A DNA stretch of 44,526 bases from an uncultured Verrucomicrobia subdivision 3 bacterium (GTDB lineage: Bacteria > Verrucomicrobiota > Verrucomicrobiia > Limisphaerales > UBA11358). This document shows positions 1-44,526 of this stretch, piece after piece (position 1 is the stretch's first letter; each line of letters starts with the position of its first letter). The notes beneath the pieces are model-generated. The model was given only the letters and a program-made list of their open reading frames with translations, was not told the DNA's origin and did not search any database. Where the stretch lies: the NCBI GenBank assembly GCA_903870815.1, contig CAIQEI010000053.1, positions 1 to 44,526 on the forward strand, given 5' to 3'. The position numbers and the translations under genes are program-made.

Positions 1-133
1 ACGACGCCCAGATGTCCGGGCCGGTGCCGTCGCCGCGGATGAACGGCAGGATGGGATTTTCCGGCACGGTGAGTTTGCCGTTCTTGATCGTGATTTTGCC
101 GCCGGCGGGCGGGGTGACATCTTTGTAGGCCAT
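1..133 (-). CDS. icd: isocitrate dehydrogenase, N-terminal fragment (runs off the left edge)
   Basis: Only the first 44 codons are present; the gene continues beyond base 1. The visible protein begins [14 protein letters not shown] and reaches [16 protein letters not shown], which is the N-terminus of NADP-type isocitrate dehydrogenase, including the G-D-G-x-G-x-D/E-I strand-loop that opens the nucleotide- and substrate-binding fold. The enzyme oxidatively decarboxylates isocitrate to 2-oxoglutarate in the TCA cycle, in the cytoplasm. The start is the ATG complementary to 131-133. It lies downstream of dxs on the same strand, but a 381-base gap separates them, so it probably has its own promoter. 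Isopropylmalate dehydrogenase shares the fold, but the conserved leader before the GDG motif fits Icd better. Catalytic residues are outside the window. Confidence 0.85.
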
Positions 134-514
134 AGTTTAAATTTTTTGTTAATTACTGACGCCAGATGAAAATGCCGATTGCATGGAAAATCAAGGAAAG
201 AAAATGCCGCCCATTAAGTGATTCACCATGGTTTATTGCCCGCCGGCAGCGATTTTGGACCGCGGCGGCAAGCACAGCACGACGGCGCTTTCGACCGGTG
301 GATGACTTGGATGGCTACGTAAAAGCGGTGTCACCGCTTTGCTCTGCCAGCGCAGTCCAAAACCTCACGGAGCGAGGCGTTCGCGTGGGGCTGGTGGTCG
401 CGGTTCCAACGGCAGAGGGCGGTGTCGCTGGTGTCGGCCAATAGAAACGGGCGCCCCTGAACAGAGTTGAAACCTTTGGGTTTAAAACCTACAAAGATTT
501 CACACCTATGGTGC
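134..514. other. gene-free stretch between dxs and icd, carrying repeat fragments
   Basis: No credible gene is seen here; the open frame around 166-444 has no recognisable protein. The stretch holds a perfect 19-base palindrome (322-340), a small AAACC-TTTG-GGTTT hairpin (470-483) and a dispersed repeat at 489-517 that contains the dxs stop codon. The AT-rich segment directly above the icd start (134-160) is the likely icd promoter region, but no clear -35/-10 pair could be assigned. Confidence 0.6.
322..340. repeat. perfect palindrome, arms AAAGCGGTG
   Basis: Two 9-base arms around one central T form a perfect inverted repeat. It sits inside a longer repeat-like stretch of about 300-370 that reads toward 'cagtccaaaacctc'. 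A related 'actccaaaacctt' phrase recurs near 6437, suggesting a shared repeat family. It could act as a hairpin below dxs, but no T-run follows, so it is not called as a terminator. Confidence 0.6.
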
Positions 515-517
515 TTA
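489..517. repeat. dispersed 29-base hairpin repeat supplying the dxs stop codon
   Basis: This matches 33186-33214 at 23 of 29 positions. Both begin CTACAAAGAT and contain a small hairpin: CACC-TAT-GGTG here, GCGCC-TAC-GGCGC in the other copy. A G:C pair in one is an A:T pair in the other, which preserves pairing. Its last three bases (515-517) are the complement of the dxs TAA stop. Confidence 0.65.
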
Positions 518-2500
518 CGCCCCGCCGACGAGCTTCGTGGCGGAAGTCGTGTCGCCGAAATGCGTTTTCACCTTGGCGACGGTGTTTGCGACGGACAGGC
601 CATACTTGTTGCGCAATTCGTCCTGCGTGGTGGCGTGCTCGATGAACTGGTCCGGCCAGCCGATGCGCACGACGGGCGTCTTCACGGCCTGCTCGCTGAA
701 GAGTTCCAGGACCGCCGAGCCGTAGCCGCCGATCAACACATGGTCTTCCAGCGTCACGACTAATTCCGCGGCGCGCCCGACCTGCTCGTGCACCGCCGCG
801 TCAATCGGCTTGGTGAAGCGCGGGTTGATGACGGCGACGTCGTAACCGTCCGCCGCGAGTAGCGCGGCGGCCTTTTTGGCGATGGCGTTCATCGGCCCAA
901 GTCCGAACAGCGCAACCTTGCGCCCGCCGTTGTTGGCGAAACTTTGTTGCACGAGGGCTTTGCCGACTTCGATGAGCGCGGGTTCGTCCTTGACCGGCAC
1001 ACCTTCCGCCGCGCCGCGCGGATAGCGGATGAACGTGGGATGATTGATGGTGGTGGCGGTGAACATCATATCCGCCAGCTCGTCCTCGTTGGCCGGCGCC
1101 ATGGCGACGACATTCGGGAAACAGCGCAGGTAGGAGATGTCAAAAATGCCGTGGTGCGTGGGGCCGTCGTTAGCGGACAAGCCGGCGCGGTCCATGCAGA
1201 AAATCACCGGCAAATCCTGCAAACAGACGTCGTGATGGATGCAGTCGTAAGCGCGCTGGAGGAAGCTGGAATAAATCGCCACGATGGGGCGCAGTCCCAT
1301 CGTCGCCATCCCGGCGGCGAAGATGACGCCGTGTTCCTCGGCAATGCCGACATCGTAGTAACGCTCCGGCATCGCTTTTTCGAGATGCTTCATGCCGGTG
1401 CCGCTGGGCATGGCGGCAGTGAGCCCGACGATGGCTTCGTTTTTCCTGGCCAGCTTCACGACGGTCTGGCCCATCACGTCCTGGTACATCGGCGGGGCAC
1501 CGGCCTTGGCGGGAGCGGTTTCGCCGGTCAGGGCGTTGTAGGGTCCGAGGCCGTGGAATTTCTCGGGCTGCTTGAGCGCGGCTTCAAAGCCCTTGCCCTT
1601 CTGGGTCAGGACATGGATGACAATCGGATGGTCGCACGCCTTGGCAAATTCCAGCGTGCTGATGAGCAGCGGGAGGTCGTGTCCATCAATCGGGCCAAGG
1701 TAGCGCAGCCCCATCTCCTCGAACAACACGGGCGAACCGTGGCCGCCACGCCCGTCGGACTCGACGAGGCTCGTGGACGGCTTCAGGCCGACACCGGTGA
1801 GCGCGCCCTTGAAACCGCCCTCGGCGCGGTGCGCGAGTTTCAGCGCGAGCTCGCCCTTGGGCAGGCGGCGGACGAAATTTTCGAAATCCTTGGAGAGCTG
1901 GTTGTAGCGCGGGTTGGTGATGAGCTTGTTGAGGTAACCGGAAATCGCGCCGACATTCTTGGCGATGCTCCACTCATTGTCGTTCAGGATGCCGATGAAT
2001 TTTTTCGTGGTGTGCGCGACGTTGTTCATCGCCTCAAAAGTGATGCCGTTGGTCAGCGCGGCGTCGCCGAAGATGCAGACGACGTTTTCATTCGTGCCGC
2101 GTTTGTCGCGCGCCGCGGCCATGCCGAGCGCGGCGGACAGGGCCGTGCCCGCGTGGCCCGCGCCAAAGCTGTCGTGCTCGCTTTCCGTACGGAGGGCGAA
2201 ACCGTTCAGGCCGTCGGTCTGGCGGATGGTGCGGAAGCGGCTCTTGCGGCCAGTCAGCAGCTTGTGGACATAAACCTGATGGCTCACGTCCCAGACAAAT
2301 TTGTCCTTGGGCGTGGTAAAGACCTTGTGCAGCGCGATGGAGAGTTCGACGACGCCGAGGTTCGGGCCGAGGTGACCGCCGCCTTTGGCGAGGCCCTCGA
2401 TCAGCTCGGTGCGGATTTCGCCGGCGAGATCCTGCAATTGCGGCACCGTGAGCTTTTTAACGTGCTCCGGGCTGTCCACCATGTCCAAGTATCGACTCAT
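515..2500 (-). CDS. dxs: 1-deoxy-D-xylulose-5-phosphate synthase
   Basis: A thiamine-diphosphate enzyme that condenses pyruvate with glyceraldehyde 3-phosphate to give DXP, the entry to the MEP isoprenoid pathway; cytoplasmic. The 661 residues follow the family order: TPP domain with GGGHLGPNLG (His43) and WDVSHQVY (His74), metal/TPP motif from Gly145-Asp146 to NDNEW near 173-177, central transketolase domain with VGIAEEHG (Glu388, equivalent to the catalytic Glu), DRAGLSANDG, and a C-terminal transketolase domain. It is about 40 residues longer than typical; roughly 20 of these are an insert at residues 236-256, before the conserved LFEEMG-LRYLGPIDGHD stretch. The usual GDG of the TPP motif is GDA and the usual WDVGHQ is WDVSHQ, so this is a divergent branch. 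It follows xseB by 121 bases on the same strand; the xseA-xseB-dxs order is common in bacteria. Confidence 0.93.
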   Translation of the reverse strand: MSRYLDMVDSPEHVKKLTVPQLQDLAGEIRTELIEGLAKGGGHLGPNLGVVELSIALHKVFTTPKDKFVWDVSHQVYVHKLLTGRKSRFRTIRQTDGLNGFALRTESEHDSFGAGHAGTALSAALGMAAARDKRGTNENVVCIFGDAALTNGITFEAMNNVAHTTKKFIGILNDNEWSIAKNVGAISGYLNKLITNPRYNQLSKDFENFVRRLPKGELALKLAHRAEGGFKGALTGVGLKPSTSLVESDGRGGHGSPVLFEEMGLRYLGPIDGHDLPLLISTLEFAKACDHPIVIHVLTQKGKGFEAALKQPEKFHGLGPYNALTGETAPAKAGAPPMYQDVMGQTVVKLARKNEAIVGLTAAMPSGTGMKHLEKAMPERYYDVGIAEEHGVIFAAGMATMGLRPIVAIYSSFLQRAYDCIHHDVCLQDLPVIFCMDRAGLSANDGPTHHGIFDISYLRCFPNVVAMAPANEDELADMMFTATTINHPTFIRYPRGAAEGVPVKDEPALIEVGKALVQQSFANNGGRKVALFGLGPMNAIAKKAAALLAADGYDVAVINPRFTKPIDAAVHEQVGRAAELVVTLEDHVLIGGYGSAVLELFSEQAVKTPVVRIGWPDQFIEHATTQDELRNKYGLSVANTVAKVKTHFGDTTSATKLVGGA

Positions 2501-2621
2501 ATAAATTTTAAATCCGAATGACTAAACCATAATGACTAAAAAACGCCAAGCGCGAATGACGAATGGCGAAGCGACTGCTCAAGTTGGGTGATTGCCTCCG
2601 TCATGCGTTAAACATCCGGAA

Positions 2622-2888
2622 TTAGTCATTGGAGATTTCATCCAGCGGCTTCAGTTTCAGTTCGCCCGCCGCGGTCTTTTCCAGTTGCTGGATTTTCACC
2701 TCCGCCTCCGCGAGTTTTTCCTGGCAGATTTTGACCAGCCGCGCGCCTTCCTCATAGCGGGCAAGCAACGTTTCCAAAGGCAGATCGTCCGCCTCCATGG
2801 CGTCAACGATGCCCTCAAGTTTCTTGAGGGCCTCTTCAAACGGCACGCCGCCTTTGGCCGCGTCACCGGCCTTGGCTGGTTTTGACAT
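2622..2888 (-). CDS. xseB: exodeoxyribonuclease VII small subunit
   Basis: The 88-residue protein starting MSKPAKAGD contains the family signature FEEALKKLEGIVDAME followed by LPLETLLARYEEGARLVK and a helical tail, the paired helices by which XseB subunits coat the long arm of XseA. Exonuclease VII degrades single-stranded DNA in the cytoplasm. A longer frame begins further upstream at 2945, but family length and alignment favour the ATG at 2888. The gene lies 143 bases below xseA and 121 above dxs, all on the minus strand, so co-transcription is likely. The xseA-xseB spacer contains a simple 'taatcctaatcgtcgtcgtaat' style repeat and no gene. Confidence 0.92.
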   Translation of the reverse strand: MSKPAKAGDAAKGGVPFEEALKKLEGIVDAMEADDLPLETLLARYEEGARLVKICQEKLAEAEVKIQQLEKTAAGELKLKPLDEISND

Positions 2889-3031
2889 GGGAAAAACATA
2901 GGGAAAAACCCTAGCGGCGTCCAGCGCGGAGAAAGGCCGGGGCATCCTAATCCTAATCGTCGTCGTAATCTTAATCGGCTTTCTGCAAGGATTACGAAAC
3001 GGCTAAAGCTTACGGCCGCGCTGAATCATCC

Positions 3032-4369
3032 TTACGGTTCCACGCGGCTGGAAAACTCACCGCTGGCCAGCCGGGTTTTTATCTGCTGACCGGCTTTGAT
3101 CCCGGCGGCCGTGCGCAGCACCCGGCCGGTCGCGGCATCCAGCGTGATGGAATAGCCGCGCGCCAGCACCTGTTCCGGGCCGAGCGATTGCAGGCGCCTG
3201 GCCAACTGATGCAGGGTCTCGCGCCGGGCCTTGAGCGCCAGCGAAGGCTTGGCGCGCTGCCAGCGGCCCGCGAGGTTCGCGAACATCAGGCCGCGCGACC
3301 GCGCCGCCGTCTTCAGCCCGCGCAAAAGACCGGCCTGCAAATCATCCAGCCGCTGGAACGAGTCGTCCAGCTTCCGGCGCGGATGCAACCGCGTCAGCCG
3401 CCCGCCGAGCTGCGCAAAACCCTCCGCCGCGGACACCCAGCCGCGCCGCGCGGCGCGCTGGAGCAACGCCGGTGCGTCGCCGACAAATTTACGGCTCTTG
3501 AACACGCCTTCCGTGATAATTTCCGCCGCCGCGCTCGGGGTGGCCGCGCGCACATCCGCCACAAAGTCCGCGATGGTAAAGTCAATCTCGTGTCCGACCG
3601 CCGACACGACCGGAACCGCCGATTCAAAAATCGCCCGCGCCACGGCTTCCTCATTGAACGCCCACAAATCCTCCAAAGACCCGCCGCCGCGGGTGACTAG
3701 AATTAAATCGAGTGCGGAAGGCGGAGTGCGGAGTGCGGAATTGAACTCGTTCAGTAGCCGGATGGCCGCGGCAATCTCCCCCGCCGCGCCGTCGCCTTGC
3801 ACGCGGCACGGGGCGAGGATGATTTCCAGCCCGGGATTGCGCCGTTGCACGACGTGCAGCACGTCGCGGATGGCCGCGCCAGTCGGCGAGGTCACGAGGC
3901 CGATGCGCTGCGGATACTCCGGCAGCGGACGTTTCCGTCCCGGGGCAAAAAGTCCTTCGGCCGCCAGCTTCGCCTTCAGCTTCTCAAACGCGACTTGCAG
4001 CGCGCCCACGCCCTGCAATTCCACCGCGCGGACGATGAGCTGATATTGTCCGCGCGCCTCATAAACTGTCACGTCGCCCTGGAGCAACACCTGCTGTCCG
4101 TCCGCGAGCAGGTGGCGCTGGGCGGCCGCCGTGCCGCGAAAAAGCACGCAAGTCAACTGCGCCGACGGATCCTTGAGCGTGAAGTAAACATGACCCGAAC
4201 TTTGGGCGCGCAGGTTGGTGATTTCCCCGCTGACCCAGACGGAGCCGACGGAATTTTCCAGCAACCGCTTGATATTCCCCGTGAGCTCCCCAACGGACAA
4301 GACCTTGCGGGTTGGCTCCGCCGGAAATAGCTCGCCGAAGTCCCACTGTGATTTGACCGGTTTGCTCAT
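3032..4369 (-). CDS. xseA: exodeoxyribonuclease VII large subunit
   Basis: The 445-residue catalytic subunit of exonuclease VII. It starts with an OB-fold DNA-binding domain (LSVGELTGNIKRLLE ... VWVSGEITN, residues about 22-115), followed by the catalytic domain with IGLVTSPTGAAIRDVLHV, LVTRGGGSLEDLWAFN and VSAVGHEIDFTIADFVAD, all diagnostic, and a long helical arm that binds XseB. I chose the ATG at 4369; a TTG two codons upstream is an alternative. At residues about 209-219 there is an extra SALRTPPSAL segment encoded by tandem 'gagtgcgga' units, which breaks an otherwise conserved stretch and looks repeat-derived. It leads the xseA-xseB-dxs block. Confidence 0.94.
   Translation of the reverse strand: MSKPVKSQWDFGELFPAEPTRKVLSVGELTGNIKRLLENSVGSVWVSGEITNLRAQSSGHVYFTLKDPSAQLTCVLFRGTAAAQRHLLADGQQVLLQGDVTVYEARGQYQLIVRAVELQGVGALQVAFEKLKAKLAAEGLFAPGRKRPLPEYPQRIGLVTSPTGAAIRDVLHVVQRRNPGLEIILAPCRVQGDGAAGEIAAAIRLLNEFNSALRTPPSALDLILVTRGGGSLEDLWAFNEEAVARAIFESAVPVVSAVGHEIDFTIADFVADVRAATPSAAAEIITEGVFKSRKFVGDAPALLQRAARRGWVSAAEGFAQLGGRLTRLHPRRKLDDSFQRLDDLQAGLLRGLKTAARSRGLMFANLAGRWQRAKPSLALKARRETLHQLARRLQSLGPEQVLARGYSITLDAATGRVLRTAAGIKAGQQIKTRLASGEFSSRVEP
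3712..3745 (-). repeat. repeat-like in-frame insert in xseA
   Basis: Tandem 'gagtgcgga' units lie inside the xseA reading frame and encode about ten residues immediately before the conserved DLILVTRGGG strand. In typical XseA proteins this loop is short. Low-complexity units of the same style occur in the kinase gene (attgcggattgcgg at 9778-9808). Confidence 0.55.
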
Positions 4370-4463
4370 GTGCAAACTAATTGTAGGGCAGAGGCCGCGC
4401 CGGTTTCCACTTTTTCCGGAATAATTTCTGAATGGCTACCGCCGTTTCAAAAGGTGCCCGGTC

Positions 4464-5207
4464 TCACCCGCTGAACGCCCCGAACAGCGCGCGCATCTCC
4501 TCGTCCACCTGGGATTGGTCGGAAAGCGTCTGCGCGATCTCGTCGCGCAACAGCACTCGGTAACGCTTCCGCAGCCGGTGCACCGCCACCCGCACGGCCG
4601 TTTCATCCATGCCCAAAGCCCGGGCCGCGTCCGCGTGCGACAACGCGCCTTTGCCCGCCGTGAGAAAAATTTTCAAATGACCGAACAGCTTCGCCTTACC
4701 GTCCGCCGCGCATTCCGACTGCAGCCGGCCGATCACCTTGGCCAACAGCGCCAGCGCCCACTCGCGGTCGAACGCCTTGTCGGGAGTCGGCTCATCCGTC
4801 GCGGCCACCTGGAATTTTGTGTCCGCCGATTCCCAGTCCAGTGAGAGGTTTTCCGCACCGCCGCCGCGCTTGAGCCGCTGCGACTTCTTCCATTCGTTGA
4901 TGAGGAAATGTTTCAGCGACGCCAGTAGAAAGGCGCGGAACCGGCCGCGCTCGGCGCTCAGGCCCGCGAGGTAATTCTTTTCCAGAAACCGAGCGAAGAA
5001 CGCCTGCACCGAATCCTCCGCATCTTCCCGGGTGTGGCCGCGCCGCCGGACATAGGCGTAAAGCGGAAACCAGTAGGTGCGGCACAGTTCCGCCAGCGCG
5101 GCATCCGATTGCGGCGTGTGGCGCCGGCCCGCCGCGAGCACGACCGTCCAATGCGTCGTGGCGAAAATATCGCCCGGCGCGGAGGAAGAAGGACAGTCCG
5201 AGGCCAT
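4464..5207 (-). CDS. ECF-like RNA polymerase sigma factor
   Basis: This 247-residue protein has the leader FATTHWTVVLAAG, characteristic of a planctomycete/verrucomicrobial ECF-like group. It is followed by sigma region 2 (LCRTYWFPLYAYVRRRG ... EDAEDSVQAFFARFLEKNYL), FRAFLLASLKHFLINEW, and a region-4-like helix-turn-helix (ALGMDETAVRVAVHRLRKRYRVLL). Such factors direct RNA polymerase to specific promoters and are often encoded near Ser/Thr kinase genes; here the kinase at 6533-11221 lies upstream on the same strand, 1.3 kb away. No anti-sigma gene is adjacent. The start is ATG at 5207; a dispersed repeat (5221-5252) ends 13 bases before it, the same spacing seen before the gene at 25097. The regulon cannot be deduced. 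Confidence 0.85.
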   Translation of the reverse strand: MASDCPSSSAPGDIFATTHWTVVLAAGRRHTPQSDAALAELCRTYWFPLYAYVRRRGHTREDAEDSVQAFFARFLEKNYLAGLSAERGRFRAFLLASLKHFLINEWKKSQRLKRGGGAENLSLDWESADTKFQVAATDEPTPDKAFDREWALALLAKVIGRLQSECAADGKAKLFGHLKIFLTAGKGALSHADAARALGMDETAVRVAVHRLRKRYRVLLRDEIAQTLSDQSQVDEEMRALFGAFSG

Positions 5208-5220
5208 TCCCGATGATTGC

Positions 5221-5252
5221 AGGAAACGAAGTGAGGAGTCTCTAACTTTTCT
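5221..5252 (-). repeat. dispersed motif (GTTAGAGACTC family), 13 bases before the sigma gene start
   Basis: Read on the minus strand it runs GTTAGAGACTCCTCACTT and on to CGTTTCCT. It matches the copy at 25056-25083 with a few substitutions, and its end lies 13-14 bases before the ATG of the gene it precedes, as in that copy. Other relatives lie at 5441-5467 and inside the kinase gene at 10121-10153, 9811-9842 and 9232-9270. Whether it is regulatory or just a mobile repeat is not decided. Confidence 0.6.
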
Positions 5253-5277
5253 TTTGATTTAGAGATTTTCAAAAATA

Positions 5278-5422
5278 CTGTAGCCGTTCGGTTTGGCCGA
5301 AGGAACAGAGCGGTCTTTTTGGGTTTAGGCTTCGTTTCGGCTCAGTTACAGGGTTGCTTCCAACTTGCTCCTTCGCCAAAGCCTCACCAAAACCCAAAAA
5401 TCCTCGCTCCGAACGGCTACAG
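5278..5422. repeat. 145-base inverted-repeat element (MITE- or REPIN-like)
   Basis: The outer arms CTGTAGCCGTTCGG (5278-5291) and CCGAACGGCTACAG (5409-5422) are a perfect 14-base inverted pair. Inner stretches also mirror each other ('ctttttgggtttaggcttcg' against 'aagcctcaccaaaacccaaa'). It ends in 'aggattttttcaaacgctct'; a similar 'tttcttcaaacgccctaga' occurs at about 18960-18978. No transposase is encoded, so it would be a non-autonomous element. Confidence 0.65.
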
Positions 5423-5440
5423 GATTTTTTCAAACGCTCT

Positions 5441-5467
5441 AAGACTCGTCACCTCGTCACCTACAAA
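5441..5467 (+). repeat. dispersed motif (GTTAGAGACTC family), plus-strand copy
   Basis: AAGACTCGTCACCTCGTCAC and a short tail match the core of the family (GAGACTCGTCACCTCGTCTC). Unlike the copies at 5221 and 25056, it does not sit in front of a gene, which weakens a purely regulatory reading of the family. Confidence 0.6.
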
Positions 5468-5525
5468 ACAATCCAACAGCGAAACGGGATAATTGTTACC
5501 GACTTTTTCTGGCCGCTTTGGCGGC

Positions 5526-5589
5526 GAAGGGTTGAAGGGTTGAAGGGTTGAAGGGTTGAAGGGTTGAAGGGTTAAAACGTTAAAGCGTT
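5526..5589. repeat. tandem array of the 8-base unit GAAGGGTT
   Basis: Six perfect units (5526-5573) are followed by two decayed ones (AAAACGTT, AAAGCGTT). The same unit forms the array at 16346-16394, so this unit is amplified at two separate loci. Arrays like this often vary in copy number by slippage. Confidence 0.85.
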
Positions 5590-5842
5590 GAAGCGGCCGC
5601 TAAAGCGGGCCAACTTTTGGGTGTCAGGTCATGATGTTACTTTTTGATACCATTTGATACTTTTTGTGCCTTTTTGATACCCCATTTTTAAAATGCCGAA
5701 AACTGACAAAAAGTAACATGGGGCCATGTATTAACCTCAGAGTCAAAGAGTTAGAACCCGGTTTTGGAAACTAGTTTCAAAATTCACCGCGAACATCGAA
5801 CGCTGAACATCGAATGATGTTAAAGGTTGGCGGGTGGGGTAG

Positions 5843-5882
5843 AACCGGACCAAACCAGACCAAACCGGACCAAACCGGACCA
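5843..5882. repeat. tandem array with 10-base period (CAAACCGGAC)
   Basis: Four consecutive 10-base units differ by at most one base (ACCGGAC, CAAACCAGAC, CAAACCGGAC, CAAACCGGAC). A 10-base period is close to one helical turn, so each unit would present the same DNA face. No function is known. Confidence 0.8.
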
Positions 5883-6025
5883 GAAATTGAAATTTTTCGA
5901 ACTTGTCTCATACAACTTAACTTTCCCCAAGTGAACTGGTGCCATGCACTAGGCGCTGGCCCTACCTCACCCGACCTACGGCCGCCCTCTCCCTCCCGCG
6001 ATCGCGGGCCGGAGAGGGAGCGCAG

Positions 6026-6062
6026 GGTACCTGCGGGTACCTCCGGGTACCTAAAGGTACCT
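6026..6062. repeat. four GGTACCT units at exact 10-base spacing
   Basis: The heptamer GGTACCT starts at 6026, 6036, 6046 and 6056, with variable triplets between. Its core GGTACC is palindromic. A GC-rich hairpin-prone stretch (about 5988-6020) precedes it. It could be a cooperative protein-binding array or a slippage product. Confidence 0.8.
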
Positions 6063-6532
6063 GTTTTTCAATTTTCAATCCGAACATCGAACGCTGAACG
6101 CCGAACATCGAACATCGAATTTGGAACATGAAACAGGCGCTGCGCCCAACGGCGTGCGCTCCGGATTGGCTGAACAGGGCGCACAGAAAAGAAGAACAAC
6201 CTGAAGGTTGAACTCCAACGGGGGCGGTCGTTGCGGACGACGAGGTGCGCGCAACGACCGACCCGAGGGCATGAGCCGGTCGCAAATAAAATCAGATATG
6301 CCAAAGATCGATCACGGCGGAAAGCACACGGCTAGGACCCGCCAGTATTTTGTATATTATATGCCGGAGACAATGTGTGGCAATATTATTTTTTGTTTCC
6401 GACGATTCGGAGGGAAAGCGGCGGAGGGCCGCCGCACTCCAAAACCTTCGGCTGTTCCGACGAATCCAATTCGTGCGCCAGTGTCGTGGAATGCGGAAGT
6501 CCTGCCCGTTTGGGAAATGGGTGTAGATAGGA

Positions 6533-9500
6533 TCAGGGCTGCTGGCGGTTTCCCGGCAGCACTACGTTGGTAAATTCCACGGTGCGGATGGGGCGCGTGC
6601 CGATGATGAATTTCACCACATCGGCCAGCGGGACATCGAAAACAAAACTTTCCACGCGTACACCAGATCCGCCGGATATTCCGCCAGTGCTGCCACCGGA
6701 CGCTTTCAGCTCGCGTCCGTCTTTGGTCACCACCAATGCACCGAATTTCCGCTGCTTCAATTTGCCGGCATCTACCGCAATGGCCACGAAAGCGTTGCCG
6801 TCCACATTCTGACCCACGCCGTTCAGCTGGCTGCCACCCTCCAAACTCATCACGGTGGAACTGTTTGGCGTAACGGGAACGTCTTGCGTATTCTCCAGCG
6901 GTCCGGCGGTGTAGCGCAATCGCACGGTAACGCGAGGCGGGATGTTTGTGCCCGCGCCCGGACTCAAGGTTTCCACCTGCCAGCCGAGGTTGCCGTCGTT
7001 TTCATTGGCTTCCTGCTGGCTGCAGGACAGGGAGCCGCCGGCAGCGAGCGGAATGGCTTGGTTCTGGTCATCCAGCAAGGTGATCTCACCCAGACTGTTC
7101 CCGTCAAAAGCAGGATGCGAGAACCAGAGCTTCAGGAAACGCGGCTCGGGCGACAATTTCAAACTGCTCACGTCCATGCCACCAGCCGAGACGACATCGA
7201 GCCATTTCAATTCCGTAGCGGCTGTGACCGGCGAGCCGTCGGGATGCCGAGCCGCGCCGGGTTGGTTGGTTTCCCATTCATCCTGCCACGCGAGGAATTG
7301 CAGCTTGGGCGGTTCTTTTTGGAAAAATTGTTTTGCCTCTAAGTCTCGCATCGAATTGGTGACCGTGAATAAGTAACTGGAAAACCATTGATGCCCGTTG
7401 GTCGTCCAAATCACTATGTTTGAATAGGCAATCATGGCGTCGCCATACCGACCCAGTTGTCTGAGGGCGTTTCCCTTGGCCAGCCACACCAATCCGGGAT
7501 ATTCCTTCACATAATCGGAGCCGTTGGTTTCGATCTGGGAGATGATTTCCAAAGCCCCGCGGGCATGGCCGGAACTATTTAAGATGTGGGCAAGCTGAAG
7601 CTGCTGACCAGGGTCTTGTTTTAATTCTGGAAAAGCCTGAAACATAAAATCGTAAATTTTCAAGGCATTGGTGTTACGCTGATTTACATACTCACGGATG
7701 GCGCTCTTGAAAAGGAAATCGGAAAATTGGGAACGCGAGGCCGCATTGGTCGGCCAGTCAAGACCAATCGCCGGTTCGCCTTGAAACCGCGCGCTTGCGC
7801 CGTCGGATTGCACCAGCTTGTAGCGGAGCTTCACGCCGCGCGGGTTCTCGGTGAAGCCGGTGAGTTGCAGGAGGCCTATGGCACCTTCGCGGGTTTGAAT
7901 TGACAAAACGAAAGGCAGGTTCAAAGGCTCCGGCAGCAGGTAAGACACTTCGGCCAGCTCAATGTGTTCAGGATGCGTGAGCCTTGTTCCATACTGAAGC
8001 GATTCGGTGACCTCGGCTGCATTAGCCTTTTCCCAACGCTCCGCAGGGATGTCTCCCAGGCGCAGCCCGCCGGCGGTCAATATCCAATGACCGGTTTCCT
8101 TGGTGACAAGCAAGGCTAGCCCATTTGTAAGCATCCACATTTGCTGACCGATCCGGTCAACGGGGGGAAGCGAAAGTAGTTCTCCGGTCTGGAAACGGAT
8201 TGCCACGTTTTGATTATTAACATTCAAGTCATTCACCACCCGTTCGATCACCGGGCCGAAGGAAAGCTCGGGTGCGGCGGCGGACGAGGCGGACATTGGC
8301 GGCGTGGATTGAATTCCGCCGCCGGAATCTTTCACCGTCACCGTTGTCCGGTGGCCGGGTTGGAGCGAGACGTTGCGGAACTCGGCCCACTGATACTTGC
8401 GGCGCTGCAATTGGAATTCCTTGATGTGCTCAAAGGCATCGGACGAGAACATCAGCAGTCCACTCGTTGTCGGAAGCTTGGCTGCGTGGGCTGAGATTTC
8501 CGGGATTACGGTGAGCTTGCCGTCGGCAGCCACGCAGACCATCCGCGACTCCCAGTCTTCGTTTTTGGTGTAAGTGCAACTCACCGCCACCTCGCTGCTC
8601 TTGCCGGACACGGCTTGGTAAGACGCGCTCCAATCACCTCCCGATGATGCCCCGCCTCCCAAACCAGAATGCACTGAGACGGCGGTTTCCCACGGGCCGT
8701 TGGCGATGCCAACGGAAATATTCATCGTCGCGGCGTTGCTCGGGCAAACGATGATCTGGCCGAGATAGCCGTTGGGCGTTGGCTGGTCCGGAACAGCCCA
8801 GCAGGAACTGGCGGGTTGCGCGCCCGATTCCTTACTGACGCGGCAAACCGGAGAAGAAATACCTTCCGCGCTTTCGTTGCGGATGTAAAATGCCACTTTT
8901 CTGATTTCGTTGTCCGCTGACCACTGGCTTACATTGCAGTTTCTGGTTGGGAACGGTTCGTTGGATGGCGCGCCGTTGGGCAGCCAGCAAACGGGATTCG
9001 TCCACGGCAGATTGCCGATGGCCACGAGTTCCACTTCCGCTTGGTTCAACCGCGCCACGAACGGTGGACCGTTCAATGCACGCGCTCGAGCATCGCCCAG
9101 CGGGTTAGCAACGATTTGATCAATCGTTGAAAGCTGATGATGAACATTCAAGCCCATGAAAACCGCGTATAAAACAAGGAATGCAATTGCAAGTATGGTA
9201 GTAAGCCTCCACCCCAAGGACGTTTTTTTTTCAGTTTGAGCCTCGTTACCTCGGCTGCTACTAGCATCGGCAGGCGGGACGGCGGTGCTGTCCTTGTTCA
9301 CCGCGCGCCAGACGCGGCGAATGATGAAAAAGTCCACCAATGCAATGGAGGCGAGCGCCAGAAAAACCCAAATGGTGAGATCCCACGGATTAAGGAACAG
9401 TGAGTCCTGAAGACTGAGAACTTGACGGGCAAACAGCTTTGCAAGCACCAGCCACAACCAAGCCATCACTCCGTCCAGCACCAACAGCGGGTAAAACAAG

Positions 9501-11221
9501 CCGTCGAACACCGCCAGCCACATTCCGTATAGTTTTCCTGACGCGCGGCGGATTTGCACAACCGCAATCCAGCCGAAAAGTGTGGTGCCACCTGCTCCCC
9601 ACAGTCCACCGAAACCCATCAAGAGGAAGAAAGCAATTTGCCGCGCAACAATCGGCGCATTCCCACTCGATTTGCCTAGGCTCAACACGACAGAATACCA
9701 CAGCGGCCACGACAGAAACAGGAATAGAAACGCCATGCAAGCCCCCACGACCGCCGTGCGCGAGAAGCGCGATTCAATTGCGGATTGCGGATTGGGGATT
9801 GCGGAATTTTCAGTTTGAGCCTCCTCACGTCGGCTGCTACCCGGTGAAGTAGTGCCAGCCATTTTTTCTTTGCGGAGACGGAAAAGCAGTTCCAACAAGG
9901 TGACCAACATGAGAATGGCAAAGCATGAATTCCAAATGCTCCAGGCTATGCTGCCCTTTGTTCCGTAAACCAACAGAATAATCATCGCACACACCATGAC
10001 CACCCAACTCTTATCAATGATGCGCGTAAACGGAGTGAGGGGCAAAGCCAGCGGGTTTGAAAAACTCGGACGCAACCCGCTTTCTGGCTTCTGACTCCTT
10101 GATTCTCCTTTCCCGCTTTTAGTTTGAGACTCGTCACCTCGTCTCCTACTGGCATCGGGGGTGGCTACGATGGTTTCCACCATGGTTTTTACTTCGCTGA
10201 CTTGCTGGTAGCGGAGTTCGGGTTTCTTTTCCAACGCGCGCAGGACCACTTCGTCGAGGCGCACGTCGATTTGAACTTTCGTCGACGGTGCTTCGAGGCG
10301 TTTACCGGGCAGTTCGCCGGTGAGCATCTGGTAGAACACCACACCCAGCGCGTAGATGTCCGCGCGATGATCCACCTCGCCCGGGGCCTGGATCTGCTCC
10401 GGCGACATGTATTGGGGCGTGCCCAGGACGCGGCCGGCGTCGGTCAGGTCATTGGTTGGCGGGTGCTGCTGCCTGGCTTCGCCCGGACGGCTCGCGGGGA
10501 CGCTCGCCCCACCGTCATTGCCGACAATCTTGGCCAGGCCGAAATCCGCCACCTTCACGCGGCCGCGGCGGTCGAGCAAGATGTTCTCCGGCTTGATGTC
10601 GCGGTGGACGATGCCCTGGTCGTGGGCGAATTGGAGCGCGTCGCAGATCTGCGGGACGATGGCCAACGCCTCGCGCGCGGACACGCGGCCGCCCGCGAGC
10701 AACTGGCGCAGGTTGACGCCGTCCACGAATTCCATGAGGAAGAAATAGAGTTGGGTCTGGCGTCTGGCGTCTGGCGTCTGGGGTGTAGCGGCGGGCATCC
10801 TGCCTGCCGCCACGCCAAACTCGTACAGCGTGACGATGCCGGGATGATTCAGTTTGGCGAGCGCCTTGGCCTCGCGCGTGAAGCGTTCGGCAAACGCCGG
10901 ATCATCGCCGATGCCGGGCGGCAGGATTTTCAGGGCAACGATGCGGTCGAGCTGTATCTGTCGCGCCTTGTAAACCGCGCCCATGCCGCCCTTGCCGATG
11001 AGTTCGAAAATTTCCAATTGGGGAAACAGCGGCGCGAGTTCGGCGACGCCCGGCGGATTGAACGCCGGCTGCCTGGCCTCCGTGACAGTATCCGCCGCCG
11101 CCCCCATTTTGAGCAGGCAGACAGGGCAAAGGCCGGCGAGGGCGCCGGTGGGGAGCGGCGTGCCACATTGCGGGCATTGGTTCGGTTCGGGCATTGGCTG
11201 GTCAATTTTTACCGTGTCCAT
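6533..11221 (-). CDS. large membrane-spanning serine/threonine protein kinase
   Basis: The 1562-residue protein begins with a zinc ribbon (CPQC near 16-19, CPVC near 32-35). A Pknb-type kinase domain follows (about 71-350): GKGGMGAVYKARQ, Lys98 in VALKIL, HRDIKPENILL with Asp208, DFGLAK with Asp226, and GTPQYMSPEQ. About seven hydrophobic helices lie at 404-691. The long C-terminal part (about 700-1562), probably extracytoplasmic, has a helical TPR-like stretch (NALKIYDFMFQAF ... GRYGDAMIAYSNIV) and ends VEFTNVVLPGNRQQP. All catalytic motifs are intact, so it should phosphorylate Ser/Thr on unknown targets, perhaps tuning the sigma factor at 4464-5207. Five low-complexity inserts match dispersed repeats: residues 138-157 and 238-256 inside the kinase domain, and 357-383, 459-484 and 650-668 in linkers. 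I chose ATG 11221; a GTG lies two codons upstream. Confidence 0.9.
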   Translation of the reverse strand: MDTVKIDQPMPEPNQCPQCGTPLPTGALAGLCPVCLLKMGAAADTVTEARQPAFNPPGVAELAPLFPQLEIFELIGKGGMGAVYKARQIQLDRIVALKILPPGIGDDPAFAERFTREAKALAKLNHPGIVTLYEFGVAAGRMPAATPQTPDARRQTQLYFFLMEFVDGVNLRQLLAGGRVSAREALAIVPQICDALQFAHDQGIVHRDIKPENILLDRRGRVKVADFGLAKIVGNDGGASVPASRPGEARQQHPPTNDLTDAGRVLGTPQYMSPEQIQAPGEVDHRADIYALGVVFYQMLTGELPGKRLEAPSTKVQIDVRLDEVVLRALEKKPELRYQQVSEVKTMVETIVATPDASRRRGDESQTKSGKGESRSQKPESGLRPSFSNPLALPLTPFTRIIDKSWVVMVCAMIILLVYGTKGSIAWSIWNSCFAILMLVTLLELLFRLRKEKMAGTTSPGSSRREEAQTENSAIPNPQSAIESRFSRTAVVGACMAFLFLFLSWPLWYSVVLSLGKSSGNAPIVARQIAFFLLMGFGGLWGAGGTTLFGWIAVVQIRRASGKLYGMWLAVFDGLFYPLLVLDGVMAWLWLVLAKLFARQVLSLQDSLFLNPWDLTIWVFLALASIALVDFFIIRRVWRAVNKDSTAVPPADASSSRGNEAQTEKKTSLGWRLTTILAIAFLVLYAVFMGLNVHHQLSTIDQIVANPLGDARARALNGPPFVARLNQAEVELVAIGNLPWTNPVCWLPNGAPSNEPFPTRNCNVSQWSADNEIRKVAFYIRNESAEGISSPVCRVSKESGAQPASSCWAVPDQPTPNGYLGQIIVCPSNAATMNISVGIANGPWETAVSVHSGLGGGASSGGDWSASYQAVSGKSSEVAVSCTYTKNEDWESRMVCVAADGKLTVIPEISAHAAKLPTTSGLLMFSSDAFEHIKEFQLQRRKYQWAEFRNVSLQPGHRTTVTVKDSGGGIQSTPPMSASSAAAPELSFGPVIERVVNDLNVNNQNVAIRFQTGELLSLPPVDRIGQQMWMLTNGLALLVTKETGHWILTAGGLRLGDIPAERWEKANAAEVTESLQYGTRLTHPEHIELAEVSYLLPEPLNLPFVLSIQTREGAIGLLQLTGFTENPRGVKLRYKLVQSDGASARFQGEPAIGLDWPTNAASRSQFSDFLFKSAIREYVNQRNTNALKIYDFMFQAFPELKQDPGQQLQLAHILNSSGHARGALEIISQIETNGSDYVKEYPGLVWLAKGNALRQLGRYGDAMIAYSNIVIWTTNGHQWFSSYLFTVTNSMRDLEAKQFFQKEPPKLQFLAWQDEWETNQPGAARHPDGSPVTAATELKWLDVVSAGGMDVSSLKLSPEPRFLKLWFSHPAFDGNSLGEITLLDDQNQAIPLAAGGSLSCSQQEANENDGNLGWQVETLSPGAGTNIPPRVTVRLRYTAGPLENTQDVPVTPNSSTVMSLEGGSQLNGVGQNVDGNAFVAIAVDAGKLKQRKFGALVVTKDGRELKASGGSTGGISGGSGVRVESFVFDVPLADVVKFIIGTRPIRTVEFTNVVLPGNRQQP
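9218..9274 (-). repeat. repeat-derived insert 5 in kinase gene (residues about 650-668)
   Basis: Encodes ADASSSRGNEAQTEKKTS in the linker before the last predicted membrane helix. The DNA (CAGTTTGAGCCTCGTTACCT and onward) is a diverged copy of the motif that also encodes inserts 3 and 4, read in the same frame each time. Confidence 0.65.
9770..9847 (-). repeat. repeat-derived insert 4 in kinase gene (residues about 459-484)
   Basis: Encodes SPGSSRREEAQTENSAIPN and onward, combining a copy of the CAGTTTGAGCCTC motif (9811-9842) with an 'attgcggattgcggattgg' tandem (9778-9808). It sits in a loop between membrane helices. Confidence 0.65.
10073..10153 (-). repeat. repeat-derived insert 3 in kinase gene (residues about 357-383)
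   Basis: Encodes ASRRRGDESQTKSGKGE and onward, just after the kinase domain. Bases 10126-10149 are identical over 24 positions to 25060-25083, which lies in a non-coding leader. This is the strongest direct evidence that an intergenic repeat entered the reading frame. Confidence 0.75.
10454..10510 (-). repeat. repeat-derived insert 2 inside the kinase domain (residues about 238-256)
   Basis: Encodes GASVPASRPGEARQQHPPT between the DFG motif and the GTPQYMSPEQ segment, that is, in the activation-loop region. Bases 10488-10513 match one arm of the intergenic inverted repeat at 23239-23264 at 25 of 26 positions. Confidence 0.75.
10751..10810 (-). repeat. repeat-like insert 1 inside the kinase domain (residues about 138-157)
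   Basis: Encodes AAGRMPAATPQTPDARRQTQ between LYEFGV and LYFFLMEFVDG, at the hinge between kinase lobes. The DNA combines a near-palindrome (GCGGCGGGCATCCTGCCTGC and onward) with tandem GTCTGGC units. No second copy of the exact palindrome occurs in this window, so its repeat nature rests on composition and position. Confidence 0.55.
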
Positions 11222-11269
11222 GCCCACATCAGAAGCAAAACCGGCGGATCGTTACCGGAAATTTTTTTT

Positions 11270-11372
11270 GGGGAACATTCAACATTGAACATTCAACGCC
11301 GAACGTCGAAGGGCATCAGCCGCAGTTCCATTGGGAATTCGCTGTTGAATGTTGAGCGTTGAATGTTTCTTC
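11270..11372. repeat. 'AACATTCAAC' repeat cluster, inverted arrangement
   Basis: Runs such as ACATTCAACATTGAACATTC on the left are mirrored by TGTTGAATGTTGAGCGTTGA on the right, so the 103-base stretch can fold on itself. Similar text recurs at 5789-5816, 6078-6125, 13467-13530, 16396-16484 and 29908-29942. It fills the spacer between the UbiA-like gene and the kinase gene. Confidence 0.7.
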
Positions 11373-11377
11373 CCAAC

Positions 11378-12295
11378 TCATCGCAGCTTGAAGCCGCCCT
11401 GGAAAATCACTTCCACTGCGACGATGACCAAAAAAATGATGCCGACGAGGGCGTTTAACCGGAAGAAGGCGAGGTTGATCCAGTTCAGGCTGCGGCGCCG
11501 CGCGATCCAATGCTCCAGCACGAGGCAGGCGAGAATAATGAGCCAGCCAATGAGATAGGCGAGGCGGAACCGGCAAAGCAACCCGAAGCCCAGCAGCACG
11601 CCGCACATCGCCATGTGCGCGAGGAACGCCGCGCCCAAGGCGTTCTTTGGTCCCCAAGCCACGACGAGCGAGCGGAGTCCGTGCGACTGGTCGAACTCGT
11701 AATCTTGCAGCGCGTAAATGATATCGAAGCCGACCAGCCAAAGCACGACAGCGAACGCGAGCAGCGTCATTTGCAGCATTTCCAGCGGCGAGACATTGCC
11801 ACCCTTCACCGCCAGCCACGCGCCGATGGGCGAGAGCGCGAGGGCGATGCCCAGAAAAACGTGCGTGTAATCCGTGAACCGCTTGGTCAGCGAATAAAAA
11901 CACACCAAAACCAGAGCCACGGGCGAAAGATAGAAGCACAGCGGATTGAGAAAATAGCTCGCGGCCATCAAACCGGCGGCCGAGAGGGCGCACAACAAAA
12001 TGGCACCCGACAAGGAAACCTGTCCGCTCGGCAGATGGCGGTTTTTGGTGCGCGGATTCAGCGCGTCGAATTTCCGGTCCACAATCCGATTGAAGGCCAT
12101 GGCGCAAGTTCGCGCGCAAACCATGGCCGCCAAAATCAGCCCGAACGTTTTCCAACCGGGCCAGCCGCGATGGTCCCGCGCGGCCACGAGCATAGCCGCC
12201 AGCGCGAAGGGAAGCGCGAAGATGGTGTGCGAGAAGCGCACAAAGCTGCCCCATTTCCGCAGCGAGCATAGAGGATTGAAGGTGGAAGATGGCAT
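11378..12295 (-). CDS. UbiA-family polyprenyltransferase (menaquinone/ubiquinone type, MqnP-like)
   Basis: An integral membrane enzyme of 305 residues that attaches a polyprenyl chain to an aromatic acid. It shows the two aspartate-rich motifs of the superfamily, NRIVDRKFDALNPRTKNR (about 69-86) and DIIYALQDYEFDQSHGLRS, which bind Mg-prenyl diphosphate, plus about eight hydrophobic helices. It is close to a UbiX-family gene on the same strand, separated only by a four-helix-bundle gene. That pairing fits the late steps of the futalosine menaquinone pathway (MqnP with UbiX/UbiD-type partners); 4-hydroxybenzoate prenylation is the alternative. The N-terminal MPSSTFNPLC residues are encoded by a dispersed 'ccatcctccacc'-type repeat; the conserved part starts at about KWGSFVRFSHTIFALPF, and no better start lies in between. 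Confidence 0.85.
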   Translation of the reverse strand: MPSSTFNPLCSLRKWGSFVRFSHTIFALPFALAAMLVAARDHRGWPGWKTFGLILAAMVCARTCAMAFNRIVDRKFDALNPRTKNRHLPSGQVSLSGAILLCALSAAGLMAASYFLNPLCFYLSPVALVLVCFYSLTKRFTDYTHVFLGIALALSPIGAWLAVKGGNVSPLEMLQMTLLAFAVVLWLVGFDIIYALQDYEFDQSHGLRSLVVAWGPKNALGAAFLAHMAMCGVLLGFGLLCRFRLAYLIGWLIILACLVLEHWIARRRSLNWINLAFFRLNALVGIIFLVIVAVEVIFQGGFKLR

Positions 12296-12318
12296 CGAGG
12301 AAAAGTGAGAATGCGCGG

Positions 12319-12337
12319 ATTGATGATAGAGGATGGA
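12319..12337 (+). repeat. 19-base repeat ATTGATGATAGAGGATGGA, copy 1
   Basis: Identical to 14864-14882. This copy abuts the stop codon of the first four-helix-bundle gene (12338-12340); the other lies upstream of the second such gene. Confidence 0.8.
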
Positions 12338-12730
12338 TCAGAGATCAGTTTTTTTTGTTCCGCAAAAATCATCAGCCTTGAGAATCATGCTGGCAATCAT
12401 GCCGCCGACAGATTGCCACGCCGCATCAAAATCCTTGTGTTGAGCCGGGCTGATATAACCGCAATCCAGCGCATCATCCAACCACGATTGAGTCTCATTC
12501 GCCTCGCCTATGGCATCGGTAAGTTTGCTGGCAAACGAGGCTGGATAGCGGCGATGCCCCCACGCTTCCGCAATCATGGATTTAACCGCCCGCGATGAGC
12601 GACGAATCTGGTCGGTCATAGCAAACTTTTCTTCCTTCGGAAATGTCTTGGTGGCCTCAAAAATCCGGCCGGCCTCGCTGCGAGCCTGTTGATAAGACCG
12701 CAAGTCACGAAAACTTCTGATGATTGCCAT
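12338..12730 (-). CDS. four-helix bundle protein (S23/IVS-type), copy 1
   Basis: A 130-residue helical protein with the family hallmarks: FRDLRSYQQARSEAGRIFEATKTFP, EEKFAMTDQIRRSSRAVKSMIAEAW, and KLTDAIGEANETQSWLDDALDCGYI. This family was first met inside intervening sequences of 23S rRNA genes and is also common as free-standing genes in environmental bacteria; its function is unknown. It is more than half identical to the protein at 14919-15305. The ATG at 12730 fits the family start (MAIIRSFRDL matches MALIKSFRDL). The gene interrupts what would otherwise be a UbiX-UbiA pair and is bordered by 'catcctc/gaggatgg' repeats on both sides, suggesting it arrived as a small cassette. Confidence 0.88.
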   Translation of the reverse strand: MAIIRSFRDLRSYQQARSEAGRIFEATKTFPKEEKFAMTDQIRRSSRAVKSMIAEAWGHRRYPASFASKLTDAIGEANETQSWLDDALDCGYISPAQHKDFDAAWQSVGGMIASMILKADDFCGTKKTDL

Positions 12731-12788
12731 AGTAAAATTGACGCATTCTGAATCTGCCATCCTCAATCGTCCACCCTCCATCCTCGCC

Positions 12789-13346
12789 TCACTCCCGTTC
12801 CTCCGACCAGCGGGGGGCGATTTGGTTGGGCAGGCCGATGTGGTCCAGGACCCGGGCCACCACGGTGTCCACCAGCTCGACGATGGTTTTTGCGCCGGAA
12901 TAAAAACTCGGGTTGGCCGGGATCAGGGTCGCGCCGGCCAGCAGCAGGAGTTCCATGTTTTTCACCTGGATCAGGTTCAACGGCGTTTCGCGCGGAACCA
13001 GGATCAACTTTTTCTTTTCCTTCAGCACGACGTCGGCGGCGCGCTGCAGCACGTCCTCGCTATAGCCGTGCGCGATGCGGCCCATCGTGCCCATCGTGCA
13101 GGGAATGACCACCATGACGTCCGGCGGATTCGAGCCGCTGGCGAAGGGCGCATTCATGCTTTTCAGGCCGTGCGGCTTCACGCCGGCGGGCAGGCGCAGT
13201 CCGCCGGGCAGTTCCTCGGCGACGACCTGCTGCGCGTAATGGCTCAGCACGACGTGGATTTGGTGTTCGCGCGGGTCCAGGTTGTCGAGCAGCCGCTGCG
13301 CGTACAGCGCGCCGCTGGCTCCAGTGATGGCGACGAGTATTTTCAA
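12789..13346 (-). CDS. ubiX: UbiX-family flavin prenyltransferase
   Basis: The 185-residue protein makes prenylated FMN, the cofactor of UbiD-type decarboxylases, from FMN and dimethylallyl phosphate. Visible motifs are VAITGASGALYAQRLLDNL (FMN-binding loop), VVIPCTMGTMGRIAHGYS, and KKKLILVPRETPLNLIQVKN with the conserved Arg-Glu pair. The family start falls at LKILVAITGASG, where the codon is TTG (13346), so I take TTG as the start; longer frames extend into repeat DNA ('gatttacgatttacgatttt') and encode no conserved residues. With the UbiA-like gene next door it probably serves quinone biosynthesis. The partner UbiD is not in the window. Confidence 0.88.
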   Translation of the reverse strand: MKILVAITGASGALYAQRLLDNLDPREHQIHVVLSHYAQQVVAEELPGGLRLPAGVKPHGLKSMNAPFASGSNPPDVMVVIPCTMGTMGRIAHGYSEDVLQRAADVVLKEKKKLILVPRETPLNLIQVKNMELLLLAGATLIPANPSFYSGAKTIVELVDTVVARVLDHIGLPNQIAPRWSEERE

Positions 13347-13399
13347 GCGAGGGAAAGATAACGCGGCGGAGACTCCGCGGCAATTAGAACAGGCAAGGC

Positions 13400-13769
13400 G
13401 GGGGGATTTACGATTTACGATTTTCGATTTACGATTTGCTAAGTGGCGGGATGAAGTTAAAGGGTTGAACAACGAACAACGAACATCGAAACGTTCAACA
13501 TTCAACATTCAACACCGAACACCGAACTGGGGACCCCCCTGACCCGGACAGGCAAGATGCGATGTCCTACTTTGGCGGCGCGGTGCCGATTGCAAATCGG
13601 CGATACGGCAGATTAAAAATCTGCGCTACGACGGCTGGCGGTAAGAACCGGGTCAAGGTACACCGGTGGTCGGGTCACGATTTACGATTTTGGATCGATG
13701 CAACCGATCCTGGTTCGGGCGTAAATTGAATGGGCTTGTGTCCGCGTTTCGCTTCCGCACAATTGGCGG
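13400..13769. other. gene-free repeat stretch between ubiX and the amidase gene
   Basis: It contains 'gatttacgatttacgatttt' runs (about 13406-13437, echoed at about 13677-13690), an AACATTCAAC cluster (13467-13530), the phrase GGACAGGCAAGATGCG (about 13548-13563, repeated near 16504-16519), and a pair of small palindromes, GATTGCAAATC and CAGATTAAAAATCTG (about 13588-13625). These genes diverge here, so promoters for both must lie in this stretch, but none is clear. Confidence 0.6.
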
Positions 13770-14849
13770 GTGTTCAAACTGGCGGGAATCATCTTTGGCG
13801 GCATGCTGCTGCTGGCGGGCTGCACCGGCGTTTATCAAGGCTCCGAATCGCAACCACCGCCGCACGAATGGGCATTGACGACCAACGTCGTTGTCCCGCC
13901 GCCGCCCCGGGGGAACGCGCCGGTTGTCCGAACCATTCCGCCACCCGCAAAGATACCCCGGCCCGCCCCCGTCTTCACATGGACTTCGCTAGACCGTTGG
14001 GCGGCGGAAAACCGGCTGGCCGCGCCGCGCAAAATCCCGGATTCGCCGGTGGCCAGCTATGCCGTCAGTTCGCGGCAAGGCACGATAGTGCTGGAAATCG
14101 GCAGCCGCGAGGCGACCTGGAACGGCATCGAGCTGCACCTCGGATTCGCGCCGGAGATCATTGACGACCAGGTCTTCATCCACGGCCTCGACCTGCAAAA
14201 ACACCTGGAACCACTGCTGTTCGGCGAACCGCTCGGGTTCGGCACCAACCGCGTCATCGTGATTGATCCCGGCCACGGCGGATCGAATGTCGGCACGCAC
14301 AGCGTGCGCGACGGACGGCTGGAAAAAGAGTTCACGCTGGACTGGGCGCTACGACTCAAGCCGCGGCTCGAAACCAACGGCTGGAAAGTTTTTCTGACGC
14401 GCACCGGCGACACTGCCATGACCAACGCCAACCGCGTCGTGTTTGCCGAAGCGCATCACGCGGACGTGTTCATCAGTTTGCACTTCAACTCCGCCGCCCC
14501 GGACACAAGACCCGCCGGGCTGGAAACGTATTGTTTTACGCCCACCGGGATGCCGTCAACGGTGACGCGCGGCTATGCCGATCCCTGGCCGGAAAAACTA
14601 TCGAGCAACGATTTTGACGACCAGAATTTAAAGCTGGCCTTAAAATTGCAAGGGGCACTGCTGCGCGCCACCGGCATGGAAGACCGGGGCGTGCGGCACG
14701 TACGATATATAGAAGTCTTGCGCGGACAAAAACGGCCAGCTGTGCTGATCGAAGGCGGCTACCTTTCCAATCCGAAAGAGGCGGAAAAGATTGAAAACCC
14801 CGAGTATCGCGAACGGCTTGCGGAAGCGGTCGCAACTGCGTTGCGCTAA
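13770..14849 (+). CDS. N-acetylmuramoyl-L-alanine amidase, lipoprotein
   Basis: A 359-residue zinc amidase (Amidase_3 family) that cleaves the MurNAc-L-Ala bond of peptidoglycan. The N-terminus is a lipoprotein signal (GMLLLAGC, lipidated Cys18), followed by a proline-rich linker, a small beta domain (about 73-150) and the catalytic domain: VIVIDPGHGG with His169, LEKEFTLDWA with Glu185, VFISLHFNS with His238, and a C-terminal VLIEGGYLSNPKE carrying the catalytic Glu. It would act in the periplasm, anchored to a membrane. The start codon is GTG (13770), needed to keep the whole signal peptide. It is divergent from ubiX and followed by the second four-helix-bundle gene. Confidence 0.93.
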   Translation: MFKLAGIIFGGMLLLAGCTGVYQGSESQPPPHEWALTTNVVVPPPPRGNAPVVRTIPPPAKIPRPAPVFTWTSLDRWAAENRLAAPRKIPDSPVASYAVSSRQGTIVLEIGSREATWNGIELHLGFAPEIIDDQVFIHGLDLQKHLEPLLFGEPLGFGTNRVIVIDPGHGGSNVGTHSVRDGRLEKEFTLDWALRLKPRLETNGWKVFLTRTGDTAMTNANRVVFAEAHHADVFISLHFNSAAPDTRPAGLETYCFTPTGMPSTVTRGYADPWPEKLSSNDFDDQNLKLALKLQGALLRATGMEDRGVRHVRYIEVLRGQKRPAVLIEGGYLSNPKEAEKIENPEYRERLAEAVATALR

Positions 14850-14863
14850 CACGAAAATGGAGA

Positions 14864-14882
14864 ATTGATGATAGAGGATGGA
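14864..14882 (+). repeat. 19-base repeat ATTGATGATAGAGGATGGA, copy 2
   Basis: A perfect match to 12319-12337. It lies 36 bases before the second four-helix-bundle gene and 14 bases after the amidase stop. Confidence 0.8.
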
Positions 14883-14918
14883 ACGAACCAAGCGAAGTTT
14901 GTGAATGCAGGATAAAAT

Positions 14919-15305
14919 ATGGCGCTCATTAAAAGTTTTCGGGATTTGAATGTGTATCAGGCCGCAGGCGCGGAGAACCAGAAGATTTATGTTCGCAGCC
15001 GAAGTTTTCCCGCTGAAGAAAAATATTCCTTAACCGACCAAATCCGGCGCTCCTCGCGCGCGGTCAAGGCCATGGTTGCCGAAGCGTGGGGGCGACGCCG
15101 CTATCGCGCCGTGTTCATCAACAAGATTGACGAAGCACTGGGCGAAGCGACGGAAACGCAGTCGCGGCTTGATGACTGCCTTGATTGCAGCTACATCCCG
15201 GCGGACGAATTCAAACAAATGAACGCCGCCTGGCAAAGCATCGGCGCCAGGCTCATCAAAATGATCATCCGAGCCGACGATTTTTGCGGCACCCAAACCG
15301 AATAA
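14919..15305 (+). CDS. four-helix bundle protein (S23/IVS-type), copy 2
   Basis: A 128-residue paralog of the protein at 12338-12730. The conserved blocks are again present: MALIKSFRDLNVYQAAGAEN, LTDQIRRSSRAVKAMVAEAW, KIDEALGEATETQSRLDDCLD and a shared IRADDFCGT tail. Function is unknown. It stands between the amidase and the epimerase, with 'gaggatgg' text upstream and 'catcctccacccgcc' text downstream, the same kind of borders as copy 1 in the opposite orientation. Two paralogs 2 kb apart in matching repeat surroundings suggest local duplication or repeated insertion of a cassette. Confidence 0.88.
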   Translation: MALIKSFRDLNVYQAAGAENQKIYVRSRSFPAEEKYSLTDQIRRSSRAVKAMVAEAWGRRRYRAVFINKIDEALGEATETQSRLDDCLDCSYIPADEFKQMNAAWQSIGARLIKMIIRADDFCGTQTE

Positions 15306-15326
15306 TCCATCCCTGACTTTACCATC

Positions 15327-16355
15327 ATGCCATCCTCCACCCGCCATCCGCTATCCCCGTTTGTCCTCGTCACTGGCGGCGCGGGTTTTATCGGCTCGCA
15401 TCTGGTGGAGCGATTGCTGGACGACGGCAAAAGCGTCGTGGTGATTGACGATCTTTCCACCGGCAGCCGGGACAATCTGCGCGCGGTGGCGCAGCACAAG
15501 AATTTCCGCTTCATCCAATCAAAAATATCCGCCTACGCCGAACTGCCGGAACTGGCGGAGGCGGCGGAATTCATCTACCACCTCGCCGCAACGGTAGGCG
15601 TGGAACTGGTCGTGAAATCCGCGCTGCACGTACTCGAAGCGAGTTTCAGCGAGACGCAGATGCTGCTGCGCGCCGCCGCGAAACATTCCACGCCACTGCT
15701 GCTGACCTCGACCTCGGAGGTGTACGGCAAAAGCGCCAAGCCGGAGTTCGGCGAAGACGACGACCTGCTGATCGGGCCGCCCGGGCAATCGCGCTGGAGC
15801 TACGCCTGCTCCAAGCTCACGGACGAATTTCTCGCCCTCGCCTACGCGCGCGAGAAAAACCTGCCGGTCATCATCGCACGGCTATTCAACACGGTCGGCC
15901 CGCGCCAGACCGGACGCTACGGCATGGTGCTGCCGCGCTTCATCGCGGCGGCGAAGGCGGGGGAGCCGCTGAAAGTTTTTGGCGACGGCGCGCAATCGCG
16001 CTGCTTCGGCCTGGTCCACGACGTGGTGGAGGCGCTCGTGCGCCTGCAGCATAGCGAGGCGGCGCGGGGCGAGATTTTCAACATCGGCGGCACGGAAGAG
16101 ATTTCGATCGGGGAACTGGCGAAGCTCGTGGTCGACACGCTCGGCTCCCAATCGACAATCGAACGAGTGCCCTACGACCAGGCCTATCCGGCGGCGCCCC
16201 TCGGCGGCGGCGTGACGGGCGCGCCCGGCTTTGATGACATGCGCCGGCGCAAGCCGCGCGTGGACAAGCTGGAAAGCGCCGTGAACTTCAAGCCGCAGAC
16301 ACCGCTGCGCGAAATCATCCGGCTGACGGCGGGGGCAAAATTGTTGAAGGGGTGA
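15327..16355 (+). CDS. NAD-dependent nucleotide-sugar epimerase/dehydratase
   Basis: The 342-residue extended short-chain dehydrogenase has the NAD-binding loop TGGAGFIGSHL (about 16-26), LLLTSTSEVYGKS, and the catalytic WSYACSK (Tyr159, Lys163), followed by RLFNTVGPRQTGRYGMVLPRF. It resembles UDP-glucuronate decarboxylase, GDP-mannose dehydratase and related enzymes that make sugar nucleotides for cell-surface glycans; the exact substrate cannot be read from the sequence. The first residues, MPSSTRHPLS, are encoded by a dispersed 'ccatcctccacccgcc' repeat, as in the UbiA-like gene. The stop codon (16353-16355) falls inside a GAAGGGTT tandem array, so both ends of the frame were shaped by repeats. 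Confidence 0.88.
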   Translation: MPSSTRHPLSPFVLVTGGAGFIGSHLVERLLDDGKSVVVIDDLSTGSRDNLRAVAQHKNFRFIQSKISAYAELPELAEAAEFIYHLAATVGVELVVKSALHVLEASFSETQMLLRAAAKHSTPLLLTSTSEVYGKSAKPEFGEDDDLLIGPPGQSRWSYACSKLTDEFLALAYAREKNLPVIIARLFNTVGPRQTGRYGMVLPRFIAAAKAGEPLKVFGDGAQSRCFGLVHDVVEALVRLQHSEAARGEIFNIGGTEEISIGELAKLVVDTLGSQSTIERVPYDQAYPAAPLGGGVTGAPGFDDMRRRKPRVDKLESAVNFKPQTPLREIIRLTAGAKLLKG

Positions 16356-16394
16356 AGGGTTGAAGGGTTGAAGGGTTGAAGGGGTGAAGAGGGT
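16346..16394. repeat. second GAAGGGTT tandem array, overlapping the epimerase stop
   Basis: About six units of GAAGGGTT or GAAGGGGT follow one another. The unit is the same as at 5526-5589. The first GAAGGGGTGA provides the final Lys-Gly codons and the TGA stop of the epimerase. Confidence 0.8.
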
Positions 16395-16395
16395 G

Positions 16396-16484
16396 AAGCG
16401 AACATCGAACATCGAATTAAAAACCGGAGGTGAAGGACGGGACCGAAACATTCAATGCTCAACATTCAACTTCGAACATTAAAC
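16396..16484. repeat. 'GAACATCGAAC/ACATTCAAC' repeat cluster before dprA
   Basis: GCGAACATCGAACATCGAAT and CATTCAATGCTCAACATTCA runs match the style of the clusters at 5789, 6078, 11270 and 13467. The spacer continues with 'ggaatgcggaaatcctggac' (also near 6489) and 'ggacaggcaagatgcg' (also near 13548). No gene is seen before dprA. Confidence 0.65.
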
Positions 16485-16584
16485 TAAGGAATGCGGAAAT
16501 CCTGGACAGGCAAGATGCGCGCCGCGGAGCCGACGGCGTAAAACAATTCTTGCCGCGCCGGACGCCAACGATTATCAAAATAGG

Positions 16585-17694
16585 ATGGACTCCCGGGAAG
16601 CATTCATTGCGCTTAATCTCATTGAGGGCGTGGGGCCGGTGCGCGCCCGCTCGCTGCTGGAACATTTCGGCGACGCACCCAAAATCCTAGCCGCCACCAA
16701 ATCGCAACTGCTCCGCGTCCACAACATCGGCGACGACACGGCGGAAAAGATTTCCAGCTGGGAAAAATCCGTGGACCTCGCCGGCGAAGTGAAACGCATT
16801 GCTGATTTCGGCTGCCAGGCGCTGATCCTGTCCGATGAAAATTATCCATCCTCGCTGCGAGAAATCTACGATCCGCCGCTCGTCCTATATTGCAAAGGTG
16901 AGTTGACGGCGAAGGACAAAAACGCCGTGGCGATGGTCGGCTCACGGATGACGACGCACTACGGCATTGAGACGGCGCGCAAACTGGCGTATCAGCTTGC
17001 CTACACCGGGGTGACGGTGGTGAGCGGCGGGGCGCGCGGCATAGACACGGCGGCGCATCAGGGCGCCTTGAGCGGCAAGGGCCGGACGATTGCCGTGCTG
17101 GGCACGGGAATAAATCTGATCTGGCCGCCGGAGAACGCGGAGCTGTTCGAGCGCATCGCGGCGAACGGGGCGGTGATCACACAATTTCCGTTCAACCGGC
17201 CGGCGGATAAGCAGAGTTTTCCCATCCGCAACCGGATCGTGGCGGGCATGACGCTCGGCACGGTGGTGGTGGAGGCGAACCTATCCAGCGGTGCGCTCAT
17301 CACGGCGAACTTTGCCACCGAATACGGCCGGCAGATTTTCGCCGTGCCGGGACGGATTGATTCGCCGCGGAGCAAGGGCTGTCATGACCTCATCAAAAAG
17401 GGCGCGAAGCTGTGCGAGGGCGTGGAGGACATCTTGAGCGAGTTTGAGTATCTGTTCCCGGCGAGCAACCGGCCGCCTTCAGCCGGCGAGACGGGCGTGC
17501 TGCCGGCGTTGGAATTGAGCGGAAGCGAGCAGAGCATTTTCGCGGCGGTGCCGGCGGCCGAGGAGACGGGGATTGACGAGATCATCCGGGCGAGCGGTTT
17601 GCCGAGTTCGGCGGTGAACGTGGCGCTGTTCAGCCTGGAGATGAAACGGCTGGTGAAACAGCTGCCGGGGAAAAGGTTCGTGCGGAACGTGTGA
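16585..17694 (+). CDS. dprA: DNA-processing protein DprA (DNA protecting protein)
   Basis: A 369-residue DprA/Smf protein. The N-terminal helical part (LNLIEGVGPVRARSLLEHFG) is a helix-hairpin-helix-like segment. The Rossmann-type core contains AMVGSRMTTHYG, TVVSGGARGIDTAAHQGAL, TIAVLGTGINLIWPPENAEL, FPIRNRIVAGM, TVVVEANLSSGALITA and QIFAVPGRIDSPRSKGCHDL. A winged-helix-like C-terminus follows a linker. DprA binds incoming single-stranded DNA and loads RecA during natural transformation, so the cell may be competent; other com genes are not in this window. The ATG at 16585 begins MDSREAFIALNLIEGVG, in line with the family. No terminator is visible before the REPIN cluster that follows. Confidence 0.95.
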   Translation: MDSREAFIALNLIEGVGPVRARSLLEHFGDAPKILAATKSQLLRVHNIGDDTAEKISSWEKSVDLAGEVKRIADFGCQALILSDENYPSSLREIYDPPLVLYCKGELTAKDKNAVAMVGSRMTTHYGIETARKLAYQLAYTGVTVVSGGARGIDTAAHQGALSGKGRTIAVLGTGINLIWPPENAELFERIAANGAVITQFPFNRPADKQSFPIRNRIVAGMTLGTVVVEANLSSGALITANFATEYGRQIFAVPGRIDSPRSKGCHDLIKKGAKLCEGVEDILSEFEYLFPASNRPPSAGETGVLPALELSGSEQSIFAAVPAAEETGIDEIIRASGLPSSAVNVALFSLEMKRLVKQLPGKRFVRNV

Positions 17695-17801
17695 GCGCGA
17701 GGTTGGGCGAAGGCCGCTGATGCACTCGGTCAATGTGCCGCACCATTTCGTTTTTAAAGGTATGATCGACGCGCTGAGCAGGAAGGATTGAGCTTTCGGA
17801 C

Positions 17802-17896
17802 GGAGCGCGACCTTCAGGTCGCAAACGAACGAGGGCGTTGAAAAATTTTGAAGCGTGCCAGCTTGCGAGAGTTAAGCGGCGTGAACGCCGCGCCCC
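17802..17896. repeat. REPIN unit 1 (two inverted REP hairpins, 95 bases)
   Basis: The left REP is GGAGCGCGACCTTCAGGTCG (hairpin GCGACC-TTCA-GGTCGC). The right REP is AAGCGGCGTGAACGCCGCGC (hairpin GCGGCG-TGAA-CGCCGC). The second is an inverted relative of the first, so together they form a REPIN. The preceding 'gagctttcgga' is shared with unit 2: 17790-17822 and 17969-18001 are 33 identical bases. Confidence 0.85.
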
Positions 17897-17980
17897 GCGG
17901 AAGGTGCCGCCCCGATGGCGCTGGGAAATGGCGTTGCGCGGGGGACGTCAAAAATTTTGCTCCGGACGGAGCTTTCGGAC

Positions 17981-18086
17981 GGAGCGCGACCTTCAGGTCG
18001 CTTCACCGTCCGCAGAAACAGAGGGCTCGAAATTTTCCGCGGTCTTCCTACAATCGGATATTGAAGCGGCATGAATGCCGCGCTCC
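17981..18086. repeat. REPIN unit 2 (106 bases), directly before the transposase gene
   Basis: The left REP runs 17981-18004. The right REP (18063-18086) has the hairpin GCGGCA-TGAA-TGCCGC, in which a G:C pair of units 1 and 3 is replaced by A:T, keeping the stem. It ends 7 bases before the transposase ATG at 18094. Confidence 0.88.
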
Positions 18087-18093
18087 TCGTATA

Positions 18094-18786
18094 ATGGAAT
18101 CGCCGAAACCAATTCGTCGCACCCCGCCGAAGAATGTCGGCCTGCTCGAACTCATTCGCGGTAAACGCGAGTGGGATTGGAAACCATCCATTGCCGAATT
18201 GAAGCAAGGTTTTCGCGGATGGCATCAACGCGGGTTTCTGCCGCACTTCGACGCGCCGGACGTTACGCAATTCGTCACCTTTCAACTTCATGATTCCTTT
18301 CCCGTGACGCGCGGCGCGGAATTTGAAGCGATTTTGAAAGAGCCGGATGATTCCGCGAAGCGCCGGAAGCTTGAAGCGTGGCTGGATCGCGGTCATGGCG
18401 AGTGCTGGCTTCGACGGCGGGACGTAGCGGAACTCGTCGAGAAGGGTTTGCTCTAAGCCGATAGGCGCGATTATCAAATACAGGCGTGGGTGGTCATGCC
18501 GAATCATGTTCATCTGGTCGTGGAGGTTTGGGGCGTGCCGCTGATAAAACTCATAACCGATTGGAAAGGTAAGTCTTCCCGACTGGCGAATCAGCTTCTG
18601 AGACGCCGTGGAAAATTCTGGCAGGAGGATTACTACGACACGCTCATCCGCGACGAAGCGCATTTGAAGCGCGCCATCCGTTACACCGAACAGAATCCCG
18701 TGAAAGCGAATCTGGTAAACGGCGCGCGCGAATGGCCCTGGTGCAGTGCCGGTCATCGTGACGAATACGAGCGCCTGCCGAGGTAG
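18094..18786 (+). pseudogene. REP-associated tyrosine transposase (RAYT), split by an in-frame TAA
   Basis: A single reading frame of 230 residues interrupted at codon 121 by TAA (18454-18456). The first part has the RAYT N-terminal signature WHQRGFLPHFDAPDVTQFVTF and WLDRGHGECWLRRRDVAELV. After the stop the same frame continues ADRRDYQIQAWVVMPNHVHL, the HUH-type metal-binding motif, then GKFWQEDYYDTLIRDEAHLK and RAIRYTEQNPVKANLV, which includes the conserved tyrosine region. RAYTs are single-copy Y1-type transposases thought to move REP/REPIN sequences. Both flanks are REPIN units of equal length. Only the one stop damages the gene, so the loss looks recent, or the site is read through, or it is an assembly error. 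A 98-residue piece could be translated from ATG 18490. Confidence 0.9.
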
Positions 18787-18797
18787 TATGGTATATC

Positions 18798-18903
18798 GGA
18801 GCGCGATCTTCAGGTCGCTTCAGCGTGCGAATTGGCGAAGGCGTTGGAAAATATGTGAGCGTGCTGATTTGCGTGAGGTGAAGCGGCGTGAACGCCGCGC
18901 TCC
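18798..18903. repeat. REPIN unit 3 (106 bases), directly after the transposase gene
   Basis: The left REP (18798-18821) has GCGATC-TTCA-GGTCGC; the right REP (18880-18903) has GCGGCG-TGAA-CGCCGC. It begins 11 bases after the transposase stop and has the same length as unit 2. Its interior resembles unit 1 ('ggcgttggaaaatatg' against 'ggcgttgaaaaattttg'). Confidence 0.88.
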
Positions 18904-19104
18904 TGAGGGCATGCTCCATCGCCAAAATCCCCGAAATCCTCGCGCCGCAGGGCTAGAGTATTTCTTCAAACGCCCTAGACGGCTATGCTTGAGAGGCGAG
19001 CATTTATAGCGGATTCGGACAAACTACGATGGTGGAATTGCGAGATTGTCGGCTTGCGCGGAGGGATTCAATGAATTAGATACAGCAGGATACAGGAGCA
19101 TCTT
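18904..19104. other. spacer between REPIN unit 3 and the GYF-type gene
   Basis: No gene is seen. It contains 'tttcttcaaacgccctagac' (about 18960-18979), a fragment like the edge of the inverted-repeat element at 5278-5422. The leader of the next gene (about 19070-19104) has a weak purine-rich ribosome-binding region (CAGGAGCATCTT before ATG 19105). Confidence 0.5.
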
Positions 19105-20106
19105 ATGGCGAATTACATCATCATCGGCGGCGATGGCAAGGAATATGGCCCGGTCACAGACGCCGACGTGCGGCAATGGCTTGACGAAGGCCGGCTGAAT
19201 GCGCAGTCGCAGGCGAAGGCGGAGAGCGACGCGGAGTTTCGCGCGCTGGCGCAGTTCCCGGAATTTGCGGACGCCTTGGCAGCGCCGGGCGCGCCGGGGA
19301 CGTCCGGACTGAAAATGGCCGCGCCGCCCGGCAGCAACGACGATTATTTGCGGCGCGATTACGAGTTGGACCTCGGCGGCTGCATCGCGCGCGGGTTTGG
19401 GCTGCTCAAAAGCAACGGCGGCCTGCTCATCGGCGGCGTGCTGATTTACGGACTGATCCAGATGGCGTTTAGTTTGTTCGAGAAGATTCCGTTGATCGGC
19501 TACTTTTTTACCATCGCCAACCTGGTGATGACCGGCGCGTTCACGGGCGGGTTGTTTTATCTCTTCCTCCGCGTGGTCCGGGGCGAGCCAGCCAGCCTCG
19601 GCGACCTGTTTGCCGGATTCCGCCGTTCGTTCGGCCAGCTTTTTCTGGGCGTGCTGGTGCCGGGCCTGCTAATCAGCCTGACGATGCTGCCCTTCCTGAT
19701 TGTGTTCTGGCTGAAATTGTCGCCGCTGGTCAAGGGCTTGAATCCCGATGCCATGTCGCAGCAGGATGCCATCAATATGGTACGGGACTTTATATCCACG
19801 GCACTTTTGCCCAGCTTGTGGGTGCTGTTGATCTGCATCATCCCGGCCACCTACTTGAGCGTGAGCTGGAAATTCACGCTGCCGCTGATCATTGACCAGC
19901 AACTGGATTTTGCCGCGGCGATGAAGGCAAGCTGGCGGAAGGTGAACCAACATTGGTGGCAGGTGTTCGGGCTGGTGCTGCTGATCGACCTGGTAAATCT
20001 GGCCGGATTCTGCGCGTGTTGCGTCGGTTTGATCGTGAGCGTTCCCATCGGCCTGGCCGCGTTGATGTATGGCTATGAAACCATTTTTGGGGCGGAAAAG
20101 AGTTAG
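19105..20106 (+). CDS. GYF_2-domain membrane protein of unknown function
   Basis: 333 residues. Residues 1-60 (MANYIIIGGDGKEYGPVTDA, DVRQWLDEGRLNAQSQAKAE) form a GYF_2/DUF4339-like domain, a small fold common at the N-terminus of bacterial membrane proteins. After a linker, about six hydrophobic segments follow (GGLLIGGVLIYGLIQMAFSL, LVMTGAFTGGLFYLFL, LFLGVLVPGLLISLTMLPFL, LLPSLWVLLICIIPATYLSV, VFGLVLLIDLVNLAGFCACC and a final short one), resembling DUF975-type integral membrane proteins. The function is unknown. The downstream gene overlaps its 3' end by 38 bases, so the two are probably translated together. Confidence 0.8.
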   Translation: MANYIIIGGDGKEYGPVTDADVRQWLDEGRLNAQSQAKAESDAEFRALAQFPEFADALAAPGAPGTSGLKMAAPPGSNDDYLRRDYELDLGGCIARGFGLLKSNGGLLIGGVLIYGLIQMAFSLFEKIPLIGYFFTIANLVMTGAFTGGLFYLFLRVVRGEPASLGDLFAGFRRSFGQLFLGVLVPGLLISLTMLPFLIVFWLKLSPLVKGLNPDAMSQQDAINMVRDFISTALLPSLWVLLICIIPATYLSVSWKFTLPLIIDQQLDFAAAMKASWRKVNQHWWQVFGLVLLIDLVNLAGFCACCVGLIVSVPIGLAALMYGYETIFGAEKS

Positions 20107-20728
20107 CCGCGCCCAGGCCCGGAACGCCGCGCTGCTGAACCAGCTGGGCACGCCCGGCCTCGGATCGCTGCTGGCCGGACGCTGGCTGGCTGGAGCCCTG
20201 CAAACACTGCTGTTTCTCGCCGGCTTTGGACTGTTCTGTGTCTGGGCTTTCCGCAATCTCTCCCAGTATTACCAGATGATGTTCAACGATGCGCCGAAAA
20301 CGCAGCCCGGTGATGGCGAACTGGCGTTGGCCGGGGCCGGCATCTGCCTGCTGGCGTGGATCTGGTCGCTGGTGACGAGCATGAGCCTGTTTCGCGAGGC
20401 GGCCGGCGTCAGCCTGGAATCACTCGAGAGTTTTGCCACCGGCCAGGTCCGGGCGGAGCCGGCGAGAATCATCCTGGCGCTATCGAACCTACCCCAGTGG
20501 CGGCGCGAGGGTGAAATCATTGTGCGCACGTTCGAGTTCAAGGATTTTCCCGGCGCGATGAAATTCGTCAACACCGTCGCCGACCTGGCCGAGCAGGCGA
20601 AGCATCACCCGGACGTAGACATCCGCTGGAACAAGGTGACGCTCGCGCTCACGACGCATGACGCGGGCGGGCTGACGGAAAAAGACTTTGCCCTCGCCAA
20701 ACAGTGCGATGCGTGGTCAGCGCGATAA
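20069..20728 (+). CDS. membrane-anchored pterin-4a-carbinolamine dehydratase-like protein
   Basis: 219 residues in two parts. Residues about 39-61 and 83-105 are hydrophobic helices. Residues about 135-215 are a PCD/DCoH domain with WRREGEIIVRTFEFKDFPGA, QAKHHPDVDIRWNKV (His169, His170) and LTTHDAGGLTEKDFALA (His187), matching the family pattern of catalytic histidines. Free-standing PCD enzymes (about 100 residues, soluble) dehydrate 4a-hydroxytetrahydropterin in the recycling of aromatic hydroxylase cofactors. A two-helix anchor is unusual, and no aromatic hydroxylase is nearby. It overlaps the GYF-type gene by 38 bases; ATG 20075 is an alternative start. The 3' end overlaps the convergent gene at 20717 by 12 bases. 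Confidence 0.85.
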   Translation: MAMKPFLGRKRVSRAQARNAALLNQLGTPGLGSLLAGRWLAGALQTLLFLAGFGLFCVWAFRNLSQYYQMMFNDAPKTQPGDGELALAGAGICLLAWIWSLVTSMSLFREAAGVSLESLESFATGQVRAEPARIILALSNLPQWRREGEIIVRTFEFKDFPGAMKFVNTVADLAEQAKHHPDVDIRWNKVTLALTTHDAGGLTEKDFALAKQCDAWSAR

Positions 20729-22222
20729 CGGGAGCATAAACAGGGGGGGCGCTGACGGGGCATTCGTGGGCGCGGGGCGCGGCGTGCGCCCGATCCAGAT
20801 ACCGCTCACGCCGTAGTTCCATTCCAATTTGGGAAGGTTCGGGTGTTCGTTGCCGTTGCCGCGGATGACGAGCCGGTCCGCCGGCTTCATTTTATCCACC
20901 CACGGCGCGTAAGCCTTGGCGTCGCCGTTATTCCACAGGATGCCGTGAAAGATGGCAAAATCCTCCGCCGGCATCAGCGCCGGTTCGTAGCCGAGGATAT
21001 AGCGCCAGTCCGCAGTCGGATTCTTGTAGAAAGTCTGATAGAAAATCCCCATGTCCACGGAATACAGCACGCCATCTGGCTCCGGCATCCAGCCTTCGAG
21101 TTCGGGATGTTCCGCCACCGAGAGAAACTGCCACGTCAGATTTTTCGTGTAGCGCCCGTTCAGATCGCTGGTCACGGCCAGAAAAGTGGCGAGCGCCAGG
21201 ATCACCGTCACCAGCAACCGCCGCGAGGAATCAAAGGCGAATCGCGCGAGCAGGAGGAATTCAACTTCCGTGACGATCAACACCATGAGCGCCGGCCAGC
21301 CCCAATCCTCCCAAAACCGGCTGACGCGAAAGCCAAGGATCCAGCAGCCGCACACGAGCCAGAACGCCGGGTTACGCGCGAACGGGACCGCGTCCGGCTT
21401 CACCAGCCACCGGAGCGCCACCAGCGCGCCGACGATGAGGACCGCAAGGATGTCGCCCGCGAACGGCTGGAGTTCGACGACCTGGGTGCTGTTGGTGGTG
21501 TGCTGGCCGACGCCGTTCACCGCCATCATCAGGGCGTGCGCGAGATAATCCACCGGATGTCCCGTAAGCAGCGCCGAGAGGACGGTTCCCGCCAGCCACG
21601 CACCGGCCACCAGACGCGCCCAGCGAAATTCGCCCGCAAAAACAAACGCCGCCACCGGCAGCAGCCACAAATACCAGACGCCGTGGATGAAGGTGCAGGC
21701 GGCAATCAACCCGGCGAACGACAGAAAATATTTCAGCTCCGGTTTGTTTTTTCGCGTCGCGAGCAGGATGATCATCAGCACGGCGATGGTCACGTTGAAG
21801 GGCCGGCCGAGCAGCATTCGCTGCGGCAGGTCGGAGACGATCATCGCCGCGAGCAGCGCGACCAGCCAGGCTTCCGGCCGCTGGAGCCACCGCAGCGGCG
21901 CGGCGTTCACCAGCAGGAAGAGCGCGACGACGGAAAAAACGACGAGCCCTTCCGCGTCCCAGTTCGTCGCATGATGCACCGCACCGAGAATTCCGTGCCA
22001 GCCGATGCTTTGGTCAATCTTGAAGGTCTTGCCAAACACGAGGATATCCGTCCAGGGCTTGCCGCTCACCGCCTTGGCGCAGTGCCGCAGCGCGTCGTCG
22101 CCGGGCAGGTAGCCGTAGCCGATGATCTTCAGCGGTATGGCCAGGATGACCAGCGCGACGATGACCCAGACGGCAAGGGGGACGTAGCGGCGAAACCTTT
22201 CGGGCAGTTCAAATTGAAACAT
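20717..22222 (-). CDS. polytopic membrane protein, GT-C glycosyltransferase-like architecture
   Basis: 501 residues with roughly ten hydrophobic helices, starting YVPLAVWVIVALVILAIPLK. A soluble loop after the first helix contains YGYLPGDDALRHCAKAVSGK; an acidic first loop (here Asp-Asp) is typical of GT-C type glycosyltransferases, but no family can be assigned firmly. The C-terminal 130 residues (from about TSDLNGRYTKNLTWQFL) are soluble and probably extracytoplasmic, with DMGIFYQTFYKNPTADWRYI. It is convergent with the pterin dehydratase gene (12-base overlap) and follows the MBL-fold gene on the same strand after 19 bases, so those two may be co-transcribed. The substrate is unknown. Confidence 0.7.
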   Translation of the reverse strand: MFQFELPERFRRYVPLAVWVIVALVILAIPLKIIGYGYLPGDDALRHCAKAVSGKPWTDILVFGKTFKIDQSIGWHGILGAVHHATNWDAEGLVVFSVVALFLLVNAAPLRWLQRPEAWLVALLAAMIVSDLPQRMLLGRPFNVTIAVLMIILLATRKNKPELKYFLSFAGLIAACTFIHGVWYLWLLPVAAFVFAGEFRWARLVAGAWLAGTVLSALLTGHPVDYLAHALMMAVNGVGQHTTNSTQVVELQPFAGDILAVLIVGALVALRWLVKPDAVPFARNPAFWLVCGCWILGFRVSRFWEDWGWPALMVLIVTEVEFLLLARFAFDSSRRLLVTVILALATFLAVTSDLNGRYTKNLTWQFLSVAEHPELEGWMPEPDGVLYSVDMGIFYQTFYKNPTADWRYILGYEPALMPAEDFAIFHGILWNNGDAKAYAPWVDKMKPADRLVIRGNGNEHPNLPKLEWNYGVSGIWIGRTPRPAPTNAPSAPPLFMLPLSR

Positions 22223-22241
22223 GGCGATTAATTTTTCAAAA

Positions 22242-23171
22242 TCAAAACACCTTCGGCACGCCCTCGTCGAGGATTTTCAGGCGGGATGACAATTTTTGCT
22301 GCGCGGCCAGTTCCTTCAGCCACCGCAGCGGCTCATCCAACGCCTCGAAGGATAGCTTGAACGTGCCGTAGTGCATGGGCACAAACACCTTCGCCCGCAG
22401 ATCGCGGAACGCCTGCACGGCCTGGTCCGGCCCCATGTGGACTTTGCGGAAACTCTCCGGATGATACGCGCCGATGGGCAGCAGCGCGATTTCCGGGGCG
22501 AGCTTCCGGCCGATCTCCGCGAAGCCGTCGAAATACGCGCTATCGCCGCAGTGATAAATTTTCCGGCCCTGATGCTCCAGCACGAAGCCGCCGTAGCCAC
22601 GGTGATGATCGTGCAGCGTCCGCGCGCCCCAATGCTGGCTGGGCGTGAACGTCACCTTCCAGTCGCCCTGCGAAAAACTTTCCCACCAGTCCAACTCCAC
22701 GATGCGCGCGAAACCGAGGTTGCGCGCCAGGTCGCCCACGCCCCAGGGCATCACGCCGATCTTGGTGGATGGCAGCCGGCGCAGCGTCGGCTTGTGAAAA
22801 TGGTCGAAGTGCGCGTGGGTGAGCAGCACCAGATCGATGGGCGGCAGGTCGCGGATGCGCAAGCCGGAGCGCTTGAGCCGCTTCAGCAGGAACAGCCAGT
22901 TGGCGAAGTTAGGGTCCACCAGCACGTTCAAATCCGAGAACTGGATGAGAAACGAAGCGTGGCCGATCCAGGTGATGGCGACCTGCCGGTGTTTCAGCTT
23001 GGGAAAAACCGGCGGCCGGTGCTGGCCGGTGCGCTTGGTAAACCAACCCTTCCAGACCAGCTCCTGGAAAAATGTGCGCGGGTTGAAATGTTTGGACGGC
23101 GTCAGATCCTTGAACGACCGCGGCAGCTTGCGGCGAGGCAGGGCGGGGCGATTGGCGGCGGGTTTCGTCAC
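22242..23171 (-). CDS. MBL-fold metallo-hydrolase (UlaG / NAPE-PLD-like)
   Basis: A 309-residue metallo-beta-lactamase-fold enzyme. It has the metal motif LLTHAHFDHFH (His119, His121, Asp123, His124), an upstream ITWIGHASFLIQF strand, a downstream SQHWGARTLHDHHRGYGGFV loop, HCGDSAYFDGF with the bridging Asp, and VFVPMHYGTFKL with the last His. This order is typical of the UlaG and N-acyl-phosphatidylethanolamine phospholipase D-like group; the substrate cannot be told. The start codon is GTG at 23171 (MTKPAANRPA). It lies 19 bases above the polytopic membrane protein gene, so the two may be co-transcribed. Confidence 0.88.
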   Translation of the reverse strand: MTKPAANRPALPRRKLPRSFKDLTPSKHFNPRTFFQELVWKGWFTKRTGQHRPPVFPKLKHRQVAITWIGHASFLIQFSDLNVLVDPNFANWLFLLKRLKRSGLRIRDLPPIDLVLLTHAHFDHFHKPTLRRLPSTKIGVMPWGVGDLARNLGFARIVELDWWESFSQGDWKVTFTPSQHWGARTLHDHHRGYGGFVLEHQGRKIYHCGDSAYFDGFAEIGRKLAPEIALLPIGAYHPESFRKVHMGPDQAVQAFRDLRAKVFVPMHYGTFKLSFEALDEPLRWLKELAAQQKLSSRLKILDEGVPKVF

Positions 23172-23238
23172 AGCGGTTGGACTCTACCATCCGCCGGGCG
23201 TTCGACCAATTTGAAAATTCGGAGGGAGGCCTAGAGCG

Positions 23239-23315
23239 GGTGGGGCGAGCGTCCTCGCGAGCCGCCGCACCATTTTTTCCCGACCGCCCCGGCTCGTCCG
23301 GAGCCTCACCCCACC
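23239..23315. repeat. 77-base inverted repeat; one arm recurs in the kinase gene
   Basis: The arms 23239-23264 (GGTGGGGCGAGCGTCCTCGC and on) and 23290-23315 pair at 20 of 26 positions across a 25-base centre. The left arm is 25/26 identical to the complement of 10488-10513 inside the kinase coding region. It lies in the divergent spacer between the MBL-fold and carbonic-anhydrase-like genes. Confidence 0.8.
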
Positions 23316-23376
23316 AAACATGGCTCCGCCGGCGCTTTCAAATTGTGCCGCCGCTGCTTCGTGTTAAATTTTCCGC

Positions 23377-23931
23377 GTGAACAAACTCGCGCCGCAGCTC
23401 AACCGATATCTCCGCAAACAGCCCAAGCTCGGCAAGGGCGTATATCTCGCCCGCACCGCCGTCGTGTTGGGCGACGTGACGCTCGGCGCGCAGGCCAGCG
23501 TGTGGTATGGCGCGGTGCTGCGCGGCGACATCAACCGCATCGTTGTGGGCCACCACTCGAATGTGCAGGACAATGCCGTGCTGCATCTCGCGGACGAGTT
23601 CCCGTGCGTGGTCGGCAACTGGGTGACCATCGGCCATAGCGCCGTGGTGCATGCGTGCCGGGTAGGCGATGAATGCCTCGTGGGCATGGGCGCAGTGATT
23701 CTGGACGGCGCGATCATAGGCCGGCAATCGATCATCGGCGCGCGGGCGCTGGTGACGCAGGGCACGAAAATCCCGCCCGGCTCGATGGTGCTGGGCGCGC
23801 CCGCGAAAGTGGTGCGCAAGCTGACGGCAAAGGAACGCGCCGGCTTGAAATGGTGGGCGCAGAAATACGTGGACAACGGCGCGTACTGCCGGAAGCACGG
23901 AATCAATGTGGGCGCGCCGCTGGCGACGTGA
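23377..23931 (+). CDS. gamma-carbonic-anhydrase-like protein (YrdA/PaaY family)
   Basis: A 184-residue left-handed beta-helix protein built of hexapeptide repeats (VVLGDVTLGAQASVWYGAVL, RGDINRIVVGHHSNVQDNAV and further). The three metal-binding histidines of the gamma-class carbonic anhydrase family are present: His70 in DNAVLH, His87 in IGHSAV and His92 in VVH. It is followed by VGMGAVILDGAIIGRQSIIG and PPGSMVLGAPAKVVRKL. Such proteins form trimers with zinc between subunits; many lack measurable carbonic anhydrase activity, so the reaction is unsure. The start is GTG at 23377. It is divergent from the MBL-fold gene. Confidence 0.92.
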   Translation: MNKLAPQLNRYLRKQPKLGKGVYLARTAVVLGDVTLGAQASVWYGAVLRGDINRIVVGHHSNVQDNAVLHLADEFPCVVGNWVTIGHSAVVHACRVGDECLVGMGAVILDGAIIGRQSIIGARALVTQGTKIPPGSMVLGAPAKVVRKLTAKERAGLKWWAQKYVDNGAYCRKHGINVGAPLAT

Positions 23932-24060
23932 CCCTTCCGGGCAACCCCGGCAATCGCTCGCCCGCGGAGTGCGTTACGATCAGGGGCATCAGCCCGCCGG
24001 GGAATCGCGGAAATCATTTCCGGCTAGACAAATCCGGGCGCCGTGCGCGTCATTATCTAA

Positions 24061-24582
24061 ATGCCCGGCAGACAGGAAATCGAACGGCTTTATGACGCAC
24101 ACGCACCGGCGCTGTTCGCCTTCCTGATGAACCTCACGCGCGCCGAGGCGGACACGCGCGATCTGCTCCAGGAGCTTTTCATCAAGCTCGCGCTCGATCC
24201 ACAACTGCTCGCTGGCGTCCGCGAGGAACGCGCCTTTCTCATACGCCTGGCGCACAATGCCGCGATTGACCTGATGCGCCGGCGCGGCACGCGCGAGCGG
24301 ACGAAGGAAAACTTCGCCGCCGAAAGGCTTTCGCTGTTTGCATCCACGAGCGATCCGGACGAACAAATCTACCGCGATGAAGTGGCGACGGCGCTCGGAG
24401 AATTGCCGGCGGAACAACGCGCCGTGGTGCATTTGAAGCTGTGGGGCGGGCTGACGTTTGAGGAAATCGCCGTCGCGCTGGTCATCCCGCCGAACACGGC
24501 GGCGAGCCGGTATCGCTACGGCCTAGACAAATTGCGCGACCGGCTGCGTCCACTCTATGAGGAAATGAAGAAGGCAGAATGA
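24061..24582 (+). CDS. RpoE-type ECF RNA polymerase sigma factor
   Basis: The 173-residue sigma factor has region 2 (LYDAHAPALFAFLMNLTRAE, TRDLLQELFIKLA, AFLIRLAHNAAIDLMRRRG) and region 4 (LPAEQRAVVHLKLWGGLTFE, EIAVALVIPPNTAASRYRYG, LDKLRDRL), with nothing else, as usual for ECF factors. It overlaps the next gene by the four bases ATGA, so that product, a small single-pass membrane protein, is probably its regulator. The ATG at 24061 begins MPGRQEIERLYDAHAP. The regulon cannot be read here. Confidence 0.92.
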   Translation: MPGRQEIERLYDAHAPALFAFLMNLTRAEADTRDLLQELFIKLALDPQLLAGVREERAFLIRLAHNAAIDLMRRRGTRERTKENFAAERLSLFASTSDPDEQIYRDEVATALGELPAEQRAVVHLKLWGGLTFEEIAVALVIPPNTAASRYRYGLDKLRDRLRPLYEEMKKAE

Positions 24583-25007
24583 TGAATGAAGAAACGGAAC
24601 CATTTGAGCAGCGCCTGAGCCGCCAGCCTTTGCGGCAGGTTCCGGCGACGTGGCGCGGAGAAATCCTGGCAGCCGCCGATCTGAATCAGCGGAAGGTCCG
24701 CGCTTTCACAAGCGCGGCCACCTTCCGGGTGCGGATGCGCGACATTTTCTGGCCGGCACCGGCGGCGTGGGCCGGCCTGGCGGCAGTCTGGATTTTTATT
24801 TTTGCGGTGAATCTTTCGATGCGCGATCCGTCACCACGCAGGGCGGAGAAATCTGCGCCGGCGTCGCCGGAGGTGATGGTGGAATTGCGGAAACAGCAGA
24901 TGATGCTGGCCGAACTCATCGGCCCGCGCGAGCCGCGCGACGCCGACCGGCCCAAAAATGTTGCGCCTAGGCCGCGCGGTGCGCGGGCGGAGTTGGTGGC
25001 GGTGTGA
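24579..25007 (+). CDS. small single-pass membrane protein, candidate anti-sigma factor
   Basis: 142 residues: a cytoplasmic N-terminal 60 (MMNEETEPFEQRLSRQPLRQ, VPATWRGEILAAA), one hydrophobic helix (AAWAGLAAVWIFIFAVNL, about 61-79), and a short charged tail (EVMVELRKQQMMLAELIG). No zinc-binding anti-sigma motif is visible, so the anti-sigma role is inferred from position only: translationally coupled (ATGA overlap) to the ECF gene upstream. Its tail is rich in Arg and Pro (GPREPRDADRPKNVAPRP). Confidence 0.7.
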   Translation: MMNEETEPFEQRLSRQPLRQVPATWRGEILAAADLNQRKVRAFTSAATFRVRMRDIFWPAPAAWAGLAAVWIFIFAVNLSMRDPSPRRAEKSAPASPEVMVELRKQQMMLAELIGPREPRDADRPKNVAPRPRGARAELVAV

Positions 25008-25055
25008 AAACTTTAAGAAACCTCGTGAAGAGTCTTAGATTGAAAGGAAGGAAAA

Positions 25056-25085
25056 GTTAGAGACTCGTCACCTCGTCTCCTACAA
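25056..25085 (+). repeat. dispersed motif (GTTAGAGACTC family), 13 bases before the next gene
   Basis: GTTAGAGACTCGTCACCTCG and a short tail. Bases 25060-25083 are identical to 10126-10149 within the kinase gene. The copy ends 13 bases before the ATG at 25097, the same spacing as the related copy before the sigma gene at 5207. Confidence 0.7.
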
Positions 25086-25096
25086 AGAGAGAATTT

Positions 25097-26953
25097 ATGG
25101 ATGAAAAACCGAAAAACATCTGGAAGAAATCGTGGACGGGGCGAAGCGCGACCCTGATTTGGGCTCTGTTAATTGCCACGGCCATATTGTTGGGGATTCT
25201 CATTCCGGCGCTGGTTTCGGTGAGACCGGTTGCTGATTATTTTGACAAGGTGGCGAGGCTTTTCCTTCTTGGTGTTGTTGGTTGCTTCGTGATCATTTAC
25301 ATCGTGCTGCCGTTGTCACGCTGGCTGCTTTTGAAACACTGGCGGCGGACATTATTTGGACTGGCGTGTTTGGCCACGCTGATTGCGCTGTTTTACGCGG
25401 AGGAGGACTGGCGCGGCTGGCACGCGTGGAACCAGTTCAAGCGCGAGTGGGAGGCCAAGGGCGAAAAATTTGACTACGCCAGCATCGTTCCGCCAGCCGT
25501 GCCGGACGACCAGAATTTTGCGATAGCTCCGATCTGGGTGGAATCCATGAAGGCCGTGCTCGGCCCGAAAAATTCTGCCATCTGGTTTGGAAATAATTAT
25601 GCGGAAAATGGACGCACTAATTTCACCGACCGTTTGGCGATGAATATGGCTCATGTAACACCATATTATGAATATACCCCCGAAACTGCCACCGGCCATT
25701 GGCCGAAAGGAACCGTCACCGACCTCAAACCGTGGCAGACTTATTTCCGCACCCCAGATCAATCAAATCCAAAGTATCGATTCCAAAGCTCGTTAAAAAC
25801 GACCAATGAATTTCCGGTCGCGTCGCAGCCGCAAACACCGGCTGCGGACGTATTGCTGGCATTGAGCAAATACGATCCGGCGATTGAAGAATTGCGGTCG
25901 GCGAGCCAACTGCCATATTCGCGATTTCCTTTGGAATACTACAAAGACGATCCGGCCGCGATTTTGTTGCCGCATTTGGCCGACTTGAAACGATGCTCTC
26001 AAGGGCTGCAACTGCGTGCAGTAGCCGAATTGCAGAACGGCCAGCCGGGAAAAGCCTTGGACGACGTGAAACTTTCATTTCGGCTGATGGAGGCCGTTCG
26101 CAACGAGCCGATTTTGATTTCACATCTGGTTCGCATCGCAATTTTAAATCTCGTATTACAACCAGTTTATGAAGGTTTGGCGGAACATAAATGGTCGGAT
26201 ATGCAACTCACTGAACTCGATTCGGAATTAGCCAAGCAGGATTTCCTGGCCGACTATAAATTAGCCATGCGCGGCGAAATGATTTTTCAAGGTAGAATTT
26301 TCGACTATCTGCGCAATAATCCAGCACAACTCATAAATCTGTTTGGTGATGACAGCTATAATTTTGGGGGCGCAAACCCGCCACTTCCGGAACGGATTGT
26401 CACTTGGCTGATACCAACCGGCTGGTTTTATCAGAACCAATTTCATTGCGCCCGCTCGATGGTGAATTTGTATTTGCCGGAGGTTAACACCGAACAAAGA
26501 ATGATTTCACCCACAAAAATCCGCGCTGCCGGTGACGCCATTGATGCGGACACCCATCATCTGACTCCAAATAATTTTATTGAAAGGTTTTTGTTACCTG
26601 CACTAGGCGGTTCTGCGAAGAAATTCGCCTACGCCCAGACTTCCGTGGATCTGGCGCGCACGGCCATCGCGCTGGAGCGTTATCGGCTGGCGCACGGGGA
26701 ATTTCCTGAATCCCTAGACACGCTCGCGCCTCAATTCATCTCCGTCGTGCCTCACGATGTCATCGGCGGCCAGCCGATAAAATACCGGCGCACGGTGGAT
26801 GGCCAATTCGTTTTGTATTCCGTCGGCTGGAATGAGCGGGACGACGGCGGCGTAGTGGTTTTCTATTCAAGCGGTCAAAACGTGGATAATCTTCGCAGTG
26901 TGGATAATTCGCAGGGCGACTGGGTCTGGCGGTATCCGGCAAAAGTGGAATAA
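25097..26953 (+). CDS. membrane protein of unknown function with a pilin-like C-terminal tail
   Basis: 618 residues. Three hydrophobic helices are found near the start (TLIWALLIATAILLGILIPA, LFLLGVVGCFVIIYIVLPLS, LFGLACLATLIALFYAEEDW), followed by a large soluble region of about 500 residues with no recognisable catalytic motif. The last part (AIALERYRLAHGEFPESLDT, LAPQFISVVPHDVIGGQPIK) resembles the 'LPADLAAL-P-DPFDGQPLRY' tail found in many secreted proteins of verrucomicrobia and planctomycetes. It follows the ECF/companion pair on the same strand by 89 bases. The start ATG lies 13 bases after a dispersed motif copy and is preceded by AGAGAG as a possible ribosome-binding site. Confidence 0.7.
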   Translation: MDEKPKNIWKKSWTGRSATLIWALLIATAILLGILIPALVSVRPVADYFDKVARLFLLGVVGCFVIIYIVLPLSRWLLLKHWRRTLFGLACLATLIALFYAEEDWRGWHAWNQFKREWEAKGEKFDYASIVPPAVPDDQNFAIAPIWVESMKAVLGPKNSAIWFGNNYAENGRTNFTDRLAMNMAHVTPYYEYTPETATGHWPKGTVTDLKPWQTYFRTPDQSNPKYRFQSSLKTTNEFPVASQPQTPAADVLLALSKYDPAIEELRSASQLPYSRFPLEYYKDDPAAILLPHLADLKRCSQGLQLRAVAELQNGQPGKALDDVKLSFRLMEAVRNEPILISHLVRIAILNLVLQPVYEGLAEHKWSDMQLTELDSELAKQDFLADYKLAMRGEMIFQGRIFDYLRNNPAQLINLFGDDSYNFGGANPPLPERIVTWLIPTGWFYQNQFHCARSMVNLYLPEVNTEQRMISPTKIRAAGDAIDADTHHLTPNNFIERFLLPALGGSAKKFAYAQTSVDLARTAIALERYRLAHGEFPESLDTLAPQFISVVPHDVIGGQPIKYRRTVDGQFVLYSVGWNERDDGGVVVFYSSGQNVDNLRSVDNSQGDWVWRYPAKVE

Positions 26954-27084
26954 CGTCGTTCACAAATCCTGCGGGCCGGGCGCGGCGCACGTCTCCGATT
27001 TCCCATCGCGCAGGAAACCCTCAGACAAATTCAAACGCCCCCAGCCCCGTTCATTCAACTCGCAACGGCACCCGGCACCGTCCA

Positions 27085-28419
27085 CTAAAATTTCCATTGG
27101 GTGCCCAGCGAGACCAGTTGCTGGTTGAACTCGCGGTTTTGCGGATTCGCCACGCCAGCTTCCGCATTGCGGCCCCAATTCAGCACGGCGGCAAGATTGA
27201 CGTTTAGGTGGGAAGTAATGGCATAGGTCAGGCCGGTGGAAGTGGTGTATTGCAAATCATTCCGCCTGCAGGTAGCGAGGTTTCCACTGTTAAAATCCCA
27301 GTCCATGATTTTCCCACCGAGATCAAAGCCCAGTTTGTCCATGAGCTGGCAATGATAAATCAGCTCATAGGTACTGTCGTAATACGGAACCTTGCCCAGA
27401 CAGGAAACCCATTGCCAGGACTTGGTTTTGAAAGTGAGCGTGTGGTGCGGCGCCACCGTGGCGGTCAGCAGCGCCTCGCCATAATATTCCACCGGATGCA
27501 AGTCGTTCATCGGCGTGGTGTGCGAGGCGGAGTCGCCCTCATAGCTGCGAAAATCCGGTCCGCTGACCATTTTAACATAGAGCCATTTCCATGGATTGCC
27601 CTCCAGGCCGGCCAGCACCCGCTGGTAGTCGCTGGGTGAGCTGTAATTCCCCGGGGCAATGGCGGTGGCATATTGCTGCTGGTATTGGTGGCCATACCGA
27701 TAGCCCAGCGTCAGGGCAAATTGCGGGGTGATTTTGTAGCCGAGATCCGCCCCGCCGTTTACGTCATAACGGTCGCAGTAATTCTGATAACCCGGAACAT
27801 TGAGCAGCTCCGTCATCATGTTGTAGTACAACAGCGAAGCGGCCGGCCGGACAAACCATTGATCCTGGTCGAACTGAAAGCTGAAATTGGCGCGATCCTG
27901 AATTTGCCGGCGCCGTTCGCGATCCGCCACCGTGGCAAACGCGCTTAACAGCCCGCCGGGATAAACCGGCCCCATGCCGCTGCCGTCGATGTAAGTGAAG
28001 TTGTTGTCCGCCACCAAAGTCGCCGGCCCGGGGCTGGCCTTGACCGCAGCCAGCACGCGTTGGGCATTGTAATCTTCCGAGGGCTGGTTGTGGTAGATCG
28101 CCAATTCCGGCGCATAAACCAGCGACATCAGGGGAACATTGGTGATGCCAGCAAGCGGCGAAAAATTAACACCCACCTTGGGCGACACCGTCGTGACCCA
28201 CGAATAACAATCCTTCAACGCCGCGACGCTGCCCGCCGGAACCGTGTACGGGGGCGGATTGTTCACGCCGGAGAGGAAGACGTTGTTGTCGTAGCCCTCC
28301 TTGACTCCCAGCGAGGCATCCGTCAACCACAACGGCTTGGAGGCGTCCGCGCCCAGGACTGGCCAGAGACTGAACGAAATTGCGGTCAGCGTCAGCCAGG
28401 TTATCCAATTGTGTTTCAT
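27085..28419 (-). CDS. outer-membrane beta-barrel protein
   Basis: The 444-residue protein begins with a Sec signal (MKHNWITWLTLTAISFSLWP, cleavage after VLGA). It continues with amphipathic strands rich in Tyr, Trp and alternating polar residues (GADLGYKITPQFALTLGYRY, LTFKTKSWQWVSC, TGLTYAITSHLNVNLAAVLN) and ends with LVSLGTQWKF; a terminal Phe after alternating residues is the signal for barrel insertion. No plug or TonB box is seen, so it is a porin-like or 'putative outer-membrane' barrel of unknown cargo. It follows the HAD gene on the same strand, 75 bases below. No gene lies in the 26954-27084 spacer, where two genes converge. Confidence 0.85.
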   Translation of the reverse strand: MKHNWITWLTLTAISFSLWPVLGADASKPLWLTDASLGVKEGYDNNVFLSGVNNPPPYTVPAGSVAALKDCYSWVTTVSPKVGVNFSPLAGITNVPLMSLVYAPELAIYHNQPSEDYNAQRVLAAVKASPGPATLVADNNFTYIDGSGMGPVYPGGLLSAFATVADRERRRQIQDRANFSFQFDQDQWFVRPAASLLYYNMMTELLNVPGYQNYCDRYDVNGGADLGYKITPQFALTLGYRYGHQYQQQYATAIAPGNYSSPSDYQRVLAGLEGNPWKWLYVKMVSGPDFRSYEGDSASHTTPMNDLHPVEYYGEALLTATVAPHHTLTFKTKSWQWVSCLGKVPYYDSTYELIYHCQLMDKLGFDLGGKIMDWDFNSGNLATCRRNDLQYTTSTGLTYAITSHLNVNLAAVLNWGRNAEAGVANPQNREFNQQLVSLGTQWKF

Positions 28420-28494
28420 TACCGCAGCAATCTATGAGATTGCCACGGCTACTGCTGAACATGGTTTAACACAAGCTCCCCCTTTTTTGCCATC

Positions 28495-29175
28495 TCAGCG
28501 AGGACAGATTTCCCGGGCCGAGAGGCTCGTCAAATCGGCCACGGTCCAGTCCGCGGCGTGCGCTTTCAATTCCTCGATTCTTGACCCGCCCGTCGCGACG
28601 GCCAGGGTTTTGGCGCCGATGAATTTACCGCAACGCACATCGAACGGCGTATCCCCGATGACAACGATTTCCTGCGGGTGCAAATCCTTTCCCAACACGC
28701 GGCGGCCGCGTTCGAGGGCGGCGACGGCGATGTGGTTGCGGTCCTCGTGGTCGTCCGCGAAGCCGCCCAGCGCAAAAAAATCCCACAAGCCGAACCGGCG
28801 CAACTTGATCTCCGCGCCGAGGCGGATGTTGCCGGTGAGCAGGCCAAGCATCGGCGGATTGGGCAGCGCCAGCAGACCGGCAATGAACTCGCGGACGCCG
28901 GGACATTCCCCGCCCGTGCTGTGCTCCACGATGTGATCCAGCCAGAAAACGTAGCGCGCAAAGAACTGGCGGAAATGCGCGGGGGATTCGTCGAGCTGAT
29001 GGATCTTGAAGAACTCGCGCACAAGGCTCACATCCGTGCGGCCGGCGAACTTCATCTTTTCCGAGCCGTGATGGAGATTAAATTCCGTGGCGAACGTTTT
29101 GGCAAACGCCTTCGTGCCCGCGCCGCCGGTGTGGACCAGGGTGCCGTCAATGTCGAAGAGAACGAGCCGAATCAT
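28495..29175 (-). CDS. HAD-family hydrolase
   Basis: 226 residues with the haloacid dehalogenase motifs in order: LFDIDGTLV (Asp8 nucleophile and Asp10), LTGNIR (motif II), then KDLHPQEIVVIGDTPFDVRC with the GD and D of motifs III/IV. The cap between 20 and 85 (EFFKIHQLDESPAHFRQFFA) is helical, as in the phosphoglycolate phosphatase group, which is the best guess; the substrate is not certain. A longer frame begins further upstream, but ATG 29175 (MIRLVLFDIDG) fits the family. The LplA-like gene ends 43 bases above it on the same strand, so nth, the ligase and this gene may form one transcript. Confidence 0.87.
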   Translation of the reverse strand: MIRLVLFDIDGTLVHTGGAGTKAFAKTFATEFNLHHGSEKMKFAGRTDVSLVREFFKIHQLDESPAHFRQFFARYVFWLDHIVEHSTGGECPGVREFIAGLLALPNPPMLGLLTGNIRLGAEIKLRRFGLWDFFALGGFADDHEDRNHIAVAALERGRRVLGKDLHPQEIVVIGDTPFDVRCGKFIGAKTLAVATGGSRIEELKAHAADWTVADLTSLSAREICPR

Positions 29176-29218
29176 GCGCGCGAAAGTTAATGGCTGCGGT
29201 GAGCGGTGGCAACGCTCT

Positions 29219-29995
29219 TCACCTTTTTTGATGGTAAGCCAACAACGAGAATTTTTCCCGCACCAGGTCATCCGCGTGCTGGCGAAGTTCCACATCCGGG
29301 GAATAATCCGTCCAAGTTACGGCAAAATGCCTTTCCGCCACGCGGCGCATGGCGTGCTCCCAATCCGCCCGCACCAGCGGCACCGGCGGCGGCTGCACCG
29401 AGCCTTGAATGAGCAGGCCGAGCCGGTTTCGCCGCTGGGCGGCGCCGGCGATTTTTTTGCCGGCCCAGAGCAAATCAAATTTCTCATAGCCGGCAAAACA
29501 CTCACCGGCAATGGTTTTTTGGCAGCAAGGCGCCAGTTCGGTTTCGATTTTTAATTCCGCGAACGCCAGCCGCAGCCAGTCGTGGATGCGGCGGTAGCTA
29601 GCTTCCGCCTTGAGCGAATGCCATTCGTGGCCGGGAGGAAACGCGGCGCTGTACGTCCAGTCCGCAGCGTGCGGCACGAGGCCGCCGCCGGTCGGGCGGC
29701 GGATGAGCGGACGCAGTTTTGTGGCCACGGCCACTTCGGAATATTTCTGGAAATAGCCGAAAGTCGCCGCCGGCCAGGTCCAGCCGTAAAATCGCAGCAC
29801 GGGCTGTTGCAGACGCGGCAGCGCTTCCAGCAGCGCTTCGTCCAGCGCCATGTTGAACGCGGGATCGCACTTGCCGGAGTTGAGGAGCAACCAGTTTTGA
29901 GAAGCGGGCAAACATTCAACATTCAACATTGAACGCTCAACCCCCAACGGAAGTGCGCCAACCGAACCCTTGGGCGTTGAAGGTTCTTTCATCAT
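29219..29995 (-). CDS. lipoate-protein ligase / octanoyltransferase family protein
   Basis: The 258-residue enzyme belongs to the LplA/LipB/LipM fold, which attaches lipoyl or octanoyl groups to carrier-protein lysines. It has LRPLIRRPTGGGLVPHAADW (the RRxTGGGxVxH lipoate-binding loop) and WAGKKIAGAAQRR with the conserved Lys. Whether it is a ligase or a LipM-type transferase is not settled. The start chosen is ATG 29995, which overlaps the nth stop as ATGA. The first 30 residues (MMKEPSTPKGSVGALPLGVE, RSMLNVECLPAS) lack family similarity and are encoded partly by an AACATTCAAC-type repeat (29908-29942); the conserved part begins at about NWLLLNSGKCDPAFNMALDE, so an internal start at MLNVEC is possible. 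Confidence 0.85.
   Translation of the reverse strand: MMKEPSTPKGSVGALPLGVERSMLNVECLPASQNWLLLNSGKCDPAFNMALDEALLEALPRLQQPVLRFYGWTWPAATFGYFQKYSEVAVATKLRPLIRRPTGGGLVPHAADWTYSAAFPPGHEWHSLKAEASYRRIHDWLRLAFAELKIETELAPCCQKTIAGECFAGYEKFDLLWAGKKIAGAAQRRNRLGLLIQGSVQPPPVPLVRADWEHAMRRVAERHFAVTWTDYSPDVELRQHADDLVREKFSLLAYHQKR
29908..29942. repeat. AACATTCAAC repeat inside the LplA-like coding region
   Basis: CAAACATTCAACATTCAACA, then TTGAACGCTCAACC, the same text as the intergenic clusters at 11270 and 13467, here translated as part of the N-terminal extension (ERSMLNVECLPAS). Confidence 0.7.
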
Positions 29996-30648
29996 TGATT
30001 CACGCCGATCTTCGGGCACAGCTTTTGGATTTCACAGTTTGCGCAGTCCGGCTTGCGCGCGGCGCAGCGGCGGCGACCGTGCCAGATGAGCCAGTGGCTG
30101 AACAATGTCCAATCTTTCTGCGGCACCAACGGCATAAGCGCCTGCTCGAGCTTTACCGCATCGGTTCCTTTGGCCAGCCCAAGCCGGTTTGACAGCCGCG
30201 TGACGTGCGTGTCCACGACCACGCCGACATGGATGTCAAAGGCGTTACCGAGGACGACGTTTGCCGTCTTACGGCCGACGCCGGCGAGCGCGTGGAGTTC
30301 GTCCATCGTACGTGGCACTTCGCCGCCGAATTTTTCCACGAGCGCAGCGCAACAGGCCTTGATGTTCCTGGCCTTGTTGCGGTAGAAGCCGGTGGACTTC
30401 ACCGCTTCCTCGATATCCACCAGCGGTGCCTCAGCGAAATCTTTGGCGCTACGATATTTTTTGAAGAGCTCCGCGGTTACCAGATTCACGCGTTTGTCGG
30501 TGCATTGGGCGGAAAGAATCGTGGCTATGAGCAATTGCAGTGGATTGGAAAAATTCAACTCACAGTGCGCGTTGGGATAAGTCCGCTGGAGCGCGACGAT
30601 GATATTCATCGTGCGTTCTTTTTTGGCGGCGGCGCTTTCGCGTGGCAT
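29992..30648 (-). CDS. nth: endonuclease III (DNA glycosylase/AP lyase)
   Basis: The 218-residue base-excision repair enzyme removes oxidised pyrimidines and cleaves at abasic sites. It has PLQLLIATILSAQCTDKRVN, the helix-hairpin-helix LAGVGRKTANVVL with catalytic Lys127, VVVDTHVTRLSNRLG with Asp146, and the iron-sulphur cluster C-x6-C-x2-C-x5-C at Cys195, 202, 205 and 211. Length and order are as in E. coli Nth. I kept the ATG at 30648; residue 14 (MNIIVAL) is another possible start. The stop overlaps the start of the LplA-like gene as ATGA. Confidence 0.95.
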   Translation of the reverse strand: MPRESAAAKKERTMNIIVALQRTYPNAHCELNFSNPLQLLIATILSAQCTDKRVNLVTAELFKKYRSAKDFAEAPLVDIEEAVKSTGFYRNKARNIKACCAALVEKFGGEVPRTMDELHALAGVGRKTANVVLGNAFDIHVGVVVDTHVTRLSNRLGLAKGTDAVKLEQALMPLVPQKDWTLFSHWLIWHGRRRCAARKPDCANCEIQKLCPKIGVNQ

Positions 30649-30705
30649 AGCGGCGAAAGATTAGCAGCCGGACAATTTTGAAACCACGAAATACACGAAA
30701 AAGTC

Positions 30706-30760
30706 TGGCCGCAAAAAGTCTCAGAAGTCGCAAAAATGAATTCTGAACGTTTTGCGGCCA
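30706..30760. repeat. perfect 11-base inverted repeat, arms TGGCCGCAAAA
   Basis: The arms 30706-30716 and 30750-30760 flank a 33-base loop rich in 'gtcgcaaaaatg' text. It lies between nth and the terminator of the EF-hand gene. The preceding 'aaaccacgaaatacacgaaa' (30681-30700) has a relative at 33067 ('aaccacgaagccgcgaaga'). Confidence 0.6.
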
Positions 30761-30764
30761 AGAA

Positions 30765-30794
30765 AAAAGCCCGGACGAGTACGTCCGGGCTTTT
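30765..30794 (-). terminator. intrinsic terminator of the EF-hand gene
   Basis: On the minus strand a perfect 12-base stem AAAAGCCCGGAC/GTCCGGGCTTTT with a 6-base loop is followed by more Ts. It begins 12 bases after the stop of the gene at 30807-33029, a classic Rho-independent terminator. Confidence 0.9.
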
Positions 30795-30806
30795 GATGTG
30801 AAAACA

Positions 30807-33029
30807 TTACCTGACGGTGGGCAGGTTAGTTGACACCTGCGATGACACCGTATTCGTGCCCGTTCCACCGCTGGCCGTCAACATTGGTGGCTTGCCGTGT
30901 TTTCCACCTGTCCAGTTATAGAGCCGGCCATCTTTGTCGTTGAGGAATGCCCAGACGAACCAGAGGCCAAACGCGAAAAGCAGCAGCTTCGGCCAGACGG
31001 AGGGTTTCTCGGCATATTTATCCGCCGCGCCAAAGGTGGCTCCCGGCGGCAGTGCGGCTACGCCCGTCAACGCGCCGCCGAACGGCACATTCATCTTCGC
31101 CTTGGCATTCACCGCCCAGCCGTTGGCGTCGAGAATCGGACCGAGGTTGCGTTTGCGCAGTTTCAGCCACGCAATCGCCATGGACGGAGCTGAAATCACC
31201 AGCATGACACCGATGACAAACAGCGGCACCTGCCACGCTTCAAATTTGCCGAGAAAGACCAGAAGGCTGGCCCCCGCCGCCGCTAAACTGCCCAAGGCCA
31301 AACTCAACAAGGCGATGACGCTCGGGTCAAACGCCGGTTTGGCCGGCGCGGCGGGAGCCGCCGCCGCCGGAGCGATGGGCGCATTGGCCACGGCGGTCAA
31401 TTGCGTGTTGGCATCGGCATCCGCCGCCGCCGCCTGCTTCGCGGCGCGTTCCTCAAGCATCCGCACCAACTTTTTGTAAGGCGACCAGAAGGCCTGCCGG
31501 ATGCTGATGGGATTGTCCACGATCTTGGTGATGGTGGCGTCCCAGTCGCGGCCTTTGCGGTCGTAGAAGATTCCATTCCGACCGACCATGAGGTTGTCGG
31601 AGTCGCCACCGGTAAACGCGGCGACGATGGACAGTTTTTCACCGCTGCCTTTGCGCACGCAATCGCAGTAGGCGAGATAGGTGCCGGCCATGCCCGCCAT
31701 GGCCGCGTGCCGGCCGGCGTCGTCCACCGAGAGGCAAAGATCGCAACTGCGCTGATCCAGATAAAGCGTGCCAGCCTGGAAGATGGCCTTGACCTTGCGA
31801 CCATAAAAATCGGCGAAGTTGACGAAATTGCGGCAGAGCTTCGCGAGGTCGCGGTGAAAATGGATCAACCGGTTCAAACCGATGACGGCGGTGGAATTGC
31901 CGGCTTCGGCGGCATCTTTCGCAATCAGGGCGGTCAAGGTTTCCTTGGCCTTGCCAGCAAGAATTTCCCGCGCGCGGGCGAGGCCGATTTTCTCGATGGA
32001 GCCGCCGGACTTGCCGGCGTTCCACGCATCGAAGGCGGCGAGTTTGCCGGTGAGCGCATTCCAGTCGGCCTCCGTCAGAACCGTCCGCGTGCCGAGCAGT
32101 GGTGCGATGGCGTTCGCCTGCAGCGCGGCAATCGCGCCGACCCACGCGGGATTGATGCCTTGCGTGAGCGGCAGCGGCGTGGTCGCGCCGACTTGCGCCA
32201 GCGGCAGGCCGGCGATGTCCGCGTGATTGTTCGTCAAATCTTTTGCGCCAAGGGCGGCGTATTCCTTTTCATCGCGATTCAGCGCGTTGACGGCGCGCGG
32301 GTCGAACGCGGCGAGCCGGCCACGCGCAAAATAATCTTCCACCTTCGCCTTCACGGCTTTCACCGCGCCGGCGGCGGCCTCGGTATTCACGCCCAGCGGC
32401 AGAATGGTCGCGTCGCCCTCGGCTTTTTTCCACCAGTCGGAATACGCGGCGGCCTCGGCGAAAAATTGATCCACTTTGGCCTGGCTGACGCCGGGCTGGC
32501 CGCTCACATCGGCGTCCGCGCCGAGGCAAGTGATGATGTCCGCAATAACGGCCTTGGTCGCCGCATCGCTCGCGGATTCGGCGGGCAGGATGCCATCGCC
32601 GTTGAACGGTTTCGCGGCAAACGTCGCGGCGGCGGCGGCGGCTTCATCAAACGTGACTTCGTCATTGTCGCCCCGGCCCAAAACCTGCCGCGCGAAATTG
32701 GCGATCAGTTTTCCTTCCGGCGCGGCGTCATTGATGGCGGAGGGCTTGAGCGTGGGACTGCCTTTGAGCAGGTCGTCGGGATTTTTCAGGAGGCCGCCGG
32801 CCCACTTGGCGGCGGCGATGAGTTCCGGCGCCCGCACGCGACCATCCTTGTCCGTGTCGATCAGCGCCAGCGTGGTCTGGTCGAACTCAACGCCCGTGAC
32901 GGGGCAGGCGAGCGCGACCCAGAGTTTCTGGTCGAGCTGGTCGAGGTTGAGGAGGTCGGCCCCGGAACCGATGACGACCTGATTAAATCCGCCGGCGCGG
33001 AAGAACTTCCAAGTATGCGATGTGGCCAT
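30807..33029 (-). CDS. EF-hand-containing membrane protein of unknown function
   Basis: 740 residues. A canonical calcium-binding EF-hand loop (DTDKDGRVRAPE, residues 58-69) lies near the start, and a partial second one (NGDGILPAE) follows. The middle (about 150-560) is an alanine-rich soluble region with no catalytic motif I recognise, containing LYLDQRSCDLCLSVDDAGRH and MVGRNGIFYDRKGRDWDATI. An Ala/Pro linker (APIAPAAAAPAAPAKPAFD) leads to three hydrophobic helices (VIALLSLALGSLAAAGASLL, VPLFVIGVMLVISAPSMAIA, WPKLLLFAFGLWFVWAFLN). The ATG at 33029 has an AAAGGA ribosome-binding site 6 bases upstream; a longer frame further up is unlikely. An intrinsic terminator follows directly, so the gene is probably monocistronic. 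Confidence 0.8.
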   Translation of the reverse strand: MATSHTWKFFRAGGFNQVVIGSGADLLNLDQLDQKLWVALACPVTGVEFDQTTLALIDTDKDGRVRAPELIAAAKWAGGLLKNPDDLLKGSPTLKPSAINDAAPEGKLIANFARQVLGRGDNDEVTFDEAAAAAATFAAKPFNGDGILPAESASDAATKAVIADIITCLGADADVSGQPGVSQAKVDQFFAEAAAYSDWWKKAEGDATILPLGVNTEAAAGAVKAVKAKVEDYFARGRLAAFDPRAVNALNRDEKEYAALGAKDLTNNHADIAGLPLAQVGATTPLPLTQGINPAWVGAIAALQANAIAPLLGTRTVLTEADWNALTGKLAAFDAWNAGKSGGSIEKIGLARAREILAGKAKETLTALIAKDAAEAGNSTAVIGLNRLIHFHRDLAKLCRNFVNFADFYGRKVKAIFQAGTLYLDQRSCDLCLSVDDAGRHAAMAGMAGTYLAYCDCVRKGSGEKLSIVAAFTGGDSDNLMVGRNGIFYDRKGRDWDATITKIVDNPISIRQAFWSPYKKLVRMLEERAAKQAAAADADANTQLTAVANAPIAPAAAAPAAPAKPAFDPSVIALLSLALGSLAAAGASLLVFLGKFEAWQVPLFVIGVMLVISAPSMAIAWLKLRKRNLGPILDANGWAVNAKAKMNVPFGGALTGVAALPPGATFGAADKYAEKPSVWPKLLLFAFGLWFVWAFLNDKDGRLYNWTGGKHGKPPMLTASGGTGTNTVSSQVSTNLPTVR

Positions 33030-33296
33030 GGTGTTTCCTTTGTTTCTGACGATGCGCGAAAAGTTTAACCACGAAGCCGCGAAGACACCAAGCAAACTTT
33101 ACGGCTCGAAAGCCAATGGGAGCGAAATCTTCCGGCAAAGAATATGCCGCCCCGACGGGGCTGGTGGAATTTTCGGTTTGATTTGCTACAAAGATGTCGC
33201 GCCTACGGCGCTAAATAAACATATCACGGCTCGGAAATTGATAGAAAATTGACAGCCGAATAGCGCGCAGCCAGATTCTTCGAAACTGTGCGAATC
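33030..33296. other. gene-free spacer between the EF-hand gene and kamA
   Basis: This spacer should hold the promoter of the EF-hand gene, though none is clear. It contains 'aaccacgaagccgcgaagac' (from 33067), a GCCCCGACGGGGC hairpin (about 33151-33163) and the repeat at 33186-33214. These recall fragments elsewhere in the window (17903-17930, 489-517). No gene or RNA is seen. Confidence 0.6.
33186..33214. repeat. dispersed 29-base hairpin repeat, copy 2
   Basis: CTACAAAGATGTCGCGCCTA and a short tail, matching 489-517 at 23 of 29 positions with a compensated hairpin (GCGCC-TAC-GGCGC). Confidence 0.65.
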
Positions 33297-34535
33297 TCAA
33301 ACTAACTCCGGCTCTTCGATTTCTTTCGGAGGGGGTAAGAGCGGCGTGCCGTCGGCGGCTTCGGGATACTCGAAAATCTTCCCCTCGAAGTTGCGGATGA
33401 CCACGCGGTCGGCGTTGTGGCTCAGGACATATTCGGGGCTGACCGGCACCTTGCCGCCGCCGCCGGGCGCGTCAATGACGTAGGTCGGCACGGCGTAGCC
33501 GGTCGTGTGACCGCGCAGCTTTTCCATGATCTCGACGCCCTGACGCACGCTGGTGCGCAGATGGGCGGAGCCGGCGATGAGATCGCACTGGTAGATGTAA
33601 TAGGGTTTCACGCGGCACATGAGCAGCTTTTGCAGGTGCGCTTTCATGACCTCCGCGTCGTCGTTGACGTGCTTGAGCAGCACGGTCTGGTTGCCGAGCG
33701 GAATGCCGGCGTCGGCCAGGCGGCCGAGGGCGTCGCGGACCTCCGTGGTGAGCTCGCGGGGGTGGTTGGAGTGGATGCTTAGGAAGAGCGGATGAAACTG
33801 CTTCAGCATGGCGCACAATTCCGGCGTGATGCGCTGCGGCAGAAATGTCGGAATGCGCGAGCCAATCCGCAAAAATTCCACGTGGGGAATCGCGCGCAGG
33901 CGGCCCAGCAGATTTTCCAGCTTCTCGTCGCTCAAGAGCAGGGGGTCGCCGCCGCTCAAGAGCACGTCGCGGATTTCCGGATGCGCGGCGATGTAGGCGA
34001 TCTGCTTGTCGAATTCCGGATGAAAATCGTAGCCGGTCGCATTACTGACGAGGCGCGAGCGGGTGCAGTAACGGCAATAGGAGGCGCAGCGGTCCGTCAC
34101 CAGAAACAAGACGCGGTCGGGATAGCGATGGACGAGGCCGGGCACCGGTGAATGGGAATCTTCGCCGCACGGATCGGACATTTCCCACGCCGCCGTACGA
34201 GTCTCGGCGAGCTTGGGAATGACCTGCAGCCGGATGGGGCAGTTTTCATCCGCCGGATCAATCAGGTTGAAAAAATACGGCGTGATGGCGAGCGCCAGCT
34301 TTGAATTCGCGAGTCTGGCCCCGGCAAATTCCTCCGGCGTGAGCGTGGGGAGAAATTTCTGCAACTGTTCAACCGAGGTGATGCGGTGCTTGAGCTGCCA
34401 GCGCCAGTCGTTCCAGTCGCTCTCAGAAACGTCGGCCCAGAAGCCGCGCCCGGCCGAGGAGAATTTTTTCAACGTTGCCAAGGAGCGGCACGACGGCGGC
34501 TCCCCGCTGTCTTGGGATGACTTTTCAGCCTGCAT
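33297..34535 (-). CDS. kamA: lysine 2,3-aminomutase-type radical SAM enzyme
   Basis: The 412-residue enzyme uses S-adenosylmethionine, a [4Fe-4S] cluster and PLP to move the alpha-amino group of lysine to the beta carbon. It shows the radical SAM motif CASYCRYC (Cys150, 154, 157), the GGDPLL loop, LFLSIHSNHPREL, and the PLP lysine in DAPGGGGKVPV (Lys362). Two aspartates that hold lysine in the clostridial enzyme have counterparts here (Asp318 in YQCDL, Asp355 in VIDAPGG); glutamate-type mutases replace them, so lysine is favoured. EpmB-type enzymes are shorter. Beta-lysine could be an osmolyte precursor, but the acetyltransferase AblB is not in the window. I chose ATG 34535; a TTG two codons up is an alternative. 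Confidence 0.9.
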   Translation of the reverse strand: MQAEKSSQDSGEPPSCRSLATLKKFSSAGRGFWADVSESDWNDWRWQLKHRITSVEQLQKFLPTLTPEEFAGARLANSKLALAITPYFFNLIDPADENCPIRLQVIPKLAETRTAAWEMSDPCGEDSHSPVPGLVHRYPDRVLFLVTDRCASYCRYCTRSRLVSNATGYDFHPEFDKQIAYIAAHPEIRDVLLSGGDPLLLSDEKLENLLGRLRAIPHVEFLRIGSRIPTFLPQRITPELCAMLKQFHPLFLSIHSNHPRELTTEVRDALGRLADAGIPLGNQTVLLKHVNDDAEVMKAHLQKLLMCRVKPYYIYQCDLIAGSAHLRTSVRQGVEIMEKLRGHTTGYAVPTYVIDAPGGGGKVPVSPEYVLSHNADRVVIRNFEGKIFEYPEAADGTPLLPPPKEIEEPELV

Positions 34536-34584
34536 TTTCAATGGCGCACTATAATTTCGATTCGCTATCTGTCAAGTTGACCGG

Positions 34585-35973
34585 CTACGGCAGATTGTGG
34601 TTCAAATCCGGCAGCAAAGCGCCCAGCTTCAAATTGGCCTCCACTTCCTGCCGGCGGAGGTCCAGGGCGTCCAGTTGTTTCAGGGTGGCGGCGGGTCCCG
34701 GCCGGCGACGAAAGAAGCCCTGCTTGCGCTCGCCGAGATACTCCGCCAGGACCTGGCCATAGCCGGCCGCGATTGCCGCCAACTCCGGCGTCAGGCGAAG
34801 TTGTACGAGTTCGAGATTACGCAGGCGGGCCTGGAGGATTTCCCGCTGCCGGGGCGGCGCAAAATTCCGGAGGACGGACTGGAAGGTGATTTCGGCATAG
34901 GACGGCAGGGCGTTCGAGCCGTTGCGAAGGCTCACCGGCACGGCCAGCGCGGCCTCGAGTTGATCGCGACTGAAGGCGGGCGTCCAGAGCGGGCCTGGGG
35001 CGCGCGCGGCAAAAGCGACCACCCGGAGCGCCCACCATTTTTCTACGTCCAGCGGCGCGCGATAATTTTCACGGAACGCGTCAAAGAAGGCCGCTTGCCA
35101 GTTCTCACACGCCGGCAACTGCGCCAGAAACGAGCGCACCTTGGCGGGGGCATAGTCCACGGCGAGCAGCTCGTGAACAAACAACTGGACGCTGGCGTAA
35201 TAGACGCCGCCATCCGCGCCGTCCAACTGCGCCTCCGACGGCCAGCTCAACTGTTCGAAGGTGAGGGCCGGGGATTGCTGCAGCACCCGGCGCGCGCCGG
35301 CCAGCGGGTCGAGGCCCTGCTGCTCATGGTTTAACCGGGTCAGCGCCATGCCTTCCGGCATCATCGCCGGCCCCGACCGGGTAACGGCGACGGCGGCCAC
35401 ATTTTTGTTGGGCCGGGACAAAAATAATTCACCCTCGTCTTGCGTCATGACCAACCCGGCCAAACCCACCGGCAACCAAGCGGGAACCGCGGCGGAATGC
35501 GCCGGCGAAGCGGAGCGATTGGCGATTTCCAACAGCAAGACGGAGGCCAGGGCGCGACCGCAACGTTCGCGGGAAATCAGGTCCGGCAATTCCAACCGGT
35601 AGCTCCAGCGGCCAAGAAAAGGCTGGACCGTGAGCGTCAGCGGTTCGTCGAGGGAGCGCGCCGGATGGAGCACGAGAAATATTTTGCCGCTCCACGGCGA
35701 ATCCGGGGGCAGGCCGATTTCCCGCCAGAGGGCAGATTTGAACCGTTCGGCGGAAACCGCCAGCAACGACGGTTCCAACCGGAGCAGGCCGCCGTTGGTG
35801 CCCGGATCCAGCCGGTGGAAATACGGATTAAGGGCCGGGGCGAGGGAAACCAGGAACTGTCCGGAAACACTGCTGGTGGCGGGCGGCGGGAGCAAAGCCG
35901 GCTGGCCGCGGGCGGCGGCGAGGAAGAGGAGCAGGCCGGCAACCAGCGCGCAAACCGGGCGCGAACGGTTCAT
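34585..35973 (-). CDS. secreted protein of unknown function
   Basis: 462 residues starting MNRSRPVCALVAGLLLFLAA, a clear signal peptide cleaved near AARG-QPAL. The mature part has no catalytic motif I recognise: GWLPV-like helices (AVPAWLPVGLAGLVMTQDEG), GVYYASVQLFVHELLAVDYA and a helical C-terminus (RLRNLELVQLRLTPELAAIA). A WLPVGLAG / VYYASVQLFVHELL pattern is reminiscent of the gluzincin-type 'peptidase MA-like' region seen in many verrucomicrobial proteins, but no HExxH is present. The ATG at 35973 overlaps the stop of the FmdB-type gene as ATGA, which fixes the start and suggests coupled translation. Longer frames upstream run through that gene and are rejected. Confidence 0.75.
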   Translation of the reverse strand: MNRSRPVCALVAGLLLFLAAARGQPALLPPPATSSVSGQFLVSLAPALNPYFHRLDPGTNGGLLRLEPSLLAVSAERFKSALWREIGLPPDSPWSGKIFLVLHPARSLDEPLTLTVQPFLGRWSYRLELPDLISRERCGRALASVLLLEIANRSASPAHSAAVPAWLPVGLAGLVMTQDEGELFLSRPNKNVAAVAVTRSGPAMMPEGMALTRLNHEQQGLDPLAGARRVLQQSPALTFEQLSWPSEAQLDGADGGVYYASVQLFVHELLAVDYAPAKVRSFLAQLPACENWQAAFFDAFRENYRAPLDVEKWWALRVVAFAARAPGPLWTPAFSRDQLEAALAVPVSLRNGSNALPSYAEITFQSVLRNFAPPRQREILQARLRNLELVQLRLTPELAAIAAGYGQVLAEYLGERKQGFFRRRPGPAATLKQLDALDLRRQEVEANLKLGALLPDLNHNLP

Positions 35974-36269
35974 TTTTTTTCCGGCTTGGCGGCGGGCTTG
36001 GCTTCGGCTTTCGGCTCGGCCTTGGCGGGCGCGGATTCTTTTTTCGCCGCCTGCTTGTAGCCTTCGCTGCGGTAATCGGTGATATAAAATCCGCCGCCCT
36101 TGAAGAGCAGCCCGGTGCCCGCGCTGATTTTTTTTACCACCTTGCCGCGGCCCCATTTTTTTCGCGGGCAAAGTTCTTGGGGGCAGATTTTCAGCGCCGG
36201 GGCCGTCATGGAACGGGTGGTCTCGAACTCATGGCCGCACTTTTCGCAACGATATTCGTAGGTGGGCAT
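35970..36269 (-). CDS. FmdB-family zinc-ribbon protein
   Basis: The 99-residue protein begins MPTYEYRCEKCGHEFETTRS, with the CxxC of the FmdB/CxxC_CxxC_SSSS zinc ribbon and the second pair in CPQELCPR; it continues GTGLLFKGGGFYITDYRSEG, the conserved segment of the family. A tail rich in Ala, Lys, Pro and Glu (ESAPAKAEPKAEAKPAAKPE) follows. These proteins are thought to be regulatory or chaperone-like; no defined role is known. The TGA overlaps the ATG of the next gene by four bases, which suggests co-translation with the secreted protein. Confidence 0.92.
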   Translation of the reverse strand: MPTYEYRCEKCGHEFETTRSMTAPALKICPQELCPRKKWGRGKVVKKISAGTGLLFKGGGFYITDYRSEGYKQAAKKESAPAKAEPKAEAKPAAKPEKK

Positions 36270-36305
36270 GGCAAATCGGAGACGGCTAGCAAACGCAGGC
36301 GCGGT

Positions 36306-37070
36306 TCAATGCGCCGGGGCGTTAGTGGACACACCGAGCGGCGGAATTATCTTCACCGACCCATCGGAGCCAACTTCGACATTGAGACCGTAGTTCGGCG
36401 CGGCGGGCGCGTTTGTAACCAGAACGGCACGCTCCATAAGCAACTGGGAGCCTTTTTTCTGGCTGTTGTCGTTTTTCATCAACTGCAGCCGGCGAGTGAC
36501 GTACAGGTCGGTCTTGACTTTTTTGACCTGCTGGCGGAGGTCATCGAGGTCGTTGAACTTGTGTTCGATTTCGGCCTTCTCCGCCATTTGCCGCTGAAGC
36601 TCCTGCTGGAGGAAGGCATTATTGGTCTGGGCGGTATTCAACTGGCTGCGCGTGTCCTCGATCTGACTATTCAACTGGGCAATCGTGTTGGTCAGTTCGC
36701 TGGAACGCTGGTCGAGTTGCTTATTCGCGGTTTCCAGGTCAGTGATCCTGGCATTGAGGTTGGTGACCTGATTCTGGGTGCTGGCCAGCGTGACCTTGGT
36801 GTCGGCGATGGTGACGATGGCGGCGGCCAGATTATTCGAGAACAACTCAGCCTGCTGCTGGCTCACCGCCAGGTCATTCGTGAGCATGAGGTTGACCTGG
36901 TTGAGGTCGTTGATCTTCAGGCTGGCGCTCACCACCTGATTGGAAAAATCCACGATGGAACTCACGTCGGCAACATGCCGGTCATCGCCCTGCTTTTTGA
37001 CGGCAATCAGCCCGATAAGCAAGCCGACGGCGACAACGGCCAGAATGATGATGACGGTCTTTATCTTCAT
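36306..37070 (-). CDS. membrane-anchored coiled-coil protein
   Basis: 254 residues. The N-terminal helix VIIILAVVAVGLLIGLIAV is a signal anchor. Residues about 35-190 are a long predicted coiled coil with heptad-like Leu/Ile/Val and many Gln, Asn and Asp (LASTQNQVTNLNARITDLET, ANKQLDQRSSELTNTIAQLN), ending in a short extended tail (YGLNVEVGSDGSVKIIPPLG). No domain family is recognised. The ATG at 37070 (MKIKTV) fits the membrane anchor better than the longer frame upstream. The parvulin-type isomerase gene ends 42 bases above on the same strand, so an envelope-related transcript (isomerase, coiled coil, FmdB, secreted protein) is possible. Confidence 0.8.
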   Translation of the reverse strand: MKIKTVIIILAVVAVGLLIGLIAVKKQGDDRHVADVSSIVDFSNQVVSASLKINDLNQVNLMLTNDLAVSQQQAELFSNNLAAAIVTIADTKVTLASTQNQVTNLNARITDLETANKQLDQRSSELTNTIAQLNSQIEDTRSQLNTAQTNNAFLQQELQRQMAEKAEIEHKFNDLDDLRQQVKKVKTDLYVTRRLQLMKNDNSQKKGSQLLMERAVLVTNAPAAPNYGLNVEVGSDGSVKIIPPLGVSTNAPAH

Positions 37071-37112
37071 AACGTTAATTTGTCCGCCGTGGCCTTGAGT
37101 TGTCAAGCCTGC

Positions 37113-38237
37113 TCACTTCGCCGGATCGGCCAAGGCCCCCTTGGCGTCGGCGGTCTGGGCCTGGGCACGGACGCTTTCATCCAGCGCCTTGAGCGCGGGG
37201 TCGACGATTTCGACCTGCTGTGCCTGGCGCTGTTGCTTGATGTAATCCGGCGCGAGCTCCTTGATTTTTTGCGTCTCCACCTCGGTTTTGCAGATTTCGG
37301 CGACGGTCTTGTTGATCTTGGGCAGCGGGTCGGTATAGGCAAACTGTTTGGCCGGCGTCTTGTCGATCATCTTAATGATATGGTAGCCGAACTGCGTGGT
37401 AACAACGTCGCTGACCTGATTGTTGGTCAATGAAAACGCAGTGGATTCAAACTCCGGCACCATCTGGCCATGGGAAAATTCCGGCAGTTCCCCGCCTTTT
37501 TCCTTGGAGCCGGGGTCTTCCGAATAATGGCCCGCCAGCGCGGCGAAATCGGCGCCGGCGCGAATCTGCTTGAGCAGGTCGTCGATCTGCTTGCGTTTGG
37601 CAGCGATGGTGTTCGTCGGCAAGGACATGCGTGTTTCCGGATCCACCGTCATCAACAGGATGTGCCGGACGTGAGCCATCTCCGGCTGTTCAAAATCCGC
37701 CGCGTGCTTGGCATAAAACGCCTTGGCCTGGTCGTCGGTGACAACAATGTTCAACTCGCGTTTGAGCGTGGCCTTGGCAACAGACTCCTGCAGGGCCTTG
37801 GCGCGCAATTCGTCCACCGTCATGCCCACGGCCTTGAGCTGGCGCTCAAAGGCCTCGGTCGAACCGAACCGCTTGAGGAGATTCGTGTATTGCAGTTCCG
37901 CCTCGACAGCCCCGGCGGCGTGGTCGGCCGGCGTCGCATTTTGCAGCAGCACCTGGATGGTGATCAGCTGGTTCAGGATGGCCACCGTAAATTCCGGCGG
38001 CAGCGTCTGGCCCTGCGAGGCGGCGTTGGCCTTCGCACCGGTCAAAACCTGGTCCAGCTCGCTCTGCTTGATTTCAAAACCCTTGGCTTTGACGATGGCC
38101 GGGTCGCCGAAGAGCGCCTTCATCGTCGCCTCCGGGCTCGAGTTGGTGCCGGCCGGCAAAACCACGGGCGCGGTTACGGCCAGGGCGGAAATCCCGCCGA
38201 CGATCAGCGCGGCGAATACGGACAATTTTAATTTCAT
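37113..38237 (-). CDS. periplasmic peptidyl-prolyl isomerase (parvulin, SurA/PrsA-like)
   Basis: 374 residues with a signal peptide (MKLKLSVFAALIVGGISALA). A SurA-N-like helical chaperone region (about 40-190: TVAILNQLITIQVLLQNATP, FERQLKAVGMTVDELRAKAL) precedes one PpiC parvulin domain (about 195-300: AHVRHILLMT, LLKQIRAGADFAALAGHYSE, DPGSKEKGGELPEFSHGQMV, GYHIIKMIDK). The enzyme would assist folding of secreted or outer-membrane proteins by isomerising prolyl bonds. The ATG at 38237 is standard. The serA gene ends 45 bases above on the same strand. Confidence 0.9.
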   Translation of the reverse strand: MKLKLSVFAALIVGGISALAVTAPVVLPAGTNSSPEATMKALFGDPAIVKAKGFEIKQSELDQVLTGAKANAASQGQTLPPEFTVAILNQLITIQVLLQNATPADHAAGAVEAELQYTNLLKRFGSTEAFERQLKAVGMTVDELRAKALQESVAKATLKRELNIVVTDDQAKAFYAKHAADFEQPEMAHVRHILLMTVDPETRMSLPTNTIAAKRKQIDDLLKQIRAGADFAALAGHYSEDPGSKEKGGELPEFSHGQMVPEFESTAFSLTNNQVSDVVTTQFGYHIIKMIDKTPAKQFAYTDPLPKINKTVAEICKTEVETQKIKELAPDYIKQQRQAQQVEIVDPALKALDESVRAQAQTADAKGALADPAK

Positions 38238-38282
38238 TTGGTCAATTGGACTGACAAGTTGCGTTTCGGTTCAAAAACAGGG

Positions 38283-39881
38283 TTACAAGCTTACCACTTT
38301 TACATTGCTAATGTCAGCGTCTTTTTTCAGTTCATCCAAGACCGCTGCTGGCGGAACGCTATCCAGGCTCAAGACCGTCAAGGCCAGACCGCCCACCGTG
38401 TCGCGGCCCAGGCTCATGCTCGCGATGTTCACTTTATGTTTGGCCAGCAACGTGCCGAGATGGCCGACGATGCCCGGCTTGTCGGCGTTGTTCAATAGGA
38501 GCAGCGTGCCGGTAACGGGAATTTCCACCGATTGGCTGTGCAACCGAACAATCCGCGGATTGTTTGGCGAACCAAAAAAGGTTCCGCCCGCGGAAATCAA
38601 TTTCTTGCCCTGGCTGAAGACCTGGACATGCACCCATTCGTTGAACGTCACGGGCTCGTCCGATTTTTTTTCCTCGACGGTGATGCCGATGCTTTGCGCC
38701 ACGCTGCGGACATTGACATTGTTCACATCCTTCAAATTGCTCGTGGACAAAAAGCCGCGCAGAATCGCGCGCGTCACGGGGTCGATGTTCGGCAGCAGCC
38801 GGGCATTGCCGCCATAAGTGATGTGCAGGCGGTCGGCGCTCGCCGGGGTGAGCTGCGCCAGCAGCTTGCCCAGCGCCTCGCCCAGCGGCAGATACGGCTT
38901 CACCTGCTCGTAGGTTTTCGCGTCGAGATACGGCAGGTTGACCGCGTTGCGGACTTCGCCGGTGAGCAGGTAGCCCGCGATGACTTCAGCGACTTCAATC
39001 CCGCATTTTTCCTGCGCTTCCTCCGTGCTGGCGCCGAGGTGAGGCGTGAGAATCAAATTCGGCTGCTTGCGATACGGATGATCGGCGGGCAACGGTTCCA
39101 CGGCAAAGACGTCCAGCGCCGCGCCGGCCACCTTGTTCGATTCCAGCGCCGCGATCAAATCGGTTTCGGAGATGATTTCTCCGCGCGCGCAATTCACAAT
39201 TTTCACGCCGGGCTTCATCTTGGCAAACGCGGCCGCGTTCAGCATTTCTTTGGTTTCCTTCGTCACCGGCATGTGGACGGTGATGAAATCAGCTTCACGA
39301 TAAACATGATCCACTTCGGGCGCGAACTCGGCACCGATGGCTTTTGCGCGGTCTTCGGTGAGGTACGGATCATAGGCCACGACCTTCATGCCGAAGGCGA
39401 TGGCGCGCTTGGCGACTTCCGTGCCAATCCGGCCCATGCCCAGCACACCGAGGGTCTTGCCGGCCAGTTCCACGCCCTGGAACAATTTGCGGTCCCATTT
39501 ACCGGCAATCATCGTCGCCGCCGCCTGGGGCACCTTGCGAGCCAGCGAAAGCAGCATGGCGAAGCTCAACTCCGCTGTCGTCACGGTGTTGCCGCCGGGC
39601 GTGTTCATCACCACGACACCGTGCTGCGTGGAGGCTTCGATATCCACGTTATCCACGCCCACGCCGGCGCGGCCCACGACGCGCAACTGTTTCGCGGCCT
39701 CGATGACTTTTTTGGTGACTTTGGTTTCCGAACGGACAACCAGCGCGGTGGCATCGGCCACCAGGGGCAGAAGCTCCGCCTCGGACAGGCGCTTGGGCAG
39801 AACGACGACGTTAAATTCCGGGCGCTGCTGAAGCAGCGCGATGCCTTTGGGTGAGATGGGGTCGCAAATAATGATCTTCAT
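38283..39881 (-). CDS. serA: D-3-phosphoglycerate dehydrogenase, long form with ACT domain
   Basis: The 532-residue enzyme oxidises 3-phosphoglycerate with NAD, the first step of serine synthesis. The substrate domain is followed by the NAD-binding loop GVLGMGRIG (148-153), with catalytic Arg233 (NCARGEI), Glu262 (AVEPLP) and His281 (LTPHLGAS). The C-terminal half contains the intervening domain (ITYGGNARLLPNIDPVTRAI) and an ACT-type regulatory domain (LLLNNADKPGIVGHLGTLLA, KHKVNIASMSLGRDTVGG). The type-1 form is about 525-530 residues, as here. A possible promoter lies at 39912-39940. Confidence 0.95.
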   Translation of the reverse strand: MKIIICDPISPKGIALLQQRPEFNVVVLPKRLSEAELLPLVADATALVVRSETKVTKKVIEAAKQLRVVGRAGVGVDNVDIEASTQHGVVVMNTPGGNTVTTAELSFAMLLSLARKVPQAAATMIAGKWDRKLFQGVELAGKTLGVLGMGRIGTEVAKRAIAFGMKVVAYDPYLTEDRAKAIGAEFAPEVDHVYREADFITVHMPVTKETKEMLNAAAFAKMKPGVKIVNCARGEIISETDLIAALESNKVAGAALDVFAVEPLPADHPYRKQPNLILTPHLGASTEEAQEKCGIEVAEVIAGYLLTGEVRNAVNLPYLDAKTYEQVKPYLPLGEALGKLLAQLTPASADRLHITYGGNARLLPNIDPVTRAILRGFLSTSNLKDVNNVNVRSVAQSIGITVEEKKSDEPVTFNEWVHVQVFSQGKKLISAGGTFFGSPNNPRIVRLHSQSVEIPVTGTLLLLNNADKPGIVGHLGTLLAKHKVNIASMSLGRDTVGGLALTVLSLDSVPPAAVLDELKKDADISNVKVVSL

Positions 39882-39911
39882 ATTAAATCCATAAATCCAA
39901 AATGGGCGATT

Positions 39912-39940
39912 AGTTTAGGTCAGCGCACCAGCCCGGTCAA
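39912..39940 (-). promoter_or_regulatory. candidate sigma-70 promoter for serA
   Basis: On the minus strand TTGACC and TAAACT are separated by 17 bases and lie 30 bases above the serA ATG. The matches are 5/6 and 4/6 to the sigma-70 consensus. It is the best promoter candidate in the divergent spacer between serA and the response regulator. Confidence 0.45.
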
Positions 39941-40010
39941 ACAGCGAATCCGGTTTTGGGCTTATAAAATTCGCTGCGCGCCGGCCAATATTTGATTATG
40001 CTTTGACAAA

Positions 40011-41453
40011 ATGAGCAGATTGCTTTTGATTGACGATGAAGAGGACGTGCGGTATTCGCTGCAACGGATCCTCGCCTCGGAGGAGATCGAGCTGGCCACG
40101 GCCGGCAGCGGCGAAGAGGGGTTGCGGGTCATACCCAAGTTCAAGCCCGACCTGGTGCTGATGGACGTGCGCATGACCGGCCTGACCGGCATGGAAACGC
40201 TGCGCAAAATCCGCGCGACCGACCCGAAGCTGCTCGTCATCCTGATGACCGCCTACGGCACCACGCAGACCGCCATCGAGGCCATGAAGCTCGGCGCCTA
40301 CGATTATCTGCTCAAGCCGTTCGACATTCCCAAGCTCAAGGAAGTCATCGCCAACGCGCTGAAGGCCGCGCGCGACATGAAACAGGTCGTTTCCTACGCG
40401 CCGCTGCTTGAATCCGAGGATTACGAACTCGGCATCATCGGCCGCAGCGGGCCGATGCAGCAGGTGTTCAAACTGATCGGCCAGATTGCCGCGACCGACA
40501 CCACCGCGCTCATCACCGGCGAAAGCGGCACCGGCAAGGAACTCGTCGCCCGCGCCATTTACCATCACAGCGACCGCGCGCAACAGCCGTTCCTGGCTGT
40601 CAACTGCGCCGCGATTCCCGAGCAACTGCTGGAAAGCGAACTTTTCGGCCACGAAAAAGGAGCCTTCACCGGCGCGACCGTCCAGCGCATCGGCAAATTC
40701 GAGCAATGCAACAAAGGCACGATTTTCCTGGATGAAATCGGCGACATGACACCGGCGACGCAGACGAAAATCCTGCGCGTGCTGCAATCCGGCACCTTCG
40801 AGCGCGTCGGCGGTAACTCGCCGCTCCAGGTGGACGTGCGGGTGATCGCCGCCACCAACAAGCCGCTGGAAGCCGCCGTGGCCGCGCGCCAGTTCCGCGA
40901 GGATTTGTTCTATCGGCTGAACGTCGTGCGGATTCACCTGCCGCCGCTGCGCGAGCGCCGCGACGATATTCCGCTGCTGGTCAATTATTTCCTGGAGAAA
41001 ATCGCCCGCGAGCTATCGCGCCCGCCGAAATCCATCGCCACCGCCGCCGTGAAGCTGTTTGAAAAGTATCACTGGCCCGGCAACGTGCGCGAACTGGAGA
41101 ACGCCATCCGCCGCGCGCACGTCCTGGCCAAGAGCGACGCCATCCTGCCGGGTGATCTGCCGCCGGAAATCTCCGGGGCCGCCACCGGCGTGGCCGCGCC
41201 GCCCGCAGCCATCACCAGCGGAGACGGCACCAACGGCGATGCCGCCACGCTCGCGCGCCAGCTTTTCCAACTGGCCAAACGCGATCCGAAATTGAAGATC
41301 ATCCCCGCCGTCGAACGTGAACTGGTGATTCAGGCCTTGAAAGAGACGAACGACAACCAGGTGAACGCGGCGAAACTGCTCGGCATCACCCGCGCCACCC
41401 TGCGCAAACGCATCGAAAAATTCGGCATCATGCGGGAATTGAATGTAAAGTGA
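40011..41453 (+). CDS. sigma-54-dependent response regulator (NtrC family)
   Basis: 480 residues in three parts: a receiver domain (MSRLLLIDDEEDVRYSLQRI, phospho-acceptor Asp52 in LMDVRM, and KPFD), a sigma-54-interacting AAA+ ATPase (Walker A GESGTGKE at 170-177, GAFTGA loop at 217-222 that contacts sigma-54, Walker B TIFLDEIGD), and a Fis-type helix-turn-helix (VIQALKETNDNQVNAAKLLG, ITRATLRKRIEKF). It would activate sigma-54 promoters upon phosphorylation. No histidine kinase is next to it, so the partner is elsewhere. The ATG at 40011 begins MSRLLLIDDEE. It is divergent from serA, and the next membrane protein gene starts 10 bases downstream. Confidence 0.95.
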   Translation: MSRLLLIDDEEDVRYSLQRILASEEIELATAGSGEEGLRVIPKFKPDLVLMDVRMTGLTGMETLRKIRATDPKLLVILMTAYGTTQTAIEAMKLGAYDYLLKPFDIPKLKEVIANALKAARDMKQVVSYAPLLESEDYELGIIGRSGPMQQVFKLIGQIAATDTTALITGESGTGKELVARAIYHHSDRAQQPFLAVNCAAIPEQLLESELFGHEKGAFTGATVQRIGKFEQCNKGTIFLDEIGDMTPATQTKILRVLQSGTFERVGGNSPLQVDVRVIAATNKPLEAAVAARQFREDLFYRLNVVRIHLPPLRERRDDIPLLVNYFLEKIARELSRPPKSIATAAVKLFEKYHWPGNVRELENAIRRAHVLAKSDAILPGDLPPEISGAATGVAAPPAAITSGDGTNGDAATLARQLFQLAKRDPKLKIIPAVERELVIQALKETNDNQVNAAKLLGITRATLRKRIEKFGIMRELNVK

Positions 41454-41463
41454 TTTTGGCAAC

Positions 41464-42888
41464 GTGAACCGCCCCCCATTGCCAAATAGGAACTGGATGC
41501 CACTGGCCATTGGCGTTTTTTTCGTCTGGATTCTGGCGGCGATTTTCACCAGTTGCTGCCTGTATGCGGACGGGGCCTTTGAATTTGTTCGGGTTTTGGA
41601 GACGCAAAACATTGCGACATTCATGTGGTCACGGCATTTTGCCGTTTTCATCTACCAGTTTCCCCTGGTACTGGCGGTCAAATTGGGAGTGACCAACCTT
41701 TCGCTGTTGCGGCTCGCCTTCGGAATGGGATGTTACCTACCGTGGCCGCTGGCGCTGCTGGTGTGCCGCTGGCTTTCGCGGGAAAATTTCTGGCTGGCGG
41801 TGACCGCTTGCGCCGTCGGGTATTTGAACGTCGCCAGTCTGGCCGTCAGCGAGCATATTGTGGCCCACGCGATGTTTTGGCCGGCGCTCTTTGTTCTGTT
41901 ATTTGCGCGCCCGTTAAACCTCACCGCTTCACTGATTCTGCTGGCCATGGCGGTTGGCCTGCAATTCAGTTATGAATCGCAAATTTTCCTGTGTTGTCCG
42001 CTAGCCATGCTGTCGCTGTGGCGTTCGGCACAGGAAAAACGGGCGAATTCCGGCTGGCCGTCCGTAGTTTTTTTTGCGGCGGCAGGCCTGTTTTCTGTGA
42101 GCATGGCCAACGGGATCTATTCGGTGCTAATGCCGGAAATGCCAGGCAACTTCTCCGGCTTCAAAGCCGGCACGTTGGGTTTTTTGCAACATACGGGCTG
42201 GACGGTGAAATGGACGCTGCTTTGGTGCGGGCTGGCCGTATCAGCCTGCCGATCCGAAAACATCTGGCACTGGCTTTCCGGAAAGACGGGAAAGTATTTA
42301 TTGGTTGCCTTCGTGCTAGTCTGGGGCACCGGTCCATTCCTCGCGCCAGGAACCTTCGACACTGGGCTGCAATACGACAATCGAGTGCTGGACCTACTGG
42401 TGCCCCTGGGATTGCTGCCCGTGGCTTTGATCCTGCGATTTCGCCCGGCCTGGATGGAAGCAGGCCGTTCGCGGCTGGTGCAACTAGCCGCCATGATGTT
42501 GTTGGCGCAATCGCTCTGGCAGCTTTCCATCACCGCGCTCTGGTATCGCGACGTCGTCTGGATGCAGGAAACGCTTGTGGCTAAGCGCGGCATTTTTCCG
42601 CTCCGGTCCACCGTGCTGGCGGCGGACGGAATGCTGGGCCGCGAACTGCATCCGGACGCCATCGGCGGGCGCTTTGACTGGGCCTGGCCGTGTTTGAGCC
42701 TCTCGCTCACGCCCGGCAAACAAATCAATTGCCTGATTTGCTCCGAAGTGTTCATGGACCCAACGATTCGCCGTCAAATTTGGCAGCCATTTGATCCGTT
42801 TAACCCGAATACCCTGCCCCGGCTGGGACATTACGGCCTGGGTTATTCCAACTACCTCGCCGGCTTGAGCGCGCAGAACCTGAAATAA
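41464..42888 (+). CDS. polytopic membrane protein of unknown function
   Basis: 474 residues with about ten hydrophobic helices (MPLAIGVFFVWILAAIFTSC, WFWPALFVLL-like stretches, TASLILLAMAVGLQFSYESQ, VVFFAAAGLFSVSMA, YLLVAFVLVWGTGPFLA, LLDLLVPLGLLPVALILRF). A first-loop acidic pair is not obvious, so a GT-C glycosyltransferase type is only a weak possibility. The C-terminal 100 residues (VAKRGIFPLRSTVLAADGML, GGRFDWAWPCLSLSL, CSEVFMDPTIRRQIWQPFDP) may be extracytoplasmic. The start is GTG at 41464, 10 bases after the regulator gene; ATG 41497 is an alternative start. Confidence 0.65.
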   Translation: MNRPPLPNRNWMPLAIGVFFVWILAAIFTSCCLYADGAFEFVRVLETQNIATFMWSRHFAVFIYQFPLVLAVKLGVTNLSLLRLAFGMGCYLPWPLALLVCRWLSRENFWLAVTACAVGYLNVASLAVSEHIVAHAMFWPALFVLLFARPLNLTASLILLAMAVGLQFSYESQIFLCCPLAMLSLWRSAQEKRANSGWPSVVFFAAAGLFSVSMANGIYSVLMPEMPGNFSGFKAGTLGFLQHTGWTVKWTLLWCGLAVSACRSENIWHWLSGKTGKYLLVAFVLVWGTGPFLAPGTFDTGLQYDNRVLDLLVPLGLLPVALILRFRPAWMEAGRSRLVQLAAMMLLAQSLWQLSITALWYRDVVWMQETLVAKRGIFPLRSTVLAADGMLGRELHPDAIGGRFDWAWPCLSLSLTPGKQINCLICSEVFMDPTIRRQIWQPFDPFNPNTLPRLGHYGLGYSNYLAGLSAQNLK

Positions 42889-42902
42889 CCGCGAAGGCTG
42901 CC

Positions 42903-42930
42903 TTGACACAAAGCCGGTCACTGCTATTCT
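42903..42930 (+). promoter_or_regulatory. candidate promoter of the rpmH operon
   Basis: TTGACA (42903-42908) and TATTCT (42925-42930) are 16 bases apart, 43 bases before the rpmH ATG. The -35 is a perfect consensus and the -10 matches 4/6. The position fits an independent, strong promoter for the ribosomal-protein operon. Confidence 0.6.
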
Positions 42931-42973
42931 CCCACGCTCCGGTTTTTGCGCCGGGAACGAATTTTAAGTTTTT

Positions 42974-43111
42974 ATGAAACGCCAGTATCAACCGTCAAAA
43001 ATCCGCCGGAAACGCCAGCACGGGTTTCTGAACCGCAATTCCACCAAGAGCGGCAAGGCCACGCTGGCCAACCGCCGCCGCAACGGCCGCAAGCGCCTGA
43101 CGCCGGTCTGA
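42974..43111 (+). CDS. rpmH: 50S ribosomal protein L34
   Basis: 45 residues beginning [20 protein letters not shown], with the basic, Arg/Lys-rich composition of L34 and the conserved [20 protein letters not shown] segment. It is one of the smallest ribosomal proteins and fits the family closely in length. In most bacteria rpmH, rnpA, yidD and yidC lie together, as here. The ATG at 42974 has no strong ribosome-binding site, and a candidate promoter sits at 42903-42930. Confidence 0.97.
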
Positions 43112-43115
43112 GTTT

Positions 43116-43487
43116 GTGAATCCCGCGCCGCCGAAACGCCTGCGCCTGGGCCGCTCGTCGCGGCTCGCGCAAAACCGCGATTTTGCGCGCATCCGGCTGC
43201 GCGGAGAACGGCTCGCGCTGGGCTGCCTCATCGCGAACTGGAGCAAATTGCCGGACGGTTCCGCACCCAAACTGGGCGTCGTAACCAGCAAAAAAATCGG
43301 CGGCGCACCGGCCCGCAGCCGCGCCCGGCGACTGCTTCGCGAAAGTTTCCGGCTGCACCAGCATGAAATCACTCCGCCGGTGGAAATCGTGCTGGTCGCG
43401 CGCAACTCTATCGCCGGGAAAGGTCTGGCCGATGTGGAAAAAGATTTTCTCGCCGCGCTCCGCCGCGCCAGCCTGCTTAAAAACTAA
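43116..43487 (+). CDS. rnpA: ribonuclease P protein component
   Basis: The 123-residue protein subunit of RNase P, which trims the 5' leader of tRNA precursors together with the RNA subunit. It contains LGRSSRLAQNRDFARIRLRG, APKLGVVTSKKIGGAPARSR, and the family signature around SRARRLLRESFRLHQ (the RNR-like motif). The start codon is GTG (43116), four bases after the rpmH stop. The 3' end lies three bases before the yidD start, so the genes are co-transcribed. Confidence 0.95.
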   Translation: MNPAPPKRLRLGRSSRLAQNRDFARIRLRGERLALGCLIANWSKLPDGSAPKLGVVTSKKIGGAPARSRARRLLRESFRLHQHEITPPVEIVLVARNSIAGKGLADVEKDFLAALRRASLLKN

Positions 43488-43490
43488 ACC

Positions 43491-43760
43491 GTGAACCCGC
43501 TCCAACATTTCCTGATTTTTACGGTTCGCGCGTACCACCTGACGATTTCACCGGCCCAGACCTTTTTATTCGGGGGCGTTTCCGGTTGCCGGTTCACGCC
43601 GACCTGTTCGGCTTACGCCCTGGACGCGGTGCGCGAGCTGGGCGCGCTAAAGGGGACGGCCCTGGCGGCTAAACGGATATGCCGCTGCCACCCGTGGGGC
43701 GGCGGCGGCCACGACCCGGTGCCGGAAAAAACCCCACAATTCATTTCGCTTCATGGATAA
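43491..43760 (+). CDS. yidD: membrane protein insertion efficiency factor
   Basis: 89 residues with the YidD/DUF37 signature: [54 protein letters not shown], with the three conserved cysteines. It is amphipathic and assists YidC-linked membrane insertion in an auxiliary way. The start is GTG at 43491. Its last 8 bases overlap the yidC start, suggesting translational coupling. Confidence 0.95.
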
Positions 43761-44484
43761 AACAGGAATCATCGTCATTTCAATCTGCGTGCTGCTGCTC
43801 GGCTGGTGGTTTGTGGAGCAGAAAAAATTCACCGAACTACAGGCGCAACAACAGGCGCAATTTGCCGCGACCAATCAAATCGCCCGGGCCCAAGCGGCTC
43901 TTTCCAACTCCGTGCCAGCGGCGCCCCTAACCGACACTACGCCCGCACCAGCGGTTGTTTTCGACACCAATGCGCCGGAACAGACGTTGGTGCTGACCAA
44001 CGGCCGAGCGCGCTACACCTTCACCTCACGCGGCGGCGGCTTGAAGCTAATCGAACTATTGGATTATCCCCAAACAGTTTCGGCGCGCTGGAAAGACCAA
44101 GTCACCAATGGGGCGACGGTCACGGCCCTGAATGCGCGGACGACGGTACCGGCGCTGGCGATTCTCGGCGGCGAAAGCCTGATCGGCGACGGCAATTTCG
44201 CGCTGACCCAAACCGCGACCGGCGTGCGCATGGAAAAATCCTTTTCCAGCGGCTTGCGGCTGGTGAAAAACTTTCAGTTGAGTTCCAATTTTCTCGTGCT
44301 GGCCGACGTACGCATAGAGAACAACTCCAGCCAGCCGCTATTATTGCCGGCGCAGGAATTCGTGGTCGGCACGGCAACGCCGATGGACGTGGACGACAGC
44401 GGCCAGGTAGAAGGGGCGATGTGGTATAACGGCGACACGGCGGTGGACCAGCCGCTGGCGTGGTTCGCCGGTGGTGGGATGGGT
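43753..44484 (+). CDS. yidC: membrane insertase YidC, N-terminal part (truncated by adapter)
   Basis: The first 244 residues of a protein of usually 550-620. It starts with a signal-anchor helix ([20 protein letters not shown]), then a Gln/Ala-rich linker ([20 protein letters not shown]), and the beta-rich periplasmic domain ([80 protein letters not shown]), as in Gram-negative YidC. The insertase helices are absent because the contig ends in adapter sequence at 44485; residues encoded beyond that point are not real. YidC inserts membrane proteins, alone or with SecYEG. It follows yidD with an 8-base overlap. Confidence 0.93.
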
Positions 44485-44526
44485 AGATCGGAAGAGCACA
44501 CGTCTGAACTCCAGTCACTCCGGAGA
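44485..44526 (+). other. Illumina TruSeq adapter plus 8-base index (sequencing artefact)
   Basis: From AGATCGGAAGAGCACACGTC onward, 34 bases read exactly as the standard TruSeq read-1 adapter, followed by TCCGGAGA (44519-44526), an index sequence of the common 8-base dual-index sets. This is library DNA, not genome. The yidC reading frame runs through it only by chance. Confidence 0.97.

Follow-up and report, generated by a model that had tools for sequence, protein, structure and literature searches.

The window analysed here, a stretch of 44,526 nt from an uncultured Verrucomicrobia subdivision 3 bacterium, raises the question of how two related genes of the S23 family came to lie between host genes. 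In a preliminary description it was proposed that the gene moves as a small cassette lacking a transposase of its own, and that an identical 19-base direct repeat beside both copies forms its borders.

S23 genes and heptad arrays of the window

Gene a (12338..12730, minus strand), encoding a four-helix-bundle protein, was located between ubiX upstream (12789..13349, minus strand) and ubiA downstream (11378..12295, minus strand). Gene b (14919..15305, plus strand) lies between an upstream gene for N-acetylmuramoyl-L-alanine amidase (13770..14849, plus strand) and a downstream epimerase-like gene (15327..16355, plus strand), the latter named from its sequence alone, without a family search. Both open reading frames matched PF05635/TIGR02436 (Pfam E-values for PF05635: 1.6e-26 for gene a, 2.5e-23 for gene b) and are 57-59% identical, and gene a splits a ubiX-ubiA pair as described. 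The S23 gene was the only open reading frame in the element loop, in line with the proposed lack of an own transposase; a broken Y1 transposase gene (18430-18744) lies 3 kb from gene b, outside the element. PADLOC gave no match, and a reading of the S23 loci as defence systems was therefore dropped.

The 19-mer ATTGATGATAGAGGATGGA is indeed identical beside both genes, with exact copies only at 12319..12337 and 14864..14882 (both plus strand) in the 3.17-Mb genome. When up to three mismatches were allowed it was found at 12 places, compared with 2 for a reversed control pattern, and it is therefore part of a dispersed GAGGATG-type family. It is a piece of longer, degenerate GAGGATG-like heptamer arrays that are inverted across each S23 gene: relative to the gene, GAGGATG lies upstream and CATCCTC downstream, an orientation that had been overlooked. 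The first copy is an inner GAGGATG-type stretch directly after the stop codon of gene a, and the second lies within the upstream array of element b. The best arm pair of element a consists of 33 nt of GAGGATG heptads upstream (12755..12787) and 33 nt of CATCCTC heptads downstream (12262..12294), both read on the minus strand, and the 19-mer at 12319 therefore sits inside the element. This pair reached an arm score of 13.0 (threshold 12), whereas the best pair of gene b, 12 nt long, scored 9.5 and stayed below the threshold. The RNA fold energy of the two elements was no better than that of shuffled sequences (z -0.9 and -1.1). The 'catcctcc/gaggatgg' text reported on the other side of the genes corresponds to existing degenerate arrays, one of CCATCCT units within the upstream arm of element a (12757-12785) and one of GCCATCC heptads downstream of gene b (15329..15356, plus strand), but was loosely worded, as CATCCTCC occurs only once in the window, which equals chance expectation.

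The arrays can run on into the beginning of the neighbouring gene. The downstream arm of element a overlaps the first codons of annotated ubiA (MPSSTFNPL), and the epimerase-like protein takes its N-terminus (MPSSTRHPL) from the downstream array of element b. Heptad hairpins also occur without a gene: one with AACATTC/GAATGTT units lies between ubiA and a kinase gene (11274..11367, no strand assigned; arms 11274-11303 and 11338-11367, 83% complementary, loop 34 nt), and another sits in frame within a recG gene. Heptad arrays also change the proteins of the host, to which they contribute N-termini as well as insertions in frame.

Complementary arms across the genus

Across 49 genomes 264 S23 matches were obtained, with up to 14 per genome. 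Counting arm pairs at a score of at least 12, complementary arms were present in 83 of 95 S23 loci of the genus, each locus-specific, compared with 21/95 for the same loci in direct orientation, 6.6% of mismatched S23 locus pairs and 10 of 216 control open reading frames. The best period was 7 nt in 76 of the 83 arms, while the heptamer sequence varied between loci, and most other S23 genes of the source genome carry other repeat units than those of the window. The distance from arm to arm was 339-581 nt (median 410 nt). At orthologous loci with an S23 identity of 0.5-0.7 (n = 12), an arm scored 18.8 against its own partner and 9.4 against the arm of the orthologue. At different sites, similar arms were found in 1% of the pairs with S23 identity below 0.4, in 54% at 0.6-0.7 and in 70% at 0.7 or above. 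The arms follow the S23 gene and not the site, also where the sites are unrelated.

Counting good heptad hairpins genome-wide under strict criteria was not sensitive enough, with 2 found in 274 kb, 1 in 164 kb and 0 in three further samples. Of 39 heptad arrays, 16 had an inverted partner within 700 nt. One genome, G035 (79% complete), contained 4.9 heptad arrays per 100 kb with no S23 gene detected, so that the arrays are not a strict marker of S23 presence. Selection on RNA-level pairing through G-U wobble was rejected, as mismatches showed no bias (G.T 72, A.C 81). Nor is the heptad universal: the arms of cyanobacterial plasmid S23 genes had 8-9-nt units in 7 of 10 cases (11% of mismatched pairs reach 16 there), and a 7-nt unit is therefore no constant feature of this protein family. 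Similar hairpins with other unit lengths (8- to 12-nt) were found at all 29 of 29 GxxExxY nuclease genes.

Occupied and empty sites in relatives

Among 72 distinct ubiX-ubiA junctions, 21 were empty, 19 contained S23 and 14 a gene-less hairpin, the rest having other contents. The S23 genes at this junction belong to two lineages. That of the window occupies 5 of the 72 and is present at both neighbouring junctions, where its members are interleaved on its tree. Ankyrin and other genes at the ubiX-ubiA junction had arms in 0 of 6 cases. At the amidase-epimerase junction, 18 of 30 genomes showed a direct stop/start overlap and 2 of 30 contained S23. Conservation of both genes in place in all relatives, which had been named as the outcome speaking against a cassette, was thus not encountered.

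A direct repeat of at least 6 nt within 12 nt outside the arms was found in 0 of 83 loci; no target-site duplication was seen. By eye, a possible 7-nt repeat (ATGAAAC) was seen at one gene-less hairpin (L172). None of 97 same-genome S23 pairs exceeded an identity of 0.56; there has therefore been no recent copying within a genome, and these pairs showed no intragenomic bursts. Cassette movement between close strains was not seen.

Of the earlier proposal, the part on the cassette thus holds and the part on the borders does not. A small cassette does occupy differing sites, as the empty and S23-containing junctions show, and its true borders are inverted heptad arrays of locus-specific sequence, not the 19-base direct repeat.

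Nature of the elements and likeness to known systems

The reading we favour, to which we assign about an even chance, is that the S23 gene and its two inverted heptad arrays form one palindromic mobile element of ~0.45-0.6 kb, corresponding in protein operons to the intervening sequences (IVS) with an ORF that are known from 23S rRNA genes, and that the gene-less hairpins are its MITE-like forms. It is supported by inverted, locus-specific, 7-nt-periodic arms, by presence and absence between relatives, by arms that move with the gene to unrelated sites, by one S23 lineage at two neighbouring junctions, and by different S23 lineages and gene-less hairpins sharing one junction. The S23 protein, which has a relative of solved structure (2rld), would act on the nucleic acid of the arm hairpin, both in cis and, where hairpins lack a gene, in trans. 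The element may enter as a hairpin, most likely of single-stranded DNA, and be inserted in the course of replication or repair by the host, instead of through a sequence-specific transposase. Such entry would explain why the ends preserve their pairing and period and yet differ in sequence, and why a target duplication is missing. In the operon transcript, pairing of the ends could loop out the gene, as in rRNA. Against this reading speak the missing target duplication, the lack of movement between close strains and of recent copies within a genome, the heptad arrays of G035, the correlation of S23 with Y1 transposase numbers, the 8-9-nt units of cyanobacterial arms, the RNA folds of the two window elements and the low arm score of gene b.

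Alternatively, S23 hairpins might be non-autonomous passengers that depend on a resident transposase acting in trans, for example a hairpin-recognising Y1/REP-associated tyrosine transposase, with S23 as cargo or helper. Y1 genes were present in 44 of 49 genomes, S23 and Y1 numbers were correlated (Spearman 0.56, p 3e-5, not corrected for phylogeny), and the broken Y1 gene near gene b would fit. We nevertheless regard this as doubtful: four genomes had S23 without a Y1 match and three Y1 without S23, one Y1 gene of the source genome (L250) has long ends of its own without heptads, and the S23 arms share no common sequence for recognition. It is quite unlikely that the S23 gene is a resident whose arms are made and kept alike on the spot, through slippage and through switching of templates at inverted repeats, with no mobile element involved. 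Tandem heptads can slip, the two arms vary jointly between orthologous sites, and many arrays lack an inverted partner; however, relatives show empty sites, similar genes at unrelated sites carry similar arms, and arms are largely missing from control genes and absent from the ankyrin and other genes at the same junction. Less probable still is that the inverted repeats serve a vertically inherited S23 gene as ordinary operon signals, either terminators or regulatory hairpins. Such hairpins often lie close to gene ends, and 54 of 98 S23 loci lie between longest open reading frames on the same strand at both sides, yet the arms flank the gene on both sides and pair with one another, a new unit appears at every locus, and the presence/absence pattern with its empty sites disfavours such a role. 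Movement by the 19-mer as border, for which its identity beside both genes speaks, has a negligible probability, as its copies are inverted relative to the genes, in or inside the arrays, as most other S23 genes of the source genome, and the copies in relatives, use other units, and as direct repeats are absent outside the arms.

A palindromic element carrying S23 resembles the ORF-bearing IVS, in which one S23 open reading frame lies between complementary ends, and the earlier statement that the family is known from such sequences agrees with the accounts in PMC4990558 and PMC11270868. The IVS of Coxiella is described as 428-444 nt long with a 28-bp stem, an ORF and terminal inverted repeats (PMC4990558), and ORF-less short forms as 83-112 nt (PMC2672173). 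ORF-bearing IVS of ~430-450 nt are close in size to the median arm-to-arm distance found here. Of the IVS features, the S23 open reading frame is present, and complementary closing ends are present in the loci with arm pairs, including gene a, gene b staying below the threshold. The rRNA location is not shared: no Rfam match was obtained in the window between 11000 and 16500, nor was rRNA found in the 20 further S23 loci searched out of 96. The elements differ from IVS in lying between protein genes, in having arms built of heptad arrays whose unit differs by locus, and in their number per genome.

Conserved terminal inverted repeats, as in DDE-type MITEs or insertion sequences, were not found, the S23 arms being alike only among close S23 relatives, and the target site duplication of that class is absent from the S23 loci as well. 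An own Y1 transposase inside the element, as in IS200/IS605 or REP elements, was not found either. Within each family of Rickettsia palindromic elements the sequence is conserved and a gene is lacking, whereas S23 elements carry a gene in the loop and have ends that are free in sequence. These and other MITEs are likewise short palindromes and also lie in frame inside ORFs (PMC10969869). Degenerate 7-nt repeats form a hairpin in P6b of the Nostoc tRNA-Leu intron, but this lies within a group I intron, has no gene, and is not presented as mobile there (PMC3488679). The TAACTGA repeats of Beggiatoaceae and cyanobacteria are also intergenic heptamer arrays, but have one fixed unit, are direct and not inverted, and S23 is mentioned 0 times in the text (PMC4679880). 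Avd of diversity-generating retroelements belongs to a related four-helix-bundle fold family. Its model NF033474 matched gene a below the curated cut-off (E 2.8e-5), a weak Avd-type match was obtained with PHROG 3206 (E 3e-10), and the reverse transcriptase PF00078 had 0 matches in the source genome. Both retro-movement by an own reverse transcriptase and identity with a diversity-generating retroelement were therefore rejected.

To our knowledge, no transposon end is known that keeps complementarity and a 7-nt period while its sequence differs, which makes the arm ends notable in themselves. In a literature search of limited scope, covering one library, no earlier description was found of S23 genes framed by inverted heptad arrays at sites other than rRNA. 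Tentatively, and with less confidence than in the mobile S23 element itself, S23 (7-nt units), the GxxExxY nuclease (8- to 12-nt) and perhaps DUF559 may represent, in this genus, a wider class of palindromic mobile elements with one gene each. Pairing and period, and not sequence, would mark their ends for recognition, each kind would leave gene-less offspring, and the small protein itself would drive movement by way of hairpin nucleic acid; the ribosomal IVS would be the rRNA-dwelling members of this class.

The function and origin of IVS were still called unclear in a 2016 paper, which named as ideas that they transpose and that their mobility requires the ORF (PMC4990558). The S23 elements look like these intervening sequences of rRNA genes, here seen in ordinary operons, where their unexplained movement becomes testable. 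A genus whose 49 genomes hold 264 S23 matches, together with unoccupied sites, hairpins lacking a gene and a second gene family in hairpins of similar form, makes the function and origin of IVS a question for comparative and bench work.

Repeat arms of the S23 genes

Two genes of the window, gene a (12338-12730, minus strand) and gene b (14919-15305, plus strand), match the S23 family profiles PF05635 and TIGR02436. Gene a parts ubiX and ubiA (both assigned by Pfam), and gene b is located between an N-acetylmuramoyl-L-alanine amidase gene (Pfam) and a gene that, read from its protein sequence, appears to be NAD-dependent epimerase-like. In the preliminary description a 19-base repeat beside both genes (12319-12337 and 14864-14882) was taken as the border of a mobile cassette. 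The repeat is identical at both genes and has no other exact copy in the genome, but it is only a piece of degenerate heptamer arrays, with GAGGATG upstream and CATCCTC downstream of each gene. To score such inverted arrays facing each other across a gene (arms), the 300 nt on each side of the profile match were compared for their best ungapped complementarity (+1/-1.5). The best arms of gene a are 33 nt each (12755-12787 and 12262-12294), the latter extending into the annotated UbiA start, and the best pair of gene b is just 12 nt long with a score of 9.5, under the threshold of 12.

Arrays were also seen elsewhere in the window. The coding text of a kinase-like ORF (6533-11227) holds heptad arrays at 9777-9805 (ATTGCGG) and 10755-10781 (GTCTGGC), encoding AIPNPQSAIES and ATPQTPDARRQ, respectively, and direct arrays with an 8-nt unit (GAAGGGTT, TGAAGGGG) are present at 5526-5593 and 16343-16398, in contrast to the surrounding 7-nt arrays. 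A match to REP-associated tyrosine (Y1) transposases at 18430-18744 contains an internal stop codon and is probably a broken copy.

The window's own genome contains 11 S23 genes; inspection of their flanks revealed facing short-unit arrays at most of them, the unit usually differing per locus. Within the genus, S23 was detected in 45 of 49 genomes (264 matches). Arms were measured at 98 loci (all 11 own genes, 29 search returns and 58 loci representing every second further listed place), of which three were left out for flanks below 200 nt. A score of at least 12 was reached by 83 of the remaining 95 loci, some of which are orthologous and hence not independent, compared with 21 of 95 in direct orientation and 6.6% of mismatched locus pairs (n=1500); for a score of at least 16 the values were 61, 14 and 2.3%. 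As a control, ORFs of at least 100 aa with 250-nt flanks were scored in 274 kb of the own genome, taken without selection: 10/216 reached 12 and 2/216 reached 16, the latter being one Y1 transposase and one GxxExxY gene. Self-identity of the upstream arms was 0.54 at lag 7, 0.51 at lag 14 and about 0.25 at most other lags, with lag 7 being best in 76 of 83 arms. The distance from arm to arm was 339-581 nt (median 410).

Occupancy of the two junctions in relatives

For ubiX-ubiA, 110 loci (80 from named MAGs, 30 from the genus) yielded 72 distinct junctions after removal of duplicates and of loci without ubiA in reach. These comprised 21 empty junctions, 26 gene-less spacers, 19 with S23, 3 with ankyrin genes and 3 with other ORFs. 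The window's S23 lineage accounts for 5/72 and a second lineage with mostly AACATCG-type arms for 14/72; the one member of the latter that was checked (L085) matched TIGR02436 with E 1.5e-21. Hairpins scoring at least 12 were found in 4/5 and 14/14 junctions of these lineages, respectively, in 14/26 gene-less spacers and in 0/21 empty junctions; none was detected in the three ankyrin or the three other-ORF junctions, nor in 520 shuffled gene-less spacers. The small ankyrin-repeat genes (L056, L058, L107) lack paired arms at this threshold, and that of L056, whose family was checked, overlaps the stop of ubiX. Counts of content changes on the UbiX+UbiA tree, a quick-method tree with many weak forks, do not tell gain from loss (at least 31 vs a mean of 38.9 when shuffled).

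Amidase stop and epimerase start overlap in 18 of 30 amidase-epimerase loci (17 ATGA, 1 GTGA). S23 is present at two, in the window's genome and in another genome (G005); one locus (L172) carries a perfect gene-less hairpin of 15 nt, eight have other short spacers and one has no epimerase in reach. Because the junction is empty in most relatives, S23 at this site is most simply explained as a gain.

Paired arms at other genes

GxxExxY genes (PF13366, PD-(D/E)XK nuclease) were analyzed at 30 loci of the genus, one of which was left out for a short flank. Scores of at least 12 and 16 were obtained for 29/29 and 26/29 loci, compared with 11.6% and 4.8% of mismatched pairs and 13 and 12 loci in direct orientation. 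Their best lag was 8 (11 loci), 9 (7), 12 (4) or others, and 7 in one locus; the inverted arrays around these genes (L279-L308) are locus-specific, with units of 8-12 nt. Samples from 8 genomes held 1000 ORFs with a length of 80 aa or more, nine of which had paired flanks scoring at least 15: three GxxExxY, two Y1 transposases, one DUF559 and three apparently unrelated ORFs (families checked for one GxxExxY, the DUF559 and both Y1). The arms of this DUF559 nuclease-like gene (L342, 1192-1575) are complementary and G-rich.

On plasmids, 12 of 27 S23 matches were fetched (11 from cyanobacteria, 1 from Azospirillum). Ten of the 12 loci reached 16, the unit being 8-9 nt in 7/10; units are alike between loci (mismatched pairs 11%). 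At four of the 12 (L268, L272, L273, L276, all on cyanobacterial plasmids) the adjacent gene carries an integrase or tyrosine recombinase annotation. A GAGGATG hairpin without a gene was found in frame in a recG-like gene of the window's genome (L263, 17825-17900, contig C147), in place of the usual RecG loop text. According to published accounts, in-frame palindromic insertions are already known from Rickettsia (PMC10969869), as are degenerate heptamer hairpins from the Nostoc tRNA-Leu intron (PMC3488679).

Proposed movement of the S23 elements

Pairs of the 83 loci with arms were divided by flank homology into same and different sites. At different sites, similar arms occurred in 1% of pairs with S23 identity below 0.4, 4% at 0.4-0.5, 14% at 0.5-0.6, 54% at 0.6-0.7 (n=35) and 70% from 0.7 upwards (n=20). 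For reversed arms the share stayed low throughout (0-9%). Arms at orthologous sites whose S23 identity was 0.5-0.7 (n=12) gave 18.8 against their own partner and 9.4 against the orthologue's arm, and therefore both ends change together. The window's S23 lineage occupies ubiX-ubiA in 5 genomes and amidase-epimerase in 4 (gene b, L229, and L080 and L115, placed by flanking text). On the S23 tree the two sites interleave: L229 groups with gene a (87/82), and two genes from ubiX-ubiA junctions group with gene b (98/95), so genes a and b are not a simple local duplication. None of 97 same-genome S23 pairs exceeded an identity of 0.56; since fewer than two would be expected at 0.6 or more (rate from different sites in different genomes, 55/3226), this absence is evidence neither way.

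The leading idea is an inferred step in which S23 would drive movement of the hairpin, most likely as single-stranded DNA. It is ranked ahead of mobilisation of the S23 hairpins in trans by Y1, which comes second. S23 number correlates with Y1 number at 0.56 and with GxxExxY number at 0.41 (both uncorrected for phylogeny), and four S23-carrying genomes had no Y1 match. Classical transposition is disfavoured by the lack of conserved ends and of 6-nt direct repeats outside the arms of S23 loci, and retro-movement by the absence of a PF00078 match in the own genome. Heptad arrays numbered 9.8, 7.9 and 5.0 per 100 kb in genomes with 11, 14 and 14 S23 genes, 2.5 in one with a single S23 gene, and 0, 0.6, 0 and 4.9 in four without; the last is an incomplete MAG (G035) in which two models found no S23. 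Arm mismatches were symmetric (G.T 72, A.C 81), giving no sign of selection on sense RNA.

As described in the literature, intervening sequences (IVS) of rRNA genes in Coxiella are 428-444 nt long, with a 28-bp stem from terminal inverted repeats and an S23 ORF, are excised by RNase III and are of unclear origin (PMC4990558); IVS without an ORF measure 83-112 nt (PMC2672173), and in CPR bacteria the S23 protein is present in 16S and 23S insertions (PMC11270868). Compared with these descriptions, the S23 elements analyzed here are alike in size, ends and protein but differ in place, and are therefore IVS-like elements rather than IVS.
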